A stretch of 64,000 nt of DNA, taken from NCBI RefSeq assembly GCF_014695385.1, contig NZ_JACJOD010000014.1, positions 1 through 64,000 of the forward strand, in the 5' to 3' direction. Source of the stretch: Trichocoleus sp. FACHB-46 (GTDB lineage: Bacteria > Cyanobacteriota > Cyanobacteriia > FACHB-46). This document shows, in pieces, positions 1 through 64,000 of this stretch (within the stretch, counting starts at the first letter, position 1; every line of letters starts with the position of its first letter). Under the pieces are notes generated by a model that did no database searches, was not told the origin of the DNA, and saw only the letters and a list, made by a program, of their open reading frames with translations. A program made the translations under genes and the position numbers.

Positions 1-89
1 GGTGCTATCTTGGCTTTCAAACTATTTTCTTTTCTAGGTGCGGGGGCCGACTGATTCGGTGCGCTTCCGCGCCCCTTCTCTCTCGACCG

Positions 90-126
90 CTTAGCCAATA
101 TAACGAAGTCCACATAAGACTGTCAA
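90..126 (-). promoter_or_regulatory. Strong sigma70-type promoter firing leftwards
   Basis: On the minus strand a perfect -35 hexamer TTGACA (126-121) is followed after 18 nt by TATATT (102-97), an almost perfect -10. The predicted start is near position 90. The transcript would run off the left edge and begins with GC-rich sequence that can form small hairpins (for example GCGC-GGAA-GCGC and CCGA-loop-TCGG). No convincing ORF follows within the window. A strong promoter before a structured untranslated leader is typical of stable RNA operons, so an rRNA operon to the left is possible, but that is inference. Confidence 0.55.
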
Positions 127-266
127 GGGGTGGGGGAAAGTTTTTTGGATTACTGTAAATGCCCTTCCCTGAAAGGGTCTTAGCCATTTTCATGGCCTTG
201 AGAGCACGATCGCCTACCTTTCAAAACCAAAAAATTTTTACTCAAGCATTGAAGAGGGAATTCAGT

Positions 267-1055
267 TCACTGAGCCCTAGCTTGGCCAAAAAGACAAAGG
301 TCTAAAACTGGGCAGCGATCGCAAGCAGGATTTCGGTAGTAGCAGCAGCGCTGACCGTGTAGCATCAGAACTTCGTGATTATCGTAGACTTGCTGAGCGT
401 TCCAATCGAGAGGAAGTTGAGCTTCCAGGAGAGCATGCGCTGGTCCCACGGCAGTATTAGTTGGGATCAAACCTAGTCGCACGGCTACTCGATGATGGTG
501 ACTATCTACGGGTAAGGCAGGGCGACGCAACCGACTAAATAACAATACGGCTGCGCTGGTTTTAGGGCCTACCCCAGGTAGCGACTCTAGCCATGCCCTT
601 GCTTGGGTGACTGGTAACTCTGCTAGAAAGTCTAGGGATAGCTCGCCATTATGACGCTCGCTGATTAAGCGCAGGATTTGCTGAATGCGAGGGGCTTTTT
701 GTTCTGGCCAAGTGCAAGGTGCGATCGCTGACTGAATCTCTTGAGTTGGAGCATCTCGCACGGCTGACCAATCCGGAAAGCGTGAGGTTAACTGTTTGAA
801 GGCACGGGCTGAATCAGCGTTGCGAGTCCGGTGAGATAACAGCGCTGAAACTAACTCACTTAGGGGATCTAGATCGTGAAAGAACGGGATGGGGCAACCG
901 TACTCTAAGCACAGGCGATCGTGAATTAATAGGACTTTTTGATGTAGCTCTTTAGAGATGGCGGGCGATCGCAAAATTGTTAATTCTCCGACGTTACAAC
1001 GCAGATCGAGAGCAATTTTTAATTGATGCAGCTTTGTGGCTAACACCTCTGTCAA
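267..1055 (-). CDS. Endonuclease III-like DNA glycosylase (HhH-GPD, 4Fe-4S)
   Basis: Base-excision-repair glycosylase/AP-lyase of the Nth family, acting on damaged bases in DNA. The helix-hairpin-helix motif LPGVGPKT is at residues 159-166, with the expected catalytic Lys at 165. The Asp of the PVD motif is at 184. Four cysteines at 238, 245, 248 and 254 have the C-x6-C-x2-C-x5-C spacing of the 4Fe-4S loop. At 262 aa it is longer than E. coli Nth (211 aa) because of about 45 extra N-terminal residues. The start is uncertain: the first codon is TTG, and a GTG three codons later is an alternative. It is divergent from putA. Substrate preference cannot be told from sequence; family assignment is firm. 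Confidence 0.88.
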   Translation of the reverse strand: MTEVLATKLHQLKIALDLRCNVGELTILRSPAISKELHQKVLLIHDRLCLEYGCPIPFFHDLDPLSELVSALLSHRTRNADSARAFKQLTSRFPDWSAVRDAPTQEIQSAIAPCTWPEQKAPRIQQILRLISERHNGELSLDFLAELPVTQARAWLESLPGVGPKTSAAVLLFSRLRRPALPVDSHHHRVAVRLGLIPTNTAVGPAHALLEAQLPLDWNAQQVYDNHEVLMLHGQRCCYYRNPACDRCPVLDLCLFGQARAQ

Positions 1056-1200
1056 CGGTTTGCTAAGTAGAGCACAGGCTGGTGAGCCAACTAGTCCTAG
1101 AGTAACAACGAAGCTTCCAGCGCATTTGCATTTCAGCGCTCACAATAGGAAGTAGAGAGATCGTACCCGCAGCTTTTGGCCAAATGGGAGCCTTGTATCT

Positions 1201-4200
1201 ATGGTTGTCCACATCTCCAGTCGAGCCGACGAAATTCAAGTTCAAGCATTAGAACAACTGACCCAAGCGATCGCCCAACAACTGTTGACAGCCTCGCGAG
1301 AGAGTCGCTCCTTTTTTGCCCAAATGCGCGACCAAATGCGCTGGGATGACAAGTTGCTAGCTTGGGCTATGAGTAATCCTGGGTTGCGGGTACAGCTCTT
1401 TCGCTTCATTGACTGCTTACCCTCCCTGCGTAGCAAAACTGAGATTGCTCGACATTTACAAGAATACTTAGGTGATCCAACCGTAGAGTTGCCAGCGGCG
1501 CTTAAAGGCTTGCTCAACTTTGCCAGTCCAGACTCGCTACCAGGACAAGTCGCAGCCACGACTGTTTCAACTGCGGTAGAAACTCTAGCGCATAAATACA
1601 TTGCTGGGGAAAGCGTCAAGCAAGTCCTAAAAACAATCGAACGACTGCGTAAAGACAAGATGACCTTTACCGTTGACTTGCTGGGTGAAGCGGTGATCAC
1701 AGAAGTAGAAGCACAATCCTATTTAGATCGCTATTTAGACTTGATCACCCAGTTAAGTAACGCTGCTAAAACTTGGCCGAGAGTAGAGGCAATTGACCAA
1801 GCAGAGGGAGAGGAGCTTGATAAAGTTCAGGTTTCAGTCAAGCTAACCGCGTTTTATTCCCAATTTGATCCGCTGGATGCTCAAGGTAGCGAAGCCAAAG
1901 TGAGCGATCGCATCCGGACTCTTTTACGACGAGCGAAAGAGGTGGGAGCCGCTATTCATTTTGATATGGAGCAGTATGTCTATAAAGATTTGACCCTAGC
2001 GATTCTGAAGCAAATCTTGATGGAAGAGGAGTTTCGCAGTCGTACAGATATCGGGGTGACGCTGCAAGCTTATTTGCGAGATAGTGAACAAGATTTACAA
2101 GGTTTAGTCGCTTGGGCCAAGGAACGCAGGTATCCAGTTACAGTGCGCTTGGTTAAAGGTGCTTATTGGGATCAGGAGATCATTAAAGCCGCACAAAAAG
2201 ATTGGTCAGAACCTGTTTACAAAGACAAATCTTCTACAGATGCTAACTTTGAGAACTTGACGCGCATCCTGCTAGAAAACCACGAGTATCTTTATGCAGC
2301 GATCGGGAGCCACAACGTTCGATCGCAGGCTTATGCAATCGCGATCGCCCAGACTCTCAAGATTCCTCGGCGACGGATCGAGTTGCAGGTGCTCTACGGC
2401 ATGGCGGATAAGTTTGCCAAAGCTCTGGTTGAGCAGGGATATCGAGTACGAGTTTATTGTCCTTATGGTGACTTGATTCCAGGGATGTCTTACCTGATTC
2501 GGCGTCTGCTGGAAAATACCGCCAACAGTTCCTTCCTTCGACAAAATCTTGAGGAGCGACCGAGTGCAGAACTTTTGGCACCTCCACAAGTGACAACTGC
2601 GGATCAAGCAGGCACCGCTTCACTTCCGGTTTCTACTCATCAAGCTCATTTTCAGAATGTCCCTGACACCGACTATGCTGATTTAGCTCAACGGCAACCT
2701 GCTTTGCAGGCGATCGCCACGGTGCAGCAGCAGTTGGGAAAAACCTACTGGCCCCTGATTAACGGCGAATATCAGCAGACCGAAGCTCAGGTAGATTCTG
2801 TTAATCCTTCTAACCCTATAGAAGTAATTGGCCGCATTGGTTTAATGAGCCAGGCTCAGGCAGATAAGGCGATCGCAGCAGCTAAGGTAGCATTCCCAGC
2901 TTGGCAACGTACTCCTGCTCAGCAACGAGCTAATATTCTTCGCAAAGCTGCTGATTTGCTCAACCAACGCCGCGCCGAGCTAGCTGCTTGGATTGTGCTG
3001 GAAGTTGGCAAGCCCTTGCGGGAAGCAGATGGTGAAGTCTCCGAGGCGATCGATTTCTGCCGCTACTACGCGGATGAGATGGAGCGGTTGGAACCAGGGC
3101 ATAGTTACGATTTAGCTGGTGAAACCAATCGCTACCACTACCGACCTAGAGGTATTGTGCTAGTGATTTCTCCTTGGAATTTCCCCTTAGCAATTCCAAC
3201 CGGGATGGCTGTAGCAGCTTTAGTCGCAGGCAATTGCACTCTGCTCAAGCCTGCTGAGGTTTCCTCGGTGATTATTGCCAAATTGACCGAAATTCTGGTA
3301 GAGGCGGGCGTTCCTAAAGGCGTTTTTCAATATGTGCCAGCCAAAGGATCAACGGTTGGCGCTTATATGGTGAAGCATCCCGATATCCACATGATTACCT
3401 TTACTGGATCTCAGGAGGTGGGTTGCCGCATTTATGCAGATGCTGCCATTTTGCAACCAGGACAAAGGCACCTCAAGCAGGTGGTTGCTGAGATGGGTGG
3501 CAAAAATGCCATCATTATTGATGAGAGTGCCGATTTAGACCAAGCTGTGCAAGGTGTTGTGCAGTCGGCTTTCGGCTATAGCGGCCAAAAATGTTCTGCT
3601 TGCTCACGAGTCATTGTGGTGGAGCCAATCTATGAAGGGTTTGTGGCTCGGCTAGTAGAAGCAACGCGATCGCTGAATGTAGGTGATGCGGCTCATCCTA
3701 GTACTCAAGTCGGTCCTGTCATTGATGCCACGGCTCGCGATCGCATCAAGAGTTATATCGAGCAAGGTAAATCTGAAGCCCAAGTTGCGTTAGAAATGCC
3801 AACTCCGGACACGGGGTATTTTGTTGGACCTGTTGTTTTTAGCGAAGTCGCTCCTACTGCCGCGATCGCTCAAGAAGAAATTTTTGGCCCAGTGCTATCT
3901 GTGATTCGGGCTAAGAATTTTGCTGAAGCTTTGGCGATTGCGAATGGCACGCAATTCGCTCTCACAGGCGGTCTTTATTCCCGCACTCCTTCTCACATTC
4001 AGCAAGCCCAAGCTGAGTTTGAGGTGGGCAATTTGTACATTAATCGAGGCATTACAGGCGCGATCGTAGCTCGTCAACCCTTTGGCGGTTTTAAGCTCTC
4101 TGGAGTGGGCTCTAAGGCAGGTGGCCCTGATTATCTACTGCAATTCTTGGAGCCTTATGCAATTACGGAAAACATTCAACGTCAAGGGTTTGCGCCAATT

Positions 4201-4215
4201 GAAGGAGTAGATTAA
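1201..4215 (+). CDS. putA: Bifunctional proline dehydrogenase / delta-1-pyrroline-5-carboxylate dehydrogenase
   Basis: Oxidises proline to glutamate in two steps: an FAD-dependent proline dehydrogenase domain (about residues 120-450) and an NAD-dependent P5C dehydrogenase of the aldehyde dehydrogenase fold (about 515-1000). Visible landmarks are VRLVKGAYW (315-323) and YLIRRLLENT (431-440) in the PRODH barrel, and PWNFP (658-662), catalytic-type Glu764 (AEMGGKN) and nucleophile Cys798 (GQKCSA) in the ALDH part. The length of 1004 aa matches PutA proteins without the N-terminal ribbon-helix-helix repressor domain of E. coli PutA, so self-repression is not expected. The next gene starts 30 bp downstream and could be cotranscribed. 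Confidence 0.95.
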   Translation: MVVHISSRADEIQVQALEQLTQAIAQQLLTASRESRSFFAQMRDQMRWDDKLLAWAMSNPGLRVQLFRFIDCLPSLRSKTEIARHLQEYLGDPTVELPAALKGLLNFASPDSLPGQVAATTVSTAVETLAHKYIAGESVKQVLKTIERLRKDKMTFTVDLLGEAVITEVEAQSYLDRYLDLITQLSNAAKTWPRVEAIDQAEGEELDKVQVSVKLTAFYSQFDPLDAQGSEAKVSDRIRTLLRRAKEVGAAIHFDMEQYVYKDLTLAILKQILMEEEFRSRTDIGVTLQAYLRDSEQDLQGLVAWAKERRYPVTVRLVKGAYWDQEIIKAAQKDWSEPVYKDKSSTDANFENLTRILLENHEYLYAAIGSHNVRSQAYAIAIAQTLKIPRRRIELQVLYGMADKFAKALVEQGYRVRVYCPYGDLIPGMSYLIRRLLENTANSSFLRQNLEERPSAELLAPPQVTTADQAGTASLPVSTHQAHFQNVPDTDYADLAQRQPALQAIATVQQQLGKTYWPLINGEYQQTEAQVDSVNPSNPIEVIGRIGLMSQAQADKAIAAAKVAFPAWQRTPAQQRANILRKAADLLNQRRAELAAWIVLEVGKPLREADGEVSEAIDFCRYYADEMERLEPGHSYDLAGETNRYHYRPRGIVLVISPWNFPLAIPTGMAVAALVAGNCTLLKPAEVSSVIIAKLTEILVEAGVPKGVFQYVPAKGSTVGAYMVKHPDIHMITFTGSQEVGCRIYADAAILQPGQRHLKQVVAEMGGKNAIIIDESADLDQAVQGVVQSAFGYSGQKCSACSRVIVVEPIYEGFVARLVEATRSLNVGDAAHPSTQVGPVIDATARDRIKSYIEQGKSEAQVALEMPTPDTGYFVGPVVFSEVAPTAAIAQEEIFGPVLSVIRAKNFAEALAIANGTQFALTGGLYSRTPSHIQQAQAEFEVGNLYINRGITGAIVARQPFGGFKLSGVGSKAGGPDYLLQFLEPYAITENIQRQGFAPIEGVD

Positions 4216-4245
4216 GCCATCATCCGAAGCTTTGGCTAATCACTG

Positions 4246-4686
4246 ATGGAAAACCTGAAGCTGACAATTGTGACCTACACCAAAGCACAGGTGTCGATTC
4301 AAGCAATTCGATACTTGGTTTTTCAAGTTGAACAAAAAGTTGATCCAGCACTTGATTTTGATGGATTAGATCCAGAGAGCCAGCATATTTTGGCTTCTGT
4401 GGATAGCCAGCCTATCGGCACTACCAGACTACGGTATTTAGATGAGCAAACTGTCAAAATAGAACGGCTAGCAGTTTTACCGGAATTCCGGGGACAAAAG
4501 ATTGGCCGCAGAATTATGGAGGCTGCACTGGAATTTCTCACCCAATCTAAAGTTAAAACAGTACAATTGCATGCTCAGTTTTATGTCAAAGATCTGTATC
4601 AAAAGCTGGGTTTCACTCAAGTTGGAGATGTATTTGAAGAAGCAGGAATTCTGCACGTCAAGATGAAAAAGAAGTTGCATGACTAG
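4246..4686 (+). CDS. GNAT-family N-acetyltransferase (ElaA/YjcF-like)
   Basis: Small acetyl-CoA-dependent acyltransferase of 146 aa. The GNAT core is visible: the strand KIERLAVLPEFRG (71-83) followed by the acetyl-CoA pyrophosphate loop RGQKIGRR (82-89), then a helix, and the C-terminal LYQKLGF motif (117-123). The ending with GILHVKM resembles the ElaA/YjcF branch, whose substrates are mostly unknown. It lies 30 bp after putA on the same strand, so cotranscription is likely. Its last 29 bases overlap the 3' end of the convergent histidine kinase gene. The acceptor substrate cannot be inferred. Confidence 0.85.
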   Translation: MENLKLTIVTYTKAQVSIQAIRYLVFQVEQKVDPALDFDGLDPESQHILASVDSQPIGTTRLRYLDEQTVKIERLAVLPEFRGQKIGRRIMEAALEFLTQSKVKTVQLHAQFYVKDLYQKLGFTQVGDVFEEAGILHVKMKKKLHD

Positions 4687-6607
4687 TAAGTGATAGATCT
4701 GGTAGACAGAGGGTGAACTGGCTACCGCAACCTAAGGTAGAAGTGACTGTGACATCGCCACCGTGAAGACGGGCGAGTTTACGGGTTAGAGCCAGACCTA
4801 AACCTGTTCCTTCGTATTGTCGGTTCAGCTCACCATCTACTTGAGAAAAGAGTTGAAACAACAAAGGAATTTCTGCCTCGTCAATACCAATGCCTGTATC
4901 AGCAATAGTAAATATAAAATCATCTGTTTGCTTACAGACGGACAGTGAGACTTGGCCTACAGACGTAAACTTAACAGCGTTAGATAACAGGTTCAACAGC
5001 ATTTGCTTTAAGCGCCGTTCATCGGCAACGCAGGTCTTAGCTTGACTGTCAATTGTGCTAACTAGCTGTAGCCCTTTCGCTAACGCTTGCTCTTTAACTG
5101 TACCTAGACAATACTGGCAAAGTTCAGGTATTGAAATAGGGGCTAGGCTTAACTCTTCATAACCTGCCTCAATCCTAGAGCAATCTAAGATGTCATTAAT
5201 CAGAGATAAGAGATTTTCACCACTGCTATGAATGCAAGATATATATTCTTGCTGTTTGTCATTTAAGGAACCAAAAATTTGTTTTTGTAGCAGTTGAGAT
5301 AATCCTAGAATTGCATTTAGAGGGGTACGAAGCTCATGACTCATCGTGCTTAAAAATTCAGTCTTGGCTTGATTAACTGCCTCAGAAATTTGTTTCTCTA
5401 CTTCTAATTCTTGAGTTTTAGATTGAACTAAGTTTTTGGTTTTGCAAAGCGCGATCGCAGCTTGTTCAGCAATTTTCTCTAGAAGCGAAATCTCATCTGT
5501 GGTGAATTGGCGGTAATCACTTGTAGTGTGCAAACCAATACCACCAAACAAGGCATCCTGAATAAAAATAGGAGCACTGAGTACAGAAAGGTGATACTGC
5601 TGAACCCGCTGTATAGTGACGTTTCTTGCTGCGTAATCAGGGGCATGAAAAACACGTCGATGATAAAATTCGGAATCTAGATCTAGCAGATCAGGCCATA
5701 CAGATACAGGTGCCTGAAAGCTCAACATTGACCCAATCTCAGGGTTCACTCGCCACTCATTTAATATTTGAATAAAACTAGCCTGAAACTGAAAGATAAT
5801 CACTCGATCGACCGCAAAATACCGACCAATACACTGAGTAATTTCATCTAAGATTTGCTCAGAATCAAGGGTTGAATTAATGGCTCGGTTGATCTGATTC
5901 AGCAGTTGTTCGCGTTGTGCTTGCTGTTGCAGTTGATTGAACAATTCAGCCTGTCGGACTGCAATTGATACTAGAGTCGCTACTTGCTCTAGAAACTCTA
6001 CTTCATCAGGTTGCCAAAAATGCGCTTCGGAACACTGTTGGGCTACTAACAACCCCCACGATTGCTCCTGATTTGGTTCATCAGTTTGAGTAGTAGATGA
6101 TTGTTCAGTACTGGTAGTATCTACTTCTACGGGTTCATTGGCAAAGGCAGCATCAGCCTGAAAAATTGGCACTACTAGCTTTGCTTTAACTTGCAACTGG
6201 TTCATCAATTGCAAAAACTCAACTGCATAATTGCCCTCAGCAGTATCATTAATGATCTGGTTTTGATTCAGTTCTGTATTTAAATCTGAGCTTGATTGCC
6301 AAACCGAATGACTTTTTCTTGCTGGGTACAACGACCATTCAGGAGATACTGACTCAGCCACTAAAGTTCCATTCTGATTCGAATCAAAGCGGTAGATTAA
6401 AAGACGATCAGTTTGCAAGAATTGACGAATTTCTACAACGGTTGTCGCCAAAATTTGATCTAAACTCAGCGATCGCCGAATTCGCAACGCTATATTACGC
6501 AGTAAACAATCGCGCTCTGTCTGCTGCCATTCAGCTTGTTTGCGCTCGCTCATATTCAATCGAAAGTTAGTAAAATCAAACTTTTGGATGAAACCATGTT
6601 GCAACAT
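4658..6607 (-). CDS. GAF-GAF sensor histidine kinase
   Basis: Soluble two-component sensor kinase of 649 aa without membrane segments. Order: GAF 1 (about 40-223), interrupted by an acidic Ser/Thr/Glu-rich stretch at 150-183; GAF 2 (about 238-388); a short coiled coil; HisKA with phosphoacceptor His424 in the motif TMSHELRTPLN; and HATPase_c with N-box Asn543, G1 DTGIGI (570-575) and G2 GTGLGLAL (600-607). All kinase boxes are intact, so it should be active. The ATG at 6607 has an AGGA ribosome-binding site five to six bases upstream, which supports this start over the internal Met19. No response regulator is adjacent, so its partner is elsewhere. It overlaps the convergent GNAT gene by 29 bp. 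Confidence 0.92.
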   Translation of the reverse strand: MLQHGFIQKFDFTNFRLNMSERKQAEWQQTERDCLLRNIALRIRRSLSLDQILATTVVEIRQFLQTDRLLIYRFDSNQNGTLVAESVSPEWSLYPARKSHSVWQSSSDLNTELNQNQIINDTAEGNYAVEFLQLMNQLQVKAKLVVPIFQADAAFANEPVEVDTTSTEQSSTTQTDEPNQEQSWGLLVAQQCSEAHFWQPDEVEFLEQVATLVSIAVRQAELFNQLQQQAQREQLLNQINRAINSTLDSEQILDEITQCIGRYFAVDRVIIFQFQASFIQILNEWRVNPEIGSMLSFQAPVSVWPDLLDLDSEFYHRRVFHAPDYAARNVTIQRVQQYHLSVLSAPIFIQDALFGGIGLHTTSDYRQFTTDEISLLEKIAEQAAIALCKTKNLVQSKTQELEVEKQISEAVNQAKTEFLSTMSHELRTPLNAILGLSQLLQKQIFGSLNDKQQEYISCIHSSGENLLSLINDILDCSRIEAGYEELSLAPISIPELCQYCLGTVKEQALAKGLQLVSTIDSQAKTCVADERRLKQMLLNLLSNAVKFTSVGQVSLSVCKQTDDFIFTIADTGIGIDEAEIPLLFQLFSQVDGELNRQYEGTGLGLALTRKLARLHGGDVTVTSTLGCGSQFTLCLPDLSLTSHATSFSS

Positions 6608-6782
6608 TAAGTCCTGAGCAACTTTCTAGCAATCCCTTAAACTAGTGAAAACATCCTCATCCTACTTCTCGAAACTAGCAGCCTTTTTACAATTTTGGCG
6701 TTATTTAAGGATCAAAACTCACCGCGTTTCGGCATGAACTATTTAGAGTTATGGTTGATAACAGCGTTTAGAGTCAATCCTG

Positions 6783-7724
6783 ATGGCTGATATGGAACTA
6801 AGAATTGTCTCTCTGATCCCGAGTGCCACAGAAATTTTGGCTCAGCTAGGTTTGACGCATCAGATTGTGGGGCGATCGCATGAGTGTGACTATCCGGTAG
6901 AGATTCTAACTCGCCCAGTTTGCACAGAACCTAAATTTAACCCAGTGGGTACGAGTGCAGAAATTCACGATCGCGTGACTGACTTGCTCCAATCCGCACT
7001 CAGTGTTTATCGAGTCAGAACTGAGGTTCTAGAGCAGTTAAAGCCGACTCATATTTTGACCCAGGCTCAATGCGAAGTCTGCGCTGTCAATTTAGCCGAT
7101 GTTGAGCAAGCTGTGGCTACGCTGACCCAGACTCAACCACAAATTATTTCGCTACAACCGAATACGTTAAAGGATATTTGGGACGATATCCGACGAGTAG
7201 CGATCGCCTTGGGGATTGAGAGCCAATCTAGCCTGACTCAACTACAAACCAGAGTAGAGGCATGTGCCACCAAAACGCAAGCTCTCAGCGATCGCCCCAC
7301 GGTTGCTTGTATCGAATGGGCCGAACCGTTGATGGCCGCAGGCAATTGGATACCTGAGTTGGTTGAGTTAGCCGGAGGTCAGTCCCTATTTGGTGTTGTC
7401 GGTCAGCACTCGCCTTGGTTGCAATGGGATGCCTTAGTAGCTGCCGACCCTGAGGTGATAATTTTGATGCCTTGCGGTTATGACTTGGAACGCACTCATC
7501 AAGATGCGATCGCTTTAGCCAAACATCCCGAATGGCCAATGTTGCGAGCAGTGCAAGCAGGCAGTGTTTACGTTACGGATGGTAATCAATATTTCAACCG
7601 TCCTGGCCCTCGATTAGTGGATTCCCTAGAAATCCTCACCGAGATTTTGCATGCCCATCTATTTAACTTTGGCTATGAGGGCACAGGATGGCAGCGTCTA
7701 CCTGCTCAAGTTAAGGTCAACTAG
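6783..7724 (+). CDS. Cobalamin-binding-type (BtuF-like) periplasmic-binding-fold protein
   Basis: A 313-aa member of the helical-backbone metal/cobalamin receptor fold found in BtuF and related ABC transporter binding proteins. The N-terminal strand-helix VSLIPSATEIL (9-19) and the motif RSHECDYP (31-38) are typical of this cobalamin-binding-annotated subgroup, as is QAQCEVCAV (95-103). There is no signal peptide or lipobox, so unlike BtuF it is probably cytoplasmic, and no transporter genes are adjacent. A start at ATG 6792 (Met4) is equally possible. A role in corrinoid or metal-tetrapyrrole handling is inferred only from the family. Confidence 0.75.
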   Translation: MADMELRIVSLIPSATEILAQLGLTHQIVGRSHECDYPVEILTRPVCTEPKFNPVGTSAEIHDRVTDLLQSALSVYRVRTEVLEQLKPTHILTQAQCEVCAVNLADVEQAVATLTQTQPQIISLQPNTLKDIWDDIRRVAIALGIESQSSLTQLQTRVEACATKTQALSDRPTVACIEWAEPLMAAGNWIPELVELAGGQSLFGVVGQHSPWLQWDALVAADPEVIILMPCGYDLERTHQDAIALAKHPEWPMLRAVQAGSVYVTDGNQYFNRPGPRLVDSLEILTEILHAHLFNFGYEGTGWQRLPAQVKVN

Positions 7725-7764
7725 GAAGTTGGGCCAGGAAGAGGCAATGCAAGCGATCGCTCTT

Positions 7765-8340
7765 TTACCAAACAGAATCAAGACTGAGTACAAACCCAGG
7801 CAATATCCCTTCTCCTGCAAGTGATACGGGCGATTTGAGAATCTCCACATCGTGGTTAGGGCGGTAAATTTCCACTTGCTGAGATTTGCGATCGATCAAC
7901 CAACCCAACTGCACTCCATTCTCACGATATTCCTGCATTTTTTCTTGTACTGTGGTCAAGCGATCGCTGGGCGATACCAACTCAATCACAAAGTCTGGAC
8001 AGAGGGGAATAAACCCTGCTTTTTGCTCAGGAGTCAGAGCATCCCACCGGGCTTGCTGCACCCAAGCCACATCAGGAGAGCGATTGGCACCGTTCGGCAA
8101 CTTAAAGCCAGTGGAAGAATCGAACACTTGGCCTAGTTTCTGTTGCTGATTCCAAATCCAAAGCTGAGCCGTTAAACCTGCGTTACGGTTTCCGGTTTCT
8201 CCTCCGGTGGGTGCCATGATGATCAATTCTCCGGTCGCAGAGCGTTCAAATTTCAAATCACGATTTTTCTGACAGAGCTGATAAAACTGCTCGTCGGTCA
8301 GGTCAATTATCGAATTGAAGTCAACCGTAAGGCTAGTCAT
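7765..8340 (-). CDS. Uma2-family (DUF820) putative nuclease-fold protein
   Basis: Member of the Uma2/DUF820 family, which is greatly expanded in cyanobacteria and has a PD-(D/E)xK restriction-endonuclease-like fold; the biological role is unknown. Visible family landmarks are FERSATGELIIMAPTGGETG, SPDVAWV, PDFVIELVSPSD and GVQLGWLID, which carry the predicted metal-binding Asp and Glu-x-Val residues. I prefer the ATG at 8340 (MTSLTVDF) because this is the usual family beginning; a GTG seven codons upstream (8361) is also in frame. It is monocistronic, convergent with the BtuF-like gene and upstream of the chlH terminator. Confidence 0.85.
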   Translation of the reverse strand: MTSLTVDFNSIIDLTDEQFYQLCQKNRDLKFERSATGELIIMAPTGGETGNRNAGLTAQLWIWNQQQKLGQVFDSSTGFKLPNGANRSPDVAWVQQARWDALTPEQKAGFIPLCPDFVIELVSPSDRLTTVQEKMQEYRENGVQLGWLIDRKSQQVEIYRPNHDVEILKSPVSLAGEGILPGFVLSLDSVW

Positions 8341-8389
8341 GGCGCGATCGCGGCACTCCACAAACAGATGCCTTTAATTTAACGCAAGC

Positions 8390-8416
8390 AAAAAGGGAGG
8401 CTCAAACATGCCTCCC
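8390..8416 (-). terminator. Rho-independent terminator of chlH
   Basis: On the minus strand GGGAGGC (8416-8410) pairs with GCCTCCC (8401-8395) around an 8-nt loop and is followed by five T (8394-8390). It lies about 65 bp after the chlH stop codon and before the Uma2 gene on the same strand, separating the two transcripts. Confidence 0.8.
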
Positions 8417-8480
8417 CTAAGCAAATCAACTCATTGGCGATAACTGTTTAAGCAGCCTAAAAAATCAACAGTTCGCCTAA

Positions 8481-11400
8481 CTACTCAACGCCTTCAATAC
8501 GGTCTTCTACTTCTTGATAAAGTTCGCGGAGCATATCGAGGTTTTCTTCGCTGGTTTCCCAGTAGCCGCGACCGTTGACTTCTAGCAGTGTGGAAACCAT
8601 CTTGCGGAACGAATGGGGGTTGAGATTCAGCAAGCGCTTCCGCATTTCTTCGTCTTGGATGAACGTGGCATTGGTATCTTCGTAAATCCAGTTGTCCACT
8701 GCACCAGCGGTCGCCGACCAACCCATCGTGTTTACCAAGCGCTTAGAGAGCTCCCGCACGCCTTCGTAACCGTGGCTCAGCATCCCTTCGTACCACTTGG
8801 GGTTCAGCATCTTAGTGCGAGCATCCAAGCGCACAGTTTCTGAGAGAGTCCGCACTTGAGCGTTGGCAGTGGTGGTGTCCGCAATAAAGGAAGCAGGTGC
8901 TGTGCCATCGCCCCGGAGCCGTGCCACAACTTTGGTGGGGTCGGAGTCAAAGTAGTGGGACACATCCGTGAGAGAGATCTCAGAGGAGTCCAGGTTTTGG
9001 AAGGTAACATCCACCGTTTTCAATGCTGACTCAAACAAGCTGCGGTCTTGCTCCATCATCCCTGGATTATCGGAGTTGAAGGCAAAGGACTTACGGGCCA
9101 AGTACATGTCTTGAAGTTCGGATTCAGCTTCCCAAGTGCTGTTCTCCACCGCCAAGTTGACGTTTGCTGCGTAAGAGCCAGAAGCATTCGAGAACACACG
9201 AGTCGCTGCTTGACGCAGGTTGATGCCCATATCTTCAGCTTGCTTCATCGCGTGCTTGCGGACAAAGTTCATCTCTAGAGGTTCATCCGCTTCAGCAGCC
9301 ATCTTAATAGCGCGATCGAGCAGGTTCATTTGGTTGATGAACAAGTCACGGAACACCCCAGAACAATTCACGACCACATCTACTCGAGGACGACCGAGTT
9401 CTTCTAGCGGGATCATCTCCAGCTTGTTGACCCGTCCCAGAGCATCAGCGACAGGCCGTACCCCCACCAACAACATGACCTGCGCCAAGGATTCACCATA
9501 GGTCTTGATGTTGTCTGTTCCCCAGAGCACGAAGGACACAGTTTCAGGCCATTGCCCCCCATTTTCTGCTCGTTGCCGATCCAGGAGGCGATCGACTACG
9601 ATTTGGGCGGCTTGTACGGCTGCTGTCGTGGGAATCGATTGGGGATCAAGGGCGTGAATGTTCTTACCTGTGGGCAACACATCCGGGTTACGAATAGGAT
9701 CACCACCGGGGCCAGGAAGGACATATTCACCTTCGAGAGCTTTGAGCAAAGCACCAAGTTCGTTGTCTGCCACAATTTGCTTGAGGCAGAATTCTAGGTA
9801 CTCGAACAGGGGCTTAATGTCGTCAGTGTTGACTTTGGGATAGCCTGCTTGCTGCAAGGCTTCAATCCAAGGTTCTTTACGGCCCATGTTGAAGAAGTTG
9901 AGCACCGAAACTTTGGAAACTCGACCATCAGCATCGGTTTGCTCTTTCACTAAGGCGGCGACAGCAGCACGGCAAGCCAGGGTGATGTCTTGGAGTAGTT
10001 GCACATCTTCGAGCAGACCGCGATCGCTGTTCTTGTAAATGTCATCGATGTCGCGACCAATGCTCTCAGCAATAATCCGCAGTAAGCTTTTAACTTCTTC
10101 CTCCGGGCGATCGAGTCCGGCGATATTGACCAGAGTGGCGATCGCTTCTTCCGCAGTGGGAGGCTTACCAATCACATGCAGGCCACAGGGCAGCAAGCGC
10201 GATTCGATCTCCATCAGCTTGCGGTAGACCATGCCCACAATGTTATCCCGCTCTTCTGCCGTCATATCTTTGGCATCTTGATCGGGCAGGGCAATATCTT
10301 TGTCCAAGTTGACGATCCGGCACTTGTCCATAATCGTGTTGACGATGGGAACGCCGCGACCGCTATCTTTCAGGGTTTGGTAAGAAGCAATCAGCTCGCT
10401 TAGCTCTTTTAACCCTTTGTAGAGGCCCGCATTTTCGGCAGGAGGTGTGAGGTAAGAGATCGTTTCGGCGTAGGATCGACGCTTAGCGATCGTGGCTTCT
10501 GATGGGTTGTTCGCTGCGTAGTAGTAAAGGTTAGGGATGTTGCCGATCAAGTTATCGGGGTAGCACTCACCCGACATCCCCATTTGCTTACCTGGCATAA
10601 ACTCCAGAGAGCCGTGGGTACCGAAGTGCAACACCGCGTCCGCTTTCCAGATCTGCTCTAGGTAGGTGTAGTAAGCCGCAAAGCCGTGGTGAGGGCTGGC
10701 TGAGCGAGAGAACAGCAACCGCATCGGGTCACCTTCGTACCCAAAGGTTGGTTGTACCCCAATAAACACATTGCCGAAGTGCTTCCCGTAGATCAGCAAG
10801 TTCTGACCATCGGTGTTGAGGTGTCCGGGTGCAGGTCCCCAAGACTCATGTAAGCGCTCGTGGTAAGGAGTTAGCTCCTCGTACTCAGGCACCGACATCT
10901 TGTAGGCGATGTTGAGTTCGGGGCTGTTGTACTGAGCTTGAGCATCATGAATCACCTCTAGCATCAGGGCTTCTGGCGACTCAGGTAGTTCTGGTACGTC
11001 GTAACCGTTTTGCTTCATGGCTTCCAGCACTTTGTAGATGGAGCCGAAGACATCTAGGTAAGCGGCAGTACCGACGTTACCTTTATCGGGTGGGAAGCTA
11101 AAAACGGTAATTGCTAGTTTTTTGTCTACTTTGGGTTTGCGGCGGAGGCTAGCCCACTTCATCGCCCGCTGAGCTACCGCTTCAATTCGGTCTTGCAGCG
11201 CGATCGCCTTACCTGTCGCACCATCGCGACCCGAGAGAATAATCGGCTCGATCGCGCCATCGAGTTCTGGGATGGCAATTTGTAGCGCCACTTGGATTGG
11301 GTGCAGACCGAGGTCGCTGTCTTGCCATTCTTCGGTGGTTTGGAACACTAACGGTAGCGCCACCATGTAGGGACGGTTCAAGCGCTTCAAAGACTCGATC

Positions 11401-12467
11401 GCTTTGGGATGGTCTTGCCGTGCGGGTCCACCGACTAGCGCAAATCCAGTTAAAGAAACGACAGTATCAACGATCGTGGATTTGGTAATCGGGTCTTGAA
11501 AGTAAGCATCGATCGGTTTTGAGAAATCTAAACCGCCTGCAAAGACGGGGATGACCCGTGCGCCCATGCACTCCAGTTCTTGCACCATCGCCACATAGTG
11601 AGCATCGTCGCCTGTCACTAGGTGTGTCCGTTGCAGCACCAAACCTACACAAGGAGCCAATGGATCTTTGAGGTCAGCAGAAATGTCGGTGCGGCTGTTG
11701 TACCAGTTGAAGTATTCTTTGACATCTTCGTACATGGCAGGGGCGAGGGGATGCCAGATGCCCATATCAGGGTAAGTGACAGGATCGCGGTATTGCAAAG
11801 GCGCGAAGCTCTGCTGACCCACTCTCTTAGCGACGTATTTATCGCTCAGCATCAGCAGGAAGTTTTCTAGGTTTTCCTGAGAGCCGCCGAGCCAGTATTG
11901 GAAGCTAAGCATGAAGTTGCGGGCATCCTGCGCCTTGTCCATTGGCAGGTACTTCAGCACCTTGGGCAGGGTTTGCAGCAGCTTCAGCATGCCGTCTTGG
12001 AAACCAGAACCAGCTTTTTCTTTGCGCTTCCGCATGAACTGGGCGATCGCACTCTTTGACTGGCCTAACTGCGCCATTGAGAAGGTGCCCATTTTGTTCA
12101 GGCGCATGACTTCTGGCATGGAAGGGAAGACCACGGCCACATCCAGGCGATCGCGGTGCGGTTCTACTGCCGCAACCACTTTTTCTGCCAACTCTTCAAT
12201 AAAAATCAGTGACGCAATGAAAATATTGGCGTTGGCGACATCTTGCTCAAGCGCCTCAAGATTCTCAGGGCTGCGGAGTTCTTCCAACAAATAGCCGCTG
12301 ATCTCGATCGCCACATTGGGGTTGTTCTGGTTAATAGAGCGAACCGCTGCCGAGAGCGAACTCTGGTACTGCGGCTCTAGCACGACATAGACCACCTTAA
12401 TCAGAGAGCGTCCTTGGATGTTGTCAGGCGCAATGTGTCGAACGGTGGGCTTGACGTGGGTGAACAT
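8481..12467 (-). CDS. chlH: Magnesium chelatase subunit H
   Basis: The large porphyrin-binding subunit of magnesium chelatase. With ChlI and ChlD it inserts Mg2+ into protoporphyrin IX in an ATP-dependent reaction that commits tetrapyrroles to chlorophyll. The 1328-aa length matches cyanobacterial ChlH, and CobN/Mg-chelatase-family blocks are visible throughout (for example [20 protein letters not shown] and [15 protein letters not shown]). The ATG at 12467 has an AAGGAG ribosome-binding site at 12477-12482, nine bases upstream. The gene stands alone with its own terminator. It is preceded by about 710 bp of AT-rich non-coding DNA with a large stem-loop, a plausible site for light or iron regulation, though no known element was recognised. 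Confidence 0.97.
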
Positions 12468-12998
12468 GCGGTTGGGCTCCTTGTTATACGTGTTCTCTTA
12501 TTGGCATCACTAGGGATCGGCTGGGAAGGATATAACTCCAGCTTTCTACCCATTCGCCTTTCAGCCACTCACAGGACAACTTGGGCTTGTTTCACCAAAG
12601 GTGCCTCATCTTGGACATGCCTTGCCAAAACCAGCGCTAGGTATAGAGGCGAAGTTTTGCACGGTGAGACAAATTAGTGGCCCATGAGTGTTTTTACCAG
12701 AAAATCCTTACCAAGTGAGCAGTTTGACGACTAACTGACACAATTTGATAAAAAAACTGAGAACTTTCTTTACATTTATTTACAGTAATCAAGTGCAAGC
12801 ACTCACGTATTTTTAATATTTCTTAATTTTTATCCTATAAAATTTTATTGAGCGATCGCACCAAAGTAGCAAAACCCCTACAGGAGCGGAATGTGTTGCT
12901 CAAGTTGCCTAGATTAGCAATAACTGTTTCTCGAAATAAATAATAGCTTCGTGATTTTTTAATTGTTGAATTTGCTTGAATGATTTATTTTTAGTAGG

Positions 12999-13062
12999 GC
13001 TTTAAGCAATTAATGAATTAGAAGATCCTCATTTAATTCATTAATTACTTGGCTCTTAAAGC
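12999..13062. repeat. Large two-tier inverted repeat (stem-loop) upstream of chlH
   Basis: Inner arms of 13 nt pair perfectly: AATTAATGAATTA (13008-13020) with TAATTCATTAATT (13034-13046), around a 13-nt loop. Outer arms GCTTTAAG (12999-13006) and CTTAAAGC (13055-13062) also match perfectly, separated from the inner stem by 1 nt on one side and 8 nt on the other. There is no T-run, so it does not look like an intrinsic terminator. It could be an RNA structure or a protein-binding palindrome. Confidence 0.6.
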
Positions 13063-13116
13063 TCTTGATTTCTATGTTGATTAACCGGATGCAGGAAGGA
13101 AAACACTAATTTGCAC

Positions 13117-13141
13117 AGTTTGACTAAAATTTAGTCGAACT
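13117..13141. repeat. Near-perfect 12-bp inverted repeat after the ankyrin gene
   Basis: AGTTTGACTAAA (13117-13128) and TTTAGTCGAACT (13130-13141) are reverse complements at 11 of 12 positions, with one base between. It lies 38 bp beyond the ankyrin gene stop codon. With no T-run it may be an operator-like palindrome or weak terminator. Confidence 0.4.
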
Positions 13142-13178
13142 ACCACTTATTTAACTAGTTATTTAGTTTACGACAGTG

Positions 13179-13655
13179 CTAGGAACCTTGACGGGCTTGC
13201 TTTAGCAGCTCCATCACCTCAGTCTGCTTTTCCTCCGCTGCCCAAACAAAAGCAGTCCAATTATGGTTATCTCTGGCATCAATATCAGCACCACTGGCCA
13301 ACAAAGCTTTCACAACTTCCAGATGGCCTTTAGCAGCAGCGCTCATTAACGCCGTCAAACCAAAACTGGTTTTAGCGTTGACTTCTGCACCTTTATTGAG
13401 CAGCAATTGAACAATCAAAAGGTGCCCAGCCGCAGCCGCACCCATTAAGGCAGACCACCCATCTCGGTCTAGAGCGTTGACTGCTGCGCCTTGGTTCAGC
13501 AGAGCAGCAACGACATCCGCATGCCCTGCTTCTGCCGCTGCGATTAAAGCTGTTGAGCCTTCCTCATCCTGAGCATTCACATCTGCTTTTTGAGCCAGTA
13601 AGGTTTCTACTTGGGCAATGTCTCCCCGTTTAGATGCAGTGATTAGGTCTGTCAT
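13179..13655 (-). CDS. Ankyrin-repeat protein
   Basis: A 158-aa protein made almost entirely of ankyrin repeats: about five 33-residue units with the consensus GADVNAxDxxGxTALxxAAxxGHxxVVxxLL, ending in a half unit. It has no signal peptide, membrane segment or catalytic domain, so it probably acts as a soluble protein-binding scaffold. It is monocistronic; the neighbouring genes give no clue to the partner. Confidence 0.9.
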   Translation of the reverse strand: MTDLITASKRGDIAQVETLLAQKADVNAQDEEGSTALIAAAEAGHADVVAALLNQGAAVNALDRDGWSALMGAAAAGHLLIVQLLLNKGAEVNAKTSFGLTALMSAAAKGHLEVVKALLASGADIDARDNHNWTAFVWAAEEKQTEVMELLKQARQGS

Positions 13656-13852
13656 GGCTTACGATCCCTATCTAGACATGCACAAAGAAGTACGAATGGA
13701 TTGAATTGAAGTTGAACTGAAGCTGAGCGATCGCATCCAGAGCTGTAGGTGAATTAAATAGAGTGATCAAAGTCGCTCTAGGAAAAATTTATCCTAGGAG
13801 GAGCAATTTTGACGCAAGCTGACCAAGCAGTAAGGGTAGGAGAAGCAAATTA

Positions 13853-15139
13853 GTGTCTGCTGTTGATATTTTGATTCTCTCCAATGGCCCCGGAGAGCTA
13901 GCTACCTGGGTAAAACCTGTCGTCAAGGCATTGAGAGCGCAACTAGGAGACGATCGCGCCCAAGTGCGAATTTCGGTTGTTTTATCTCCTTGCCCCAATG
14001 CTAGCGGTCAAGAAGCGGCGATCGCGCAGAGCTACCCAGAAGTTGACCGAGTCCAAGCGGCAGAGCATTTCGCTGCGTTTTTGCTGTCTGGTAAAACTGT
14101 AGACGCTTGGGACTGGCGCGATCGCGGGGTAGTGTTGTTTTTGGGTGGCGACCAGTTCTTTCCCGTGGTAATTGGTAAGCGGCTAGGGTACCGAACCGTG
14201 GTCTACGCCGAGTGGGATGCTCGTTGGCTGCGCTGGATCGATCGCTTTGGAGTTATGAAACCGGAAATTGCTGCTCAAGCTCCCCCCGCTCAAGCCCACA
14301 AATTTACCGTCGTGGGTGACTTAATGGCAGAGGCAGGCACCTTCGAGCGACCCAAGAGCGATCTAACAGATGCAAGCACAGGGAAAAGCACAGAACTGAT
14401 CGGCTTGTTGCCAGGGTCGAAACCAGCCAAGTTAGCTCAAGGCGTCCCATTAACGTTGGCGATCGCGGAGCGCATCCACGCGATTCGGCCCCAAACTCGC
14501 TTCGTCATTCCCGTGGCACCTACCCTCAGTCTGCAAACCCTAGCTCGATTTGCTGATCCTGAGGAAAATCCAATTTCCCAATTATTTGGTGGTGTAGGGG
14601 CGCACTTAGTGTTGCCAGAAGCGGGTCAACAACCTTATTTGAAAACCGCAGCAGGAGTTCAAGTAGAACTGCGGACTGATTTCCCTGCCTACGACCTACT
14701 CTCCCAATGCCAGCTTTGCCTGACTACAGTCGGCGCAAACACTGCCGAGTTAGGATCTCTCGCTGTTCCCATGATTGTGCTAATTCCCATGCAACAAGCG
14801 GATGCTATGCGGGCTTGGGGCGGCATCCCTGGCCTACTAGTTAACTTGCCTGGGGTTGGCAGCAGTTTCGCCAAACTGATCAATTGGTGGTTTCTTAGCA
14901 AACCTCGGCTGCTAGCTTGGCCTAACATCTGGGCACAGGAGCAAATCGTGCCAGAAAAAGTGGGCATCGTGCAGCCACAAGAAATTGCAGACTTAGCCTT
15001 AGACTGGCTAGAGCATCCTGAGCAACTGCAACAAATCCGCGATCGCCTCCGTAGCGTCCGAGGCCAACCCGGAGCCGCCACAAAACTCAGTCAAATCGTC
15101 GCTGAGGAGCTAGGCTTCAACTCGGCTCCTCACTCCTAA
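13853..15139 (+). CDS. LpxB-related glycosyltransferase (lipid-A-disaccharide synthase-related protein)
   Basis: A 428-aa protein of the LpxB-related family found in cyanobacteria and plastids, with a GT-B-type fold. The N-terminal ILILSNGPGELATWVKP block and the nucleotide-sugar-binding half (QCQLCLTTVGANTAELGSL, followed by VPMIVLIP) resemble LpxB. True LpxB joins two glucosamine lipids; the substrate of this cyanobacterial branch is not established. The start codon is GTG at 13853. A short C/T-rich tail with repeated ACTCCTAACTCC-like units follows the stop (about 15122-15180). Confidence 0.82.
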   Translation: MSAVDILILSNGPGELATWVKPVVKALRAQLGDDRAQVRISVVLSPCPNASGQEAAIAQSYPEVDRVQAAEHFAAFLLSGKTVDAWDWRDRGVVLFLGGDQFFPVVIGKRLGYRTVVYAEWDARWLRWIDRFGVMKPEIAAQAPPAQAHKFTVVGDLMAEAGTFERPKSDLTDASTGKSTELIGLLPGSKPAKLAQGVPLTLAIAERIHAIRPQTRFVIPVAPTLSLQTLARFADPEENPISQLFGGVGAHLVLPEAGQQPYLKTAAGVQVELRTDFPAYDLLSQCQLCLTTVGANTAELGSLAVPMIVLIPMQQADAMRAWGGIPGLLVNLPGVGSSFAKLINWWFLSKPRLLAWPNIWAQEQIVPEKVGIVQPQEIADLALDWLEHPEQLQQIRDRLRSVRGQPGAATKLSQIVAEELGFNSAPHS

Positions 15140-15178
15140 CTCCTCTCCTCTTCCTTCACTCCTAACTCCCCACCTCTC

Positions 15179-15568
15179 TCACTTCCCCGCCGCCTGCCCA
15201 TCTCGGCGGCCTAGCTCGTAAACAGCACAGCCTATACAAGTCAAAATTCCTAAACTGATAGCCCAGCTTTTACCTAGACTAATTTCTACTCCGTAGTTAC
15301 ACAGCGCTCCTGCCCCTAGAAACGGCACAATGCTAAAGACCGATGCGTAGAACGCATTTTGGGCTTCCCGGGCTTTGCGAGTCCGCTCAAACTCTGCTTC
15401 TGACGTGTAGAGCGATCGCTCAGCAAAGTTAAACCAACGGTCGATTTGCTCCGTTACCCATTCCCCCGCTGGGGAGAACCCCAGATATAAAGCCAGCGAC
15501 CATAAGCTTGCCCCTGCGATCGCCGTAGTATCGAGTACTAGCGGTATGGGAAAAATATTAATCTGCAT
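15179..15568 (-). CDS. Conserved membrane protein of unknown function
   Basis: I do not recognise this 129-aa protein. It has a hydrophobic N-terminal segment (about 10-30), a charged amphipathic centre (about 37-68, with EAEFERTRKAREAQ), and two further hydrophobic segments (about 74-92 and 98-117), ending in a charged tail. It is convergent with the LpxB-related gene. Function cannot be inferred. Confidence 0.6.
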   Translation of the reverse strand: MQINIFPIPLVLDTTAIAGASLWSLALYLGFSPAGEWVTEQIDRWFNFAERSLYTSEAEFERTRKAREAQNAFYASVFSIVPFLGAGALCNYGVEISLGKSWAISLGILTCIGCAVYELGRRDGQAAGK

Positions 15569-15928
15569 GGCTATGGCAGCAGTTTGTGAAATTTAATGGA
15601 CTGTTAAAAGTTGTAACAGATATAAGAACGAAATCACACTGATTCAGCGGCTCTGTGACGAATTGACATAAACACCTGATAGATTTGCCAGCAGCCTAGG
15701 GTAATATACTCCGGAAGCGCTAGTGGCATTGAAGGCCATTCGTGCTTCTGGCTACAAAATGGTTCTGAGCTAGCAACTCCTGATCTAGGATGATCTAGGA
15801 GCGATCGCTTGAGGAACTTAAACGGGTGTATCGACGTACATAATCTGAGTGCTTGAGCTACAGCAGACTCAATCCTGCCCCCCTGATTGAGACCTTAGAA
15901 ATATTTCGTCATCCGTAAAGGACGCTGT
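15569..15928. other. 360-bp intergenic region
   Basis: Divergent spacer between the unknown membrane protein and the M23 peptidase gene. Two adjacent copies of TGATCTAGGA (15781-15790 and 15791-15800) are the only repeat seen. No gene or structured RNA was recognised. It should contain promoters for both flanking genes. Confidence 0.5.
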
Positions 15929-16630
15929 ATGGAGAAACGCAATTGTAAGTCCGCTGAGCAGTTGAGGAGTAAGCAGCAAGCATCCACATCGCTCCTAAAA
16001 CCCAAAACTATGATTCGAATTGGACAAGCCCTACTGATTGCAGGTTTGGGTTTAGCAGGCTTCGTTGCCTCTGATTGGCCCCAAGAAACAGCTAGAGCCC
16101 AAGAAGTTGCAACCAACCAAGTAGCGACAGGAAGCACTTGGCAAGGCGCTTCTTTCCCAGTTGAAAATTTTCAAGCTTATACCTCTGCCTTTGGCTATCG
16201 CCAATCTCCTAGCGGTTATAGCCAAGAATTCCACCACGGCCTAGATCTAGCTGCCCCTGAAGGTAGCTACATTCGGAGTTGGTGGAACGGTACCGTGGTG
16301 GAAGTATCTGATGACAGTGCTTGTGGTACTTCAGTAGTCGTTCAGTCGGGCGAGTGGGAGCATATTTATTGCCATATGCAAGGTCATGTAGAAACGGCTA
16401 ACGGAGGTCGTTACCTAGTCGATCGCGAAGGTGGCATTCAGATGCGCGAAGGCCAGCAGCTAGCCGCTGGAACCCGCCTCGGTCGAGTAGGTATGACAGG
16501 CCGTACCACTGGCCCCCATCTCCACTGGGGAATGAAGTATTCTGGGCAGTGGGTTGATCCAGCTCTAGTGTTACGAGCCATGTATGCTCAGCAAAGAGCT
16601 GGTCACTCAGTTTCTAGCCGCCCTAACTAA
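15929..16630 (+). CDS. M23-family peptidase (LytM/lysostaphin type)
   Basis: Putative zinc peptidase that cleaves peptidoglycan cross-links, or regulates such cleavage. A hydrophobic segment at about 30-48 acts as signal or anchor. The M23 domain spans about 85-215: HHGLD gives zinc ligands His102 and Asp106, YCHM gives His149, and HLHW gives His197 and zinc ligand His199. All canonical residues are present, so it should be active outside the membrane. The ATG at 15929 has AAAGGA (15917-15922) six bases upstream. A strong terminator follows the stop codon. Confidence 0.9.
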   Translation: MEKRNCKSAEQLRSKQQASTSLLKPKTMIRIGQALLIAGLGLAGFVASDWPQETARAQEVATNQVATGSTWQGASFPVENFQAYTSAFGYRQSPSGYSQEFHHGLDLAAPEGSYIRSWWNGTVVEVSDDSACGTSVVVQSGEWEHIYCHMQGHVETANGGRYLVDREGGIQMREGQQLAAGTRLGRVGMTGRTTGPHLHWGMKYSGQWVDPALVLRAMYAQQRAGHSVSSRPN

Positions 16631-16651
16631 GGGTTCTGAATTAAGGCAGAC

Positions 16652-16695
16652 AAAAATAAAGAGAGAACAGCCTTAAAATCTGTTCTCTCTTTTTT
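16652..16695. terminator. Bidirectional intrinsic terminator
   Basis: AGAGAGAACAG (16660-16670) pairs with CTGTTCTCTCT (16680-16690) around a 9-nt loop, followed by five T on the plus strand. On the minus strand the same stem is followed by a T-rich run (TTTATTTTTG). It therefore serves both the M23 gene and, convergently, ftsH. Confidence 0.85.
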
Positions 16696-16771
16696 ATGGC
16701 TCAATTTTGGGACAAAAACAGATAGTAGCCCGCTTGCGCGAACAAGATGCCCGCGCAACAAGTATTACCAG

Positions 16772-18688
16772 CTAGATGCTACTGACTTCGCTAGGAGCCG
16801 CTGGCTGATGCTTGCTAGGCAGTTGGGTGTATTCAGCCACAATTTGGCGGAATTGATCGCCTTCAACCGTTTCTTGATCTAGTAACGTATCCACCAGTCG
16901 ATCCATCAAAGCCCGATTTTCCCTCAGCAAGGTACGGGCCCTCTCATGGCACTGGAAGACAATCGCTCGGACTTGGTGATCGATTTTAGTAGCAACTTCC
17001 TCAGAGTATTCAGTTGAACGATTCATCAGATCTCGCCCCAGGAACACTTCGCTGCTTTGGCTTTCAAGCGCAAATGGCCCTAAGTCAGACATACCGTAGC
17101 GAGTCACCATTTCTCGAGCGTAGTCAGCCACGGCTCGGATATCTCCCGAAGCACCTTTTGTCACCTCGTGATAGCCAAACACTTCTTCTTCCGCTGCACG
17201 GCCACCCAAGAAAACGGTGATGCGATCGAGCAACCAAGCGCGGCTGTACAAACCATCATCAATGGTTTCCTCGTTGGGTAGAGGTTTGGCGAATCCACCA
17301 ATCCCACCAGAGCGAGGGATAATCGTTACTTTGTCTAGAGGGTCAGTTTTCTCTAGCAGCGTCATCAGGAGGGCGTGACCCACTTCGTGATAGGCAATCA
17401 GGCGCTTCTTCTTGCTGTCAAGTAACGGGGTGAGGGTTAAGCCAATGGTGACGCGATCGATCGCATCATCCACTTCTAGAGGTGTAACTGCATCTTTACG
17501 CCGTCGGGCGGTCAAAATAGCGGCTTCATTCAATAAGTTGGCCAGATCAGCACCTGAGAAACCGGGAGTGCGTTGGGCGATCGCATCCAAAGAGATGTCT
17601 GGCGCTAGCTTCTTATTGCGCGCGTGAACTTCTAGAATCCCTAAGCGACCTTTGTAGCTGGGCAGGTCTACTGTAATTTGGCGATCGAAGCGACCGGGAC
17701 GCAATAGAGCAGAATCTAAGACGTCAGGACGGTTGGTTGCCGCGATGATGATGATGCCATTGTTGCCTTCGAAGCCATCCATCTCGGTGAGTAACTGGTT
17801 GAGGGTTTGTTCCCGCTCATCATTGCCGCCACCGATACCTGCCCCCCGTTGACGACCCACCGCATCAATCTCATCAATGAAGATAATGCAAGGCGCGCTT
17901 TCTTTCGCTTTCTTGAACAGGTCCCGGACGCGAGAAGCGCCGACACCCACAAACATCTCGACGAACTCAGAACCAGAGATGCTGAAGAAGGGTACACCCG
18001 CTTCCCCCGCGATCGCCTTAGCCAACAGAGTTTTACCCGTGCCTGGAGGACCCACTAGCAACACCCCTTTAGGAATGCGCGCTCCAATAGCGGTAAAGCG
18101 TTCTGGCTTCTTGAGGAAAGTCACAACTTCTTGCAGTTCTTCTTTAGCTTCCTCAATCCCAGCCACGTCATCGAACATGACGCCTGTTTTGGCTTCCATT
18201 TGAAACCGAGCCCGCGACTTGCCAAAGTTCATCGCCTGACCTGGGGCGTTAGTCGAGCGCCGCAGAATAATCAACAAACCCGCAATCAAGAGAAAAATCA
18301 ACAGCAGATTTGCCAGCAAGCCAACGGCTGTACTGTTATCAGGAGATGGTTGAACTTCAAAATCTACATCATTGGCCCGGATGCGCTCAATCAACTCAGG
18401 ATTCTGCTCCAGCAGAGGTACTTCCTGCATCGCGTCCGTCTTTTTCTCTCCTGCCAACCGGACTCTAGCAACGTTTTGGGTTGGGTCGACCTCAACCCGT
18501 GATACTTGACCTGCATCAATTTTCCGCAAGAGCTCACCATAAGTGAGGGAGTTGCGGCCTGCTTGAGCTAGCCCTGGGGTCGTTAACAACGCAGTTTGGA
18601 GTAAAAACCAACTGGCTGTAATTGCCCCAGTAACGGCAGAACTCCTCATCAAGCGATTATTTGTCAGTGCCTTGCGGAAACTTTTCAT
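16772..18688 (-). CDS. ftsH: ATP-dependent zinc metalloprotease FtsH
   Basis: Membrane-anchored AAA+ protease of 638 aa that degrades damaged membrane and soluble proteins; in cyanobacteria FtsH complexes take part in photosystem II repair. Two transmembrane segments are seen (about 16-38 and 122-142) flanking the lumenal/periplasmic domain. The AAA module has Walker A GPPGTGKT (213-220), Walker B IIFIDEID (268-275) and the second region of homology ending RPGRFDR (330-336). The zinc site is HEVGH (434-438). Cyanobacteria have several FtsH paralogues; I cannot assign this one firmly to a numbered isoform. Confidence 0.96.
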
Positions 18689-19117
18689 ACTGGATTGCCT
18701 TTTGCCTCCCGCCTGAACCTAACTCCTCTGAGTAGCTGCAAAACTCAGCTTGACAGTAGAAGCTAGGAAATCTCTTATCTAGTTTAACTTTCCTAATCCT
18801 GGACTTCAGGACTTTGAGTAACAACTCTGTTGATTCAGGTCTTGATCTAGTTGATAGCTATCTACCGCAACCATCCTCAAGAAAGTTGATCTCTAATTTT
18901 CCCCAAGGAAAACATATAAATTTGACAAAATGTAACTTTCTTAGTTAAGCTAATTGTAGTCGTAATGACTCCGTTTTTCAATAAGACATTTTTAGGTTAC
19001 TTTTCGAGCCAATTCTCAGCTCACCAAATCTGTGCGTTTCATTCAGACTTGGTTTCCGGCTGAAGCTTTAGCAGTTATTTCAAGCTTGCACGGAATTTCT
19101 TTAGGAGGGCTAGACCT
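18689..19117. other. 429-bp divergent intergenic region (ftsH / FMN reductase)
   Basis: No ORF or RNA gene recognised. It contains the divergent promoters; the FMN reductase side ends with a very good ribosome-binding site TAGGAGGG about eight bases before the ATG at 19118. Confidence 0.5.
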
Positions 19118-19783
19118 ATGGTTAGATTTGTTGGTATTGGTGGTAGTCTACGCGCTGACGCTCATAGCTACCAAGCATTGCATGTAGCAGCAGAGCGATT
19201 GCGATCGCTCGGTGCCGAAGTGGAAGTCATTGACCTCCGCACCTTGAACCTGCCTTTTTGCCGTGGGGGACAAGACGAGTATTTGGACTACCCAGACGTA
19301 GCTCGGTTGCGCCAAGCCGTTAAGCAAGCAGACGGCCTGATCTTATCCACACCGGAGTATCACGGCAGCCTCAGTGGTGTGCTCAAAAATGCTTTGGACT
19401 TGCTGAGCTTTGAGCAGTTATCTGACAAAGTGACTGGATTGATTAGTGTGCTCGGCGGCCAGTCTAACAGCAACGCCCTAAATGACTTGCGCGTCATCAT
19501 GCGTTGGGTCCACGCTTGGGTAATTCCAGAACAAGTTGCGATCGGGCAAGCCTGGAGCGCCTTTGACCCAAACGGTCAGCTACGAGACGAAAAACTATCT
19601 GAACGTTTCGACCAATTCGCTCGCAGCTTAGTCGAGAACACTTGTAAGCTGCGCGGCGTCTCTGTGGCTTCTGCTCAGGACGTGCTCGTAGCTCAAGCAG
19701 GTGTTTTAACTACTGGCAGCACTAATACTGACAGCACTAATAATGGCAACAAAGAAGGTACCGCAACTAGCACCCGTTCTTAA
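19118..19783 (+). CDS. NADPH-dependent FMN reductase family protein
   Basis: Flavodoxin-fold oxidoreductase that reduces FMN or quinones with NAD(P)H. The phosphate-binding loop is IGGSLRADAHSYQAL near the N-terminus, and the flavin-binding STPEYHGSLSGVLKNALD block follows at about residue 88. Most relatives are about 180 aa; this one (221 aa) has a low-complexity Ser/Thr/Asn-rich tail over about the last 25 residues. A strong TAGGAGGG ribosome-binding site precedes the ATG, and a terminator follows. The physiological substrate is unknown. Confidence 0.88.
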   Translation: MVRFVGIGGSLRADAHSYQALHVAAERLRSLGAEVEVIDLRTLNLPFCRGGQDEYLDYPDVARLRQAVKQADGLILSTPEYHGSLSGVLKNALDLLSFEQLSDKVTGLISVLGGQSNSNALNDLRVIMRWVHAWVIPEQVAIGQAWSAFDPNGQLRDEKLSERFDQFARSLVENTCKLRGVSVASAQDVLVAQAGVLTTGSTNTDSTNNGNKEGTATSTRS

Positions 19784-19838
19784 AAGTTGCCTCATTAACT
19801 TTGGCAAATCTTCCCAACTAAAATCACAATCACAGCAA

Positions 19839-19868
19839 AAAGGGGGTTAGTAACCCCCTTTCTTGTTT
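19839..19868 (+). terminator. Intrinsic terminator after the FMN reductase
   Basis: AAAGGGGGTT (19839-19848) pairs perfectly with AACCCCCTTT (19852-19861) around a 3-nt loop, followed by a T-rich stretch. It lies between convergent genes and could also stop the ferrochelatase-family transcript from the other side. Confidence 0.75.
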
Positions 19869-19919
19869 ATCAATAGACTTTTTGGCAGCGATCGCTAGAG
19901 ATCTTGCCGCACTTGTTTT

Positions 19920-21110
19920 CTAGTGATGGTGTCCGTGATCGTGATGATGCTCGTTGCCATGAGAGTGATCGTGATGGCCATGATGATGGTGATCATGGGT
20001 ATGTTGCGCCTGAGCCTTAGCTAGACTTGGGTTTACCACCAGGGCCTGCTCTGCCAACAACGCTTCGATTTGGGGATTAGCCCAATCTGCTGCCATCTGC
20101 AAAAACTCAGGCTGGGCATTGACACATTCCATCTGCACGTAGGTCACGTCAGGTCGGCGGCGACGGAGACCGTGAATAATGTGGTCTACGTCCAAAAGAG
20201 TTTCATGGTTTTCAGTCGCAAAGCCAATCGGCATAAAGACTAAAGCGGTTGCCCCCAAATCCATCAAGTTTTTGGCAGCTAGTTCGGCATTAGGCTGCGT
20301 CCACTCAATCAAAGGAGTTTGATGATTTAACCATCCCGGAGAAATGAGGGGGTAACGATAAATCAACTTCTCACGAACCCGGTTGTAAAGTGCTTCGCTT
20401 TCTTCAATCCCAGAGGTGAAGCCCTTGGCTTTGTGCGGACAGCCGTGGTTCATCAAAATGATGCCCGTTTGGGAGGGGAGATGAGCTACAGCCAAATCCG
20501 TTTTGATTTTGTCCTCGACCAAATTAGCCAGCAGATCAATATATTCCGGTTCGCTGTAGAAGGAGGGAATATAGCGCTGACCCTTGACCCAATGCTCGGT
20601 GCCATCTACTAACTTGGTGAGAGCGTTATTCACTTGCTCCACAGCAATGCCGCTGGTAAAGATGGAATCAACGACGAGCAGTGGGTAAATCAGAATTTTG
20701 TCAAAACCTTGGGTTTTAATCTCGGCTAACACCTGTTCTGGCAGAAATGGCGCACAGAAGTTAAAGGCTTTGAAAACTTGGACGCGATCGCCCCATCTGG
20801 CTTGTAAGTTTTTTTCAATCCCAGCTCGCTGCTGCTCAAAAATGGCATTGTGCGGCGAAATAAAGTTGTCGTGCTGGTGTCCCCACTCGTGCAGATCAAA
20901 AACTGCAAGTAGTTTGGCCAGGGGAGGATAAATCCAAGTGGGAACTGGGGCGAACTTAGCGGTGAGTAAGTTAAGAGCTTGCTCGTTGTAGTTCGCAAAA
21001 TCTTCGTAGCTTTCGACTTCGCCATAACCCATCAACAAGACAGCAACTCGATCTTGCGGGACAGATGAAGTTGGAGTTTGCTGTTGCTGTTTTTCGGGAG
21101 TTGCAACCAC
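19920..21110 (-). CDS. Ferrochelatase-family protein with His-rich metal-binding tail
   Basis: A 396-aa member of the ferrochelatase (HemH) family, which inserts metal ions into tetrapyrroles. The catalytic pair is preserved: His222 (MNHG motif) and Glu303 (ATENHETL motif) lie 81 residues apart, the same spacing as His183/Glu264 of B. subtilis ferrochelatase. Flanking blocks YPLLVVDSIFTSG (142-154) and MPIGFATENHETLLDVDH (293-310) are family-typical. It lacks the chlorophyll a/b-binding C-terminal domain common in cyanobacterial HemH. Instead the last 27 residues contain 17 histidines. Such tails occur in nickel, cobalt or zinc handling proteins, so a chelatase for another metal, or a metal store, is possible. 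It may not be the main haem-forming HemH. Confidence 0.75.
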   Translation of the reverse strand: MVATPEKQQQQTPTSSVPQDRVAVLLMGYGEVESYEDFANYNEQALNLLTAKFAPVPTWIYPPLAKLLAVFDLHEWGHQHDNFISPHNAIFEQQRAGIEKNLQARWGDRVQVFKAFNFCAPFLPEQVLAEIKTQGFDKILIYPLLVVDSIFTSGIAVEQVNNALTKLVDGTEHWVKGQRYIPSFYSEPEYIDLLANLVEDKIKTDLAVAHLPSQTGIILMNHGCPHKAKGFTSGIEESEALYNRVREKLIYRYPLISPGWLNHQTPLIEWTQPNAELAAKNLMDLGATALVFMPIGFATENHETLLDVDHIIHGLRRRRPDVTYVQMECVNAQPEFLQMAADWANPQIEALLAEQALVVNPSLAKAQAQHTHDHHHHGHHDHSHGNEHHHDHGHHH

Positions 21111-21422
21111 TATTTGTTCCTCGACCTTGCACTTTAGTTGATCACTGACGCATCAGCAGCGGCTTAAAAGCTCTACTTCAAGCGCGTCCTAGTCTCCCTA
21201 GGCTAACATCCCCTCCGGGGGGATGGAATTAAAAAATGTTTTATAAGGGCGATCGCTCCGATGAGAGACACTACCTACGCTGTATATCTTGCAGACAACA
21301 CCGCTATTGATAGCGAATCCTAGCTATCAAATCTTCTTCCCGAAGAAATATTTTCTCCAGGCGATCGCTGACTAAACTGGTTGATCACCAATGGTTCATC
21401 ACAAATGGCAGCCAGCTCAAGC
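21111..21422. other. 312-bp intergenic region with a GC-rich hairpin
   Basis: No gene seen. CATCCCC (21207-21213) and GGGGATG (21219-21225) form a perfect 7-bp hairpin with a 5-nt loop, about 100 bp upstream of the ferrochelatase-family gene. No T-run follows on either strand, so it could be part of a 5' leader rather than a terminator. Confidence 0.45.
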
Positions 21423-22388
21423 TTAGTAAAGGCTTGTTTGGGAAGTGCAGTATTGATTTCGTCCTGCGGCCTTCGCTTGATACAGCGCTTTATCGGCAAG
21501 GGTAACTAAGACTGAGGGATTTGAATCAAATTGGGGCACAACTGTTGCAATGCCTAAGCTGAGCGTCACGGAATGACTGGCTTGAGAACTATTGTGGGGA
21601 AGTTGGAGCGCTTTGACTTTGTATTGAACATCTTGGGCGACTTTAACCCCACCCCTAGATTCGGTAGAAGGTAAGATCAAAGCAAATTCTTCGCCGCCAT
21701 AGCGAGCTGCGAGGTCAGCAGGACGTCTAGCACAACTACTAATGGTTTTAGCAATTTGTTGCAAGCAGTCATCTCCCGCTTGATGACCATAGGTATCGTT
21801 GTAGGCTTTGAAGCAATCAATGTCACACAAAATCAAGGTGAGGGACAACCGCTCTCTAGCCAGACGTTGCCAGGATTGATAAAGGTGCTGATCGAAGCAG
21901 CGGCGGTTCGCTAGTTGAGTTAGCCCATCTACTAAAGCCAGACGTTGTAGTACCTGATTGGCTGATTCTAGCTGGCGATGCAGTTGGCTTTGTTGAATTA
22001 AGCGCTTCACCCTTTGACGCAACACGGCCCAATGGATCGGCTTGGTGACGTAGTCAGTAGCTCCGGCGGCAAAAGCTTGGGCGACTGATTCTTCATCTTC
22101 TAATCCGGTAATCATCAAAACCGGAGTGCGATCGCCGCTAGGAAGGGCTTGTAGCTTAGCGCAAAAGGTAAAACCGTCCATGATCGGCATAAGTGCATCC
22201 AAGAGGACAATATCAGGATGCAGATGTTTGTAGTCTTCTAGCCCTTGCTCTCCGTTTGGGGCTTCTACGACCTGGTAGCCTTCTTGCTCCATCGCTCGAC
22301 GTAACTGTAGCCGCATGAAGACATCGTCATCCACAACTAACACTAATGGAGAGTCTCGCTGCTCCAAGATCGTGCTTATCTCAGACAC
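21423..22388 (-). CDS. Response regulator with diguanylate cyclase (REC-GGDEF, PleD-like)
   Basis: Output protein of the signalling operon. The receiver domain (about 14-132) has acidic residues Asp20-Asp22, phosphoacceptor Asp64 and Lys117. The GGDEF domain (about 150-315) has the active-site motif GGEEF at 231-235, so it should make cyclic di-GMP. An RxxD inhibitory site (Arg222 to Asp225) lies five residues before it, so product feedback inhibition is likely. Its start overlaps the end of the hybrid kinase gene by 13 bp, which indicates translational coupling. It is probably phosphorylated through the Hpt domain of that kinase. Confidence 0.93.
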
Positions 22389-25300
22389 CGTTGCCGCTCC
22401 AGTTCTAGGGCTGCTTTAACCTCGGTGAACTCCTTCTCTACCAACGCGACCTGGGCGACCCAATTCATCGATGCCATCTCCTGACAGTTGCTTTCCAGCT
22501 CTTTACACAAGGCAGCAAGCCTGATAGCTCCTAGGGTAGCGCTACTTGATTTTAGAGTGTGAGTCAGTAAACGCAACAACGCTAGATCACCCTGGGCGCT
22601 TGCTAGCTGCATGCTTTGGATCAGCTTGGGAGTTTCCTGGAGATAGCTACCAATAAGTTCCACCAAGATGCCCCCTGCATCCTCACCTACCATCTTGCGG
22701 AAACACTGCATGACTTGAGCATCGACAGCCGCAGAGCTATGTTCTACTCGGTCTATCTGGGGCGGGCGATCGCTAGGACTAGGCTTCGGCTCACATCTCA
22801 GCAAAGCAGTAGACAATTCCTCAACTTTGATTGGCTTGCTGATGTAGTCGTCCATTCCTACCTCTAAGCACATCTCGCGATCGCCCTGTATCGCATTGGC
22901 AGTCACTGCAATGATCCGAGGACGTTGATGGGGCAACCATTCCTGACAAATGCAACGAGTTGCCTCCAACCCATCCATCTGAGGCATTTGGATATCCATT
23001 AGGATCACATCATAAGCCTGACGACGCAATGCCTCTAGCACCTCCAAACCATTTGCAGCGATGTCGGCTGTGTAGCCTAAGCGCTTCAGCAGCAGCAAGG
23101 CCACCTTCTGATTTACGGTGTGGTCCTCCGCGAGCAAAATCCGCAATTGAGGTAATTCTGGTGAAATATCCGAAGTAGCTAGATTCATGGAAGCAACGGT
23201 TTGAGGCAGCACTGGTTCGCTTAGAAGTTTGGTGACTACTTCATACAGCTGGGCTTGTTTGATTGGTTTGGACAGCAACGCGGTCGAAGGCGCGGCATTC
23301 ACTTCCGCACTAGCTATAGACCATCCCATTGGTGCGAGGAAGGCGATCGGCAACTGCTGACATCCGGGCTGCTGCCGAATTGCCTTAAACAAGGCTAAAT
23401 TTTGCATCTCTGGCAACTGAACATCTAACAGCACCAGATCAAACTGCTCACCTTGATGTAGCCGTATGAGCGCTGCGTTCCCTGACGACGCAGTTCGTAC
23501 TGTCATCCCCCAAGCTTGGGCTTGCCCCACGACCAAAGCGCAGTTAACCGCGTGATCATCCACAACTAATAGCCGTTTCCCGGCGAATCGGCTCGTTAAG
23601 GGAGATAGAGAATCAGGCTCATTCAGCGCTGGCGTGAAAGCAACGGCTTGCGCCGAGATAGTGAAGTAAAAGGTAGAGCCTGAACCCGCCTTAGATGCGT
23701 GAACAGACAGCCAAGCGGGAGAGGGATTACCTGCCACTTGGCCTTGGCTCTCCACCCACATGCAGCCCCCCATCATTTGGCTGAGGCGATCGCTAATGGC
23801 TAGACCTAAACCAGTGCCACCATATTGGCGGGTAGTGGAGGAATCAATTTGACTAAAAGCGTGAAACAAACGGTGCATCCGCTGCGCTGGAATGCCAATG
23901 CCCGTATCCTTGACCGAGAATTGCACTTCGTAAAATGAGTTGGAGGCGAGTTCAGGCAATAAATTTCTGATCTCTCTTCTTGCCTCTACGCGATCGCTAG
24001 AGATCAAAAATTTATTGCCTGCCTGCCTCTGCATCTTTCGAGCCGTGACTAATAACTCGATCGTCCCCGCTTGAGTAAATTTGATGGCGTTGCTTAGTAG
24101 ATTCGCCAAAATCTGACGCACGCGAGTCACATCTCCCATAATTTGGCTTGGTGTTTCTGGCTGAATTAGATAAGTCAACTCCAAGCCCTTCTCCGCAGCC
24201 TGAGATGCCAAAAGATCCAACGATTCCTCTACGCAAGCTTGCAACTCAAACGGGTGTTGCTCTAGTTCCAGCTTGCCTGACTCAATTTTGGAAAAGTCTA
24301 AGATGTCGTTGATCAGCGTGAGCAAGGTTTCACTACTGCTACAGATCGTGGTCGCAAAGTCCCGCTGCTGAGAATTTAGCGGTGTGTCTAACAACAACTC
24401 AGTCATGCCAATCACAGCATTCATAGGCGTGCGAATTTCATGGCTCATGGTGGCCAAGAACTCACTCTTAGCTTGGTTGGCAGCTTCGGCAGCCCGCCGC
24501 GCTTGTTCTAGAGCCAAGTTTTGTTGAGTTAGCCGTTCTCGTTGCAGAGTTTCTTGCTCTAGTAAGGCAGCTTGAGCTAAGGCAATCCCGACTTGGGTAG
24601 CTACGGCTTCTAGGAGTTCAATCTCATCGGGTGCCCACTGGCGAAACTGATCACATTGATGGAGCGCAATGGTGCCGTTAGGGACTCCTTGATAAGAAGT
24701 GCGAATAGCTAAAATTGATTGGAGATTGACCTGAGCGCAGTTAGCAACAGCCGATTGAAAGAGATGGCTGGCATAAACATTCGGTACAGCGATCGCTTGG
24801 TCTTGAGCCAGCAGCTTTTCCGCATAAACTTGACTGACCAGAGGCACTTTGACGACTTGGGTCGAGGCATAGCCTAGTTCTAAATATTCAGCAACGCAAG
24901 GAAGTTGGGGACTTGCTCCTGCTAAGTAAGCGCGAATTACACAGCGATTTGCCCCAAAAGCTTGGCCTACTTGAGTGGCTGTGGTCCGAAAAATATCTTG
25001 TGAGTTTAAGCTTTGGCGGATTTCTTGAGTGATTTGTTTAAGCAGATCAGCTCGATAGATTTGCTGTTGCAATGCTAATTCTGCTTGCTGGCGTTGAGTG
25101 ATGTCTCGGTAGTTAATAACTGTACCGACCGTTTCACCAGCAATCTTCTGCGGCTGTGCATAACGCTCAAAGCTTCTGCCATCGTTTAGCTCAATCACAT
25201 GGCAGCTAGCTGTATCTGGATGATCGTAAGACTTCTGCACCTGGGCCCGGAAGTTGGTTGGATCTTTAACGCGAGTCTGAGCGTAGGCGACAAACTGGCG

Positions 25301-26950
25301 ATCGCTCCGAGCAGACAGAATGGCGTCAGGAGCGTGCCACATTTCGGCAAACTTGCCATTCCAAATCACCATATTCTCCTCTCGGTCTACCACCAAAATG
25401 CCATCTGCCGTGGATTCCAAGGTGGCTTGCAGCAGAGAGAGCGATCGCGCTAGTTCTTGCTCGGCTTGCTTTTGCTCGGTAATGTCATGCAACACTACTA
25501 CGGCCCCCAGCTTTTTGCCCTGAGGATCGGCGATCGCCTGTCCACTCGCTAACACGGTGCGGAATTGTCCCCCTGGAGGCACAATCACCATTTCTACATT
25601 GCGGACCTTTTCGTTTTGCAAAGCTCGGAAGAGGGGGATTTCCTCGATCGGCATCAAAGTTTTTCCGTCAGGGCGATGTAACCCGTAGTAAGCCGCCCAG
25701 TCCTCTAGCGGCATTAGCTGCACGTCTGAAGCATGAAAGCTCTGTACTGCCCGGTTAAACAGGGTCAAGCTTCCCGCCGCATCACAAGCCACAATGCCCG
25801 ACTCCACGTTGTCCAGCAGAATCTTGAGAAACATTTGCTCTTTTTGCAGAGCGGCTTCTACTTGCTTGCGCTCAACAATTTCATTGAGCAGTTCTGTATT
25901 GGCTTGAGCTAGTTCAGCAGTCCGTGCGGCTACTCGCTGCTCCAACTCGTCGTGGGCCTGTTGCAAAGCAGCTTCTGCTTGGCTGCGATCGTTTTCAGCC
26001 TGCACACGTTCGTCGATATCTGTACAAGTGCCAATCCATTCTCGGACCGTGCCATCTCTCTTTAGGACCGGAACTCCCCGCAGGGCAAAGTGACGGTAGC
26101 GACCCTCGCTGTCACGGACCCGATATTCAGCGGCATAAGGTGAGTGCGTCCGAACTGCCTCCAGCCAAATTCGTTTGATGCGCTCTTGATCTTCCGGATG
26201 CACGACTTCCAGCCATCCTAATCCTTTGAATTCTGTCTCATTTTGTCCGGTAAGAGCCCGCCACAGAGGAGAATCTGCCGTGGCTTGGCCAGTAGCGTCT
26301 GTGGTCCACACGACCTGAGCCGTGGCAACTACCAAGGAACGATAGCGCTCCTCACTGCGCCTCAGGTCCGCTTCCGCTCGGTGTCGCTCCTGAATTTCGC
26401 GCTGCAATTGCATGTTTGCCTGCAAGAGGGACGCTGTACGCTGTTGTACCCGCTGCTCTAGAACGTCATGCGCTTCTTGCAAGGCGGCCTCTGCTCGTTG
26501 GCGTTCCTGAATCTCTTGCTGCGCTAGTTGTTGCGCTTGCCTATAATTTTGAATTTGGGAATTAAGGTCTGTGACATCTTGAATTGAGAGCAGGGCATAA
26601 AAGCCATTGCCATCAACCGCAGGAACCGCCGTCACAACAGTATGCTGCACCCGACATTGGCCACTGGGTAAGCAAGATGGAATCAAAGATTGGTGAAGCT
26701 GGGCCGAAAAGACGGTAGGAGTGCCATTCTCAAAAACTTGTTGCAAACGGCTCACATACTGCGACGCCTGTAGGTGCGGAAACACCTCAGTCAGGTTTTG
26801 ACCTCGTAACTGATTTCTAGATAATTTGGTCCAGTTTTCTAAGCAACTGTTCCAGAAGACTACGCTGAAGTCTTGCTGCAACACACAAACTCCCATCGGA
26901 ATCTGGTCCAGTAAACCAAATTTTTCTGCAATCAGTTGGGCTTCATTCAT
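22376..26950 (-). CDS. Multi-PAS hybrid sensor histidine kinase (PAS x4, GAF, HK, REC x2, Hpt)
   Basis: A 1524-aa phosphorelay protein with no membrane segment. Order: PAS 1 (10-130), coiled coil, PAS 2 (200-315), coiled coil, PAS 3 (375-490), PAS 4 (505-620), GAF (635-795), HisKA with His837, HATPase_c (N-box Asn954, DTGIGI 1015-1020, GTGLGL 1045-1050), REC 1 (1125-1245, Asp1176), REC 2 (1268-1388, Asp1319) and Hpt (1408-1510, His1464 in THTLKSSS). All phosphotransfer residues are present. Residues about 977-1000, inside the ATPase domain, are encoded by a long inverted repeat that looks like an in-frame insertion. The gene overlaps the CheC-like gene upstream (4 bp) and the GGDEF regulator downstream (13 bp). 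Confidence 0.94.
23953..24021. repeat. 69-bp inverted repeat inserted in frame in the hybrid kinase gene
   Basis: The 23-nt left arm (23953-23975, beginning CAGGCAATAAATTTC) and right arm (23999-24021, ending AATTTATTGCCTG) are reverse complements at 22 of 23 positions, around a 23-nt loop that contains a HIP1-like CGCGATCGCT. It is 69 bp, a multiple of three, and encodes about residues 977-1000 of the kinase without breaking the frame. It lies between the N-box and G1 box, where related kinases usually have a shorter loop. It looks like a miniature repeat element; I saw no second copy in the window. Confidence 0.65.
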
Positions 26951-27561
26951 GCTGATTCTTCCAAGCCAAGATTTAGAGCTGTGAGCAGCGTGTCGAGAGC
27001 GCCCAATTTGAAAATTAAGATGATGTCTCCAGCAATTAGGAGTTGTTCGATAGTGAAGCGAGCTTTGGCAATCAGAACGGCAGCGCTGGCAATCTCAAAG
27101 TCGTGAGAAGTTAAGAGATTGCCAACGGTATCTTCTAAATAAATGGGTAGCGAGTAGTTGAGATGTTGCTGGAGGACATTGCTAATCGAACCCATCACTC
27201 CATTGATCACAATGTTGCCAACTTCGCTCAGAGTGCCAATCTTGACGGCATCCAAGTCGTATAAGTCAAATTCCTCGCGAGTTAAAACTGCAACTAGTTT
27301 GGAGGCACTATCGGTCGGAAACACGAGTTGAGCCACGCCTGCAAAGGAACCATTGAAGCCTAACCGTACCGCTGAGATCGGTGCTATGCCTAGCTGCTGT
27401 TCTAAATCTTGTTGGACTTCGGCAGATGAAATTAACTTTGTATATGGGATTTGTAAATGGACATGAGAACCAACCATTTCATTCAGAATGCTAGCGGCTC
27501 GTCCGACACCAATATTGACTAGCTCTTGCAAAGCGTCTAGCTCATAGACCGTTGGCATCAT
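26947..27561 (-). CDS. CheC-like protein phosphatase
   Basis: A 204-aa member of the CheC/CheX/FliY family, which dephosphorylates phosphorylated receiver domains. Both CheC active-site pairs are present: Glu13/Asn16 in ELVNIGVG and Glu113/Asn116 in [10 protein letters not shown]. No chemotaxis genes are nearby; instead it overlaps a single-domain receiver gene upstream (4 bp) and the hybrid kinase gene downstream (4 bp). The obvious targets are the receiver domains of this operon, which would reset the phosphorelay, but that is inference from gene order. Confidence 0.88.
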
Positions 27562-27938
27562 GGAGTGATTCCTCCTACCTTGGCGGCGATCGCTTGGTCA
27601 ATAGCGGCGGCTAACTCTTGGGGGTTGGGGGGCTTGCCTAGAACGGCGATCGCCCCTAGCTCTAAGCATTGCTGCCGAGAACTCGACTGAATATCCGCAG
27701 TCAGGACGATCGCAGGCATCCGGCTCTCCTGATCTCGCAGCTTTTGCAGCACTTCACGACCATCTAGGTCAGGCATCAACAGATCTAGCAAAATACAGTC
27801 AGGAGCATGAGTGAGAGCTTTCTCCAGTCCTTCTCGACCACAGCTAGCTTCTACTGTGGTGTGGCCTGCGGCCTGCAAAGTTTTACTAATGAGTCTGCGG
27901 GTAAACCACGCATCTTCGACGATAAGAATCAAAGCCAT
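27558..27938 (-). CDS. Single-domain response regulator (CheY-like)
   Basis: A 126-aa stand-alone receiver domain. The acidic pair is Glu8-Asp9, phosphoacceptor Asp52 lies in ILLDLLMPD, and the conserved Thr/Ala and Lys positions are Thr79 (VLTAD) and Lys101 (GKPP). It has no output domain. It is the first gene of the coupled operon with the CheC-like phosphatase, hybrid kinase and REC-GGDEF protein, and overlaps the CheC-like gene by 4 bp. It may shuttle phosphate or act as a phosphate sink. Confidence 0.92.
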   Translation of the reverse strand: MALILIVEDAWFTRRLISKTLQAAGHTTVEASCGREGLEKALTHAPDCILLDLLMPDLDGREVLQKLRDQESRMPAIVLTADIQSSSRQQCLELGAIAVLGKPPNPQELAAAIDQAIAAKVGGITP

Positions 27939-28150
27939 TTCTTTGCCCTAGTGGTTAGTTAGCAGACTCGTACCCTGGCCCAGCTTTGACTGCGCTGACC
28001 TGAATCTATGCCTGATCTACATTTGCGTTTAATATTCCCCTGAGAGTCACTAGGTAATCAGAAGGTGATGAGGAGGCAATTAGAGCGGGTAAATAGCGGG
28101 CGATCGCACAGCTTGAGGTGGCAACCAAAATGCGCTGAGACAACCTTGAA

Positions 28151-28795
28151 ATGGCAGAGTTAGCTGTTAGTAAATCTAAATTTATGAGCATTCTTATTTG
28201 TCCTGGTGTACACAACTTAGAGCTGACTCAAAGTTTTCTCCAGGGGTTGCCATTGCGTTCTACACCAAACCTATTGGCCGCTGATCACACAAATCAATCG
28301 GAAAACTTATTCATTTTTCCGGCACAATGTTATCCAGCCTATTCTGCATTTCATATCGTGCACTTCCTCCAGGAAACATTTCGTCAGCATCAGCTGAGTT
28401 CTGCTCAAACGGGCTTGGTGTTTCTAAGTTTTAGTGCAGGTGTGGCAGGGGCTATGGGTGCAGCTTGGGCTTGGCAACAGTTGGGGGGTCAAGTAAAAGC
28501 CTTGATCGCCTTGGATGGTTGGGGTGTACCCTTATACGGAGACTTTCCCATTCACCGAGTCAGTCACGATTACTTTACCCATTGGAGTTCTGCTTTGTGG
28601 GGTGCTGGAGCAGATAGTTTTTATGCCGAGCCAGCCATTGATCATTTGGAGCTTTGGCGATCGCCGCAAACCGTTCAGGGATGGTGGGTGCCTGTAGCCA
28701 ATCCAACTCAGCAATCACCAACTGCAACTACCGCAGCCATTTTTCTAACTGTCCTACTACAGCGCTATGGAGAATCAGGTCTCTTTGTAAGCTAA
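28151..28795 (+). CDS. Conserved protein with alpha/beta-hydrolase-like elbow
   Basis: I do not recognise a named family. The 214-aa protein has a strand followed by SFSAG (Ser95 as possible nucleophile, numbered from the first ATG), resembling a hydrolase nucleophile elbow, then an Ala/Gly-rich helix and a second strand LIALDGW. The spacing is loosely that of an alpha/beta hydrolase, but a full catalytic triad cannot be assigned. The ATG at 28184 (MSILICPG) may be the true start, since the first 11 residues look unstructured and neither start has a good ribosome-binding site. Confidence 0.55.
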   Translation: MAELAVSKSKFMSILICPGVHNLELTQSFLQGLPLRSTPNLLAADHTNQSENLFIFPAQCYPAYSAFHIVHFLQETFRQHQLSSAQTGLVFLSFSAGVAGAMGAAWAWQQLGGQVKALIALDGWGVPLYGDFPIHRVSHDYFTHWSSALWGAGADSFYAEPAIDHLELWRSPQTVQGWWVPVANPTQQSPTATTAAIFLTVLLQRYGESGLFVS

Positions 28796-29000
28796 ACATA
28801 ACCAGCTAAAAACCTTGCTCCTGAAAACCGCCGTTAAGTTAGGCTCTCAGTCATTAGCTTGCTAGTTCTTTTTCTTTGTTTTTTCCTCTAGCGCTCGCCC
28901 AATAGCCTCAAGCGAAAAAGTTGCTGAGCAACTGGTCACTTAGAGCTAGCAAAGCGCACACTAGGGGAGGTAGAATCCCTGGACTTTACAACTTCGCTTT

Positions 29001-30251
29001 ATGCTTCCAGTCAGCCCGCCCCCTCCTGAGAGTGGATTTCGCAGCTTGATCAAAAATCGAGCATTTTTGGCGTTGTGGATGGGGCAATTACTCTCGCAAG
29101 TCGCGGATAAAGTTTTTTTCGTGCTGCTGATTACCTTGCTGGTAGATTACAAACCCCTACCAGGGCTAGAAAACTCGATGCGATCAGTGCTGATGGTTGC
29201 CTTCACGTTGCCTGCCATTCTGTTTGGTTCTGCGGCTGGCATCTTTGTCGATCGCTTTCCTAAAAAGCACATTCTCACTATCTGCAATGTCAGCCGTGGC
29301 CTGCTCACCTTGCTTATCCCGATCTTGCCCAAGGCGTTTCTGATTCTCCTGATCATCACCTTCGCTGAATCAGTGCTGACTCAGTTTTTTGCGCCCGCAG
29401 AACAGGCAGCCATTCCGCTCTTGGTGGAAAAAGAAGGGTTAATGACCGCCAATGCGTTGTTTACAACGACGATGCTGGGGTCATTAATTATTGGATTTGC
29501 CGTGGGTGAACCGTTGTTGAGCTTGGCGAGAGTTGGGGGTGACTTCGGCCAGGAGATTTTGGTGGGGGGGCTTTATCTGATTGCGGGAGCCGTCTTGTGG
29601 CTCGTCCCAATTCGAGAAAAGCATGTCAGCGATCACTTGGTAGCGGTTCATCCTTGGCATGACTTCAAAGCAGGGCTGCGTTACCTCAAGAAAGAGCGAC
29701 TGGTGAGTAATGCTTTGCTCCAACTCACTATTTTGTATTCTGTCTTTGCTGCCCTAACGGTTCTCGCCATTAACTTGGTAGAAGATATTGGCCTTAAACC
29801 CAATCAATTTGGCTTTCTGCTAGCCGCAGCAGGCATTGGTATGGTCTTTGGGGCAGGAGTGCTAGGTCATTGGGGCGATCGCTTCCATCACAAACCCCTA
29901 CCCTTGATTGGGTTCTTGTGTATGGCTTTTGCCCTGAGTATGTTTACCTTTACCACTAACCTATGGATCGGTTTAAGTTTAAGTGCCTTCTTGGGCGTGG
30001 GTGCTTCGATGATTGGCGTACCCATGCAAACTTTAATTCATCAACAAACGCCAGAGTCCATGCGGGGCAAAGTGTTTGGCTTTCAAAATAATGTCGTTAA
30101 CATCGCACTGAGCCTACCACTCGCGATCGCGGGGCCGCTCACCGATGCAATTGGTTTGCGAGCGGTGCTCCTAGGCATGAGCATTTTAGTTAGTATGGTA
30201 GGAATTTGGGCTTGGCAAAACACCCGCCGAGTTCTGCAAGATGTGATCTAA
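29001..30251 (+). CDS. MFS transporter
   Basis: A 416-aa integral membrane protein with about 12 transmembrane segments and major-facilitator landmarks: the NRAFLALWMGQLLSQVADKV opening and the cytoplasmic loop FVDRFPKKHIL between helices 2 and 3 (G-x-x-x-D-R-x-x-K/R type). The overall pattern is closest to the LplT/Bcr-like single-component transporters. The substrate cannot be inferred. It is monocistronic; two small hairpins follow the stop codon. Confidence 0.88.
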   Translation: MLPVSPPPPESGFRSLIKNRAFLALWMGQLLSQVADKVFFVLLITLLVDYKPLPGLENSMRSVLMVAFTLPAILFGSAAGIFVDRFPKKHILTICNVSRGLLTLLIPILPKAFLILLIITFAESVLTQFFAPAEQAAIPLLVEKEGLMTANALFTTTMLGSLIIGFAVGEPLLSLARVGGDFGQEILVGGLYLIAGAVLWLVPIREKHVSDHLVAVHPWHDFKAGLRYLKKERLVSNALLQLTILYSVFAALTVLAINLVEDIGLKPNQFGFLLAAAGIGMVFGAGVLGHWGDRFHHKPLPLIGFLCMAFALSMFTFTTNLWIGLSLSAFLGVGASMIGVPMQTLIHQQTPESMRGKVFGFQNNVVNIALSLPLAIAGPLTDAIGLRAVLLGMSILVSMVGIWAWQNTRRVLQDVI

Positions 30252-30267
30252 TCGCATCGGACTAGGA

Positions 30268-30318
30268 CTGTCATCAGTTCCTGACAGCAGCTACACCTCT
30301 ACCCTTTATCAGGTGTAG
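30268..30318 (+). other. Two adjacent small hairpins between MFS gene and ilvB
   Basis: CTGTCA (30268-30273) pairs with TGACAG (30282-30287), and CTACACCT (30291-30298) pairs with AGGTGTAG (30311-30318). The second is followed by GTTTGAT, not a clear T-run. It may be a weak terminator for the transporter gene or part of the ilvB leader. Confidence 0.4.
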
Positions 30319-30469
30319 GTTTGATCTATGTTCAGCCAATCTAGAAACTGTTGAGACTTATCTATCGACAGGGATCAGGATTGGGATCTAAACTGAAGTC
30401 TTAGTCTTGAATGCATCATTAGATACAAAAGTCATCCACCTTAACCTATAGCGGTCGAGAGGTCTTCCT

Positions 30470-32305
30470 GTGCAGTTGCAGAGTGTAGCGGTCAAGCGTG
30501 CGTCTGGTGCTTTCGCATTAATTGATAGTTTGAAACGTCACGGCGTTAAACACATTTTTGGTTATCCCGGTGGCGCGATTCTGCCAATTTATGATGAGCT
30601 GTACCGCGCTGAGGCGGCTGGCGGCATTCACCACATTCTGGTTAGGCATGAACAGGGAGCGGCTCATGCGGCTGACGGTTATGCGCGGGCTACGGGTGAA
30701 GTTGGCGTTTGCTTCGCCACATCTGGTCCCGGTGCCACCAATCTAGTGACTGGCATTGCCACGGCTCACATGGATTCCATTCCCTTAGTTGTGGTGACTG
30801 GGCAAGTCGCACGAGCTGCGATCGGCAGTGATGCTTTCCAAGAAACCGATATTTGGGGCATTACGCTACCCATCGTCAAGCACTCCTATGTAGTGCGCGA
30901 TCCTAGAGACATGGCTCGGATTACGGCTGAAGCATTTTACATTGCCAGTTCTGGTCGTCCTGGTCCTGTCTTGATTGACGTGCCTAAGGATGTAGCCTTA
31001 GAAGAATTTGACTATGTACCCGTTGACCCTAGCAGCGTTAAGCTAGCGGGCTATCGACCCACAGTTAGAGGCAACCCGCGCCAAGTTGTACAAGCACTCA
31101 AGCTAATTCGAGAATCTCGGCAACCCCTGCTTTACATCGGAGGCGGCGCGATCGCGGCTGGAGCGCATAGAGAAGTTCGTGAGCTAGCAGAGCGCTTCCA
31201 AATTCCCGTCACCACAACCTTAATGGGCAAAGGCTCATTTGAAGAGACTCACCCCTTGGCCCTCGGCATGTTGGGTATGCATGGGACAGCCTACGCCAAC
31301 TTTTCTGTCACCGAGTGTGATCTGCTGATTGCAGTTGGGGCTAGATTTGATGACCGCGTGACTGGCAAACTAGACGAATTTGCCTCCCGCGCTAAAGTCA
31401 TTCACATTGACATCGATCCTGCTGAAGTCGGCAAGAACCGAGCACCTCAAGTTCCCATTGTGGGTGATGTCCGACAAGTGTTGACGGACTTATTACAACG
31501 CAGCACCGAAGACGGAGATAGTCGCTACTCCACTCAAACCCAGGCTTGGCTAGAGCGGATTAACCGCTGGCGAGAAGATTATCCACTCGTAGTGCCTCAG
31601 TATCCGGGCAGCTTAGCTCCACAGGAAGTCATTGTAGAACTAAGCCGTCAAGCGCCTGCCGCTTACTACACTACCGATGTAGGCCAACACCAAATGTGGT
31701 CAGCCCAGTTTCTCAAGAATGGCCCTCGTCGTTGGATTTCCAGCGCTGGCCTAGGAACGATGGGCTTTGGCTTGCCTGCGGCAATGGGAGCTAAAGTTGC
31801 TTTACCGGATGAACAGGTGATTTGTATCAGCGGTGACGCTAGCTTCCAAATGAATCTCCAAGAGCTAGCCACCTTGGCTCAATACGGCATCAACGTCAAA
31901 ACTGTCATCCTCAACAATGGTTGGCAGGGCATGGTGCGGCAATGGCAGGAAGCTTTCTACGGCGAACGCTACTCTTCCTCCAACATGGAAGTTGGCATGC
32001 CTGATTTTGTGAAGCTAGCAGATGCCTTTGGTATCAAAGGCATGGTGATCCATTCCCGCGAGGAGTTGCAAGATGCGATCGCTGAAATGCTAGCCCATGA
32101 CGGTCCCGTACTCGTAGAAGCTCGGGTGAAGAGAGATGAGAACTGTTACCCAATGGTGGCTCCTGGCAAGAGCAATGCCCAGATGATTGGTTTGCCAGAG
32201 CGCGACAAGCTAGGAAAGGCAGCAGAGCTAATTTACTGTAATAGCTGCGGTGCGAAAAACATCTCTACCAACAACTTCTGCCCAGAGTGCGGCACTAAGC
32301 TGTAA
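30470..32305 (+). CDS. ilvB: Acetolactate synthase, large (catalytic) subunit
   Basis: Thiamine-diphosphate enzyme making acetolactate or acetohydroxybutyrate, the first common step of branched-chain amino acid synthesis. The N-terminal TPP domain has GYPGGAILP and catalytic Glu61 ([15 protein letters not shown]); the C-terminal TPP motif starts at [10 protein letters not shown]. The start codon is GTG at 30470. Unusual: after the normal ending ([14 protein letters not shown]) there is a short linker and a zinc-ribbon-like tail with Cys590, Cys593, Cys604 and Cys607 (C-x2-C-x10-C-x2-C). The small subunit gene is not adjacent. A strong terminator follows. Confidence 0.95.
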
Positions 32306-32332
32306 CTCAGCAGAACCATTAAAATTGGTAGG

Positions 32333-32359
32333 GGCAGGTCTTTGGCCTGCCTTTTTTTT
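32333..32359 (+). terminator. Intrinsic terminator of ilvB
   Basis: GGCAGG (32333-32338) pairs with CCTGCC (32346-32351) around a 7-nt loop and is followed directly by eight T (32352-32359). It lies 28 bp after the ilvB stop codon. Confidence 0.9.
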
Positions 32360-32385
32360 GTGCCTGTCCCTTTATAATTCAATGG

Positions 32386-32877
32386 TTAATTCGCGGTCGG
32401 CACATTATCAAAAGCTACCGTTTTAGGGATAAAAATATCGATCGCGTTGCCTCCTTCAGGAATGCGGAGCCAAACACAAGCATCGGCTGACGCAGAGGGA
32501 CGCAATTGAAATAACGAAATACTGCCAGTCGAGCGATCGAGACTCACCGCTTCATAAGTCTCACTGGTATCTGGATTCCGGGCATTCGGGCCATTTACAG
32601 ATGTTTCTGGGTCTTTAATGCGCTTAACTGTCAACAACTCTACCTTGGCCTTGGTATCTAAGGCAGGTTGGACAAATTGTCCCGGTTGGATTTGAGGAAT
32701 GGGACTAGATGTGGGAGATGCGACTAAATTAGCAGGAGCGGCAGTTCCAAGATTGAGGGTTGTAGATGCTGCATTTCCTGGCCCAGGCACCGAATTACTT
32801 GATAGAGCGCCTTGATTCGTAGACTGATTTGCATCGGAACCATTTGAGAGGTTGGCTGTACTCAATTGAGTACACAA
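32386..32877 (-). CDS. Unknown protein, shortened paralogue of the upstream gene
   Basis: This 163-aa ORF has no ATG or GTG start; the first possible start is TTG at 32877, and an in-frame stop lies about 30 bases further upstream. Its C-terminal half is clearly related to the 218-aa protein encoded just upstream (shared Q-PG-QFVQPALDxKA/KLVQPGLDNKA, KRIKDPET/ERIQDPDT, STGSISL/STGPISL and VWLRIPE/VWLRVPE). Compared with it, about 25 residues in the middle and the membrane anchor are missing. It is either an unusual exported/secreted partner with a TTG start or a decaying tandem duplicate. Function unknown. Confidence 0.45.
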   Translation of the reverse strand: MCTQLSTANLSNGSDANQSTNQGALSSNSVPGPGNAASTTLNLGTAAPANLVASPTSSPIPQIQPGQFVQPALDTKAKVELLTVKRIKDPETSVNGPNARNPDTSETYEAVSLDRSTGSISLFQLRPSASADACVWLRIPEGGNAIDIFIPKTVAFDNVPTAN

Positions 32878-32923
32878 CCTATTACTGCTGCGCCCTTCTA
32901 CTGCAGGTCATCTACCGAAGGCG

Positions 32924-33580
32924 TTATTTCGCAACCTTGACTGCTTGAAACAATTCAGTTTCCGGTACGCGGATATTTAAGATCTTAACTGCCTCTGGTA
33001 CCCGCAGCCAAACATAAGCATCCACCGATGCGCCTTTGCGAATTCCCTCCAAAGAAATTGGACCCGTTGATTTCCTGATGGCATCCACAGGTTCATAGGT
33101 AGCGATATCACTACCTGAGTCTTGGGCCGTGGCACCTCCTACATTGATGAAGTCGTAGGCGCTGACGTTCTCAGCAAGACGACGAATCCGTAATTTGACA
33201 TTGACAACATCAGAATTGCCAGTGTCTGGATCTTGAATGCGTTCCGCTGATAGCAAAGTCACTTCTGCTTTATTGTCGAGTCCTGGCTGAACCAATTTGC
33301 CTGCCTCGGTTGGCACAGCGCTGGGTGAACTAGCAGTTGCAGTTAGTGACTTATCCTTTGCAGCTTCAGGCTTTGTCTGGGTCTGGGTGGTATCGGCAGG
33401 CTTAGCTGCTTGCTGGAGTTGCCGCACTTGATAGGCAGCAAAACCGCTCAATGCTAATGCTAGTAAAGAGAAAAGGAGCGCCAATTTGGATGACGAACTG
33501 CCGATAGAGCTTTGCCGCTGAGCATCTGAGCGCACAAGGGGTTTTTCACTTTCTCGGCCACGGGTTTTCATAAGTAGCAT
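32924..33580 (-). CDS. Membrane-anchored protein of unknown function
   Basis: A 218-aa protein: short charged N-terminus, one transmembrane segment (about 32-50), a Lys/Ala/Thr-rich linker, and a C-terminal globular part (about 92-218) that ends in repeated VWLRVPE-type strands. I do not recognise the family. The soluble part is likely outside the membrane. A start at the fourth codon (33571, MKTRGRE) is also possible. The following ORF on the same strand, 46 bp downstream, is a shortened paralogue, which suggests tandem duplication. It is divergent from the PBP4-type gene. Confidence 0.6.
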   Translation of the reverse strand: MLLMKTRGRESEKPLVRSDAQRQSSIGSSSSKLALLFSLLALALSGFAAYQVRQLQQAAKPADTTQTQTKPEAAKDKSLTATASSPSAVPTEAGKLVQPGLDNKAEVTLLSAERIQDPDTGNSDVVNVKLRIRRLAENVSAYDFINVGGATAQDSGSDIATYEPVDAIRKSTGPISLEGIRKGASVDAYVWLRVPEAVKILNIRVPETELFQAVKVAK

Positions 33581-33763
33581 TACTGAGATAGCCTTGTATT
33601 ACAATGAGATTTGCGTGTACTGAGTTCGGATCAAGATGAGGCTATTGTAAGGGAAAGCTATTCATTCCGTGATCCCCTCTTGCGGTCCCTCCGAATCTTG
33701 TCAATCCTTTTATACTCTCTTCATCTCCACTTAAAACTTACTTCGCCTAGTCAAGCTGGCAAT

Positions 33764-35308
33764 ATGCCTATCACTCTCCGCAAGTCGATCGCCTCATTGC
33801 TATGTTTTTTTGCATTAGGAACGGTGGGGGTAGGAGCGCAACCAAAAGCTGGATTAGCCACTCCAGGTAATGCTACGCCTGCGCCAATTTGCCCTACTCA
33901 ATTAGACTCTGCGATCGCCCAAATCCTCCAAAGCGTTTCCTCTACAAATCGTTCCGCCTTTGCGCGCGCCCGCTGGGGCATCCTGATTCAAACCTTGGCC
34001 TCGACGAACGCTCCAAGAGAAACTTTGTATGCTCAGGACAGCGATCGCTACTTTTTGCCTGCTTCTAACGCCAAGTTGTTGACCACTGCGGTTGCTCTGC
34101 ATCAATTAACGCCACAGTTTCGCATTCGCACCTCGGTATACCAGGTTAAGAGCCAAGGGAAGGTAAATCTACGCATTGTTGGGCGAGGCGATCCTAGTTT
34201 GACAGACCAGGAACTCAGCATTCTGGCGCAGCAATTACGTCGTCAAGGCATTCAATCAGTTGATCAGTTGCTCGGGGACGAATCCTACTTTCGTGGTCCC
34301 GTGCCTAACCCGCAATGGGAATGGGGCGACATCCAAGCGGGATACGGCGCACCCGTCAACAGCTTAATCTTGAATCAAAACGCAGTCGGGCTCCAGTTGT
34401 GGCCGCAAGCAGTGGGACAACCGTTGCGAGTGCAGTGGGATGATCCGGCAGAGGCGAGGCGATGGCGCATCAACAATCAATCAGTAACTGTCAAAGACAC
34501 AGAAGATGAGTTTGTAGAGGTAGGGCGGGATTTAAGCCAGCCGTTGCTGCGAGTGCAAGGACAACTGCGGGTAGGAGGTCCACCAGAACCTGTAGCAGTA
34601 GCGATCGCTGAACCCAGCCAGAATTTTTTGCGCCGATTCCAGCGAGCTTTAGCAGCTCAACAAATTCGCGTTGGCCAAACATTAGTTACCCACACACCCA
34701 CTACTAGAGCAGAGACAGAAATTGCCGCGATCGCCTCTCCCCCGTTATCAACCCTGCTGATTGAAACCAATCGAGAGAGCAACAATCTCTATGCCGAGGC
34801 AATTTTGCGGACTTTAGGAGCAAATGCTGGAGCCAACTTAGAACAAGCTGCGGATCTATCTACTGCTGAGCAAGGTTTAGCAGTCGTCCAGCAAACCCTG
34901 ACTAAATTGGAGGTGGAACCGGATAGCTATGTTTTAGCGGATGGCTCAGGATTGTCTCGCCATAACTTAGTTAGTCCTGCTGCTTTAGTGCAAACCTTAC
35001 AAGCGAGCGCCCAGTTACCAGAAGCTAAGATTTATCGTGCCTCTCTACCAGTGGCAGGTGTGAGTGGCACCTTACAAAACCGCTTTCGAGACACTCCAGT
35101 CCAAGGACGGCTTCAAGCTAAAACGGGAACGCTGTCGGGCATTGCGGCTTTGTCAGGCTACCTCAATCCACCTCAGTATCAGCCACTTGTGTTTAGCATC
35201 ATTGTCAACCACTCGAATCAACCTGCATCAACCCTACGGCAAACCATTGATGAGATTGTGCTCACCCTGACTCGGTTGCGTCCCTGTGGTCGTAACTCCA
35301 GTTTCTAG
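33764..35308 (+). CDS. dacB: D-alanyl-D-alanine carboxypeptidase/endopeptidase (PBP4, DacB family)
   Basis: Peptidase family S13 enzyme that trims or cuts cross-links of peptidoglycan in the periplasm. The three active-site motifs are visible: SNAK (SxxK, after FLPA), SNN (SxN, in RESNNLYAE) and KTG (LQAKTGTLSG). The gene encodes 514 aa from the ATG at 33764, which begins a good signal peptide (MPITLRKS followed by a hydrophobic stretch ending AQ). A longer in-frame ORF reaches back to 33611, but that extension is hydrophobic-poor and unlikely. It lies beside fraE, whose operon ends convergently only 9 bp away. Confidence 0.92.
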   Translation: MPITLRKSIASLLCFFALGTVGVGAQPKAGLATPGNATPAPICPTQLDSAIAQILQSVSSTNRSAFARARWGILIQTLASTNAPRETLYAQDSDRYFLPASNAKLLTTAVALHQLTPQFRIRTSVYQVKSQGKVNLRIVGRGDPSLTDQELSILAQQLRRQGIQSVDQLLGDESYFRGPVPNPQWEWGDIQAGYGAPVNSLILNQNAVGLQLWPQAVGQPLRVQWDDPAEARRWRINNQSVTVKDTEDEFVEVGRDLSQPLLRVQGQLRVGGPPEPVAVAIAEPSQNFLRRFQRALAAQQIRVGQTLVTHTPTTRAETEIAAIASPPLSTLLIETNRESNNLYAEAILRTLGANAGANLEQAADLSTAEQGLAVVQQTLTKLEVEPDSYVLADGSGLSRHNLVSPAALVQTLQASAQLPEAKIYRASLPVAGVSGTLQNRFRDTPVQGRLQAKTGTLSGIAALSGYLNPPQYQPLVFSIIVNHSNQPASTLRQTIDEIVLTLTRLRPCGRNSSF

Positions 35309-35316
35309 ACCGAGCG

Positions 35317-36090
35317 TTAGAATTGCCGTCGAGTAAAAATCAAAATCGCGATCGCTAGCAGCAACACTGTGTAAACCAGTCCGTATCCTGCATTCAGCAA
35401 CAGTTCTCTAGGAGCCGCCAAGACTCCATAAACTGCTTCATTCTTGAGGTCGAGCCGAGCTAGATCAGGTAAAAATAAGTAGATGCCTTTGGTGAGACGG
35501 CGCAAATCGGGACTAGAAGCTAAGTTGCCTAGGGTTACCAAGTCGCGGCTGAAATGTCCAACTAGATAAACGGCGAAGGTGAGTAAAGTGGCTAACAGCG
35601 AACTGGTAAACACCCCGAACAAAATTGCCGCTGCCGTGATTAGAGACAACTCTAGAAACAAATAAAGCACCGCCACCAAGATGCTGACCAGCGGATACTG
35701 AATCTGCGCCCAAGTTAGCACTCCTAGATAAATTGCAGTCATGAGCGACAGGAGTACAGCCAAAACTGCGGACAAACCTAAGTGTTTGCCAATGATGAAT
35801 TCAGCGCGGCTCATCGGCTTAGCAATTAGCACCAAGACCGTGCGTTTTTCAATTTCTTTGTTAACCAAGCCAGTGCCCACAAACACGGCAATGATCAAAC
35901 TCAGGGCTGTAATCCCCGCCAACCCGACATCTAGCAAGATTTTGTTTTCTGTGCCTGCCGCAACTTCTGGCAGCAATCGCAGCGCCATAATCAGCAGCAA
36001 GGCAAAGAAGCCGATCAAATATAGGATGCGATCGCGGATGACTTCCCAAAAGACATTGGTGGCGATCGTAAAGATTCTGCCGAGATTCAC
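35317..36090 (-). CDS. fraE: ABC-2-type permease FraE (filament integrity)
   Basis: A 257-aa integral membrane protein with about six transmembrane segments, related to ABC-2-type permeases; the motif NKEIEKRTVLVLIAKPMSR after the second segment is typical. In Anabaena, the third gene of the fraC-fraD-fraE operon is such a permease and is needed for filament integrity. Here it likewise follows fraC and fraD on the same strand, 36 bp after fraD. No ATP-binding partner is encoded nearby. The assignment rests on both the family and the conserved gene order. Confidence 0.82.
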   Translation of the reverse strand: MNLGRIFTIATNVFWEVIRDRILYLIGFFALLLIMALRLLPEVAAGTENKILLDVGLAGITALSLIIAVFVGTGLVNKEIEKRTVLVLIAKPMSRAEFIIGKHLGLSAVLAVLLSLMTAIYLGVLTWAQIQYPLVSILVAVLYLFLELSLITAAAILFGVFTSSLLATLLTFAVYLVGHFSRDLVTLGNLASSPDLRRLTKGIYLFLPDLARLDLKNEAVYGVLAAPRELLLNAGYGLVYTVLLLAIAILIFTRRQF

Positions 36091-36126
36091 CTTCTCACTC
36101 CTTCAGCAATTCCTGCAAAGCAGACC

Positions 36127-37269
36127 CTAGGATTGCAAAGTTGGGCCTGGTTGAACTAAAGTAGGCCGACTAATAGATCCGCATTCAATCTTACTAGTGC
36201 TTGTCGTTTGCGGTATCGCTTCAGGAGCCTCAGGCGTTGGGGCAATAGGAGTAGCTGGGCTGACAGAAGTTTGCTCATTGCTGGGCGCTAGGGAACCGCT
36301 GTCCGGCGTTGAAGCTGAAGGGGCAGGCTGGACAGAGATACCAGCTTCAGGGGTAGGCGAGGCAGAAACAGCAGCTTCAGGAGCGGGTGAAGCAGTGGCA
36401 GGTGGGTTCTCTCCCTGAGTGATGCGGCAAGTTTTAGTAAGATAGTGGCTAGCAAGGTCAGAACTCGGCCCTTGCCAGAGAGCAAGCAACTGCAAAGTGT
36501 AATCTGGTTGATCGGGCAAAAATTGCGCTTGCAATTGCCATAAAGCATTTTCTTCCGAGGCAGGCAGTTGTTGCATTACAGCATTTTCAAACTCGGTTGG
36601 CTGTTGCTTGAGCGTTAAGAGCCACCGCTCTACCTCTGACCAAGAACGCGGTTCCAGTTCCGCTTTTAGCGTAGCCTCTGCCTGATTGAGAATGATCACA
36701 CCCGTTGGAGCTTGGGTTGTTTGCACCCCCAGACGCACGACAAAATTGCTTTGATTAAAATCATTTGCTAACAAGCTGGGGTAGATTTCTAACCAACCTT
36801 GAATCACAAAGTAAAGTTGAAACCAACAGCTAATAATTAAATTGCTTAAAAAAAGAATGACGAGTCTTTGACGGCCCGCTGGGGTGGGAGCCCTAAACCG
36901 AGGGCCTGATTGGATAAACTCTCCTAAAGAAGCGATCGCGGCTGAAATCAAGGGCCAACTAATAAACAGTAGCGAGGGACGTTCATCTAGCCATTCACCA
37001 AACAAAAAAATACTCACTAAGATGCCTGTAATCCAAGGCCCTAAAGACAGACCTCCGATCTGGATCGGGTTCTCAGTGGTGAACCACCCTACCCCAAAAA
37101 TCAAAAAAATCCAGCCGCAAGTTGCTAGCAAATCGCGAACTAAATCACCTGCCAAGGCTGCCATCAGACAAGAAAAAATACTTAGCAAAATCAAAGTTTG
37201 CCAAGAAAAAGCTTTTGGCGGTAGTAATAACTTTTGTAGCGTCTCAAAAATTTCTTTAACTCTGTCCAT
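36127..37269 (-). CDS. fraD: Septal junction protein FraD (DUF5357 type)
   Basis: A 380-aa membrane protein. About five transmembrane segments lie in the first 157 residues (near 24-42, 45-62, 75-90, 97-112 and 133-157). A soluble part follows (about 165-285), and then an unusual Pro/Ala/Ser/Thr-rich tail of roughly 90 residues with repeated SPAPEA-like units. In Anabaena, FraD is a component of septal junctions that let neighbouring cells exchange small molecules; the five-segment plus periplasmic layout agrees. It overlaps fraC by 14 bp. The low-complexity tail may reach into the septal peptidoglycan, but this is inference. Confidence 0.83.
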   Translation of the reverse strand: MDRVKEIFETLQKLLLPPKAFSWQTLILLSIFSCLMAALAGDLVRDLLATCGWIFLIFGVGWFTTENPIQIGGLSLGPWITGILVSIFLFGEWLDERPSLLFISWPLISAAIASLGEFIQSGPRFRAPTPAGRQRLVILFLSNLIISCWFQLYFVIQGWLEIYPSLLANDFNQSNFVVRLGVQTTQAPTGVIILNQAEATLKAELEPRSWSEVERWLLTLKQQPTEFENAVMQQLPASEENALWQLQAQFLPDQPDYTLQLLALWQGPSSDLASHYLTKTCRITQGENPPATASPAPEAAVSASPTPEAGISVQPAPSASTPDSGSLAPSNEQTSVSPATPIAPTPEAPEAIPQTTSTSKIECGSISRPTLVQPGPTLQS

Positions 37270-37807
37270 TCGCTTTAAAGCTCAGGTCGAATGCACGCGC
37301 CAATAAGATCAACAAAATAACACTGTAGCTACAAGCATTCGCTAATAAAATTGTAGTCGCTCGGTTGGTAGCAGCCAGGCTCAGCTCCCGACGTTGCAGC
37401 TTATCACGAGAACGAAGGATTTTTTGAGTGCTTACTTCTTCTTTCTTGTTTCTTTGTAGCAATATTTCTAATAGTTCTAGTCCTTGCAACTCAACAATGA
37501 AAGTACCAAAAAAGGTAAACAAACCAACCATAATTAACAGAGTATTGGTATTTGTGGAACGAGCATTAAAAAGGATATAGCTCATTAATGGGCCTTTCCA
37601 ATCCAGAGGCAGAGCAGGTTCCAGCGTAAAGAAAAATAGCCAACCAATGGCAGTAGATAAGAGATTGATCGAGGCAGAATATTCTAGGCTAATTCTACGG
37701 CTCAACTTTAATCGCTCTTGTAATACCACCGACTCGATCGCGATCGCGATGAATAAAAAGAGTAGTTGAAATAGGATAGCCCGCAATGGCAAAACAAACG
37801 AAAACAC
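37256..37807 (-). CDS. fraC: Filament integrity protein FraC
   Basis: A 183-aa membrane protein with four hydrophobic segments (about 5-24, 40-60, 90-108 and 152-172) and a charged cytoplasmic loop (about 118-146). Length, topology and position as first gene of a three-gene operon followed by FraD- and FraE-type genes match Anabaena FraC, required for septum maturation and cell-cell communication in filaments. The stop overlaps the fraD start by 14 bp, indicating translational coupling. Its presence suggests a filamentous organism. Confidence 0.82.
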   Translation of the reverse strand: MFSFVLPLRAILFQLLFLFIAIAIESVVLQERLKLSRRISLEYSASINLLSTAIGWLFFFTLEPALPLDWKGPLMSYILFNARSTNTNTLLIMVGLFTFFGTFIVELQGLELLEILLQRNKKEEVSTQKILRSRDKLQRRELSLAATNRATTILLANACSYSVILLILLARAFDLSFKANGQS

Positions 37808-37944
37808 GGGTCTACCTCCTCAACAGCTGTTTTCATAAGCTAGCTTTTTCAGCCACTTTTCCAGCCCATAATCTCTGAATTTTATTTCAAGTAAAGCTGA
37901 CAGCACCTCCGCTAAGATGAAACTGCACGAGAAAACTGAGAGCT

Positions 37945-39078
37945 ATGGTAAGAACTGGCGTTGGCATTCGAACCGCTCAAGCACGTTCTGAGCGGCTAGA
38001 GGGACAAATTCATGTCTACGATGGAGCGGGCAAAGGCAAGTCCCAAGCAGCGCTGGGCGTAGTGTTGCGCTCGATTGGTTTAGGCATCAACAGTTCTGTC
38101 CAAACTCGCGTCTTGCTCCTACGTTTTCTCAAGGGGCCAGGTCGCATGTATGAGGAAGATGCGGCGATCGAAGCTCTACAACGAGGCTTCCCCCACCTGA
38201 TTGACCAAGTGCGGACTGGGCGAGCCGAGCATTTTGGCCTAAATGACATTACTCGCTTCGATCGCTTAGAAGCACAGCGAGGCTGGGATGTAGCAAAAGG
38301 GGCGATCGCTTCTGGTCTCTACTCGGTCGTGGTGTTGGATGAACTCAACCCAGTGCTCGACTTAGGTTTGTTGCCAGTCGATGAGGTGGTCAAGACACTG
38401 AAGCAGAAGCCAGAGCACATGGAGATCATTGCCACCGGGCGGGCGGCTCCTCCAGCTTTGATTGACATTGCCAACCTACACTCAGAAATGAAACCCCACC
38501 ACCATCCCACTGCCGCAGAGCAAGGGATTGATGGCATTGAGATTTACACTGGGGCTGGCAAAGGCAAGTCTACTAGCGCTCTCGGAAAAGCGTTGCAAGC
38601 GATCGGCAAAGGCATTAGCCAAGACAAATCTCACCGAGTCCTAATTATTCAATGGTTGAAGGGTGGCTCTGGCTATACCGAAGATGCGGCGATCGCCGCC
38701 TTGCAGCAAAGCTACCCTAACTTAGTCGATCACCAACGCTGTGGCCGAGATGCGATTGTGTGGCGGGGCCAGCAGCAAGAACTCGACTATGTGGAAGCTG
38801 AACGAGGCTGGGAACTTGCCAGAGCCGCGATCGCTTCTGGACTCTACAAAACCATTATTCTGGATGAACTGAATCCGACGGTGGATCTAGAGTTGCTCCC
38901 CGAAGAACCAATTGTGCAAGCGCTGTTGCGTAAACCGCGCGACACCGAAATTATCATCACCGGGCGTTGCAATAATCCTCCAGCCTATTTTGATCTGGCT
39001 AGTGTGCATTCTGAAATGATTTGCCACAAGCACTATGCCGAGAAGGGAGTGGATTTGAAGCGCGGTGTTGATTTTTAA
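37945..39078 (+). CDS. Tandem-domain CobO/BtuR-like corrinoid adenosyltransferase
   Basis: A 377-aa protein made of two CobO/BtuR-type P-loop domains (about 20-185 and 197-370). Both keep the P-loop GAGKGKS (27-33 and 203-209) and the LDELNP block (131-136 and 307-312). Single-domain relatives transfer adenosyl from ATP to cob(I)yrinic acid diamide or cobalamin, and work as homodimers, so this could be a fused dimer. Both copies also share the EDAAIxALQ block. No other cobalamin genes are adjacent. Whether both halves are catalytic cannot be decided from sequence. Confidence 0.85.
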   Translation: MVRTGVGIRTAQARSERLEGQIHVYDGAGKGKSQAALGVVLRSIGLGINSSVQTRVLLLRFLKGPGRMYEEDAAIEALQRGFPHLIDQVRTGRAEHFGLNDITRFDRLEAQRGWDVAKGAIASGLYSVVVLDELNPVLDLGLLPVDEVVKTLKQKPEHMEIIATGRAAPPALIDIANLHSEMKPHHHPTAAEQGIDGIEIYTGAGKGKSTSALGKALQAIGKGISQDKSHRVLIIQWLKGGSGYTEDAAIAALQQSYPNLVDHQRCGRDAIVWRGQQQELDYVEAERGWELARAAIASGLYKTIILDELNPTVDLELLPEEPIVQALLRKPRDTEIIITGRCNNPPAYFDLASVHSEMICHKHYAEKGVDLKRGVDF

Positions 39079-39109
39079 CTTAGGCTATTCAGTCAAGGCG
39101 ATCGCAACC

Positions 39110-40444
39110 TCAGCCTGAGAGCTGAGCAGGTATTTCCACATTGCCACGAAACTGTGAGAAGACCTGGTAAGCCGCTAGATTCTGCTTCTGATAACCGTTG
39201 ACGTTTTCTGGGTCTACTTTAACCAAGTTGTACTCTACATCTTCTGCATAAACGGTGAAGATGACGCTGAAGATCTCCAAAAAGTGAATTACCCACTGAC
39301 AATCCGCTTCTTGTAAATTCTCATAGTGTCGAATCAAATCAGCAATACAAGACTCTAGATGAGTCCGAGAGTTTTTGGAAATTAAAATTAATTTGAGCAA
39401 CAGAATTACCAATGTAATTGGGCTCTTCTGCATAACAAATAACGCAAATAGAGAACTTGGCTCTTTACGATTCTCAGTGGTTAAACATTCAATAACTCGA
39501 TTGCAAGTTCTAAGTAACAAAGCATCATCCAAATCTCGCTCATCATGAATTTCGTACAGGGATTCCAAACTACCAAACAATGATTTTTTCACTGATTCTG
39601 CTAAATCTTGATTACTCATAGAGTAGATCAAGTACTTTTTGAGACTGTCCTTAAACTGGCAATAAGTTAACTCTTGGGTTTGTTTTAAGAAAATATTAGC
39701 CAAGTTGGTATAGCTAAATACGCATTTCTTAGCGACTAATCTCTTAATTAAGAGCAGTACCTCGTCTCCTAACAGAGTTGGGTTCTTCAGAGGTACAGTC
39801 TGCACAACATTAGACTGAGATCGAGCTACATATAAAGCTAGATCTCGTTTGTACTGCTCCTTTAACTGTTTTGACAGAACTCTAGCTGTTTCCCGCTGCT
39901 CTACCGAATTTGTGGTATTCACAAACTGAGAAACTAACAAATAAGACGTGTAGCGATGGCTCCAAGGTCTTTCTGGTTGAAATGTGCAAGCAGAAACAAA
40001 TAACTCTAGCTCTTGATAATCGCTGCTGCCGACAAACTTCTCTAGCCAACTATTGAGGCGAGTTAGGATGAGAGAAGCTGTTTTGCGATTGAACTTAATC
40101 TTAGGAAATAATCCAACTAGCTGTTGGATTATCTGATATTTTTTACTGGTATTCCAGTTGTTGATTAAGATGTAACAAGAGCGTTTGAGAGTATTGCGAA
40201 ACTCTTGCTCATCATTGGCAACAATAATTTGATACAGTGCTTGGTTTACCTCCGAGCTGGTCATGTTCACTGAGTGAACAAATAAGCTTTCAAACTCGGT
40301 TAAAGCAACCTCTGGGGAGCATTGCTTGACTGTATGAATCAAGAACTCATAGATTGTTTCCTGAGCCTGTTCAATTCCCTTTGTGAAGTGCTGAAAATGA
40401 GGCTCAGGGTGATAACGCTCGACCGCAGGTTCTTGAATTAACAT
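39110..40444 (-). CDS. Helical protein of unknown function
   Basis: A 444-aa protein with no recognised domain, signal peptide or clear membrane segment. Composition and spacing of Leu/Ile with charged residues suggest an all-helical, repeat-like (solenoid) protein; one hydrophobic helix with ITLVILLLKLILI near residue 357 may be buried core rather than a membrane anchor. It is convergent with the CobO-like gene and follows a 454-bp spacer. It might be a conserved cyanobacterial hypothetical protein, but I cannot confirm it. Confidence 0.6.
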   Translation of the reverse strand: MLIQEPAVERYHPEPHFQHFTKGIEQAQETIYEFLIHTVKQCSPEVALTEFESLFVHSVNMTSSEVNQALYQIIVANDEQEFRNTLKRSCYILINNWNTSKKYQIIQQLVGLFPKIKFNRKTASLILTRLNSWLEKFVGSSDYQELELFVSACTFQPERPWSHRYTSYLLVSQFVNTTNSVEQRETARVLSKQLKEQYKRDLALYVARSQSNVVQTVPLKNPTLLGDEVLLLIKRLVAKKCVFSYTNLANIFLKQTQELTYCQFKDSLKKYLIYSMSNQDLAESVKKSLFGSLESLYEIHDERDLDDALLLRTCNRVIECLTTENRKEPSSLFALFVMQKSPITLVILLLKLILISKNSRTHLESCIADLIRHYENLQEADCQWVIHFLEIFSVIFTVYAEDVEYNLVKVDPENVNGYQKQNLAAYQVFSQFRGNVEIPAQLSG

Positions 40445-40898
40445 AAGGAGTCAACAGGGAAGGAGAGTTTGGAGTAGCTCGCACAGACCAACTGGGAAAC
40501 TTTTGCCAGCCAACCTGCATCCAAGCTAGTAACTGACTCCCGGATGCGGCTGTTGCTCCAAATCTTATGGTTTGCCCGAAGGCAACCTCGTGATTCAACC
40601 CTGGTAGATGCGGTGAAGCTGCTCATATTTTTGGCTGATGACGCGCACAGGATACTAGTGACTTTACTGAGGTAATCAGTGTGACGAATCATACGGGCAG
40701 GCGTGATCAAAGTCACTCAGGATAAAGTCAGTGTAGCGAGACGATCGCGATCGCCCCATCACTGATATAGGTTATTTGTTTTAGTACTGAGAACATAAAC
40801 CACAACGCCAGCTTACGGTTTTCCGGGTAACCCCGTGGGTGAGACGCTTGAGCGGTACTCTCTGTAACTTTCAGCCTCCGTGGATCAAGACAAATCTC
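40445..40898. other. 454-bp non-coding region with a GC-rich structured-looking block
   Basis: No ORF here looks real. The part from about 40805 to 40885 is GC-richer than its flank and contains short self-complementary pieces around CGGGTAACCCCG. Near 40656-40730 the word AAAGTCACT and its complement recur several times (AGTGACTTTACTGAG, AAAGTCACTCAGG, AAAGTCAGTG). It could hold a structured RNA or a remnant of a mobile intron, but I could not assign it. Confidence 0.35.
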
Positions 40899-43088
40899 TT
40901 AGGACCATTGCCGCACCACACTCCCTAGTTCTACGGTATTTAGATGATCCAGGATAAAGGCTTTCCGCAAAAGTTCTGGGGGGACATATTCGTCATATTT
41001 TTGTAGTCTCGGTACCTCATCCGGACCTAGTAATTCTTCAGCCGCCAGTCCACCATCCGCGATCGCCACAATTTCGCATAGCAAGTTTTCGAGCTTGGCT
41101 TTGCCTAACTGTACTGTAAAGAAGTAAGGCGAGCGTCCCCCAATTCCCTTGATTTTCAAGGAGTCTCGGCAGCAGAGCTTCAGGTATCGTTCTAAGGTGC
41201 GGTAAGCGGTGGTGCCCAGCCAGGGGAAGATGCAGCAGCTTTGATCGTCCAGTTGCAGCAAATGATGGCGATCAAGTTCGACTCGTCTGGCCCACTGCCG
41301 CACAGTTTGCAGTCGTTCCTTCGCTCCTGGTTGCAAGTAGCGATACTCGGTATCCTCAAATAGCACCCGGCGCATGCGTTGCAGCACTTTGGTATGCAAT
41401 GTGCCACCGCCCCCTTGCCAAGCACTACTGGCAACCCCGCTGCTAGGTTGCACAAATACCGTTTTGGTTTTGTCGTCAACTTCTAGCACTTGCCACGATC
41501 GCCCTGCTAAAGCCACGCGATCGCCCACATCCGGAGGCAGCGCAATACTGCCAATCGCCGTAGTTCCTTCTTGCACTGTGTATTCTTCACTGTCTGGGAA
41601 AGTGGCGTAGAACTTAAAGCTCCGCACAATACGCTCACCTGCCAGCCCAACGATTAGCGTGCCTTCTGCGGTTTTCTGGATATGGTCAATCTCAATCAGG
41701 TGGCGCAGAAGTTGGCGAAATTCTTCTGGAGCGATCGCTCGGAAAGTCGGTAGCGTGAGCACTTGCTGAGCCAAGGCAGCAGGGGACAACTCTCCCAAAG
41801 CTACCAGCGTACTCATCGTCTGGTGATAGAGCAGGCTCAAGGGATACTGCAACGGTTGAATCGGCTCGATCCAACGTTCTTCTAGATAAAGCTGAAGGAT
41901 GGCGATCGTTTGTAGCAGTTGCCAGGGAATCTGATCGGGCAAAAATTCTGGGTCTACGATCGGATCTTCCACACAGACAAAGCGCATATCCGCAGGCGTT
42001 CCCCGTCGGCCCGATCGCCCTAGCCGCTGTAGAAAACTAGCCACCGAGGGCGGAGACTCCAACTGAATCACTCGCTCTAGTTGTCCAATATCAATCCCCA
42101 TCTCAAAGGTGACGGTTGCTGCTGTCACGGCGGGAGTGGGAGCCCGCATCGCATCTTCCGCTGCTGCTCGTAAGGTGGCGGAGATGCTGCCATGATGCAC
42201 ATGGTAAATATCGGGTAAGCCTTTAGCGGTGGCGACTTGGCGTAAAGTGGCAATTGCTTCTTCGGCAGCAGTGCGATTGTTGGCAAAAATCAGGCACTTG
42301 CGCGACTGCGTTTGGTTGAACAAGTAATTTTGGTACGGGCTAAATGCCGCGTCCCGATTGTCTCCTTTGGCTCGGATTGGCTCTGAGCGGTAGAAATGCT
42401 CCAGAGATAAATGCAGGGTACGTTGCCCCACTTTTACCTCTGGGGTGATCACCGATTGCTGGGTGCCCGATCGCAGCCAATCTTCGGCTAACCCGTAATC
42501 TCCTAGCGTGGCGGATAAACCAATGCGACGAGGATGATTTTGTGTCAGCTTTGCCAGTCGCGCTAGCTGGCAGAGAACTTGGCAACCCCGTTCTGAACCA
42601 ATAAAGGCATGGATTTCATCAATTACCACAAACCGCAGCTCGCCAAACAAGCGATCGAGGTTTTTGCTCTGGTTAATCAACAAACTTTCCAATGATTCAG
42701 GTGTAATTTGTAGCACACCTCTGGGATGCTTCAGCAGCTTTTGTTTCTGGCTCTGTGCCACATCCCCATGCCAAGCCCACACGGGAATATCTGCTTCTTT
42801 TAATAAGTCGTTCAGGCGATCGAACTGGTCATTGATCAGCGCTTTGATCGGGCCGATGTACATCGCGCCAATCGTTTTGGGGGGTGCCTCATACAGCAAG
42901 GTCAGGACTGGCAGAAACGCCGCTTCAGTTTTGCCTGCCGCCGTTCCCGCTGCAATCAACAGATGAGCATCGGTCTCAAAAATCACCCGACAAGCTTCCG
43001 CCTGCACTTGCCGCAAATCTGTCCAACCGTGGCTATAAATATATTCCTGAATAAAGGGGGCTAAGCGGTGATAGGCGCGATCGCTCAT
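40899..43088 (-). CDS. Lhr-type DEAD/DEAH helicase (part of TerB-C/BrxD-like module)
   Basis: Superfamily 2 ATP-dependent helicase of 729 aa. The Q-type motif RQVQAEACRVI is at 26-36, Walker A AGTAAGKTEAAF at 47-58, DEIH in VIDEIHAFIGSERG, motif III SATLGD and motif VI QRLGRSGRRGTP. The large C-terminal region is of the Lhr/BrxHII kind rather than RecQ or RecG. It lies on the same strand as the BrxD-like ATPase and the TerB-C-like/WD40 gene. In other bacteria, helicases of this type neighbour a DUF2791 ATPase; here 2.6 kb of other genes separates them. Confidence 0.9.
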   Translation of the reverse strand: MSDRAYHRLAPFIQEYIYSHGWTDLRQVQAEACRVIFETDAHLLIAAGTAAGKTEAAFLPVLTLLYEAPPKTIGAMYIGPIKALINDQFDRLNDLLKEADIPVWAWHGDVAQSQKQKLLKHPRGVLQITPESLESLLINQSKNLDRLFGELRFVVIDEIHAFIGSERGCQVLCQLARLAKLTQNHPRRIGLSATLGDYGLAEDWLRSGTQQSVITPEVKVGQRTLHLSLEHFYRSEPIRAKGDNRDAAFSPYQNYLFNQTQSRKCLIFANNRTAAEEAIATLRQVATAKGLPDIYHVHHGSISATLRAAAEDAMRAPTPAVTAATVTFEMGIDIGQLERVIQLESPPSVASFLQRLGRSGRRGTPADMRFVCVEDPIVDPEFLPDQIPWQLLQTIAILQLYLEERWIEPIQPLQYPLSLLYHQTMSTLVALGELSPAALAQQVLTLPTFRAIAPEEFRQLLRHLIEIDHIQKTAEGTLIVGLAGERIVRSFKFYATFPDSEEYTVQEGTTAIGSIALPPDVGDRVALAGRSWQVLEVDDKTKTVFVQPSSGVASSAWQGGGGTLHTKVLQRMRRVLFEDTEYRYLQPGAKERLQTVRQWARRVELDRHHLLQLDDQSCCIFPWLGTTAYRTLERYLKLCCRDSLKIKGIGGRSPYFFTVQLGKAKLENLLCEIVAIADGGLAAEELLGPDEVPRLQKYDEYVPPELLRKAFILDHLNTVELGSVVRQWS

Positions 43089-43228
43089 ACAGATTTGTGT
43101 TTCTGGGCTAGTAACCCACCCTACCCGATCTGGCTACTGCTGAAACTGTTTTCCTAATATTGCCTGTTTCAATCCAACGGTTAATAGCGAGTTAGGGCTG
43201 ATTAGGGCGATCGCTCTTATTAGCCTTG

Positions 43229-43582
43229 TTAAATGGAATTTGGATCGGCACCCATAAAGCCTACTTTCACACCAGCAGATTTCATCACTTTCATTGCTTT
43301 ATCGTGCATGAAAAGTAGTATTAATAAGCCCAAAATTGGTACGAGTAGACCAATCATAAGTAATACCATCGATGTGACGGAAAGTTTGAGAGACTTGCCA
43401 AGCTTGTACAACGCAAATATCTGAAGTACTGATGCAGCCACATATACAAACAAACCTATGGATGGCTCTTCTAAAGAAACACGAGATAAGTTAACAGCTA
43501 TAGCGGCTAGAATAGACCATAAAAGTAACCTATGGTACTTAGCAACTTCCTGAATTTCTAGACGTGAAAAAGTTATATTCAT
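43229..43582 (-). CDS. Small membrane protein of unknown function
   Basis: A 117-aa protein with three or four hydrophobic segments (about 17-35, 40-60, 70-92) and a short hydrophilic tail; family not recognised. I chose ATG 43582 (MNITFSRLE) because AAGGA lies about six bases upstream; an in-frame extension to 43621 lacks such a site. It is on the same strand as the helicase, 140 bp upstream of it. Confidence 0.6.
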   Translation of the reverse strand: MNITFSRLEIQEVAKYHRLLLWSILAAIAVNLSRVSLEEPSIGLFVYVAASVLQIFALYKLGKSLKLSVTSMVLLMIGLLVPILGLLILLFMHDKAMKVMKSAGVKVGFMGADPNSI

Positions 43583-43870
43583 AGGTGATCCTTGCAGAGA
43601 ACAGAGAGGTAGACTTAGCAAACTTAGTTCCTATTGTTTTGAAGTGAAGTAAATAGATAAGTGGCTTCTATACTCACGCCAAATTAACATATAAGCAAAA
43701 ATTTGCTGTATAGTATTTCAGTTCAAACAAACAAATAGAAAACCTCAGTAGATTTTTAGAATGACAAAAACCTGGTTTTCTATTTCTGTTTTATCAAAGC
43801 GATCGCCCTTTACTAATTAAGTTAAAAGCGATCGCTTCATTCATCACTGCAAACCAAGTGATGATGTTTT

Positions 43871-44437
43871 TTAACCCTGCTGCAAACAGCGGTTGTTACC
43901 ACTTTGGTCGTTCAAGCAGTTGCCGTTGCGATCGAGAAGTACTACTGAATTGATACTAGGAAATTGCTTCAATGTGGTGGTGATTGAGCTTTTAATTCGA
44001 GCATCATCGCCAATGCCGTTGGACACCACTTGCTTACAGAATTGCAACTTGGCAACACCTGTAGAAACAACTAGCTTAAAGTCTCGACCACAGTTAGAGC
44101 TACCTTGCAAATTGAGCGGGGCTCTAAAACCTTGTTGTCTTTCTTGGCTGGTTGGGCCTGCGACTAATTGCTCAATGGCAAATTGGGCCACCCCTTGAGT
44201 TTGGGTGCGTCGTACTACAGGAGCCACGTAAGAGAAATCTTGTTGGCTGCGGCTGGTGGGGAAAAACACTTTGACTGGCTTGGTGCTGGTTGTAGCAGCA
44301 ACAGTCGAGGCTTGGGCTACGTTGCCAACAGGTTTGGCTTCTGTCGGGCGGTTGTCGTAGAGGCTAACTCCAGCGAGGGTAGCGATCGCTAAACAAGAGA
44401 AGAGAGAGTTACGTAAATTGAACATGTCTTTGGGCAA
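43871..44437 (-). CDS. GerMN-domain exported protein
   Basis: A 188-aa protein with an N-terminal signal peptide (hydrophobic run at about 9-22, SCLAIATLAGVSL) and a GerMN domain (about 52-175), recognised from VKVFFPTSR, AIEQLVAGPTSQERQQGF and the closing KQFPSINSVVLLDRNG. GerMN domains occur in spore germination and in many non-sporulating bacteria, probably binding cell-wall-related ligands outside the membrane. Paired cysteines (for example in SSNCGRDF, LQFCKQ, GNCLND and NRCLQQ) suggest disulphides in an exported protein. A start four codons later (44425, MFNLRN) is possible. Confidence 0.75.
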   Translation of the reverse strand: MPKDMFNLRNSLFSCLAIATLAGVSLYDNRPTEAKPVGNVAQASTVAATTSTKPVKVFFPTSRSQQDFSYVAPVVRRTQTQGVAQFAIEQLVAGPTSQERQQGFRAPLNLQGSSNCGRDFKLVVSTGVAKLQFCKQVVSNGIGDDARIKSSITTTLKQFPSINSVVLLDRNGNCLNDQSGNNRCLQQG

Positions 44438-44658
44438 GTATTGTGTGATTGCTAAAAGTGAGCTTCACTGTGCGATCGTCCAATTCCTAAACCTCTGCAA
44501 TAGAATTTTCTGTAACTCTTATTGTCTCAATTCAACCATTAGCAGGAAGCCAAAAAAGATAGGTGATTCCTCTCTCCAAGTTCAACAGTAGTGGTAATGA
44601 TGATCAGCTTATCAATGAGATGGGAACTCTATAAAAAATAAATAGAGAGACTAATACC

Positions 44659-44955
44659 GTGAAAAAGGGCGATCATATCTATGTTGATCGTGGTTCCTGC
44701 AAGCAGCATGGAATATACGTTGGTGAAGATTTAGTTGTTTACTGGACAGATCAGGATTCAAAAAGTGGTCAACTTTGTCGAGTGAGTCTCGCAGAATTTA
44801 CTCAAGGTGCAAATTCCAAAGTCAGGAAATATGCTTGCAGATGTATTGATCGAGAAAAAACAATTAAAAAAGCGGAAACAAGACTCAAAGAAAAAAGCTT
44901 AAATATAAATTTATTAATAGCAAGGACTTCGCTATTTATTGTAGGACTGGTCTAA
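44659..44955 (+). CDS. LRAT-domain protein copy 1, frameshifted and probably inactive
   Basis: Related to the next gene: both begin with GDHIY and have a HGIYxG motif (His17 here). In this copy the second His is replaced by Tyr (VVYW). The reading frame leaves the family pattern after about residue 78, at a run of six A (44891-44896). Shifting frame there by one base restores a degenerate NCEHFA-like end (INSKDFAIYCRTG) in which the catalytic Cys is replaced. That shifted frame has no stop and runs straight into the ATG of the second copy. So this is either a decayed first half of a tandem-domain gene, a slippage-decoded gene, or a sequencing error. Confidence 0.6.
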   Translation: MKKGDHIYVDRGSCKQHGIYVGEDLVVYWTDQDSKSGQLCRVSLAEFTQGANSKVRKYACRCIDREKTIKKAETRLKEKSLNINLLIARTSLFIVGLV

Positions 44956-44957
44956 AA

Positions 44958-45416
44958 ATGGGTGATCATATCTATGCTGATTATGGTCACTGCTTTCATC
45001 ATGGAATCTATTGTGGTGATGATGAAGTTATTCACTACGTAAATGCCAAAAGAATTGGTAAAACTTTATTGTCTAAATTTGCCAAGACACAAAAAATTCA
45101 TATAAAACGCCATCGCAAATCATTTTCACAAACCAGAGTTGTAAAGAGAGCTAAACGACGCTTAGGCGAACGAAACTACAATCTAATTTTCAATAACTGT
45201 GAGCATTTCGCAAATTGGTGCAAGACAGGAAAGTCGAAGTGTGAACAACCCCCAAAAATCATCCTTAAAGGCGTTAAAGTCTTTGCCCATGAGGGTGAGA
45301 AGATTACTAAGGAGATTGGAGGAACGCAAGAAAATATAAAAAGAGAAGCTTCTCGAATAAAGAGGAAGATAGCAAGAGATGCCTCCAAAATTTCCCGAAG
45401 GTTTAGACTCTGGTAG
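44958..45416 (+). CDS. LRAT-domain (NlpC/P60-like) protein copy 2
   Basis: A 152-aa protein of the LRAT/H-rev107-type fold, a circularly permuted papain-like group that includes acyltransferases and lipid hydrolases. The catalytic set appears intact: His15 in HHGIYCG, His26 in EVIHY, and nucleophile Cys81 in NNCEHFANWC. The C-terminal 50 residues are lysine/arginine-rich and helical. It starts 2 bp after the stop of the first, degenerate copy. The pair is AT-richer than surrounding genes and on the opposite strand from its neighbours, consistent with later acquisition. Substrate unknown. Confidence 0.75.
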   Translation: MGDHIYADYGHCFHHGIYCGDDEVIHYVNAKRIGKTLLSKFAKTQKIHIKRHRKSFSQTRVVKRAKRRLGERNYNLIFNNCEHFANWCKTGKSKCEQPPKIILKGVKVFAHEGEKITKEIGGTQENIKREASRIKRKIARDASKISRRFRLW

Positions 45417-45654
45417 AAATAGCTAGCTAGCTTTGAGAAGTTGTAGATGACCAAGGTTTATCAGTCAGGAAAAATTCTTTCTAGATTAAGAGATCGCTCT
45501 GATAAATTAGAAGTAATTACGGACTCATGGGCAAGTGAAAATTATTGCGATTCCTAGCCGAAATTGTCTTGGAGGTCTTGATAGCGTTAGGCGATCGCTC
45601 TCTCTAAGTTCAGCAATAGGGAAAGCGATCGCCTACTAATCTTTATTCCTACGA

Positions 45655-46983
45655 TTACAAGGTAAATTCTGCGAATTCTCCGGTTTCGTCTACTTTGGTG
45701 TCTTTGCCTGAACGGGTGGGTTGAAAATTGGTGCCGCCGAGCAATTGGGTGAGGGAGAGTTTGGGGTTTTGGTGGAGTAGGTTGAGGGCACTGATGAAGT
45801 CGTGGACAATTTCGCCAGGGGTGAGTAGGGCTTCCGCACCGAGACGATTGGTGATTTCTTTGAGGAAGGCTTGCAGGTCGCGATTATTGAGGGAGGCTTG
45901 GTAAGCGTAATGAGCGGCATGGACTTCTGCCAAGCGTTGTAGCAGTTGAAGGATTTCTGGTTGGGTAAGGGGCTCTAGCCGAATCACGGGGCCAGAGGTA
46001 TCTTGCAGACCTGGCTGAGCAAAGCGACTTTGAGCGGTGCGGCGTTGCCAGGCGGGGTCGCTGTAGAGCCCTCGGCGCGAATCTTCGAGAAATTGTGGGG
46101 TGCCACCGATGATGATGTCGAGATGTCCGACTCGACCTTGCACGGTGTCATTAAACATTGCCAACAACTTGTCGTAATTGTTCTGGCGGGAACCTGCATG
46201 GGTGATTTTGTAGAGATGCACTGCCTCATCTAGCAGCACCAGCAAACCTTTGTAGCCGATGCTTGAGACAAACTTGGCAAAGAGTTTGATGTAGTCGTAC
46301 CAAGTTTCATCATCAATGATCACCTTCACGCCCAAGGCTGCTTTCGCGTCGGATTTGGTCGAGAATTCTCCTCGCAGCCAACGCAGAGCCGAATCTTTAA
46401 GCTGGTCGTCATCGGTGCGGTAGCCCCGCCAGTAAGCGATGATTACACTGGCGAAGTCGAAGCCGTGAACCAGCCCTTCCAAGGTTTGCACTACTTCCCG
46501 GATTTTGACTTCTACCAAGTCATCAAAGCCTTCATCTTTGGGACGTTTGCCGCTTTCTTGCGCGACTTGAGTTAAGACACCGCTAATCCAGCGTTCTAGA
46601 ATTAGGGCGATCGCACCACCGTCTGGATTCGTTTTTGTGGCAATGTTTTGCATCAACTCGCGATAAGTAGCGATACTTTGTCCACTGGCTCCTGCTAAGC
46701 GGCGTTCGGGAGACAAATCAGCATCAGCGACCACAAAACCTTGCTCCATCGCTTGATTGCGGATCAGTTGCAGGATAAAGCTTTTACCAGAGCCGTAGCG
46801 ACCGACGACAAACCGGAAGGCTGCACCACCTTCAGCCGTATTTTCCAGATCTTGCACTAGAGCTTTGGCTTCCACTTCCCGACCCACGGCAATTTGCTCT
46901 AGACCAATTCTGGGCACGACTCCCGCACCCAAGGCATTGATCAAGGCTGTGGATACGCGCTTAGAAAGTTTCTGCTTTGCCAT
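45655..46983 (-). CDS. BrxD-like P-loop ATPase (DUF2791, BREX-type ATP-binding domain)
   Basis: A 442-aa P-loop NTPase. Walker A is GRYGSGKS (61-68) and Walker B LLVLLDEAVH (247-256). The opening RVSTALINALGAGVVPRIGLE and the VGREVE motif, the conserved YRELMQNIA and AYWRGY blocks, and the closing GEIVHDFISALNLL fit the DUF2791 family, annotated as BREX system ATP-binding protein. It lies 51 bp after the TerB-C-like/WD40 gene on the same strand and probably shares its transcript. The usual BREX partners (PglX, PglZ, BrxC) are absent here, so this is not a classical BREX locus. Confidence 0.85.
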   Translation of the reverse strand: MAKQKLSKRVSTALINALGAGVVPRIGLEQIAVGREVEAKALVQDLENTAEGGAAFRFVVGRYGSGKSFILQLIRNQAMEQGFVVADADLSPERRLAGASGQSIATYRELMQNIATKTNPDGGAIALILERWISGVLTQVAQESGKRPKDEGFDDLVEVKIREVVQTLEGLVHGFDFASVIIAYWRGYRTDDDQLKDSALRWLRGEFSTKSDAKAALGVKVIIDDETWYDYIKLFAKFVSSIGYKGLLVLLDEAVHLYKITHAGSRQNNYDKLLAMFNDTVQGRVGHLDIIIGGTPQFLEDSRRGLYSDPAWQRRTAQSRFAQPGLQDTSGPVIRLEPLTQPEILQLLQRLAEVHAAHYAYQASLNNRDLQAFLKEITNRLGAEALLTPGEIVHDFISALNLLHQNPKLSLTQLLGGTNFQPTRSGKDTKVDETGEFAEFTL

Positions 46984-47034
46984 GTGTCTTTGCTCGGTCT
47001 TGTAGTGGCTGATGTGGATTGGTACGAGTGTCTG

Positions 47035-49806
47035 TTAACTGTACCGCCAAACTCTGATGGTCTGGTCGGCGCTACTGCTAACCAATGTATTGCTATCTGG
47101 CGCAAAGGCGATCGCACAAATTTTAGCCGTATGGTCGCTCAAAGTGGTTAGTAATTCTCTCGACTCTAAACTCCAAACTTTGAGTGTGCCATCTTCACCG
47201 CCACTAGCTAAGAACTGACCATTGGGGCTAATGGCAACTGCCGATACTTGACCTTTATGCAACGCGAGGCTGGAACTAACGTCTGGCTTTAAATCCCAAA
47301 GCTTGATGGTGCTGTCTGCACCACCACTGACCAAGGTTTTGCCATCGGGGCTAAATGCCATTGAGCAAACTTTACTGCCATGAGCGGGCAGCGAGTTGAA
47401 ACTTGTTTTGGTGTCTAAATTCCAGAGGTGAATGGTGCCATTTTGATCACCACTGGCCAGAATGTCTCTGTCAGGACGAGGGCTGAAAACCACTGAGGTG
47501 ATGAAGCCATAACCATTGATGGCTTGGAGTAACTTCCCACTTCTGATATCCCATACCTTAATGGTGCGATCGGCACTGCCACTGGCGAGCAACTGTCCAT
47601 CTGGGCTAACGGCGATCGCATTCACGGCGGTTGTATGTCCGGTGAGGGTTCGTAATAATTTCCCTGCCTTGAGATTCCAGACTTTAATCGTGTTGCTGCT
47701 GCCACTGCTAAACAACAGCTTGCCGCCGGGATGTAGAGCTAGGGCATAAATCGAGCCAGAGTTTTCTGGGTGAGGGAGGGTTTGCACCCATTTACCTTCC
47801 AGCGCCCAAACTTGCAGCTTGTTGTCACTACCACCACTAATTAAGGTTTGGCTATCCGGGGTGACTACTAAAGCATTGGCTCCACTCTCAAAGATCACCC
47901 GACATTTCCAGGTGCCCAGTTTGGAGGGTAGCGCCGCGATCGCTGTTGGCACATCCGCCACCTCAACATCAATGGTCGTGACCGGAAAACTTTCCCGACC
48001 CACAACTGCAATCGCTCGCTGCAAATACTCCTCATAGTCCTCATAAATTTGTGGAATCAGCGAGGAGGTTCCAGGCTCAAAAATCAGGTCATCAATGATG
48101 GCATCCGCTTTCTCGTTAATTGCATCCACCAGCATTTGCGGCATGGTGGGCACCCCATCGGCAATCTGTCGTAGTTCTTCCGCGTCTTGTCGCAGAATCG
48201 CTTCTAATGCCCAATATTCAGAGTCGGAAAGTTGATTAATCAGCTCGTGCCACTCAGGAGGTAAAAAAGGTCTTTGATCTGCATCTGGATTAGATGTAGG
48301 AACAGGCAGTTCAGACGGTGGCGCGATCGCTGGAAGTACGGATTCAACTGTTATAAGTCTGCCAGGAAGAGATTCTCGACTCGAAACCTGTGCTAGCAGA
48401 GTTTCCAGAGATGTTTCTAGTTCGCGCCTTTGAGTGGCGATCGTTCCTAGTAGCGCTTGAATCTCTGACTTCAGCGGCTGTAGATCGATTCCAGCCACTA
48501 GCCCCGCAATTTCCGATTTCAGCGGTTGCAGATCGATTGCGGCAACTAGGGATTGAATCTCTGACTTCAGCAGTTGCAAATCGAGTGTTGGGGTTTCCGC
48601 TTTTAACGGCTGTGTATCGATCGCCGTCACTAGTGATTGAATTTCTGACTTCAGCGGTTGCAGATCGATCGCCGTCACTAATTCTGCAATTTCCGACCTC
48701 AAGGGTTGTAAGTCAATCTTTTGAATTTCCGATTTCAGCGGCTCTACATCGATCGCAGAAATGATGGTTTGGATTTCCGACTTCAATGACTGTGCATCAA
48801 TAGTTGAAATTAATGCTTCAATCTTTGATCTCAAAGCTTGGACATCGATCGCGGCAACTAGGGATCGGATTTCTGATTTCAGCGGTTGCAGATCGATCGT
48901 AGTGACTAATTCCTGAATCTCCGATTTCAACAACGGCACATTGATGGCTGCCGCTAGCTCTTGAATCTCGGCTCTTAGTGGCTCAATGTCGATCGTTGCA
49001 ACTAATCCTTGGATTTCCGTTTTTAATGGCTGCACATCCACAGCAGAAATGATGGTTTGAATCTCCGCCTTCAACGGCTCTATATCGATGGCTGCTAGGT
49101 CCGTCAGAGACTGGTTTAGAGTTTGTCGCGATCGCTCTAGCGTTTGAATTTGCGCTTGCAAATCTCCCGTCTGGGATTCTAATAATCGTTTGCTCGTTTG
49201 TAGTGCGGCAACATCGCTGTGGAGTTGGAGTTTCTGAGTCGTAAACTCAGCAGCTTGAGCCTTGAGTTGCGTTAGTTCTTGCTGGAGCTGGCCCACATCA
49301 ACCGCTAAAGTTTGCCGCGCCTCGTTCGTAGTGGCGATCGCTTGCTGGATTTCACCTTCCTGCGCTGCCAAATCCTGTAGCCGTTCTTGCCACTGCTGAA
49401 AACTAGCTTCCAGCTGCTGCTTGCGACCTTCCAAAGTAGCGATCGCTTGACCTAATTCCCGATCTTGCTGTTGTTGTTCAGCAATTCGAGTTTGAAGCTT
49501 TTCAAGGTCAGCTTGCAAAAAGCTCAAACTGGTTTCGGCTTGTTGCCTTTCTGCGGTTGCACTCAGAAGGGCTTGCTGGATTTCGGCTTGCCGTTGCTCG
49601 TAAGCCTGCAACTGTCCCGCGATCGCCTGTCCCTTTAATCGGGCTTGCTGCTTCTGGCGATCGTCAATGGCAACGGCACCTGCATAGGCACCCGGCGCAA
49701 TCAACCCGGTGAGGAGCGATCGCTGCAAGTTTCGCTCAGCGAGAAAACTCAAGCCAAAGCTAAGGCCGAAAGCGGCTGAACCGATGACAATCCGATTGAC
49801 TAGCAT
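47035..49806 (-). CDS. Membrane-anchored coiled-coil / TerB-C-like / WD40 protein
   Basis: A 923-aa protein with four parts. Residues 8-24 and 31-47 are hydrophobic and may anchor it in the membrane. Residues about 50-240 are a long coiled coil. Residues 240-455 are 14 tandem units, mostly 16 aa (consensus IDLQPLKSEIQSLVTA). Residues about 516-597 resemble the TerB C-terminal domain (LRQIADGVPTMPQMLVDAINEK-type block in pieces, then a VIYEDY-like IYEDYEEYL). The C-terminus (about 630-923) is about seven WD40 repeats with SPDGxxLxSGSxDxTIKVW motifs, forming a beta-propeller. It is probably the first gene of a transcript with the BrxD-like ATPase. TerB-C recognition is by eye. Confidence 0.8.
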   Translation of the reverse strand: MLVNRIVIGSAAFGLSFGLSFLAERNLQRSLLTGLIAPGAYAGAVAIDDRQKQQARLKGQAIAGQLQAYEQRQAEIQQALLSATAERQQAETSLSFLQADLEKLQTRIAEQQQQDRELGQAIATLEGRKQQLEASFQQWQERLQDLAAQEGEIQQAIATTNEARQTLAVDVGQLQQELTQLKAQAAEFTTQKLQLHSDVAALQTSKRLLESQTGDLQAQIQTLERSRQTLNQSLTDLAAIDIEPLKAEIQTIISAVDVQPLKTEIQGLVATIDIEPLRAEIQELAAAINVPLLKSEIQELVTTIDLQPLKSEIRSLVAAIDVQALRSKIEALISTIDAQSLKSEIQTIISAIDVEPLKSEIQKIDLQPLRSEIAELVTAIDLQPLKSEIQSLVTAIDTQPLKAETPTLDLQLLKSEIQSLVAAIDLQPLKSEIAGLVAGIDLQPLKSEIQALLGTIATQRRELETSLETLLAQVSSRESLPGRLITVESVLPAIAPPSELPVPTSNPDADQRPFLPPEWHELINQLSDSEYWALEAILRQDAEELRQIADGVPTMPQMLVDAINEKADAIIDDLIFEPGTSSLIPQIYEDYEEYLQRAIAVVGRESFPVTTIDVEVADVPTAIAALPSKLGTWKCRVIFESGANALVVTPDSQTLISGGSDNKLQVWALEGKWVQTLPHPENSGSIYALALHPGGKLLFSSGSSNTIKVWNLKAGKLLRTLTGHTTAVNAIAVSPDGQLLASGSADRTIKVWDIRSGKLLQAINGYGFITSVVFSPRPDRDILASGDQNGTIHLWNLDTKTSFNSLPAHGSKVCSMAFSPDGKTLVSGGADSTIKLWDLKPDVSSSLALHKGQVSAVAISPNGQFLASGGEDGTLKVWSLESRELLTTLSDHTAKICAIAFAPDSNTLVSSSADQTIRVWRYS
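48442..49089 (-). repeat. Tandem 48-bp repeats encoding 16-aa units
   Basis: Fourteen consecutive units, twelve of 48 bp and two shortened to 36 bp, encode variants of the 16-aa consensus IDLQPLKSEIQSLVTA (residues 240-455 of the coiled-coil/WD40 protein). The units differ by substitutions, mostly keep Leu, Glu and Ile positions, and would continue the helical rod. Confidence 0.85.
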
Positions 49807-50310
49807 GCAAGCTTTGTTACTAATTCTGTCTGGGGCAATTTTGTGCTACTGCTTTACAGCCAAGGCATTCCCGTCACGGGTGAGTAGCAGCGACTAGAGA
49901 ATATATAGCATTCAGTACACTTCTTCGAACTGAAGCGGCAATTTCCGGTACTCCGCAGTTTTTTTCAGTCTACTTCTAGAAAAGAAGGTCATTGCTACTT
50001 AAGTGGTGCTGCCTCCTAGATAGCAACTTCATGAAGCTAATGCCGTGTGAGTATCAATTTTTAATGAAGAGTGTCCGAATACGGGGATGGATTTATGGAG
50101 GCGTATGACAAGATCTTACGAGACTTAAATGTTGGGGCTGCTTCTACCAAAGTCCCTTTCTATCAAATTTTTTCAAGCTATTTGATTGCAATCAAAATAG
50201 TTTCTGTGTTGAGGAAGCTGGAGTTTGGATCGCTTCTTTCAACCCAGTTTCTACGTATCTTCACGCAACGGACCCATTGCCGAGTTTTGTTATTGAGGGA
50301 AATACAACCC
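49807..50310. other. 504-bp intergenic region
   Basis: Divergent spacer between the WD40 gene and the PEP-CTERM gene. An ORF in frame with the PEP-CTERM protein extends back to 50071, but its translation has no family likeness and the ATG at 50311 begins a signal peptide. Nothing else recognised. Confidence 0.5.
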
Positions 50311-50952
50311 ATGACTATGGCAACAACGATCCAGAAGTTATCGATCGCGGCTGCTAGTGCTTCGGTGCTGGCGATCGCGGCTCATGCTACCCCCGCTGAA
50401 GCTGCCCGGATATTTGGTTTTGAAAGTAGTTACGAAGGTTTCCCAATCACAGGTAGTTTTACGATTGATGACACGACACCCGGAACCAGCCCTGTCCTTG
50501 GTTTTGACATCAGCTACTACGCCAAAGCCATTTCTCAGGCTACAGTCACAGGATATGGCCAGTCGTTGACATTTCAAGATGTTGATTTCTATGTTGGCAA
50601 CGATCTGCTGGGTTCAGATACTGTAGATGCGATCGCCTTCAGTCTCGGTCCCATTCAGGATGCGCTAGATAGCAACTTTGTCGCAGTTCTTTTTCCTGGT
50701 TTTTTGTCTAGCTTTCAAGTTTCTTCCAGTTCTCTTTCAGAGGCTTTAGATGCCTTGGATGGAGCAACAGGAATTGCATTCGCTCCTTACTTAGCTGAGG
50801 ACGGTGAAGAGCCTTTCTATGAAGTGAGTTTCTTTGAAAAGAAGGATACAGCATCGGTTCCTGAACCTGCTTCTCTCGTAGGACTTTTGGGTGTCGGAGC
50901 GTTTGTTGCGGGTTCTGCTTGGAAGCGTAAGCAGAACCCGCAACAACTGTAA
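50311..50952 (+). CDS. PEP-CTERM-anchored exported protein
   Basis: A 213-aa secreted protein: signal peptide (residues about 5-30, ending TPAEA-A), a beta-rich middle part that starts GFESSYEGFPITGSF, and a C-terminal PEP-CTERM sorting signal (VPEPASL, a hydrophobic segment, then Lys/Arg-rich WKRKQ). Such proteins are processed by exosortase and often end up in the envelope or extracellular matrix. The start at 50311 is chosen for the signal peptide; a GAGGG site lies about 12 bases upstream. No exosortase gene is nearby. Confidence 0.85.
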   Translation: MTMATTIQKLSIAAASASVLAIAAHATPAEAARIFGFESSYEGFPITGSFTIDDTTPGTSPVLGFDISYYAKAISQATVTGYGQSLTFQDVDFYVGNDLLGSDTVDAIAFSLGPIQDALDSNFVAVLFPGFLSSFQVSSSSLSEALDALDGATGIAFAPYLAEDGEEPFYEVSFFEKKDTASVPEPASLVGLLGVGAFVAGSAWKRKQNPQQL

Positions 50953-51117
50953 ATTCCGAAAAGCCCCAATTTTGAATCTTGTACGTTCATCCCGGTTGCC
51001 ATGCCCTCAAAAGCATGGCTTTCTCTTTGTTAGCTTATAAGCGGAAATACTGACTTAGAATGTGAAGTTCTGGTTTTGAGACCTTGCTTAACTATCGGGT
51101 TGTGAGGCTAAACTCTT

Positions 51118-52752
51118 GTGAACTTGGTTTATCTGTTGCTCAAAACCTCTTGGGTGAGTGTTCTACTGGCGATGCTAACTGGGCTGCTGGGCGGCGCGAG
51201 TAGTACCGGACTCATTGCCTTGACCAACACCAGCTTAACCAGCCAGAATCCGCCTACTGCCGCCTTGATGCAAAACTTTGCGGGTCTGGGCTTAGTGCTG
51301 TTGCTCACCACGATCGCCTCGCAGATTTTGTTAGCTCGACTGGCCCAAGGCTCAATTTTTGAGTTGCGGCTGTTGTTAAGTCGTCAAATTCTGGCTTCCC
51401 CCCTACGCCAACTAGAAGCACTAGGCGCATCTCGGCTTCTGGCTACCCTTACAGACGACATTCAATCGGTTGCCAACGCCCTCTTCTCGTTTCCAGTGCT
51501 CTGCATTGATATTGCCATTCTGGTCAGTTGCCTCACCTACCTCGCGTGGCTTTCCCTGTCAGTATTTGGGTTGATGATGCTAGTGCTGGCAATCGTGATT
51601 GCTAGCCTGCAAGTGATTATTAGTAGGGCTAGAAAAGCCCTCTCTCTAGCTCGAAAAGAACAAGACAACCTATTACATCACTTCCAGGCAATCATTGCAG
51701 GCATTAAGGAGCTAAAGCTGCATTATCAGCGGCGACAAAGCTTCCTGACCGAAGATCTTTATGTCACTGCCACGGCTGCTCGTGACCACAACATCGCAGG
51801 CATGACCACCTTTGCGATCGCTGGAGGCTATGGACTTCTCGCCACCTTTTTAATCATCGGTTTGTTGCTCTTTGCCTTGCCCCGCTTTATCAGCACCAGC
51901 CCCGAAATTTTGTCTGGTTATGCCCTCGTTGCACTCTATTTAATGCTGCCCTTCCAAGGAATCTTGGGGGTGATTCCCGTTTTGAGTCGAGCCACCGTAG
52001 CCCTAGACGCGATTCAAGCCTTGGGGTTAGCTTTGGCAGAACACGCTACTGAGGCAACAGCGATCGCCCCTCCTCCACCCAATCCAGCTTGGCAACGACT
52101 TGATCTGGTAGAGGTGTCTCATGCTTACCGAGGCGAACGGGAAGAAGACGGGTTCTCACTAGGACCGCTAACTTTAAGCTTTCAACCGGGAGAAGTAGTG
52201 TTTCTCGTCGGTGGTAACGGTAGCGGCAAATCAACCCTAGCCAAGCTGATTACAGGACTCTACAGTCCTGAAGCGGGTGAGTTAAAACTCGATGGTCAAC
52301 CGATCACCGATGCGAATCGGGAATGGTATCGGCAGCACTTCTCGGTGGTTTTTGCTGACTTTTACCTGTTCGATCGCTTGTTGGGGTTGGGCGATCGCGC
52401 TGATCTCGATCCGCAAGCCAAAGAGTACCTAATTCAGCTCCACCTCGACCACAAAGTTCGGGTTAAAGATGGCACCCTATCGACCACCACGCTTTCTCAG
52501 GGGCAACGCAAGCGACTGGCGCTGCTCACCGCCTATTTAGAAGACCGCCCAATTTACCTGTTTGACGAATGGGCTTCCGATCAAGACCCAATCTTCAAAG
52601 AAATTTTCTACACGCAATTGCTACCAGAACTGAAACAGAGAGGCAAAGCTGTCTTGGTGATTAGCCACGACGACCACTATTTCCATCTCGCTGACCGCAT
52701 TGTGAAGCTGGATTATGGCAAGCTGGAATACGACAAGCGCATTGCTGCCTAA
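51118..52752 (+). CDS. Cyclic-peptide export ABC transporter (SyrD/PvdE-like)
   Basis: A 544-aa fused ABC exporter. Six transmembrane segments lie in the first 300 residues; the ATP-binding domain has Walker A GGNGSGKST (365-373), a signature variant LSQGQRKRL, and Walker B LFDEWASDQDP. The SQGQRKRLALLTAYLEDRP and DEWASDQDP blocks are characteristic of the SyrD/PvdE branch, which exports cyclic or siderophore peptides. No peptide synthetase lies nearby, so the cargo is unknown. The start is GTG at 51118. rsmB begins 2 to 8 bp after its stop, which suggests cotranscription. Confidence 0.87.
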   Translation: MNLVYLLLKTSWVSVLLAMLTGLLGGASSTGLIALTNTSLTSQNPPTAALMQNFAGLGLVLLLTTIASQILLARLAQGSIFELRLLLSRQILASPLRQLEALGASRLLATLTDDIQSVANALFSFPVLCIDIAILVSCLTYLAWLSLSVFGLMMLVLAIVIASLQVIISRARKALSLARKEQDNLLHHFQAIIAGIKELKLHYQRRQSFLTEDLYVTATAARDHNIAGMTTFAIAGGYGLLATFLIIGLLLFALPRFISTSPEILSGYALVALYLMLPFQGILGVIPVLSRATVALDAIQALGLALAEHATEATAIAPPPPNPAWQRLDLVEVSHAYRGEREEDGFSLGPLTLSFQPGEVVFLVGGNGSGKSTLAKLITGLYSPEAGELKLDGQPITDANREWYRQHFSVVFADFYLFDRLLGLGDRADLDPQAKEYLIQLHLDHKVRVKDGTLSTTTLSQGQRKRLALLTAYLEDRPIYLFDEWASDQDPIFKEIFYTQLLPELKQRGKAVLVISHDDHYFHLADRIVKLDYGKLEYDKRIAA

Positions 52753-52760
52753 TTTTGCCC

Positions 52761-54119
52761 GTGCCCAACCCTCGCCAACTTGCCTTTCTCGCCCTACGAT
52801 CGATCCAACGAGATGCCTTTGCGGATGTGGCGCTCGATCGCGTCCTGCAAGATGCTGAACTCAGTAACCAAGATCGACGGCTAGCAACTGAGCTAGTGTA
52901 TGGCAGCGTCAGACGGCAACGCACTTTAGATGCGCTGATCGATCAGTTGGGCAAAAAGAAAGCTCATCAACAACCACCCGATTTACGGGCAATTCTGCAT
53001 CTAGGACTGTACCAACTGCGCTATCTGAACCAGATTCCCGCCTCGGCTGCGGTCAATACCACCGTCGAGCTAGCCAAACAAAACGGTTTTCCAGGGCTAA
53101 CCGGGTTTGTCAACGGCTTCATGCGCCAATACATCCGCTTAGCTGAGACATCTGGCGATCCCTTGCAACTTCCGTCTGATCCCGTTCAGCGGTTAGGAAC
53201 TCTGCACAGTTATCCTGACTGGATCGTTCAAGTTTGGCTCGACCAACTGGATTTAGCCGAAACCGAGCAATTGTGCGAGTGGATGAATCGTCCACCGCAC
53301 ATTGACCTGCGAATCAATCCTCTCCACACTTCCCTCGACGAAGTGGAGACAGCGATGCAAGCCGCAGGAGTAGCGGTGCAACGTTTGCCCCATTTGCCCC
53401 AAGCCTTGCGGTTACTGGAGCCTGCGGGTGCAATTCAGAAATTGCCAGGGTTTCAGTCAGGCTGGTGGATGGTGCAAGATGCTAGCGCTCAGTTAGTCAG
53501 CTATCTAGTTGACCCGCAACCTGGCGAGTTTGTAATTGATGCTTGTGCGGCTCCGGGTGGTAAAGCTTTGCATCTCGCCGAACTGATGCAAGATCAAGGG
53601 ATGATTTGGGCTTGCGATCGCACTGCATCTCGCCTGAAAAAACTCAAGGAAAACGCAGAACGATTGGGCATCCACTCCACCGAGATCAGCATTGGCGACA
53701 GCCGCAACCAACCCCAATTTGTCGGCAAGGGCGATCGCGTTCTCCTCGATGCACCTTGTTCTGGCCTTGGTACACTCAACCGTCACGCCGATGCGCGCTG
53801 GCGACAAACTCCCGATCGTGTGCAAGAGTTGGCAACGCTGCAACAGGAACTCTTAGTCGCAGCCGCCACTTGGCTCAAACACGATGGCGTGCTGGTTTAC
53901 GCTACCTGTACGCTGCATCCGCAAGAAAATGAGCAAGTCATTGAGGCTTTTCTCGATCAGCATCCCGATTGGCAGATCGAGCCACCCGCACCCAACTCCC
54001 CAGCTGCCGCCTTTGCCACCCCTCAAGGCTGGGTAAAAGTTTGGCCCCATCGTCAACAGATGGATGGGTTCTTCATGGTTCGCCTTAAGCTTGCAGTTCG
54101 GCAGGCTGCCGCCAGTTAA
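52761..54119 (+). CDS. rsmB: 16S rRNA m5C967 methyltransferase RsmB
   Basis: Methylates cytosine 967 of 16S rRNA with S-adenosylmethionine. An N-terminal NusB-like RNA-binding domain (about 5-130) precedes the methyltransferase domain with the SAM motif DACAAPGGKALHLAE, and the two catalytic cysteines in DAPCSGLG and YATCTLHP (about 333 and 383). I place the start at GTG 52761, giving VPNPRQLAF, a usual family opening; a TTG two codons upstream (52755) is also in frame. It lies immediately after the ABC exporter gene. Confidence 0.93.
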   Translation: MPNPRQLAFLALRSIQRDAFADVALDRVLQDAELSNQDRRLATELVYGSVRRQRTLDALIDQLGKKKAHQQPPDLRAILHLGLYQLRYLNQIPASAAVNTTVELAKQNGFPGLTGFVNGFMRQYIRLAETSGDPLQLPSDPVQRLGTLHSYPDWIVQVWLDQLDLAETEQLCEWMNRPPHIDLRINPLHTSLDEVETAMQAAGVAVQRLPHLPQALRLLEPAGAIQKLPGFQSGWWMVQDASAQLVSYLVDPQPGEFVIDACAAPGGKALHLAELMQDQGMIWACDRTASRLKKLKENAERLGIHSTEISIGDSRNQPQFVGKGDRVLLDAPCSGLGTLNRHADARWRQTPDRVQELATLQQELLVAAATWLKHDGVLVYATCTLHPQENEQVIEAFLDQHPDWQIEPPAPNSPAAAFATPQGWVKVWPHRQQMDGFFMVRLKLAVRQAAAS

Positions 54120-54208
54120 TTCAAGCGATCGCGCTCTCATCTTTAAGGACGGCAATGTTGCGAGTGAAGAGAGCAATTTGCAAGCTTTATGCTCAGTGGT
54201 TAGACGAC

Positions 54209-54239
54209 AAAAAATAACTCCAGCTAATGCACTGGAGTT
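54209..54239 (-). terminator. Intrinsic terminator of psb35
   Basis: On the minus strand AACTCCAG (54239-54232) pairs with CTGGAGTT (54223-54216) around an 8-nt loop, followed by ATTTTTT (54215-54209). It lies about 40 bp after the psb35 stop codon and also separates it from convergent rsmB. Confidence 0.85.
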
Positions 54240-54277
54240 CCCACACAGAGACCACTTCAATCGATTTTCTAAAAAGC

Positions 54278-54508
54278 TTAGCGAGGCTGACCGATGCCAG
54301 GAGTTTCTTCCTTCTCAACTTCAGGCACAATGTCAGGGCGATCCTTATCTTCCCAGCCTACAGGACGCTTAGAGTTGTACCAAGCGACCGAACCAATTGA
54401 CACAGCTGCAATAAATCCAACGATATAAACCAAGGTGGCAGAGATGGGGAAATGAGGAGTATTTGTAGCAACTTCTGCTGTTGCCGCCGCCGCAATTAAT
54501 AAAGACAT
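54278..54508 (-). CDS. psb35: Probable photosystem II assembly protein Psb35
   Basis: A 76-aa single-pass membrane protein. After a short Ala/Thr N-terminus and HFPISATL, one transmembrane helix spans about 25-43 (VYIVGFIAAVSIGSVAWY), followed by the stroma-facing NSKRPVGWEDKDRP and an acidic tail. This layout matches the small cyanobacterial family named Psb35 (Ssl2148 in Synechocystis), reported to bind the CP47 assembly module with high-light-inducible proteins. The assignment is by remembered motif and size. It is monocistronic with its own terminator; a GAGAGG site precedes the ATG. Confidence 0.6.
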   Translation of the reverse strand: MSLLIAAAATAEVATNTPHFPISATLVYIVGFIAAVSIGSVAWYNSKRPVGWEDKDRPDIVPEVEKEETPGIGQPR

Positions 54509-54626
54509 CTTAATAACCTCTCTACGATTTGAAATACTAATTTACAGTACAACAACAGTAGCAGAGCTTGCTCAGAGGCTGGCTCTCCCCAGAGTTGGAT
54601 TCGATCCCCCTTCCTAAGACAGTTCT

Positions 54627-57044
54627 TCAGAATGCGGGTGGCGCAGGCTCAGAATCAGCAGGCGGTTCAGGTTCCGCAGGCGCTTCTTCTACGGGAGCTT
54701 CTTCCGCAGGCGCTTCTTCTACGGGAGCTTCTTCCGCAGGGGCCTCTTCCACGGGTGCATAGTCGCTGGGTGGCGCTTCTTCTGCTGCAGGTTCAGGTGC
54801 AGGTTCACTGGGAGCGGCATCTTCATAGCCGCCGGAGTCATAGCCGCCGCCAGAATCATAGCCACCACCGGAATCGTAGCTACTTTCAGAATCGTATCCA
54901 CCACCAGAGCTCTCGCTATTCGCAGCCCCAGTTTCAGGCGCAGTACTGCCTGAAAGCTCACGTTTAGGAGTGACGGGCTTAGCTTTGATGCTGCCTTTGC
55001 GCCCCTCAAAACTTGGTAGCTCAGGAAACTTCTGGACTGGCATGCCTTGCACAACTTTAGTCATGAATTCACGCCAAGTGTGAGCAGCCGTACCACTCGT
55101 CCCCCAAGTAGGGTCGTTGTTGTCGTTGCCCAACCACACCCCAGTCACAACCTGAGGAATATAGCCGATAAACCACAAGTCACGAGCTTCCTCAGAAGTG
55201 CCTGTTTTTCCAGCAACAGGCCGCCCTACCTGCGCTGGTCGACCTGTGCCAGACTGCACCACACCCTCTAGCATCCAAGTGAGGATGGAGGCAGTACCTT
55301 TATCAACCACTCGTTTGGGTTTAAAGTCGGCGCTGTAAAGAACTTGTCCCTGTCGATTGAGAATCCGAGTAATGCCGTGAGGTGTAACTGCATTCCCTTG
55401 AGCGGCTAATGTCCCATAAGCACTAGTCAGCTCTAGCAAGTTAACTTCCGACGCTCCTAAGGCTAGGGAATAAGTCGGCATTAACTTAGACCGAATGCCC
55501 ATGTCTTTCGCCATCTTGACCACCGGATCGAACCCGACATCAATCAAGACTTTGACCGCAACCACATTGACAGAATAGGTTAAGGCGTCTCGCATCGAGA
55601 CCCATCCCCGATAGGTCTTACCGTAGTTCTGCGGCTTGTAACCATCAACCGTGTACTGAGCATCTAGATACCCATCGGTAGGCGAGAACCCAGCCGCGAT
55701 CGCGCTCGTGTAAACCAAGGTTTTGAAAGTAGAACCCGGTTGCCGTTGGGCTTGGGTCGCTCGGTTAAATTGGCTCTTGCCATAACCATTACCTCCTACC
55801 AACGCCTTTACCTCACCGTTGCGGGGGTCGAGCGACACTAAAGCGGCTTGGCTAAAACCTTCCGCCGAGCCATCTAGCTCTACGGCATCTTTAATTGCTT
55901 TTTCTGCTGTCTTTTGCCACTGACGATTTAAGGTGGTTTCAACCGTTAAGCCACCCAGTTCCAACGCTTCGGGAGAAACATACTTGGGTAGCTCCTGCTG
56001 GATGTAAGAAGTAAAATAGGGCGCTTCAATCACCAAGCGCTTTGGAGTGCTGGGTTTGAGTTGCAGAGGAGTCGCGATCGCCGTTTCCATCTCAGCCTTG
56101 CTGATGTATCCAGTATCAAACATCCGCTGCAACACAACGTTGCGCCGCTTGACAGCAGAGTCAGGATTGACCAAAGGTGAGTAAACACTAGGAGCAGGAG
56201 GCAACCCAGCAATCATTGCGGTTTCTGGCAAAGTCAGCTTGTCCACTGGCTTACTGAAGTAAACCCAAGCCGCATCAGCGACACCATAAGCCCCAGAACC
56301 CAAATAAACCAAATTCAAGTAGCGCTCTAGAATTTGCTCTTTCGGCATCTGCCGCTCTAGCTCTCGAGCTAGCATGGCTTCTTTCAATTTGCGCGTAATG
56401 CTACGCTCTTGGTTCAAAAATACAATGCGGGCTACCTGTTGCGTGATCGTGCTGCCGCCTTGCACCAAATCCCCTGAGACAACATTGGAGAGGGCTGCAC
56501 GGACAATCCCTTGGTAATCTACGCCCTTGTGCTTATAGAAACGACGATCTTCCGCTGCAATAAAAGCTTCGACTGTGTTTTTGGGAAATTGACGGATGGT
56601 CAATTTTTCTCTTGTAGCAGGCCCCGACTGCTGTAGGATAGTTCCGTCAGCGGCTTTAATCGTGAGGGTGCCGTCTCGGACAAAGGTAAAGATACTTCCG
56701 GTATCCGGTAAAGTGCTCTCCAGAGACCACCAACCAATTCCCAAGGCACAGATACCACTAGTCAAACCAAGCCCCAACCAAAATAAGCGATTCTGGTGAA
56801 GCGGTTTTGGGCCTCGGAATGGTCGCAGAATGGGAGCGAGTCGTGATCTTTCAACGCGAGCAACGGCTTGAGTCGATAATTGCTTAACGTTCGACTTTAA
56901 CCGCTTCCCTGGTGGTTTGGGCACTTTCTTGCGCCGCTTTTTAGGTTGCGATTGATCATTAGAGGCGATTGGTCCAGGTTCTGCTGACTCAGCATTATTG
57001 AACTTGGCCGAAAAACCCCTGAGCCTTGAGATAAACTTTGCCAC
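54627..57044 (-). CDS. Class A penicillin-binding protein (PBP1A type) with low-complexity tail
   Basis: Bifunctional peptidoglycan synthase of 805 aa, anchored by one membrane segment (about 87-107). The transglycosylase domain has catalytic Glu165 (EDRRFYKHKG) and QGGSTITQQ (195-203). The transpeptidase has SxxK Ser438-Lys441, SVN 491-493 and KTG 613-615. The first 80 residues are basic and cytoplasmic. The last about 125 residues are low complexity: repeated GGYDSGG units, then repeated EAPAEEAPVEE units rich in Pro, Glu and Ala. That tail lies in the periplasm and is absent from most relatives. It is followed by no clear terminator. Confidence 0.94.
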   Translation of the reverse strand: MAKFISRLRGFSAKFNNAESAEPGPIASNDQSQPKKRRKKVPKPPGKRLKSNVKQLSTQAVARVERSRLAPILRPFRGPKPLHQNRLFWLGLGLTSGICALGIGWWSLESTLPDTGSIFTFVRDGTLTIKAADGTILQQSGPATREKLTIRQFPKNTVEAFIAAEDRRFYKHKGVDYQGIVRAALSNVVSGDLVQGGSTITQQVARIVFLNQERSITRKLKEAMLARELERQMPKEQILERYLNLVYLGSGAYGVADAAWVYFSKPVDKLTLPETAMIAGLPPAPSVYSPLVNPDSAVKRRNVVLQRMFDTGYISKAEMETAIATPLQLKPSTPKRLVIEAPYFTSYIQQELPKYVSPEALELGGLTVETTLNRQWQKTAEKAIKDAVELDGSAEGFSQAALVSLDPRNGEVKALVGGNGYGKSQFNRATQAQRQPGSTFKTLVYTSAIAAGFSPTDGYLDAQYTVDGYKPQNYGKTYRGWVSMRDALTYSVNVVAVKVLIDVGFDPVVKMAKDMGIRSKLMPTYSLALGASEVNLLELTSAYGTLAAQGNAVTPHGITRILNRQGQVLYSADFKPKRVVDKGTASILTWMLEGVVQSGTGRPAQVGRPVAGKTGTSEEARDLWFIGYIPQVVTGVWLGNDNNDPTWGTSGTAAHTWREFMTKVVQGMPVQKFPELPSFEGRKGSIKAKPVTPKRELSGSTAPETGAANSESSGGGYDSESSYDSGGGYDSGGGYDSGGYEDAAPSEPAPEPAAEEAPPSDYAPVEEAPAEEAPVEEAPAEEAPVEEAPAEPEPPADSEPAPPAF
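54630..54910 (-). repeat. Low-complexity repeats in the penicillin-binding protein tail
   Basis: Short tandem repeats at the DNA level: 15- to 30-bp units encoding EEAPVEEAPA (about 54670-54760) and 12- to 15-bp units encoding GGYDS (about 54825-54910). Their repeated form explains several spurious ORFs in other frames. Confidence 0.8.
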
Positions 57045-57209
57045 TGTAGCTCCTCACTCGCCACCACACACCAAGCCGCTCTTCGCTCTTAATTTTAGGG
57101 CTTGGTATCCCAATATGCACCCCAATGATCGAAATCGTCCTATCGTAACCTCAGTCTAAAAGTCAAGTGTTCATAACCTTTTTGGGCAAAAAAATTAGCT
57201 AAAATAGGC

Positions 57210-58301
57210 TTAAACACCCGCATGGCCTAGCGCTAGAGCCGCGACTAGCATGCCCAACACTAAAAACGGTTGGGCGCTCGCTTGGTACTTCACGTCATTC
57301 TTGAGAGGATCACGCAGGAAGTACATATCCTGGAAGGTGATTTGGGGAATTACGAGCAGTAACAAAATGACTGCATACAAATTCTGGTGAATACTGACCA
57401 GATAAGCCGCGACCCCGGTTTGAAACACATCAATCATCAGGACGCAGATCCAAGCAGCAGTGGTGACACCAAACATGACTGGTAGCGACTTTAATCCCAG
57501 CTGGCGATCGCCCTCCACACTCTTAAAGTCATTCACGATCGCAATGCCCAAGCCCGCAAAGCTATAGAACAACGTTAAAACCACAATTGTGGGATTGAGA
57601 TCCCCAAACAGCGCATGTCCTGCCCACCAAGGCAAAGCAATATAGCTAGCTCCAAGCGCGTAGTTACCCAACCAGCCATTCTGTTTCAGCTTCAGTGGTG
57701 GAGCTGAGTAGATATAAGACACCAACGAACCCCCTGCCGCCAAAGCCGTCAGCGTGGGAAATGTATGCCCTGCCCACTGATCTAGGGCGTAGGCAATACC
57801 AATACCACCCAGCAGCAAGGCCCAAATTTGGACCTTGACTTGAGGTAGAGAAATGGCTCCCGAAGGAATGGGGCGGTAGGGTTCGTTGATCGCATCTAGA
57901 TCTCGATCATAAAAATCGTTGATGGTTTGGGTGTAGCCCGTCAGCATGGGTCCCGACATCAACATACAAGCGGCTGAGATCAAGACATTCTCTAGACTCC
58001 AACTGAAGCGTCCGCCAGAAGCTGCACCACAAACGACTCCCCAGATTAGAGGAATCCAGGTAATCGGCTTCATCAGTTGCAGGCGAATCTTCCAAATCGA
58101 GGTTTCTCCTGCTTCCGCTCCTTTCATACCTAGGAGTTGCCGAGCTTTGGCACTCCGATTAGCAGCCTCTGGAGCAGTTGTGCTCAGAGGTGCAGCGGTA
58201 TTGGCTTGCACCTCTAGATCTGCGGCAGTATTTTGGCCTTGTGCCACCTCAACTGCTGGAGAAACGTTGGAGTCTGGAGTTAAGGGAGTCGGGTCAGACA
58301 T
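57210..58301 (-). CDS. chlG: Chlorophyll a synthase ChlG
   Basis: Integral membrane prenyltransferase of the UbiA family that attaches geranylgeranyl or phytyl to chlorophyllide, the last step of chlorophyll synthesis. The first Asp-rich motif NDFYDRDLDAINEPYRPIPS and the second around DFKSVEGDRQ, with about nine transmembrane segments, are diagnostic. From ATG 58301 (MSDPTPLTPDS) it has 363 aa; an in-frame ATG at 58334 would add 11 residues, but the inner start matches the usual ChlG beginning. The N-terminal 50 residues are Thr/Ala-rich and variable. It follows the ArsA-like ATPase gene on the same strand, 57 bp apart. Confidence 0.95.
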   Translation of the reverse strand: MSDPTPLTPDSNVSPAVEVAQGQNTAADLEVQANTAAPLSTTAPEAANRSAKARQLLGMKGAEAGETSIWKIRLQLMKPITWIPLIWGVVCGAASGGRFSWSLENVLISAACMLMSGPMLTGYTQTINDFYDRDLDAINEPYRPIPSGAISLPQVKVQIWALLLGGIGIAYALDQWAGHTFPTLTALAAGGSLVSYIYSAPPLKLKQNGWLGNYALGASYIALPWWAGHALFGDLNPTIVVLTLFYSFAGLGIAIVNDFKSVEGDRQLGLKSLPVMFGVTTAAWICVLMIDVFQTGVAAYLVSIHQNLYAVILLLLVIPQITFQDMYFLRDPLKNDVKYQASAQPFLVLGMLVAALALGHAGV

Positions 58302-58358
58302 AGGGTTTCTAGATTCCATGCCTAGTCCAGGCAATTAGTGCTCAACAGATCTTATAGA

Positions 58359-59471
58359 TTAAAACGAGATGATTAAGTAACCATCTTGGAATTTGGCACC
58401 TGTCACGGGTTTACCGCTTAATTCCGGTGGCAAGGAAATGTTACGCCGTTGGTCCCCTGCTTCAATCGTAATTTCAGGGCCATTTTGAGACAGCTTAACT
58501 TGCTTTTTGTCAAAGCCTGGGAGGAACAGAGCGACTTTGCGCTCAGCCACATTGACTGCGATCGCTCTAGGCGCTTGATCGGCTTGGCTGAAGTCAGGCA
58601 ACGCATCGACTAAAGGTTGCCAATCATCTCCTGTTCGCACCGGAAAAGCATTAATTTTGAGCGGATCAAACTCAGTGGTGACAGTTTGAGCCACAGCCTG
58701 ACTCACCATTGCTTGGTTCAAAATCACCCCGCCTACGGTGAGACCAATCTGCTGAGCACTGCCCCACAGATAACGAGCCGTTGCGATCGCTGCTGGGTCG
58801 GCGGTGGTAACTAGGTAGGCTGCCACACGATGAGGATTGGTAACAGCGGCTCTCCCGTCGTCTAATATATTGCTCACCTGATTCGTCGGCTGAGCCCAAT
58901 TATCCGGTGACCAACTGACGTTTAGCACAGTGCCAACTAAAGGCTGAATAAAGGGAGATTCTAAAATAGTTCTGCCTAGATCAGAATCGGTAAACACCTT
59001 GCGAAAGCGGCGCACATACCAACTCAGCACTTCGGGCATACCCAGCATCCGCAGCGTACTTTGGTCGCCGGAACCGTCATAGACAATGACATCATACTGA
59101 CCGCTGGCATCGTACTCGCGCAAAGCATTGAGGGCCAAAGCACTATCCATACCGGGTAGCACCCCCAACTCTTGACCAAACACAGCCTTTAAGATTGGAG
59201 TCCGTAAATACTGGGCTTCCAGTTTCTTCACTTCTTCCCAACTGCGTTCTAGCAAAGCAGCGCTTTGCAATTGCACAGCCTGCAAGTTAGAGGCAATTTC
59301 CTGAGGGTCAGCCGTCAAAGCATTTCCCAACAACACACCCAAGTTTGGGTCTGGCGCTTGACCGACGAGCAGGACTCGCTTACCTTCACTGGCATAGCGT
59401 TTAGCAGTGGCGATCGCAACCGTTGTCCGACCTGTGCCACCTTTTCCTAAAAACGTCAAAATTAAGGACAT
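58359..59471 (-). CDS. ArsA/Get3-like ATPase with C-terminal HSP20-like domain
   Basis: A 370-aa member of the ArsA/Get3 P-loop ATPase group. The deviant Walker A is GKGGTGRT (9-16), with Arg where Get3 has a second Lys, but the signature Lys10 is kept. The switch region VIVYDGSGDQ lies near 130. From about residue 310 there is a short alpha-crystallin-like domain (RKVALFLPGFDKKQVKL, then SLPPELSG) as in the ArsA_HSP20 fusion. Eukaryotic Get3 delivers tail-anchored membrane proteins; the cyanobacterial role is not settled. It sits directly upstream of chlG, so a link with membrane or pigment-protein assembly is inferred. Confidence 0.85.
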   Translation of the reverse strand: MSLILTFLGKGGTGRTTVAIATAKRYASEGKRVLLVGQAPDPNLGVLLGNALTADPQEIASNLQAVQLQSAALLERSWEEVKKLEAQYLRTPILKAVFGQELGVLPGMDSALALNALREYDASGQYDVIVYDGSGDQSTLRMLGMPEVLSWYVRRFRKVFTDSDLGRTILESPFIQPLVGTVLNVSWSPDNWAQPTNQVSNILDDGRAAVTNPHRVAAYLVTTADPAAIATARYLWGSAQQIGLTVGGVILNQAMVSQAVAQTVTTEFDPLKINAFPVRTGDDWQPLVDALPDFSQADQAPRAIAVNVAERKVALFLPGFDKKQVKLSQNGPEITIEAGDQRRNISLPPELSGKPVTGAKFQDGYLIISF

Positions 59472-59628
59472 TAAAAGCTTCCTATAACAACAGCGCGCAA
59501 CTCATTTGCTGCCTAGGACTTCTATGCTAAATGGCTGCACTGAAGGCTGTCCTCAGCTTAGCGGTAGGTTCAGCGTCAACCACTGTAAGAACGGAGCGCT
59601 TCAAGACTGGCTCACTTCAGCAACCGTC

Positions 59629-59823
59629 CTATTGGCTTACTTCTATTTCATCCTCAAAAAACCAAGTCGCAAATTTATCATCAAACTCTACGAGCACGCC
59701 CACACTGCTGCTATCCACCATCCTGAAATCACGAATGGTGCCAATTTGGCCCAATTTACTAATAACAGCAGGCGGAACGCGATCTCTCAAACGGCGAAGT
59801 TGTACTTTTTGACCGACTTTCAT
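59629..59823 (-). CDS. DUF2862 small protein
   Basis: A 64-aa protein with the DUF2862 pattern: MKVGQKVQLRRLRDR at the start, a central GQIGTIRDFR strand, and GVLVEFDDKFATWFF near the end, probably an SH3-like small beta barrel. Function unknown. It is separated from the ArsA-like gene by about 160 bp on the same strand and is divergent from hisF. Confidence 0.75.
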   Translation of the reverse strand: MKVGQKVQLRRLRDRVPPAVISKLGQIGTIRDFRMVDSSSVGVLVEFDDKFATWFFEDEIEVSQ

Positions 59824-60030
59824 GGTTGAACTTAGTTGAACTCAATTGTTACAAACCATTTCACAGTCTATCAGCGTCTTGCTATTGCAACAGCATCCCT
59901 AGCGGCAAGAAATTTGGTTCCATCAAAAACCCTGGCCTCTGCTCCTGCGGTAAAGTCAAATGGGCTGGTAGAGGTTGCACAATCAACCGCCATTGCTGGC
60001 ACCATATTGATACTGTGCAAGGAAACTGCG

Positions 60031-60801
60031 ATGTTAGCGAAGCGGATTTTGCCCTGCTTGGATGTAAAAGCAGGACGAGTAGTAAAAGGAGTCAATTTCG
60101 TAGATCTGCGTGACGCTGGCGATCCGGTGGAGTTGGCGCAAGCCTATAACGCAGCTGGGGCTGATGAGCTGGTCTTTTTGGATATTACAGCAACCCACGA
60201 AGACCGAGGCATCATTTTTGATGTCGTTCACCGTACCGCCGAACAAGTGTTCATTCCTTTGACGGTGGGTGGAGGCATCCAAAACTTAGAGACAATTAAG
60301 AATTTGTTAAGAGCGGGAGCTGACAAAATCAGTTTAAATTCTGCGGCGGTACGCGACCCAGATTTAATCAATCGAGCCAGCGATCGCTTTGGTAGACAGT
60401 GCATTGTCATTGCCATTGACGCTCGGCGGCGACCAGATCCCAGCAACCCCGGTTGGGATGTGTTTGTACGGGGTGGGCGAGAAAATACAGGACTCGATGC
60501 GATCGCCTGGGCCAAAGAAGTCGAGCAACGAGGAGCGGGTGAATTGCTGATTACCAGTATGGACGCGGATGGCACCCAAGCAGGCTACGACGTAGAGCTG
60601 ACCCGCACCATTGCTGAGCAAGTGCAGATCCCAGTCATCGCCTCTGGCGGTGCCGGAAACTGTGAGCATATCCATACGGTTCTAACTGAAGGTAAGGCCG
60701 AAGCAGCCCTGCTGGCATCTCTGCTGCACTACGGTCAGTTAACGGTGAGCCAGATTAAGCATCACCTTGCTGATCATCAGGTGCCCGTAAGGTTGCTGTA
60801 A
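60031..60801 (+). CDS. hisF: Imidazole glycerol phosphate synthase, cyclase subunit HisF
   Basis: The cyclase half of IGP synthase in histidine synthesis, working with the glutaminase HisH. The 256-aa TIM barrel has catalytic Asp11 ([15 protein letters not shown]) and the second catalytic Asp in [12 protein letters not shown], plus phosphate loops VGGGIQ and ASGGAGN. I start it at ATG 60031, where AAGGAAA lies eight bases upstream and the family begins; a longer in-frame extension to 59836 is not family-like. hisH is not adjacent. Confidence 0.96.
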
Positions 60802-60961
60802 CTTTGGCTAGTTTTACTCTCAGCCTCTCCTGATAAAAAACTGATAACAAAGGCAATTCACTGAAATCACAGACAGCGGTCTAGATCCCGGACGGAGCTT
60901 ACCGGTTAGGCTATCTTAATTTCTGTTACAATCCGTAAAGATTGCCTTTCGTAAACAACCA

Positions 60962-61309
60962 ATGTTTACTCCTTTGATCGTTCTCGCTATTTTGATGGTC
61001 GTTATTGCCCTCGTGACCTGGGCCTTGCGCCTGATGCAAGAAGCCATTGAGCATCAAGAATTTTCTTTGATGCTGGCAGGGTGCTTAGTTGCGACAGCCG
61101 CCGCTGCAATCATGGGAGTTTATCTGATGATGGGCGACTACATGGGTTACGTGAGCCAGCTCGCCCAGCGTCCTTATGTAACCTACACTTTTTCCGAACT
61201 GCCGATTTGGGAAATTCAAGCCGAAGAAGTAGCCCAAATCAGCCTACCGCTGCATCGAGAAACCTTACAGAAGCGTGCTCCTCAAACCTTCGCTACTGTA
61301 AATCCCTAA
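60962..61309 (+). CDS. Small two-pass membrane protein of unknown function
   Basis: A 115-aa protein with two hydrophobic segments (about 3-24 and 37-60) joined by an amphipathic loop, and a soluble C-terminal half. Family not recognised. It is preceded by its own spacer after hisF and is followed by about 500 bp of non-coding DNA. Confidence 0.6.
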   Translation: MFTPLIVLAILMVVIALVTWALRLMQEAIEHQEFSLMLAGCLVATAAAAIMGVYLMMGDYMGYVSQLAQRPYVTYTFSELPIWEIQAEEVAQISLPLHRETLQKRAPQTFATVNP

Positions 61310-61805
61310 CAACAAGAATATTGGTGTCTCGTTCTTTCGACAGAAAATTCATAAAATGCTTGGGGTTGCTAGGTCTAACGCAGCTCTGAGCAATTCTGAG
61401 ATAGCAGGTGAAAGCTTAAAACTCGATAAGATTCGAAACTTAAAGTCAAAATTATACAAATTTCCTGGGCTAGGAAAGCAGTTAAACTTTACTAGAAATT
61501 TCTCTGCATCAGGTTAGAAATACGGAACTAGAGGCCACACTAGAAGGGCTTAGCTTAGTGCTTCACCTCTTCACTTCTAGACTTAGCATTAGACATAGCA
61601 TCTGGTTCGATCTAGGGTCCAATCTATCCAACCTTTGACCTGCTGTGAGGCTAATTTAAACAACTAAAGTTAAGTTGATAGTCCAATAATATTGGCATTT
61701 ATCATTTACAACTTTGTTTGTAGTCTCACCAGTGTCTTTGGGAACTTTGAATAAAGTGGATGAGTTGCTCACCCAGATCTTCCGCAGAAATCTATTAACA
61801 CCCGT
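61310..61805. other. 496-bp intergenic region
   Basis: No ORF, RNA gene or clear repeat recognised. It should carry the promoter of the REC-GAF gene at 61806. Confidence 0.5.
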
Positions 61806-62777
61806 ATGGACAACGCCATCCCAGAACTTGCGATTCCCGAACTTGATAATATTAGTCGTCAGTTAATGAGCCTAGAAAAACCTCAAAAGCCCAAAATGCT
61901 CGTAGTAGATGATGAACCAGATAATCTGGATTTGCTCTACCGTACCTTTCGGCGTGATTTTCAAGTCCTACGAGCTGAGAGCGGCGTCATGGCGTTGGAC
62001 GTGCTCGCCACCGAAGGTGAAGTAGCGGTGATTATTTCAGATCAACGCATGCCAGAAATGAAGGGAACGGAGTTTCTCAGTAAAACCGTCCCGCAATTTC
62101 CCAATACCATGCGGATCATCCTGACAGGTTTTACAGATGTTGAGGACCTAGTAGAGGCTATCAACTCTGGACAGGTATACAAGTACATCACTAAGCCCTG
62201 GGACCCTAACGAACTCAAGGCTGTAGTGCAACGAGCCGCAGAAACTTACGAACTGCTGAAGCAGCGGACTGAGGAGCTACGACGAGCCCAAGCCCAGACA
62301 AATCTACTCTCCGCCATTGTCCATGTTGCCCAAAGCTCCTCCAGCTTAGAGGATTGCTTAGAACCGATTGCGATCGCCTTTGGCAGAAACTTCCTGGCGT
62401 ATGGTTGTATTTTGCAATTGGTAGAAGGTAACGCTTTAGTGGCAGGTCAGGGCACTTACAGTACAGCCGACGGTCTAGAAAACTGGCTAGATCAAGATCC
62501 ACTAGCGAAAGCAGCGATCGCCAATCAGCAAATGCAAGTTGCGGTCAACATCCCCACAGATGATGCTTTGGCTAGTGTCGGCCACTATCAAACCTCTGGC
62601 GTGCAAGCGCATCTCATTGTCCCTATTACCTATCGTGGTGAAGTCTTGGCAGTACTCTCGCTGCAATGGAAAAAGCCTTGCAAGTTGCGGGAAGACGAGT
62701 TGACCTTGATTCACTTATCGGCTCAGCAAGTGGCACTGGCTTTAACCTGCACTCGCTACTATCGTCCCGTGGTCTAG
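61806..62777 (+). CDS. Response regulator with GAF domain
   Basis: A 323-aa cytoplasmic protein. The receiver domain (about 30-150) has acidic Asp35-Asp36, phosphoacceptor Asp79 (IISDQRMPEMKG) and Lys at the KPW motif (about 135), resembling RpfG-type receivers. A short coiled coil leads to a GAF domain (about 165-318). The HD-GYP or kinase output common in RpfG-like proteins is absent, so signalling must go through protein contacts. It is monocistronic; partner unknown. Confidence 0.9.
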   Translation: MDNAIPELAIPELDNISRQLMSLEKPQKPKMLVVDDEPDNLDLLYRTFRRDFQVLRAESGVMALDVLATEGEVAVIISDQRMPEMKGTEFLSKTVPQFPNTMRIILTGFTDVEDLVEAINSGQVYKYITKPWDPNELKAVVQRAAETYELLKQRTEELRRAQAQTNLLSAIVHVAQSSSSLEDCLEPIAIAFGRNFLAYGCILQLVEGNALVAGQGTYSTADGLENWLDQDPLAKAAIANQQMQVAVNIPTDDALASVGHYQTSGVQAHLIVPITYRGEVLAVLSLQWKKPCKLREDELTLIHLSAQQVALALTCTRYYRPVV

Positions 62778-62979
62778 GGTTTAATTTGGGCCAAAAATGC
62801 ATTTCCATAGTTTGGGTGATCGAGGGGTGGGTGCGATCGCGCTCACCAAACTTTCTAAAACCTCATAAATCATGGGTAAGCATCGGCATGTTTAGTTACC
62901 AAGCTTGTCTTTCATGCCAAGGTAGAGTAGTAGGCTAGTGTAACTGGCCTAATTTTGACGCGGTTTTATAAGTTTGGTA

Positions 62980-63762
62980 ATGACACCCGATTGCGATCGC
63001 AAAACTTCTTTAGTAGAAAACAGCCTTAGTTCTCAACAAACTGTAGAGCTACAAAATGCGGCTCAAGCCGCTCCGATTCAAGCTTTATTTGACCGGATTG
63101 CTCCCATCTATGATCAACTTAATGATTGGCTGAGCTTGGGGCAGCATCGAATTTGGAAACAAATGGCGGTCAAATGGAGCAATTGCCAACCAGGAGACAC
63201 TTGCTTAGATCTGTGCTGTGGCAGCGGTGATTTAGCCCAGCGGTTGGCTCGGCAAGTTGGCCCGACGGGTCGAGTGGTTGGCGCAGACTTTTCTAAAGCC
63301 CAGTTAGCGATCGCTCAGCAACGGCTAGAAGCTAGCTCTTGTCCTGCCATTATCGATTGGGTTGAGGCGGACGCATTAAATCTTCCCTTCTCAGATGCTC
63401 AATTCGATGCAGCGACAATGGGTTACGGGTTGCGCAACGTGACCGACATTCCCCGTAGCTTAAAAGAATTACATCGTGTCTTAAAACCAAAGGCCAAAGC
63501 AGCGATTCTCGACTTTCATCGTCCTGCTAATCAAGATTTTCAAGCGTTTCAAGCTTGGTATCTGAATACCATTGTGGTGCCCTTGGCAGAACAATTTGGC
63601 CTGCGCGAAGAATATGCTTACCTCAGTCCTAGTCTAGAAAAGTTCCCTATCGGCTCTGAGCAGATGTATCTAGCTCGTCAGGCTGGTTTCTCTGAAGCCA
63701 CACACTACCCAATCGCCGGGGGTACGATGGGAGTATTAGTTGTGACAAAAGGATCTGACTAA
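62980..63762 (+). CDS. menG: Demethylphylloquinone methyltransferase MenG (UbiE/MenG family)
   Basis: SAM-dependent C-methyltransferase that, in cyanobacteria, completes phylloquinone (photosystem I cofactor). SAM motif I is [10 protein letters not shown] and motif II VVGADFS. The family sequence [12 protein letters not shown] and the closing GGTMGVLVV are clear. I place the start at ATG 62980; the TTG two codons before (62974) is in frame but less likely. The DUF445 gene begins 5 bp after its stop codon. Confidence 0.93.
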
Positions 63763-63767
63763 GTACC

Positions 63768-64000
63768 TTGGAGCTGTCTAACCTCTGGCTTTTCGCTGGT
63801 CCTCCTGTCGTCGGTGGCATCATTGGCTACTTCACCAATGATATTGCCATCAAGATGCTGTTTCGCCCCTATCGGCCCTATTATCTGGGCAAGAAGCAAC
63901 TGCCATTTACGCCTGGCTTAATTCCCAAAAATCAGGAACGTTTGGCGAAACGAATTGCAGATACCATCATGGGGTCTTTGTTGACTCCAGAGGAATTGCA
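63768..64000 (+). CDS. DUF445-family membrane protein, truncated by the window edge
   Basis: Only the first 77 codons are inside the window. They encode a membrane-leading sequence with [20 protein letters not shown] and [10 protein letters not shown], followed by [20 protein letters not shown], which are strong DUF445 landmarks. No ATG or GTG start is available after the preceding in-frame stop; the first start codon is TTG at 63768. It probably shares a transcript with menG. Function of the family is unknown. Confidence 0.8.

Follow-up and report, generated by a model that had tools for sequence, protein, structure and literature searches.

The locus at 40,899-49,806 of the window, the 64,000-nucleotide stretch of Trichocoleus sp. 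FACHB-46 DNA that was analysed, belongs to a known system, Shango; what is new is its form, in which SngA has been rebuilt and the operon has come apart. It is probably a remodelled Shango module in which an anchored SngA would dock the ATPase SngB through its TerB_C domain, and the helicase SngC would act on DNA near the membrane.

The three genes and their Shango counterparts

The features of the locus are as follows:

47035..49806, minus strand: SngA1, 923 aa, intact ORF
SngA1 N-terminus, residues about 1-50: membrane hairpin
SngA1 residues 51-240: coiled coil
SngA1 residues about 241-460: rod of 16-residue repeats
SngA1 residues about 510-600: TerB_C domain
SngA1 residues about 640-923: WD40 propeller, seven repeats
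48006..48275, minus strand: TerB_C codons of SngA1 (residues about 511-600), the sole part of canonical SngA retained
45655..46983, minus strand: SngB, 442 aa, BrxC/BrxD-class P-loop ATPase, intact ORF
43229..45416, no strand assigned: genes between SngB and SngC (GerMN-type, LRAT-domain, and small hypothetical ORFs by Pfam), outside the system
40899..43088, minus strand: SngC, 729 aa, Lhr/BrxHI-like superfamily 2 helicase, intact ORF

The initial annotation had placed three minus-strand genes here, with 51 bp between the ATPase gene and that of the 923-aa protein, and all were recovered intact at those positions; the SngA1 gene lies directly upstream of sngB. It had also proposed that the three families belong together, and their domain list is that of Shango (SngABC), known from P. 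aeruginosa PA14 (cDHS1), where a TerB-like protein is combined with an ATPase and a DEAD/DEAH helicase (PMC10250203). The further suggestion of an undescribed cyanobacterial system holds insofar as this is a cyanobacterial variant, but the triad itself is Shango, already published with anti-phage data; that activity was obtained with canonical copies only and was modest, against many but not all of the phages tested (PMC10250203). No published mechanism for Shango was found in the literature. The system reportedly also features in work by Millman and colleagues from 2022.

The ATPase matched the PADLOC SngB model over residues 1-440 of 442 (2.3e-177, 588.5 bits) and PF10923 (BrxC_BrxD) at 2.4e-165, with both Walker A (GRYGSGKS) and Walker B (LLVLLDEA) intact. 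The helicase matched PADLOC SngC over residues 1-721 of 729 (1.1e-248, 825.7 bits); its Pfam matches to DEAD, Helicase_C, and WH_Lhr agree with the Lhr type assigned initially, and the motifs AAGTAAGKT, DEIH, SAT, and QRLGRSGR are all intact. By sequence, neither SngB nor SngC departs from the usual full-length Shango component. The locus thus resembles Shango in its full-length SngB and SngC with catalytic motifs, in the TerB_C tail of SngA, and in the order of sngA before sngB. No relatives of TerB_C or SngB with solved structures were found by sequence.

Architecture of the cyanobacterial SngA

The TerB-C domain predicted at residues 516-597 of the 923-aa protein was borne out: the stretch of residues ~510-600, scanned alone, matched PF15615 (3.2e-8, 34.3 bits, cutoff 26.3) and the end of the PADLOC SngA model (450-525/528, 4.4e-11), and the TerB_C profile matched the same genome at G000:C14:48004-48264. 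As a whole, SngA1 matched PADLOC SngA weakly (8.6e-6), and the best 25 of 78 families in its whole-protein Pfam scan were nearly all WD40-type, TerB_C not being among these. The outcome that the initial annotation had named as counting against its proposal, no TerB-C match and no conserved proximity of the three families, is therefore not the one found.

Canonical SngA proteins, represented by one from Paenibacillus, one each from an Anaerolineales and a Desulfobacca MAG, and two from relatives in other classes of the same phylum, consist of TerB_N, often TerB, and TerB_C, and score 142-345 bits with PADLOC SngA. The SngA beside cyanobacterial-type SngB, in contrast, lacks TerB_N and TerB and consists of a membrane hairpin, a long coiled coil, and TerB_C, to which SngA1 of the window adds the rod and the WD40 propeller. 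In Paenibacillus, Limnochordia, Heimdallarchaeota, and others, a profile of the cyanobacterial TerB_C (A1) nevertheless matched the very C-terminal end of the canonical SngA whose gene immediately precedes that of SngB (i-E down to 1e-18); the tails are thus homologous, and the N-terminal portion has been replaced. Whole-genome searches of six cyanobacteria gave no TerB_N, the positive controls G020 and G124 giving matches; the window's SngA has TerB_C, and TerB_N was not found genome-wide. Since Shango calls for TerB_N, the locus is a Shango derivative and not canonical Shango. In oxygenic cyanobacteria, SngA has evidently lost TerB_N and TerB and kept its last ~90 residues, TerB_C; an SngA cut down to this indispensable-looking part points to the site at which SngA contacts the ATPase and the helicase.

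The hydrophobic segments of SngA1 lie at about residues 5-24 and 29-49, its rod has a 16-residue period, and the WD40 propeller that ends it after TerB_C occurs in all three of the three genomes of the window's genus, in proteins of 909-935 aa with the same architecture; the fusion was for this reason rejected as an assembly artefact. The anchor, rod, and WD40 fusion described initially is thus present in all its parts, but this genus alone was seen to have the WD40 fusion; anchor, coil, and TerB_C are the general form in system-carrying cyanobacteria. SngB and SngC share 96-98% identity among the three species of the genus. SngA1 compared with its counterpart in L040 is identical in the membrane part (100%), with 89% identity in the propeller and 57% in TerB_C; compared with that in L039, TerB_C shares 90% and the rod 61%. 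Such fast, segment-wise change, seen across three genomes, would fit diversifying pressure.

A second copy, SngA2 (432 aa; hairpin, coil, and TerB_C), is encoded on contig C11 of the same genome (L101:7431-8729), away from SngB and DUF815; it has counterparts in the sister genomes (L240, L241) and shares 93-96% identity across the genus. SngA2 and the plain cyanobacterial SngA proteins (L101; L045, L121, and others) have the membrane hairpin, coil, and TerB_C in common with SngA1 but, unlike it, carry neither the 16-residue-repeat rod nor the propeller. In the predicted structure of a plain SngA (L121, 380 aa), a two-helix hairpin is followed by a continuous helix (residues 27-276), a low-confidence linker, and a TerB_C head; the helix (~250 residues) would be about 37 nm long at 0.15 nm per residue, in a model with a low pTM of 0.30. 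The AlphaFold model of TerB_C (pLDDT 87) returned nothing at E<=0.001 in Foldseek and reached Z of about 5-6 with several helix-turn-helix proteins in VIA-align; these values are below match level, so DNA binding by TerB_C is not claimed.

In G298, a 289-aa SngA with a hydrophobic N-terminus, coil, and TerB_C (L070:8193-9062) precedes an SngB of another clade, and SngC lies on a different contig from SngB. This anchored SngA apparently has a separate origin and may be a parallel.

Dispersal, inheritance, and possible function

In the 386 phylum genomes sampled, cyanobacterial-type SngC is always accompanied by SngB, and the 38 class members in which SngC is strong all have an SngB that is strong too (37 of the cyanobacterial type, plus G298); SngB without an intact SngC occurs only in G336 and G387. 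The system is absent from most cyanobacterial families sampled. Its genes are dispersed: of the 37 genomes, 9 have SngC no more than 300 bp from SngB and 8 have it within 10 kb; in 9 the two share a contig at a greater distance (16 kb to 3.7 Mb), and in 11 they are on different contigs. At the Trichocoleus sp. FACHB-46 locus, sngC is preceded by 2.6 kb of unrelated genes, the same separation from the ATPase gene that had been noted initially. Canonical Shango, in contrast, is a contiguous three-gene operon; among the named genomes, SngC was within 300 bp of SngB at 7 of the 27 cyanobacterial loci and at 43 of the 45 that come from other phyla (Fisher p = 5e-10, indicative only, related genomes being non-independent). 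Chance neighbours were rejected on the grounds of co-occurrence and trees; the genes now lie scattered over the chromosome but continue to be inherited and lost together. Gene-neighbourhood searches would tend to miss a defence system with such a dissolved operon, given the low score of the SngA model and the frequent lack of adjacency among the genes.

Cyanobacterial-type SngB forms one clade (SH-aLRT 99) that follows the family codes, as does the SngC tree save for the long-branched G118, and the two clades are congruent. In family f7, r is 0.91-0.93 when pairwise distances are compared among SngB, SngC, and the housekeeping gene DUF815, and 0.97 for SngC against DUF815 among unlinked copies; the mean distance of SngB is 0.17 versus 0.25 for the DUF815 gene. 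On the DUF815 tree, the presence of SngB and SngC changes jointly in four of four supported independent pairs, which are too few for significance alone. G286 has neither SngB nor SngC; the site from which SngB is missing has flanks that otherwise resemble those in the relative G253. Relatives of SngB were found on 688 plasmid records (542 predicted conjugative) in a collection that includes Nostoc, Tolypothrix, and Calothrix plasmids; all are under 60% identity, and intact cyanobacterial-type copies share 62% or more, so no plasmid SngB is of the cyanobacterial type. No SngB relatives were found in the phage collection. Trees and distances alike indicate that the set is vertically inherited in oxygenic cyanobacteria, a difference from the canonical relatives, which are frequent on conjugative plasmids.

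In the mechanism that we propose, SngA would be a membrane-anchored mast holding TerB_C on a flexible linker, and TerB_C would dock the SngB ATPase. In response to DNA or to a propeller ligand, SngB would then load or license SngC on membrane-near DNA, for example incoming phage or foreign DNA, and SngC would translocate along and unwind this target, blocking its establishment or replication. Destruction of the DNA would be left to host nucleases, since no nuclease is among the three genes. Such a long membrane-anchored structure bringing a helicase to DNA at the envelope would recall Zorya, a ZorAB membrane complex with ZorC and ZorD, by analogy only; there is no MotAB-like motor here, and homology is not expected.

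The best reading is a vertically inherited, membrane-tethered Shango derivative that would watch or process DNA near the membrane. A defence system would not usually be inherited vertically, evolve slowly, and keep a fixed place beside DUF815; defence is nonetheless placed somewhat ahead, with domestication close behind, because of the known activity of the family and the pattern of loss and decay. It is quite conceivable, if rather short of probable, that a mobile phage-defence system was captured by an ancestor of several cyanobacterial families, that its sensor was replaced by an anchored rod at the membrane, and that it has since settled as a vertically inherited, resident machine, its genes scattered but kept or lost as a unit. 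If it still defends, filamentous cyanobacteria would own a resident membrane-based DNA surveillance system.

A more tentative proposal is that an ancestor captured the system once and domesticated it for a cellular DNA task at the membrane rather than phage defence, candidate tasks being repair, segregation, DNA uptake, or control of gene transfer; this would be an unambiguous example of the conversion of a defence system into core machinery. Such a housekeeping role would be in keeping with vertical inheritance at a near-fixed position beside DUF815 in Nostocaceae-like genomes, with distances that track the host gene (r = 0.91-0.93), with an SngB that evolves more slowly than DUF815, with genes dispersed like ordinary cellular genes, and with the lack of cyanobacterial-type SngB on plasmids although 688 of them carry relatives. 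However, the set has been lost several times, has decayed in G387, and is absent from most cyanobacterial families sampled; no non-Shango domain points to a cellular pathway, and the 57% identity between species in the TerB_C of SngA1, against 89-100% in membrane part and propeller, is as in conflict systems.

In G387 (L084), stop codons interrupt both SngB and SngC; SngA and DUF815 remain open.

The DUF815 neighbourhood, BREX relatives, and flanking genes

SngA often adjoins DUF815, and does so at a near-fixed position in Nostocaceae-like genomes. DUF815 (PF05673) is an ATPase gene present in single copy in 139 of the 386 phylum genomes (e.g., L045:6221-7576). Seven sampled genomes retain SngA with TerB_C and have no SngB or SngC, so SngA may have another job. 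G007, G235, and G151 have no SngB or SngC; their coil protein next to DUF815 is without TerB_C, and no TerB_C was found elsewhere in these three genomes. TerB_C is present in every sampled genome that has SngB and SngC of the cyanobacterial type. This distribution fits, indirectly, TerB_C being the part that serves SngB and SngC. Coil proteins beside DUF815 without TerB_C were located at L117:6075-7175, L118:8625-9692, and L221 (a 341-aa ORF), in genomes without SngB and SngC.

That SngA stays beside DUF815 in the seven genomes without SngB and SngC, and that coil proteins lacking TerB_C (L117, L118, L221) are also found there, could mean that DUF815 and the SngA coil protein are a pair with its own function, from which SngB and SngC borrow SngA in some genomes. 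Two independent units of this kind are unlikely, however: sampled genomes with cyanobacterial-type SngB and SngC always have a TerB_C-bearing SngA, TerB_C has been lost only where SngB and SngC have been lost, G298 with its canonical-type SngB has a TerB_C protein of its own, and in the window's genus SngA1 lies beside SngB and DUF815 is on another contig.

The ATPase had initially been called BREX-type and BrxD-like; the PF10923 match upholds the broader class, but BrxD is the wrong family, its models scoring 177-179 bits on SngB, under the NCBIfam cutoff of 350, versus 588 for SngB. Likewise, the BrxHI model scores 442 bits on the helicase versus 826 for SngC; SngC, BrxHI, DruE, and DpdJ are reported to form one helicase clade (PMC12278908). 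PglZ (PF08665) had no match across the whole genome, the positive controls giving matches, which agrees with the initial statement that classical BREX is absent and excludes BREX. A BREX remnant, in which BrxD and BrxHI are left over from a BREX type beside an unrelated coiled-coil protein, draws on the real kinship of the ATPase and helicase families but is exceedingly improbable and was rejected on the family scores, the missing PglZ, and the SngA tail borne by the coiled-coil neighbour, the same trio moreover being found again in dozens of cyanobacteria.

No defence genes were found near the locus, the ten flanking genes giving weak partial matches only (in two cases, an ABC transporter and a methyltransferase-like protein), and a surrounding defence island was rejected accordingly. 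A conserved role for the genes between SngB and SngC was also rejected, as the set varies between the sister genomes L039 and L040. Downstream of SngC, a 444-aa protein (39110-40444, minus strand) had no confident Pfam, NCBIfam, or PADLOC match and is conserved in the sister genome L039 (89%). Two adjacent LRAT-domain ORFs of 98 and 152 aa (44659-45416, plus strand) correspond to a single 274-aa gene in both sister genomes, and the LRAT gene thus looks split in the window.
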